A DNA stretch of 7,222 bases from Nitrospinota bacterium (lineage in GTDB: Bacteria > UBA8248 > JACPRG01). A program made the position numbers and the translations under genes. Of the stretch, positions 1 to 7,222 are shown in pieces. The notes beneath the pieces were generated by a model. The model was not told where the DNA came from and did not search any database. It worked only from the letters and a program-made list of their open reading frames with translations. Where the stretch lies: assembly GCA_030740135.1 (NCBI GenBank), contig JASLXW010000091.1, positions 1 through 7,222 of the forward strand, read 5' to 3'. Within the stretch, counting starts at the first letter, position 1. Each line of letters starts with the position of its first letter.

Positions 1-241
1 AGCGGCGTCGCCGGTTGATGAAAAAATCAGTCGGCGGCCGGGATTCCTCAGATCCCTTGCATGCAGGGCCGGCCGTTTTGGAAGGTGATGTCAGGAAAAG
101 AGCGCCCCCGGGAGCGTCTACGGGGAGACAACGGATTACAACCATGCGAAACTGTTTCCGGTTCGGGATCACCTGAAGCTGATTTACGATCTGGAGGGGG
201 GGTCTGTTGAGCCCCGCCCCGCATTCCAAAGGAGGCCCGGT
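1..241. other. left-edge region without a confident gene
   Basis: No complete gene is supported here. A plus-strand frame entering from the left edge closes at TGA 16-18 and could be the tail of an upstream gene, but only five codons are visible. In the frame of the downstream DsbA-like gene, the stretch after the TGA at 86-88 is open up to the putative Sec codon. Around 116-200 it reads like protein (for example HAKLFPVRDHLKLIYDLEGG), yet it has no ATG, GTG or TTG start before the ribosome binding site at 228-235. It may be a decayed or frameshifted gene end. I found no convincing promoter for the downstream gene. Confidence 0.4.
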
Positions 242-856
242 TTGCCCGCACCCGCGCGCTTGACCTACATCCAGTGCGTCCACTGAGCCTGGTGCTTTCT
301 GGCGACCGGGCGGTTGCACGACCTGAAGAAAACCTATCGGGACCGGCTCGAGATCCGGTACAAGACCTTCCTCCTGGCCCCCACACCGGAAGCCCGATCG
401 CTCAGCAAGGAAGAGATCCTCGGCCATTGGTCCATGGTCAAGGAACACTCGGGGGGCGAGCGGGTCAACCCCGCGCTCATGGCGACCCGCGATTTCCCCT
501 ACCCCCACTCCATGCCCGGCGCGGTGGCCATCAAGGCGGCCGCGGCCCAGGGCCCGGAGGCCGAGGCCCGCTACGTCGAGCGCATCGAGGAGGCCCACCT
601 GGTGGACTGCCTCGACATCGCCGACGACGACGTCCTCATCGGCCTCGCCCGCGGCCTCGGGCTGGACCTCCCCCGGTTCGAGGACCTCTACCGGAACACC
701 GATTTGGAACAGGCCGTCCGGCGCGACCACCAGGAAGCCTCGGAACGGGGAATCCACTCCACCCCCACCGTCGTCCTGCCCGACGGCCGCCGCGCCGTGG
801 GCGCCCAGCCCAAAGAAGTTTACGAGACCATCGTCCAGGATCTTTTGGGGAGCTGA
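242..856 (+). CDS. selenocysteine-containing DsbA/FrnE-like thiol oxidoreductase
   Basis: This is a thioredoxin-fold dithiol oxidoreductase or isomerase of the DsbA/FrnE type, 204 residues if UGA is read as selenocysteine. The start is TTG 242, six bases after AAAGGAGG (228-235). A beta strand (LTYIQ) leads into C12-V-H-U15-A-W-C18, where U15 is TGA 284-286. In the family this is the C-x-x-C redox motif (typically CPWC), so UGA sits exactly on the first, nucleophilic cysteine. The helical insertion spans roughly residues 60-150. The conserved cis-proline loop is GIHSTP (T174-P175), followed by a strand and the C-terminal helix. Homology is continuous on both sides of the UGA, and a SECIS-like hairpin follows at 302-317. 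No signal peptide is visible, so it probably acts in the cytoplasm. A conventional call would begin at TTG 314 and lose the active site. The alternative is a pseudogene with a Cys-to-stop change. The next gene begins 87 bases on. Confidence covers the family plus the Sec reading. Confidence 0.8.
302..317 (+). promoter_or_regulatory. candidate bacterial SECIS hairpin
   Basis: GCGACC (302-307) pairs perfectly with GGTTGC (312-317), one pair being G-U, around the loop GGGC (308-311). The loop begins 21 bases after the TGA at 284-286 and has G in its first two positions. As I recall, bacterial SECIS elements have a small apical loop with a G near its start, about 16-37 bases after UGA, and this hairpin fits. 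Two further pairs are possible below the stem if A318 is bulged (G301-C319, U300-G320). It would recruit SelB with Sec-tRNA to the UGA. A competing helix (287-293 with 305-311) also exists, so the fold needs checking. Confidence 0.6.
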
Positions 857-862
857 TCCGCC

Positions 863-885
863 CGAATCCACCGATTCGTGGAATC
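863..885 (+). other. alternative hairpins between dsbA-like and DUF3179 genes
   Basis: CGAATC (863-868) can pair with GATTCG (873-878) around a CACC loop. The same GATTC (873-877) can instead pair with GAATC (881-885) around GTG. The two stems exclude each other. No T-run follows, so a standard intrinsic terminator is not supported. The element could be a weak terminator, an mRNA-stability structure or chance. Confidence 0.3.
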
Positions 886-943
886 AACCGGCCATTCCGA
901 GGTTATAGAGAGAAACGCCTCGTTCCTGCCTCGGGAGACCGGA

Positions 944-1960
944 ATGATGAGAGCTTTCACGACGCTGACGCTGGCGGCGGTCCTGGGCCTGGGCGTCGGG
1001 AGCGCCGGTCCGGGCGTTGAAACCGCCTTGGCCGCCGGCGAGAAGCCGCTCTTCCCCACCTGGGGGTGGAAAACGAACTTCAAGAAGCACTCGGTTTCTT
1101 ATGAGGAGATCTTCTCCGGAGGCCCGCCGAAGGACGGCATCCCCGCCGCCGACAAGCCGAAGTTTGTGTCCCAGGAATCGGCCGACAAGTGGGTCAAAGA
1201 CATCGAGCCCGTCGTCGTCGTCGAGCACCGGGGAAAGGCCAAGGCGTATCCCCTCCAGATCCTCACCTGGCACGAGATCGTCAACGACACGCTGAACGGC
1301 CTTCCGGTGACTGTGACCTTCTGTCCGCTCTGCAACGCGGCCATCGCCTTCGACCGCAGGCTGGACGGGCGCCTGCTCGATTTCGGCACGACCGGAAAGC
1401 TCCGATACAGCGACCTCGTCATGTACGACCGGCAGACGGAATCATGGTGGCAGCAGTTCACGGGCGCGGCCATCATCGGCGACCTCACCGGCAGGAAGCT
1501 GAAGATGGTCCCGGCGGCCCTCGTGGGGTACGGCCACTTCAGGAAGTCGTATCCGGGCGCGCCGGTCCTGTCCAAAGACACCGGCCACAGGCGGCCCTAC
1601 GGCCGGAATCCCTACGTCGGCTACGACAACATCAAGGGCGTCCCCTTCCTTTTCCGCGGACCGACGGACAAGCGCCTCCCGCCGATGGAGCGCGTCGTGG
1701 CGGTGACCCTCGGCGACCGTGACAAGGCCTACCCCTACTCGGTCCTGGCGAAACGGCGCGTCGTGAATGACCGGATCGGAAGCCGGGGCGTCGTCGTCTT
1801 CCACGCCGACGGCGCCGCCTCCGCCCTGGGCGGCCCGAAGATCGCTTCGGCGAGGGACATCGGCGCCACCGGGGTGTTCGACCCGAACCTGAACGGCAGG
1901 AAGCTGACGTTCCAACCGGACCCGAAGGGCATACGCGACGTACAGACCGGAAGCCGCTAG
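944..1960 (+). CDS. DUF3179 domain exported protein, interrupted by amber codon
   Basis: This is an exported protein of the DUF3179 family, whose function is unknown. I chose ATG 944 (or 947) because GGGAG at 933-937 precedes it and a signal peptide starts there: M-M-R, a hydrophobic run of about 15 residues, then ALAAG as a probable cleavage site. The mature part has the family's hallmarks: the region around KAYPLQILTWHEIVND, the cysteine motif TFCPLCN (C127, C130), and later ATGVFDPNLNGRKLTF. The frame stops at TAG 1958-1960 after residue 338 (VQTGSR). Beyond it the same frame continues as NVLGLAVDGPLKGKKL and ends SGVYLP with TGA 2084-2086, matching the usual C-terminus, where homologues normally read TGSRW. 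The TAG therefore most likely replaces a TGG Trp codon. The product is truncated by 41 residues unless the stop is suppressed, or the base is a sequencing error. Confidence 0.85.
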   Translation: MMRAFTTLTLAAVLGLGVGSAGPGVETALAAGEKPLFPTWGWKTNFKKHSVSYEEIFSGGPPKDGIPAADKPKFVSQESADKWVKDIEPVVVVEHRGKAKAYPLQILTWHEIVNDTLNGLPVTVTFCPLCNAAIAFDRRLDGRLLDFGTTGKLRYSDLVMYDRQTESWWQQFTGAAIIGDLTGRKLKMVPAALVGYGHFRKSYPGAPVLSKDTGHRRPYGRNPYVGYDNIKGVPFLFRGPTDKRLPPMERVVAVTLGDRDKAYPYSVLAKRRVVNDRIGSRGVVVFHADGAASALGGPKIASARDIGATGVFDPNLNGRKLTFQPDPKGIRDVQTGSR

Positions 1961-2086
1961 AACGTCCTCGGTCTTGCGGTGGACGGCCCCCTGAAGGGGA
2001 AGAAGCTGAAGCCGATCCTCCACGGCAACCACTTCGCCTTCTCGTGGTTCGCGTTCAAACCGAAAAGCGGCGTCTACCTGCCCTGA
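1961..2086 (+). pseudogene. detached C-terminal segment of the DUF3179 gene
   Basis: These 41 codons directly follow the amber codon in the same frame and end at TGA 2084-2086. They encode the conserved DUF3179 tail: a glycine-rich LGLAVDGPLKGKKL segment, then an aromatic stretch HFAFSWFAFKPKSGVY similar to the family's W-F-A-x-x-x-F-x-P ending. There is no start codon or ribosome binding site of its own, so it is translated only if the TAG is read through. The intact frame would be 944-2086, 380 residues. Confidence 0.75.
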
Positions 2087-2115
2087 AACCATTCCGTCGG
2101 CGAAAGCGGACGGCC

Positions 2116-2131
2116 CCGGGCGGCGGCCCGG
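2116..2131. terminator. GC hairpin between convergent genes
   Basis: CCGGGC (2116-2121) and GCCCGG (2126-2131) form a perfect 6-bp stem around GGCG. It lies in the 46-base gap between the convergent stop codons at 2084-2086 (plus) and 2133-2135 (minus), so it could stop transcription from both sides. No T-run is present on either side, which weakens the call. Confidence 0.35.
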
Positions 2132-2132
2132 C

Positions 2133-2390
2133 TCAGCCACGCCGCGCCGGAACCCGGAACGCCAGGACGTGGCTCACCAGCAATGCGGGCGCGATGACCG
2201 TGGGAAGGAAATACGCGGGTCCCATTTGTGCGATCACTCCCAGGCGCGTTCCCTGAAACACCGCGTAGAGCAAGTCCAGCGTTCCCTCGATGTTGAACGC
2301 CCAAACGAGGGGAATCGCAAGGACAGAACCGGCCCGTAAGAGACCCAGGGCGATGAGCGCGGGGATCGCCGCGGCCGGTCGGCCCCTCAA
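2133..2390 (-). CDS. small integral membrane protein, probably N-terminally truncated
   Basis: This is an 85-residue hydrophobic protein of unknown function. The apparent start is TTG 2390-2388, whose TTGA overlaps the stop codon of the HtrA gene (TGA 2389-2387), so translation would depend on coupling; the upstream bases are pyrimidine-rich and offer no Shine-Dalgarno. A hydrophobic segment runs from about residue 6 to 30, then comes the polar-aromatic motif FNIEGTLDLLYAVFQGTR, then a second span around AYFLPTVIAPALLVSHVLAF and a basic tail. From memory, the WAFN-x-x-GTLDLLYA and AYF-x-PT motifs belong to uncharacterised membrane proteins of about 140-150 residues with more spans in front. 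The visible protein would be their C-terminal half, suggesting truncation or a deletion at the HtrA junction. It could also be a functional short version. Confidence 0.6.
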   Translation of the reverse strand: MRGRPAAAIPALIALGLLRAGSVLAIPLVWAFNIEGTLDLLYAVFQGTRLGVIAQMGPAYFLPTVIAPALLVSHVLAFRVPARRG

Positions 2391-3919
2391 GAGGAGGGGG
2401 GGGATTTTCGGGACTGCAGGGCCGGCCGCGGAGCGATTTCCAGGAGCAGGAATATCCGCTGGTCTCCGCGCTGAATGAGGAGGAGGGTCTTCTCGCCTTT
2501 CAATCCGCGAAGAATTTCCCGAAATCCCTTTTCGGACCGGACGGCCTGCAGACCGATGGAGCGGACGATGTCTCCGCGTCTCACGCCGGCCCGGTCCGCG
2601 GCGCTTCCGGGGTCCACGGCGGCGACGATCAAGCCGGCCGGGTCTTCGAGCCCCAGCCGGGACGCCATGGAGGACGAGAGCGGGCGAAGGTCCAATCCAA
2701 AGGGCGGGTGCGCCGGCCTGGCCGGTTTCGACGGACCGATCTTGGAGGCCGTCCGGGATTCCCGCAGCTCCCGGACCATCACCTGAATCACCAGGCTCTC
2801 TCCGCCGCGAAAGACCTGAAGGGTCGTGTGTGCGCCGATCCCCGCCCGAGCCAAGGCCCTTCCGAAATCCTGACTCCCCCGCAGGCGCAGACCGCCCAGG
2901 GACAGAATCACATCACCGGCCCGGAGGCCCGCCCGGCCGGCCGGGCCTCCCTCCCGGACGCGGGCGATCAGCCCCCCCCCCGCCCGGGGGAGTTTGAAGT
3001 AGCGCGCCAGGTCCGGGTCCAACTCCTGAATCGAGACGCCGATCCAACCCCGCCGGACCCTGCCGTGCGCGCGAAGGTCGGGGAGCAGGCGCTTCACCAG
3101 ATTGATGGGAATGACGAAGCCGATCCCGGGCGCGCCCGAGACAACGGCCGTGTTCACGCCGATGACCTCTCCCCGAAGGTTCATGAGCGGTCCGCCGCTG
3201 TTGCCCCTGTGGATGGGGGCGTCCGTCTGGAGGTACCCGCTGAAAATCGCGCCCTCCAGCGCCCTCCCCTTCGCGCTCAGGATTCCGGCCGTCACGGTCT
3301 CCTCCAGGCCGAAGGGGTTTCCGATCGCCAGGACCCATTCGCCCACGCGGGCCCCGGCGGAATCACCGAGCCGCGCGCCCGGCAGCGGTCTTTCCGGGCG
3401 AATCCGCAGGAGGGCCAAGTCCGTCAGGGGGTCCGCGCCGACCAGGCTCGCCTCCCGCCACTCGCCTCCGTAGAGCCTGACCCGGATCTCGGCGGCGCCC
3501 TCGACGACGTGGTGGTTCGTCAAGATCTCTCCCCGGGCGCCGATGAGGAAGCCCGTCCCGGACCCCCCGGAAGGGGGATTTTCGGCCGCCGCCGTCTCGT
3601 CCGGCCCCGCCCCGCCCGGATTTTCAAACATCCGGTCGAAGAACTCTTTCAGGTCCGTTGACAGCCCGCCCGTCGGCCCGCCCCTTCTCGCCCGGACGCC
3701 CGGGATTCGGGCGTTGACGTGCACCACCGAGGGCCTGAGCCTGTTGGCCAACCCGGCGAAATCGGGCGGGGACGCCCGCCGCGCCCATCCTTCCGCGGGA
3801 GGGGAGCCTTTGCTCGCGCGCGTCGGCGAGAGAGGCGACGCGGCGCATGACCCGAGCATCCAGCCCGCAAGCGCGAACGCCGCCCACCGGACGGCGTTAG
3901 ACGCCGGTCGATTCGGCAT
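2387..3919 (-). CDS. lipoprotein HtrA/DegP-like serine protease with two PDZ domains
   Basis: This is a trypsin-like periplasmic quality-control protease of the HtrA (DegP/DegQ, S1C) family, 510 residues. The start is ATG 3919, chosen over an upstream in-frame ATG because AGGGAGG (3935-3929) sits nine bases before it and the product then opens with a lipoprotein signal: R11, a hydrophobic run, and lipobox L-G-S-C with C25 as the lipidated residue. The protease domain covers about residues 55-275 with an intact triad: H137 in TNHHVV, D167 in DPLTDLALL and S241 in GNSGGPL. PDZ1 lies at about 285-375 (start RRGWIGV) and PDZ2 at about 415-495 (FGLDLRPLS, GSAADRAGVRRGD). A serine/alanine/proline-rich linker follows the lipid anchor, and a charged glycine-rich loop (about 76-120) precedes the GGSGTGF strand. 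Membrane tethering by lipid rather than by a transmembrane helix is less usual for the family. The stop overlaps the start of the small membrane protein downstream. Exact substrate and ortholog (DegP, DegQ or DegS) cannot be told. Confidence 0.95.
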   Translation of the reverse strand: MPNRPASNAVRWAAFALAGWMLGSCAASPLSPTRASKGSPPAEGWARRASPPDFAGLANRLRPSVVHVNARIPGVRARRGGPTGGLSTDLKEFFDRMFENPGGAGPDETAAAENPPSGGSGTGFLIGARGEILTNHHVVEGAAEIRVRLYGGEWREASLVGADPLTDLALLRIRPERPLPGARLGDSAGARVGEWVLAIGNPFGLEETVTAGILSAKGRALEGAIFSGYLQTDAPIHRGNSGGPLMNLRGEVIGVNTAVVSGAPGIGFVIPINLVKRLLPDLRAHGRVRRGWIGVSIQELDPDLARYFKLPRAGGGLIARVREGGPAGRAGLRAGDVILSLGGLRLRGSQDFGRALARAGIGAHTTLQVFRGGESLVIQVMVRELRESRTASKIGPSKPARPAHPPFGLDLRPLSSSMASRLGLEDPAGLIVAAVDPGSAADRAGVRRGDIVRSIGLQAVRSEKGFREILRGLKGEKTLLLIQRGDQRIFLLLEIAPRPALQSRKSPPSS

Positions 3920-4015
3920 CACCGAGAACCTCCCTCTTCGCCGCAGGCGCTCCGCCTTCAGCCGGGGATGCGGATCGTCCGCCGGACCCCGCACCGGCCA
4001 TCCCGCCCCCGGCCC

Positions 4016-4054
4016 AAAAGGAAAAGCCCGGGGGCGCCTGCGGGCCCTCGGGCT
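4016..4054 (-). terminator. intrinsic terminator of the ferredoxin gene
   Basis: Read on the minus strand, AGCCCG (4054-4049) pairs with CGGGCT (4030-4025). After one A-C mismatch the helix continues with GGG against CCC around a loop of about ten bases. The stem is followed by TTTTCCTTTT (4025-4016). It lies 67 bases after the ferredoxin stop and about 97 before the HtrA start, so the HtrA gene should be transcribed mostly from its own promoter. I could not identify that promoter. Confidence 0.8.
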
Positions 4055-4120
4055 TGCGTTGAACCCTCGAAACATCCCCACGCGGATGCTTCATCCCATC
4101 GCGGCCGGGCCGCAACGGAA

Positions 4121-4576
4121 TCAGGTGAAGTGGCCGAGCACGAATTCCAGCTTCGTCTTCCCCTCCGGAAGGGGAACGACAATCGCCTCTTTGTCGCAGA
4201 ACGCTTCGCACAGTTGGCAACCTACACACTCCTTCTCGTGCACCCTGGCCACCGCCTGGACGTCTTCCCAGTCCTCGGCGTCTTCGAGGCTGATGCAATC
4301 GAACGGACAGATCTCGACACAGTAGTTGCAACCGTTGCACAACTCCTCGATCACAACCGCCTTGGGCATCTCTTTGGGCCGGATTCGGGGGATGACCTTC
4401 CCGTTTTCGTCCAGGATGCACTCCACCGGGCAATGGCGGCCGCAGACATCGCAGTCGATGCACAAACCCGGGTCGATGACGTACAATTGGTCCCGTCGGC
4501 CGGAAATCGCGTCCGTCGGGCACTTGATCTCACAGATGCTGCAACCGATACACGTATCCGCGATGAAGTGAGCCAT
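4121..4576 (-). CDS. four-cluster [4Fe-4S] polyferredoxin
   Basis: This is a 151-residue cytoplasmic electron-transfer protein made of two bacterial 2[4Fe-4S] ferredoxin domains in tandem. ATG 4576 was preferred over an in-frame ATG at 4630: the latter lies within the promoter-proximal leader, and ferredoxins typically begin M-A-x-x-I just before the first motif. GGAAGG (4587-4582) precedes it. All sixteen ligands are present as four C-x2-C-x2-C-x3-C motifs: C9/12/15/19, C39/42/45/49, C80/83/86/90 and C117/120/123/127. The first three end in C-P as usual; the fourth has C127-D. A linker of about 25 residues (about 54-79) separates the domains. C53 and C94 are extra cysteines. The gene stands alone with its own promoter and terminator, so its redox partner is not indicated by neighbours. 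Low-potential roles such as serving an oxidoreductase or a radical-SAM enzyme are guesses. Confidence 0.95.
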   Translation of the reverse strand: MAHFIADTCIGCSICEIKCPTDAISGRRDQLYVIDPGLCIDCDVCGRHCPVECILDENGKVIPRIRPKEMPKAVVIEELCNGCNYCVEICPFDCISLEDAEDWEDVQAVARVHEKECVGCQLCEAFCDKEAIVVPLPEGKTKLEFVLGHFT

Positions 4577-4650
4577 TTGAACCTTCCGATTTTTCGCGCG
4601 TGGTTCGGGCGTAGGCGCTCCACACCGCACCTTTAACCCCCATTGATTCG

Positions 4651-4679
4651 AGTATAGGAAGGGGCGGCTGGGCTGTCAA
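4651..4679 (-). promoter_or_regulatory. sigma70-type promoter of the ferredoxin gene
   Basis: On the minus strand TTGACA (4679-4674) is followed, after exactly 17 bases, by TATACT (4656-4651). This is a near-consensus housekeeping promoter. Transcription would start near 4644, giving a leader of about 68 bases before ATG 4576. It predicts strong constitutive ferredoxin expression. It faces away from the plus-strand promoter at 4693-4722. Confidence 0.85.
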
Positions 4680-4692
4680 CGCGGATTTCGAC

Positions 4693-4722
4693 TTGACCCG
4701 CTCCCGTCCGCCGGTCCATATT
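4693..4722 (+). promoter_or_regulatory. sigma70-type promoter of the small membrane protein operon
   Basis: TTGACC (4693-4698) and CATATT (4717-4722) are separated by 18 bases. The predicted start near 4729 leaves about 26 bases before ATG 4755, including GGAGGA at 4739-4744. Match to consensus is moderate. The divergent ferredoxin promoter lies 14 bases away, so a shared regulator could act on both, though I see no clear operator. Confidence 0.55.
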
Positions 4723-4754
4723 GAAAGGGTCTTATCACGGAGGAATGAGACAAG

Positions 4755-4922
4755 ATGGAACAATTTCTGGAAATCTTCCTGAAGCCGGATAACATCCCGA
4801 TTTCCGGCATGTTGCTGATCGTGATCTTCACGGTTTGGCTCTCCCTCAAACAGGCCTTCGCGAACGACAGGCTCATCAAGGAAGGCAAGAAAGACAAAAT
4901 CTACGACGACATGATGAAATAG
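4755..4922 (+). CDS. 55-residue single-span membrane protein
   Basis: This is a small protein of unknown function, too short for many gene callers. ATG 4755 follows GGAGGA (4739-4744) by ten bases, and the stop is TAG 4920-4922. The N-terminal 17 residues (MEQFLEIFLKPDNIPIS) are amphipathic. A single transmembrane helix spans about residues 18-35 (GMLLIVIFTVWLSLKQAF). A charged tail rich in Lys, Asp and Glu (NDRLIKEGKKDKIYDDMM) follows and should face the cytoplasm. The clean amphipathic-span-charged layout, its own promoter and good ribosome binding site support a real gene. Such miniproteins often accompany membrane respiratory complexes, but no partner subunit is visible here. An ATG at 4745 opens only a 15-codon frame and is rejected as the start. 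The Mrr-like gene starts 101 bases downstream, probably in the same transcript. Confidence 0.8.
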   Translation: MEQFLEIFLKPDNIPISGMLLIVIFTVWLSLKQAFANDRLIKEGKKDKIYDDMMK

Positions 4923-5023
4923 GGAAAAACTTCCGCTCCGGCGTCATCCCCGCTCTCGAGACGCACCCAAACTGTCCATCCGGAACCGGGCCGCTGTATC
5001 GGAACCGGCGGCGGAAAGCGCCC

Positions 5024-5569
5024 ATGCTCGTCATCATCGCAGTCTCCACGATTCTCGGTTTCATCCTGATCTTTCTGCTGAAGCGCTCCTCCACACCCAT
5101 CGCGATGGAAGAGGCCTATTACCGGCAGGACGCCCCCGGGACGGCGGCTTTGGGAGAGATGGTTCCGGAAGAGTTCAAGGAAATTTGCGTGGACCTCGTG
5201 GAGGCCGTGGGGCTGCGGGTCCAATCGGTCGAGTCTGAAGAGCCGGGCGTCATCGACATCACGGCGTTCTACGACCACCCCGTCCTGGGCGGGACCTACC
5301 TGGTCAACGGCCTTCTGTCCCCCACGGACCAAGTCGTGGACTCGGCCCCGGTCATCGGCCTCAGCAGCGCCGTCCACCAGGAGCGGGCCATGAAAGGGAT
5401 CTTCATCACCACCGGGTTCTTCTCGCAGGAGGTGGACAAGATTGCGGAAGGGGCGCCCGTTGAATTGATCAACAGGGATCGCCTCGCCGAACTCCTGGAA
5501 GAGTATGGAATCGCAAGAATGGAAAAACGGCTAAGCGAGCAGAATCCAGGAGAACACCGCGAGGAGTAA
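5024..5569 (+). CDS. membrane-anchored Mrr-like (restriction endonuclease fold) protein
   Basis: This 181-residue protein opens with one transmembrane helix (about residues 2-20, MLVIIAVSTILGFILIFLLK), followed by a soluble domain. ATG 5024 was chosen because the helix then sits at the N-terminus and GGAAAG (5013-5018) precedes it; the frame is open further upstream but reads as low-complexity basic sequence there. The soluble domain resembles the Mrr_cat group of the PD-(D/E)xK fold: a helix with FKEICVDLVEAVGL, D78 in VIDIT, strand GGTYLVNGLLSP, helix QERAMKG, strand IFITTGFFS, then EGAPVELINRDRLAELLEEYGI. Active Mrr enzymes carry a Q/E-x-K motif in the strand after the catalytic Asp; here that place reads N95-G96-L97, so nuclease activity is doubtful. 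A membrane-tethered, possibly inactive fold suggests a binding or scaffolding role, which is inference. The last 39 bases overlap an antisense small gene. Confidence 0.8.
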   Translation: MLVIIAVSTILGFILIFLLKRSSTPIAMEEAYYRQDAPGTAALGEMVPEEFKEICVDLVEAVGLRVQSVESEEPGVIDITAFYDHPVLGGTYLVNGLLSPTDQVVDSAPVIGLSSAVHQERAMKGIFITTGFFSQEVDKIAEGAPVELINRDRLAELLEEYGIARMEKRLSEQNPGEHREE

Positions 5570-5662
5570 CGTCAGGCCGAAACCCATCCGGACGGCGCAG
5601 CCGTGCCACCACAGATGCCGCCGTTGTGATTCTTCGGGGTCGCCTTCAGCAAAATGACGCAT
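5531..5662 (-). CDS. 43-residue membrane miniprotein, antisense overlap
   Basis: This is an unrecognised small protein on the minus strand. ATG 5662 is preceded by AAGGAG (5673-5668) at a five-base spacing, the best ribosome binding site in this intergenic region, and the frame ends at TAG 5533-5531. The first half is polar and rich in His, Arg and Trp (MRHFAEGDPEES, then RRHLWWHG). The second half is one hydrophobic span (MGFGLTLLLAVFSWILLA) reaching the C-terminus, so it would be a tail-anchored or single-span inner-membrane protein. Its 3' end overlaps the last 39 bases of the Mrr-like gene in convergent orientation. A possible promoter is weak: TTGACA on the minus strand at 5760-5755 lacks a well-spaced -10. 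A GGGGC/GCCCC hairpin (5703-5718) lies in its leader. It could be chance, but the ribosome site plus a clean span argue for a gene. Confidence 0.55.
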   Translation of the reverse strand: MRHFAEGDPEESQRRHLWWHGCAVRMGFGLTLLLAVFSWILLA

Positions 5663-5838
5663 GTCGGCTCCTTAAGACAAATATCCATTCCGATCCGCGC
5701 AAGGGGCCATGGAGCCCCGAGCCAGGAGAATAAGGAAACAGATGCGCACCGCCCTGTCAAGACCATCGGATCCGGGGAGCGGCCGGGGCGGGCGGCATCG
5801 ACATTTCCGCCCCATGAGACCGGACGCCGGAGGACTGC

Positions 5839-6834
5839 ATGAAGCTCGCCATCTTTGAAACCTTGCCGCAAGACCCCATCGGCCCCCGTCTGGGCCTCGT
5901 CCTGGATGACGGGTCGGTGATCGACATGAACCTCGCGCTGACGATCGCCGAGGCCGGCCGGCGCGACCCCGGGGCCATGGCGTTGCGGACCAAATGGGCC
6001 CGGGACGGCGTCCTCGGATTCATCCGGGGCGGGCGGGAGTCCGACGACGCCGCCGACCGGGTGATCGATCTCGTCCAATCCAGCCGGGAGAAAGGCGAGA
6101 CGCTGAAAGGCGCCAAGGTCACCGCCGTCGTTCACCCGGCGGGCGGCCTGCGGTTTCACGCCCCCCTCCCCCGGCCGGGCAAGTTCGTCGCCATCGGCTT
6201 CAATTTCAGCGACCACATCGAGGAAAATCCGAACAAGCCCAGGGCCCGCTACCCCATGGGCTTCATTCAGGTCCCCCGGGCCATCACCGGGCACGAGGCC
6301 CCCATCGTCCACCCCCGGCACACGAAGGAGGTGGATTACGAGGTGGAGATCGCCATCGTCATCGGCAAGGGCGGGAAGGACATCCCGGCGGAGCGGGCGA
6401 TGGAGCACGTCGCGGGCTACACCATCTTCAACGACATCAGCGCCCGCGACCTCCAGCGCGGCGAGATGAAATTCGGCATGCTCTTCATGGGGAAAAACTT
6501 CGACGGATTCGCGCCGATGGGACCGCACCTGGTCACGGCGGATGAAGTCCCCGACCCCGACGACTTGACGCTCCAGACCTGGGTCAACGACGAGCCCGAG
6601 CCCCGGCAGGACGGCAACACGCGGGACATGATCTTCAAAATGCCGGAGTTGATCTCCCACTGGTCGAAGATGACGCTCGAGCCCGGGGACATCATCTCGA
6701 CGGGCACCCCGTCCGGCGTGGCGACGTTCCGCGAACCCCCCGAGGATTATTATCTCAAACCCGGCGATACGGTGCGCTGCGTCGTGAGCCGTCTCGGCGA
6801 GCTCCGCAACCCCATCGTAGCGGACACGGCGTAA
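5839..6834 (+). CDS. fumarylacetoacetate hydrolase (FAH) family enzyme
   Basis: This is a 331-residue metal-dependent hydrolase or decarboxylase of the FAH superfamily, which cleaves C-C bonds in or otherwise acts on beta-keto-acid-like compounds, often in aromatic catabolism. ATG 5839 follows GGAGG (5829-5833) by five bases. An N-terminal domain of about 110 residues precedes the catalytic fold. Signature elements appear in order: FVAIGFNFSDHIEE (substrate side), E168-x-E170 in VDYEVEIAIVIGK and D199 in FNDISARD (metal ligands by family comparison), MGKNFDGFAPMGP, a late segment EPGDIISTGTPSGV, and PGDTVRC near the end. These suit acylpyruvase, 2-hydroxyhepta-2,4-diene-1,7-dioate isomerase or related members. 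The exact substrate cannot be read, and no aromatic-degradation genes are nearby. Length is normal and no disruption is seen. It is probably monocistronic: upstream lies 176 bases of leader with no clear promoter. Confidence 0.93.
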   Translation: MKLAIFETLPQDPIGPRLGLVLDDGSVIDMNLALTIAEAGRRDPGAMALRTKWARDGVLGFIRGGRESDDAADRVIDLVQSSREKGETLKGAKVTAVVHPAGGLRFHAPLPRPGKFVAIGFNFSDHIEENPNKPRARYPMGFIQVPRAITGHEAPIVHPRHTKEVDYEVEIAIVIGKGGKDIPAERAMEHVAGYTIFNDISARDLQRGEMKFGMLFMGKNFDGFAPMGPHLVTADEVPDPDDLTLQTWVNDEPEPRQDGNTRDMIFKMPELISHWSKMTLEPGDIISTGTPSGVATFREPPEDYYLKPGDTVRCVVSRLGELRNPIVADTA

Positions 6835-6906
6835 ACCGAACAGCGCGGCGGACGATCACCCGGCTTCGGAACCCGCGTCTCAGATGTCCTGAACCCACAT
6901 CCTCCC
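6835..6906. other. short intergenic gap after the FAH gene
   Basis: About 70 bases lie between the FAH stop and the next promoter. Several short GC-rich inverted segments occur, but none is followed by a T-run. No gene or clear terminator is seen. Confidence 0.5.
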
Positions 6907-6934
6907 TTGATTCCCGCCGGATTGGGTATATACT
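6907..6934 (+). promoter_or_regulatory. sigma70-type promoter of the moaA leader
   Basis: TTGATT (6907-6912) and TATACT (6929-6934) are separated by 16 bases. The predicted start is near 6941, about 30 bases before the P1 stem of the riboswitch. The local AT-richness stands out in this GC-rich window. Confidence 0.65.
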
Positions 6935-6970
6935 TGAACTTGCAGGATAAATGAATCACGGACCTGAATC

Positions 6971-7073
6971 CGTTCTCCGAGCCTCCGGGTGCTTGGACGC
7001 AAAAGCCATGACCCGCGGGCCGATAGGGTTGGGGGGGAGACCCGCCGGCCTCCCGTGCTTGGAAAGGAGAACG
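6971..7073 (+). ncRNA. Moco (molybdenum cofactor) riboswitch aptamer
   Basis: This leader RNA domain is closed by a perfect 8-bp P1 stem, CGTTCTCC (6971-6978) with GGAGAACG (7066-7073). Inside, CGGGT (6986-6990) pairs with ACCCG (7011-7015) and, above an internal loop, TGG with CCA. A second arm has GGCC (7018-7021) with GGCC (7047-7050) and GGGT (7026-7029) with ACCC (7040-7043). The purine segment GGAAAGGAG runs into the 3' P1 strand. GTGCTTGGA occurs twice (6989-6997 and 7055-7063). Conserved-looking unpaired tracts, the position between a promoter and a terminator, and moaA immediately downstream all fit the Moco RNA motif, which represses cofactor biosynthesis when ligand is plentiful. 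Assignment to Moco rather than a tungsten-cofactor variant or another class rests on context and my memory of the motif. Confidence 0.82.
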
Positions 7074-7130
7074 CGGGCCTCGGCGTAGAATCCTTCCGGG
7101 CCGGCGTTCCCTTGTGAACGCCGGCCTTTT
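7069..7130 (+). terminator. intrinsic terminator with antiterminator strand, before moaA
   Basis: GGCCGGCGTTC (7099-7109) pairs perfectly over 11 bp with GAACGCCGGCC (7116-7126) around CCTTGT, followed by TTTTCTT (7127-7133). The upstream GAACGCGGGCC (7069-7079) matches the terminator's 3' arm at 10 of 11 bases and overlaps the 3' strand of P1. It can therefore pair with 7099-7109 and block the terminator when P1 is not formed. Folding of P1 would free the terminator and switch transcription off. Confidence 0.85.
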
Positions 7131-7169
7131 CTTGTGAAAGGCGGTTCACCCGTCCGGAGGAAATTCATC

Positions 7170-7222
7170 CTGGCCCTTTACGACACATACGGCCGGCCGC
7201 ACAACGATCTGCGGATCTCCGT
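7170..7222 (+). CDS. moaA: GTP 3',8-cyclase MoaA, 5' end only
   Basis: This is the beginning of the radical-SAM enzyme that makes the first intermediate of molybdenum cofactor synthesis, cut off by the window edge. The visible residues, ALYDTYGRPHNDLRISV, match the conserved MoaA N-terminus (D-x-[YF]-G-R-x-x-x-x-LRIS) that precedes the CxxxCxxC cluster motif, which is not yet reached. GGAGG at 7156-7160 points to a start at 7167-7170; in this frame that is CTG 7170 (spacing nine) or ATC 7167, both non-standard. An in-frame GTG at 7134 would add twelve residues but would place the ribosome binding site inside the gene and overlap the terminator end. The leader carries the riboswitch and terminator described above, so expression should follow Moco level. 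The start is uncertain; the identity is fairly sure for so short a fragment. Confidence 0.82.
   Translation, partial: MALYDTYGRPHNDLRIS

Follow-up and report, generated by a model that had tools for sequence, protein, structure and literature searches.

DsbA-like selenoproteins with a UxxC active site have been in print since 2005, when nine sequences under COG2761 were reported from the Sargasso Sea set (PMC1088965), and the GOS set contains 63 sequences under the name 'DsbA 1' (PMC2398784). Genome listings of DsbA-like selenoproteins gave four in 2006 (PMC1794560) and 41 and 45, in two columns, in 2016 (PMC5029168), and an inventory of 2026 includes a 'DsbA-like protein form 1' with PF01323, a UxxC motif and the entry NIP15863.1 (PMC13188914). 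COG2761 itself we take to be FrnE. Because such proteins have long been catalogued, the kind of protein is not new, and the gene described here is a well-supported further example from a little-studied group. An initial reading of the DNA, made from the sequence alone and hereafter the sequence-only reading, had stated that Sec-containing DsbA-like proteins were known; the published accounts (PMC1088965, PMC2398784, PMC13188914) uphold this and show that UxxC forms are among them. A limited literature search found no paper on selenoproteins in Nitrospinota, and a study of sponge symbionts reports SelA and SelB from the majority of its symbiont bins, which belong to various phyla (PMC5649159).

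The gene lies on contig JASLXW010000091.1 of a Nitrospinota bacterium (assembly GCA_030740135.1), within a stretch of 7,222 nucleotides that was analysed whole and is referred to here as the window. Its frame occupies positions 242–856 of the forward strand, with a TTG start at 242–244, an internal TGA at 284–286 and a terminal TGA at 854–856, all in the same frame. With the internal TGA read as a residue, the product has 204 amino acids and begins MPAPARLTYIQCVH[UGA]AWCFLATGRLHDLKK..., or, in an alternative rendering of the same translation, MPAPARLTYIQCVH-U-AWCFLATGRLHDLKKTY.... A Shine-Dalgarno sequence, AAGGAGG, is found at 229–235 (+) and ends 6 nt 5' of the TTG; the coordinates, the start and the ribosome-binding site given in the sequence-only reading are correct. 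The window contains this heptamer twice, where 1.18 copies are expected, and at least two copies arise in 72 of 200 shuffles; its frequency is thus unremarkable, and only its placement before the TTG is informative. Ahead of the TGA (242–283), G or C fills the third position of 13 of 14 codons, against 8/14 in each of the other two frames, and over 242–313 the corresponding values are 21/24 against 13/24 and 15/24. Beyond the UGA the same bias persists in 169 of the 189 codons of the frame, and the coding character therefore continues across the TGA.

The translated protein matches the DSBA family of Pfam (PF01323) over residues 14–196 with 62.8 bits when read through, above a cut-off of 25.6, and with 46.3 bits when its first 24 residues are removed. 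In combination with the codon third positions and the modelled fold, this difference confirms the coding similarity claimed for both flanks of the UGA. In the structure model, strand 1 comprises residues 5–11 and the UxxC site, U15-A-W-C18, stands at the start of helix 1 (residues 16–35). The TGA (284–286, +), the proposed Sec15, aligns with the first Cys of the family CxxC motif, and Cys18, the second active-site residue, is encoded by TGC at 293–295 (+). The cis-Pro loop, assigned from sequence as Thr174-Pro175 (761–766, +), is intact, with Pro175 invariant across an alignment of 60 rows. Sequence, homologs, tree and structure model together support the reading that the gene encodes a DsbA/FrnE-like protein in which UGA occupies the nucleophilic, N-terminal place of the active site. 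Automatic annotation, as had been foreseen, drops that site: the reported protein P0003 (314–856, +; 180 aa) starts at TTG 314, and residues 1–24 are missing, with strand 1 and both active-site residues among them.

The homologs also bear on what the UGA stands for. A first protein search returned 14 matches, and a profile search returned 431, of which 120 were listed and 119 aligned, P0003 included, the frameshifted relative P0011 being set aside. Full-length rows number 62 of the 119, and each of the 62 has Cys at both active-site positions and at least 10 residues before the first Cys; the alignment with DsbA-type homologs that the sequence-only reading had called for accordingly places the UGA on the nucleophilic Cys of the CxxC motif, as that reading had it. 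The remaining 57 rows, again with P0003, begin after the UGA site, at window residues 16 to 45. Their first residues are M (34), V (18) or L (5), which is what called start codons would produce, and four of them open with V/M-WCFLAS, directly after the place of Sec. In terms of sequence, this is the picture that gene finders leave when a stop stands at residue 15. The late-starting relatives, at 36% to 92% identity, retain the downstream frame, and nine other in-frame close or intermediate relatives (P0004–P0010, P0012 and P0013) all begin past the same point; the close relatives P0005 and P0006 come from MAGs named Nitrospinota bacterium. Judged from these annotated protein starts, the UGA looks conserved among the relatives. 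As a control, the neighbouring DUF3179 gene was used for a single-sequence search of the same database, and among the 120 homologs listed from 8000 matches, 119 begin no later than query residue 9, while the remaining one begins at residue 22. Loss of the N-terminus is therefore no general habit of the database.

The distribution of the late starts was followed on a quick IQ-TREE tree, rooted at the midpoint and with several long branches, that was built only from alignment columns starting at window residue 45, which left out the columns of the trait itself. The label truncated or full-length changes 10 times on this tree, against about 40 times with shuffled labels, and none of 500 shuffles gave so low a count. 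A branch with SH-aLRT 96 divides the tree, and the 34 rows on the side that holds the window are all truncated; these comprise the window twice (its frame, assigned 'truncated' by the analyst, and P0003) and 32 others. Other truncated groups and single truncated rows are interspersed among the Cys forms. P0093, which is truncated, is identical to the full-length P0041 over the compared columns, and lone truncated rows such as P0028, P0050, P0058, P0081 and P0114 occur among full-length ones; a UGA is therefore not behind every truncation, and some cases are artefacts. Truncated groups outside the window's clade include one of P0057 (Thermomicrobiaceae) with P0060, P0076, P0085 and P0113, and one of ten rows that includes P0022, P0024, P0030 and P0034. 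Both are annotated from after the active site and are probably further groups of Sec-containing DsbA.

Among the alternatives, the one that survives best, albeit as a very unlikely one, is that an ordinary dsbA gene of the Cys type shows the TGA through a private nonsense mutation or through a sequencing or assembly error. The same contig offers a precedent, in that the DUF3179 gene (944–2086, +), which follows the dsbA-like gene, carries an in-frame TAG at 1958–1960 (+) where all 120 listed homologs have Trp. By this comparison the TAG is no recoding site but either a nonsense change private to the window or an error of assembly; the contig can thus carry a lesion or error, and comparison with relatives therefore matters. 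If the dsbA-like gene had a private lesion, its relatives should still be full length, as those of DUF3179 are, whereas the nine in-frame relatives all start late and truncated rows make up the whole of the window's side. The sequence-only reading had itself raised a random stop followed by decay of the downstream frame, and the indirect examination through annotated proteins found the frame kept in the relatives and later starts in every row on the window's side. From this pattern the stop looks lineage-wide and not a random lesion. The frameshifted P0011 (233 aa, 94% identical over the match) points the same way but is not proof: it crosses the site in a neighbouring frame as ...DLHPVRPLSLVLSGNRA, including ...RPLSLVLS..., before joining the dsbA frame, and the window DNA in that frame reads ...DLHPVRPLSLVLSGDRA. 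P0011 fits a TGA at the site, and also fits a T-N-C codon (Phe, Ser, Tyr or Cys, which excludes Asp) at the place of Cys12, while proving neither the TGA nor the Cys12 codon.

Less likely still, in our estimation, is that the true start lies downstream of the TGA, at TTG 314 or similar, so that the upstream stretch is untranslated and the subfamily no longer has an active site. Gene finders report precisely this for the truncated rows, and the shortened frame by itself still exceeds the PF01323 cut-off. Against this, an otherwise conserved fold would be deprived of strand 1, of half of helix 1 and of the two active-site residues, a fold in which Pro175 is invariant, and yet the motif AWC persists in the supposedly untranslated stretch and four relatives retain WCFLAS at their first residues. 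The ribosome-binding site and the codon bias, moreover, sit at the upstream start, and the annotated starts scatter between residues 16 and 45, which would be expected if none were the true one. Decoding of the UGA as Trp or Cys, through a changed code or plain readthrough, is barely credible, since nothing specific favours it beyond a frame that is simply open if TGA is any residue, and a changed code is rejected by the normal use of TGA and TGG nearby: the dsbA-like and DUF3179 genes both terminate in TGA, Trp is written TGG two codons past the UGA, and the UGA column holds Cys, never Trp, in the 62 full-length homologs.

An apparently conserved, lineage-wide stop at a Cys position is best read as selenocysteine, and the gene very probably encodes a DsbA/FrnE-type enzyme with Sec at the active-site Cys, specified by the internal UGA. 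In such an enzyme, translation would begin at TTG 242 and the UGA would be decoded through SelB and tRNA-Sec, with a hairpin just downstream serving as the SECIS element. The structure model predicts for the 204-residue product a thioredoxin domain that carries a helical insertion. From its place at the N-terminus of helix 1, Sec15 would attack the substrate disulfide and Cys18 would resolve the mixed selenenyl sulfide, while Pro175, opposite Sec15, would shape the substrate site. A cytosolic, FrnE/DsbM-like role is suggested because strand 1, which starts at residue 5, lies too close to the N-terminus for a signal peptide to precede it.

The RNA downstream of the UGA is less telling. Bacterial SECIS elements are described by a loop of 3–9 nt with G in its first two places, 16–37 nt after the UGA, and a folding energy of at most -7.5 kcal/mol (PMC13188914). 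A candidate hairpin at 300–320 (+) has the loop GGGC (308–311) 21 nt after the TGA and an energy of -7.9 kcal/mol. Across 318 background positions of the window, 37% reach -7.5 and 35% reach -7.9 kcal/mol; because about a third of the background passes, the hairpin is compatible with a SECIS element and not evidence for one, and its use as a decisive test was set aside. The most stable local fold is a competing hairpin directly after the TGA (287–311, +), whose loop, UUCU, lies only 10 nt after the UGA, too close for a SECIS element, and contains no G.

A further feature of the active site is Cys12, encoded by TGC at 275–277 (+), three residues before the Sec position. Its column holds Asp in all 62 full-length homologs examined. 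The resulting CxxUxxC form, which seemed unusual in the sequence-only reading, is seen in one sequence, to which P0011 adds weak support. The excerpts of three papers on UxxC DsbA-like proteins (PMC1088965, PMC2398784, PMC13188914) make no mention of an additional Cys three residues ahead of Sec. As proposed from this one sequence, Cys12 could pair with Sec15. A fuller version, which we regard as tentative and on the whole doubtful, is a C-x-x-U-x-x-C active site with Sec fixed throughout the clade, in which Cys12 replaces the otherwise invariant Asp and can form a selenenyl sulfide with Sec15 that would replace or compete with Cys18, giving a three-residue redox switch. The excerpted literature yielded no description of such a switch for the DsbA-like family.

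The genomic surroundings give the gene some context. The DsbA-like and DUF3179 families both have published selenoprotein members, and DUF3179 is itself catalogued as a selenoprotein family with UxxC/T in the excerpt of the 2026 inventory (PMC13188914). The DUF3179 gene of the window is a Cys form, with CPLC both in the window and in the 120 listed homologs. In three relatives the two proteins come from contigs of equal size (P0005/P0134, 3498; P0006/P0133, 9178; P0007/P0132, 2105), which suggests that the dsbA-DUF3179 pair is conserved. Elsewhere, the window encodes a ferredoxin with several 4Fe-4S motifs (4121–4576, -), a 55-residue protein without a Pfam or NCBIfam match (4755–4919, +) and a protein with an Mrr_cat restriction-endonuclease-like domain (5024–5566, +), and it contains no tRNA genes. 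A Moco (molybdenum/tungsten cofactor) riboswitch (RF01055; 6963–7085, +; 51.9 bits) is adjoined on its 3' side by an open reading frame, ...KFILALYDTYGRPHNDLRIS, at about 7156–7222 (+), which is cut by the window end and presumably corresponds to the start of MoaA, which it resembles. GGAGG lies upstream of this frame, but no ATG, GTG or TTG occurs between it and the conserved part, and the frame has a non-standard start or an error.

Searches of other sequence sets were also made. Genome contigs were scanned by exact peptide patterns, and no close relative was found by them; the one locus returned, L001 in a Nitrospira MAG, was rejected as a chance match of 14 residues lying out of frame within an RHS-like ORF. 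Among 295 genomes of that MAG's phylum, 185 had matches, the best at 62.6 bits against more than 250 bits for the window's clade, and the rows listed included one with an internal TGA (L020) and one with a TAG. Six matches to SelB in the genome of L001 all fell short of the family cut-off; this is a different organism, with no bearing on the window. Scans of viral contigs with two alignments found no relative, and the phage (5) and plasmid (92) records were all below 60% identity.

Recognizing the UGA has value for annotation. Gene finders remove the entire active site from this subfamily, and databases consequently hold dozens of seemingly dead DsbA-type records (56 of the 118 other rows examined, some perhaps artefacts), whose function is restored on paper once the UGA is recognized. 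Such recognition also identifies the organisms that carry them as likely users of selenium, among them bacteria labelled Nitrospinota (P0005, P0006), and the clade provides material for asking why Sec has been retained when its sister clades rely on Cys. The gain is modest, as the kind of protein was already known.

Compared by description with the excerpted accounts of published UxxC DsbA-like selenoproteins, the window protein is alike in its Pfam family and in its UxxC motif, with the proposed Sec at the first active-site position. NF041057, the Rcas_1661 family of thioredoxin-like (seleno)lipoproteins (DsbG-like), also has UxxC; the window protein is not a member, with a weak match over residues 124–199 that scores 31.4 bits against a cut-off of 190. 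Three Cys-type DsbA proteins of cultured bacteria, read as comparators out of nine plasmid records (Methylobacterium nodulans pMNOD02, Vibrio coralliilyticus p337 and the Ruegeria sp. TM1040 megaplasmid), are 43–47% identical to the truncated relative P0075 and carry HD[V/A][V/I]CGWC, with Cys where the window has UGA and, once more, Asp at -3. Structural alignment gives 20–23% identity between the window protein, whose first active-site residue is specified by UGA, and FrnE of Deinococcus radiodurans (5cnw, 5coh, 5xwh) with its relatives YjbH (6ghb), DsbM (5hfg) and a putative disulfide isomerase (2in3).
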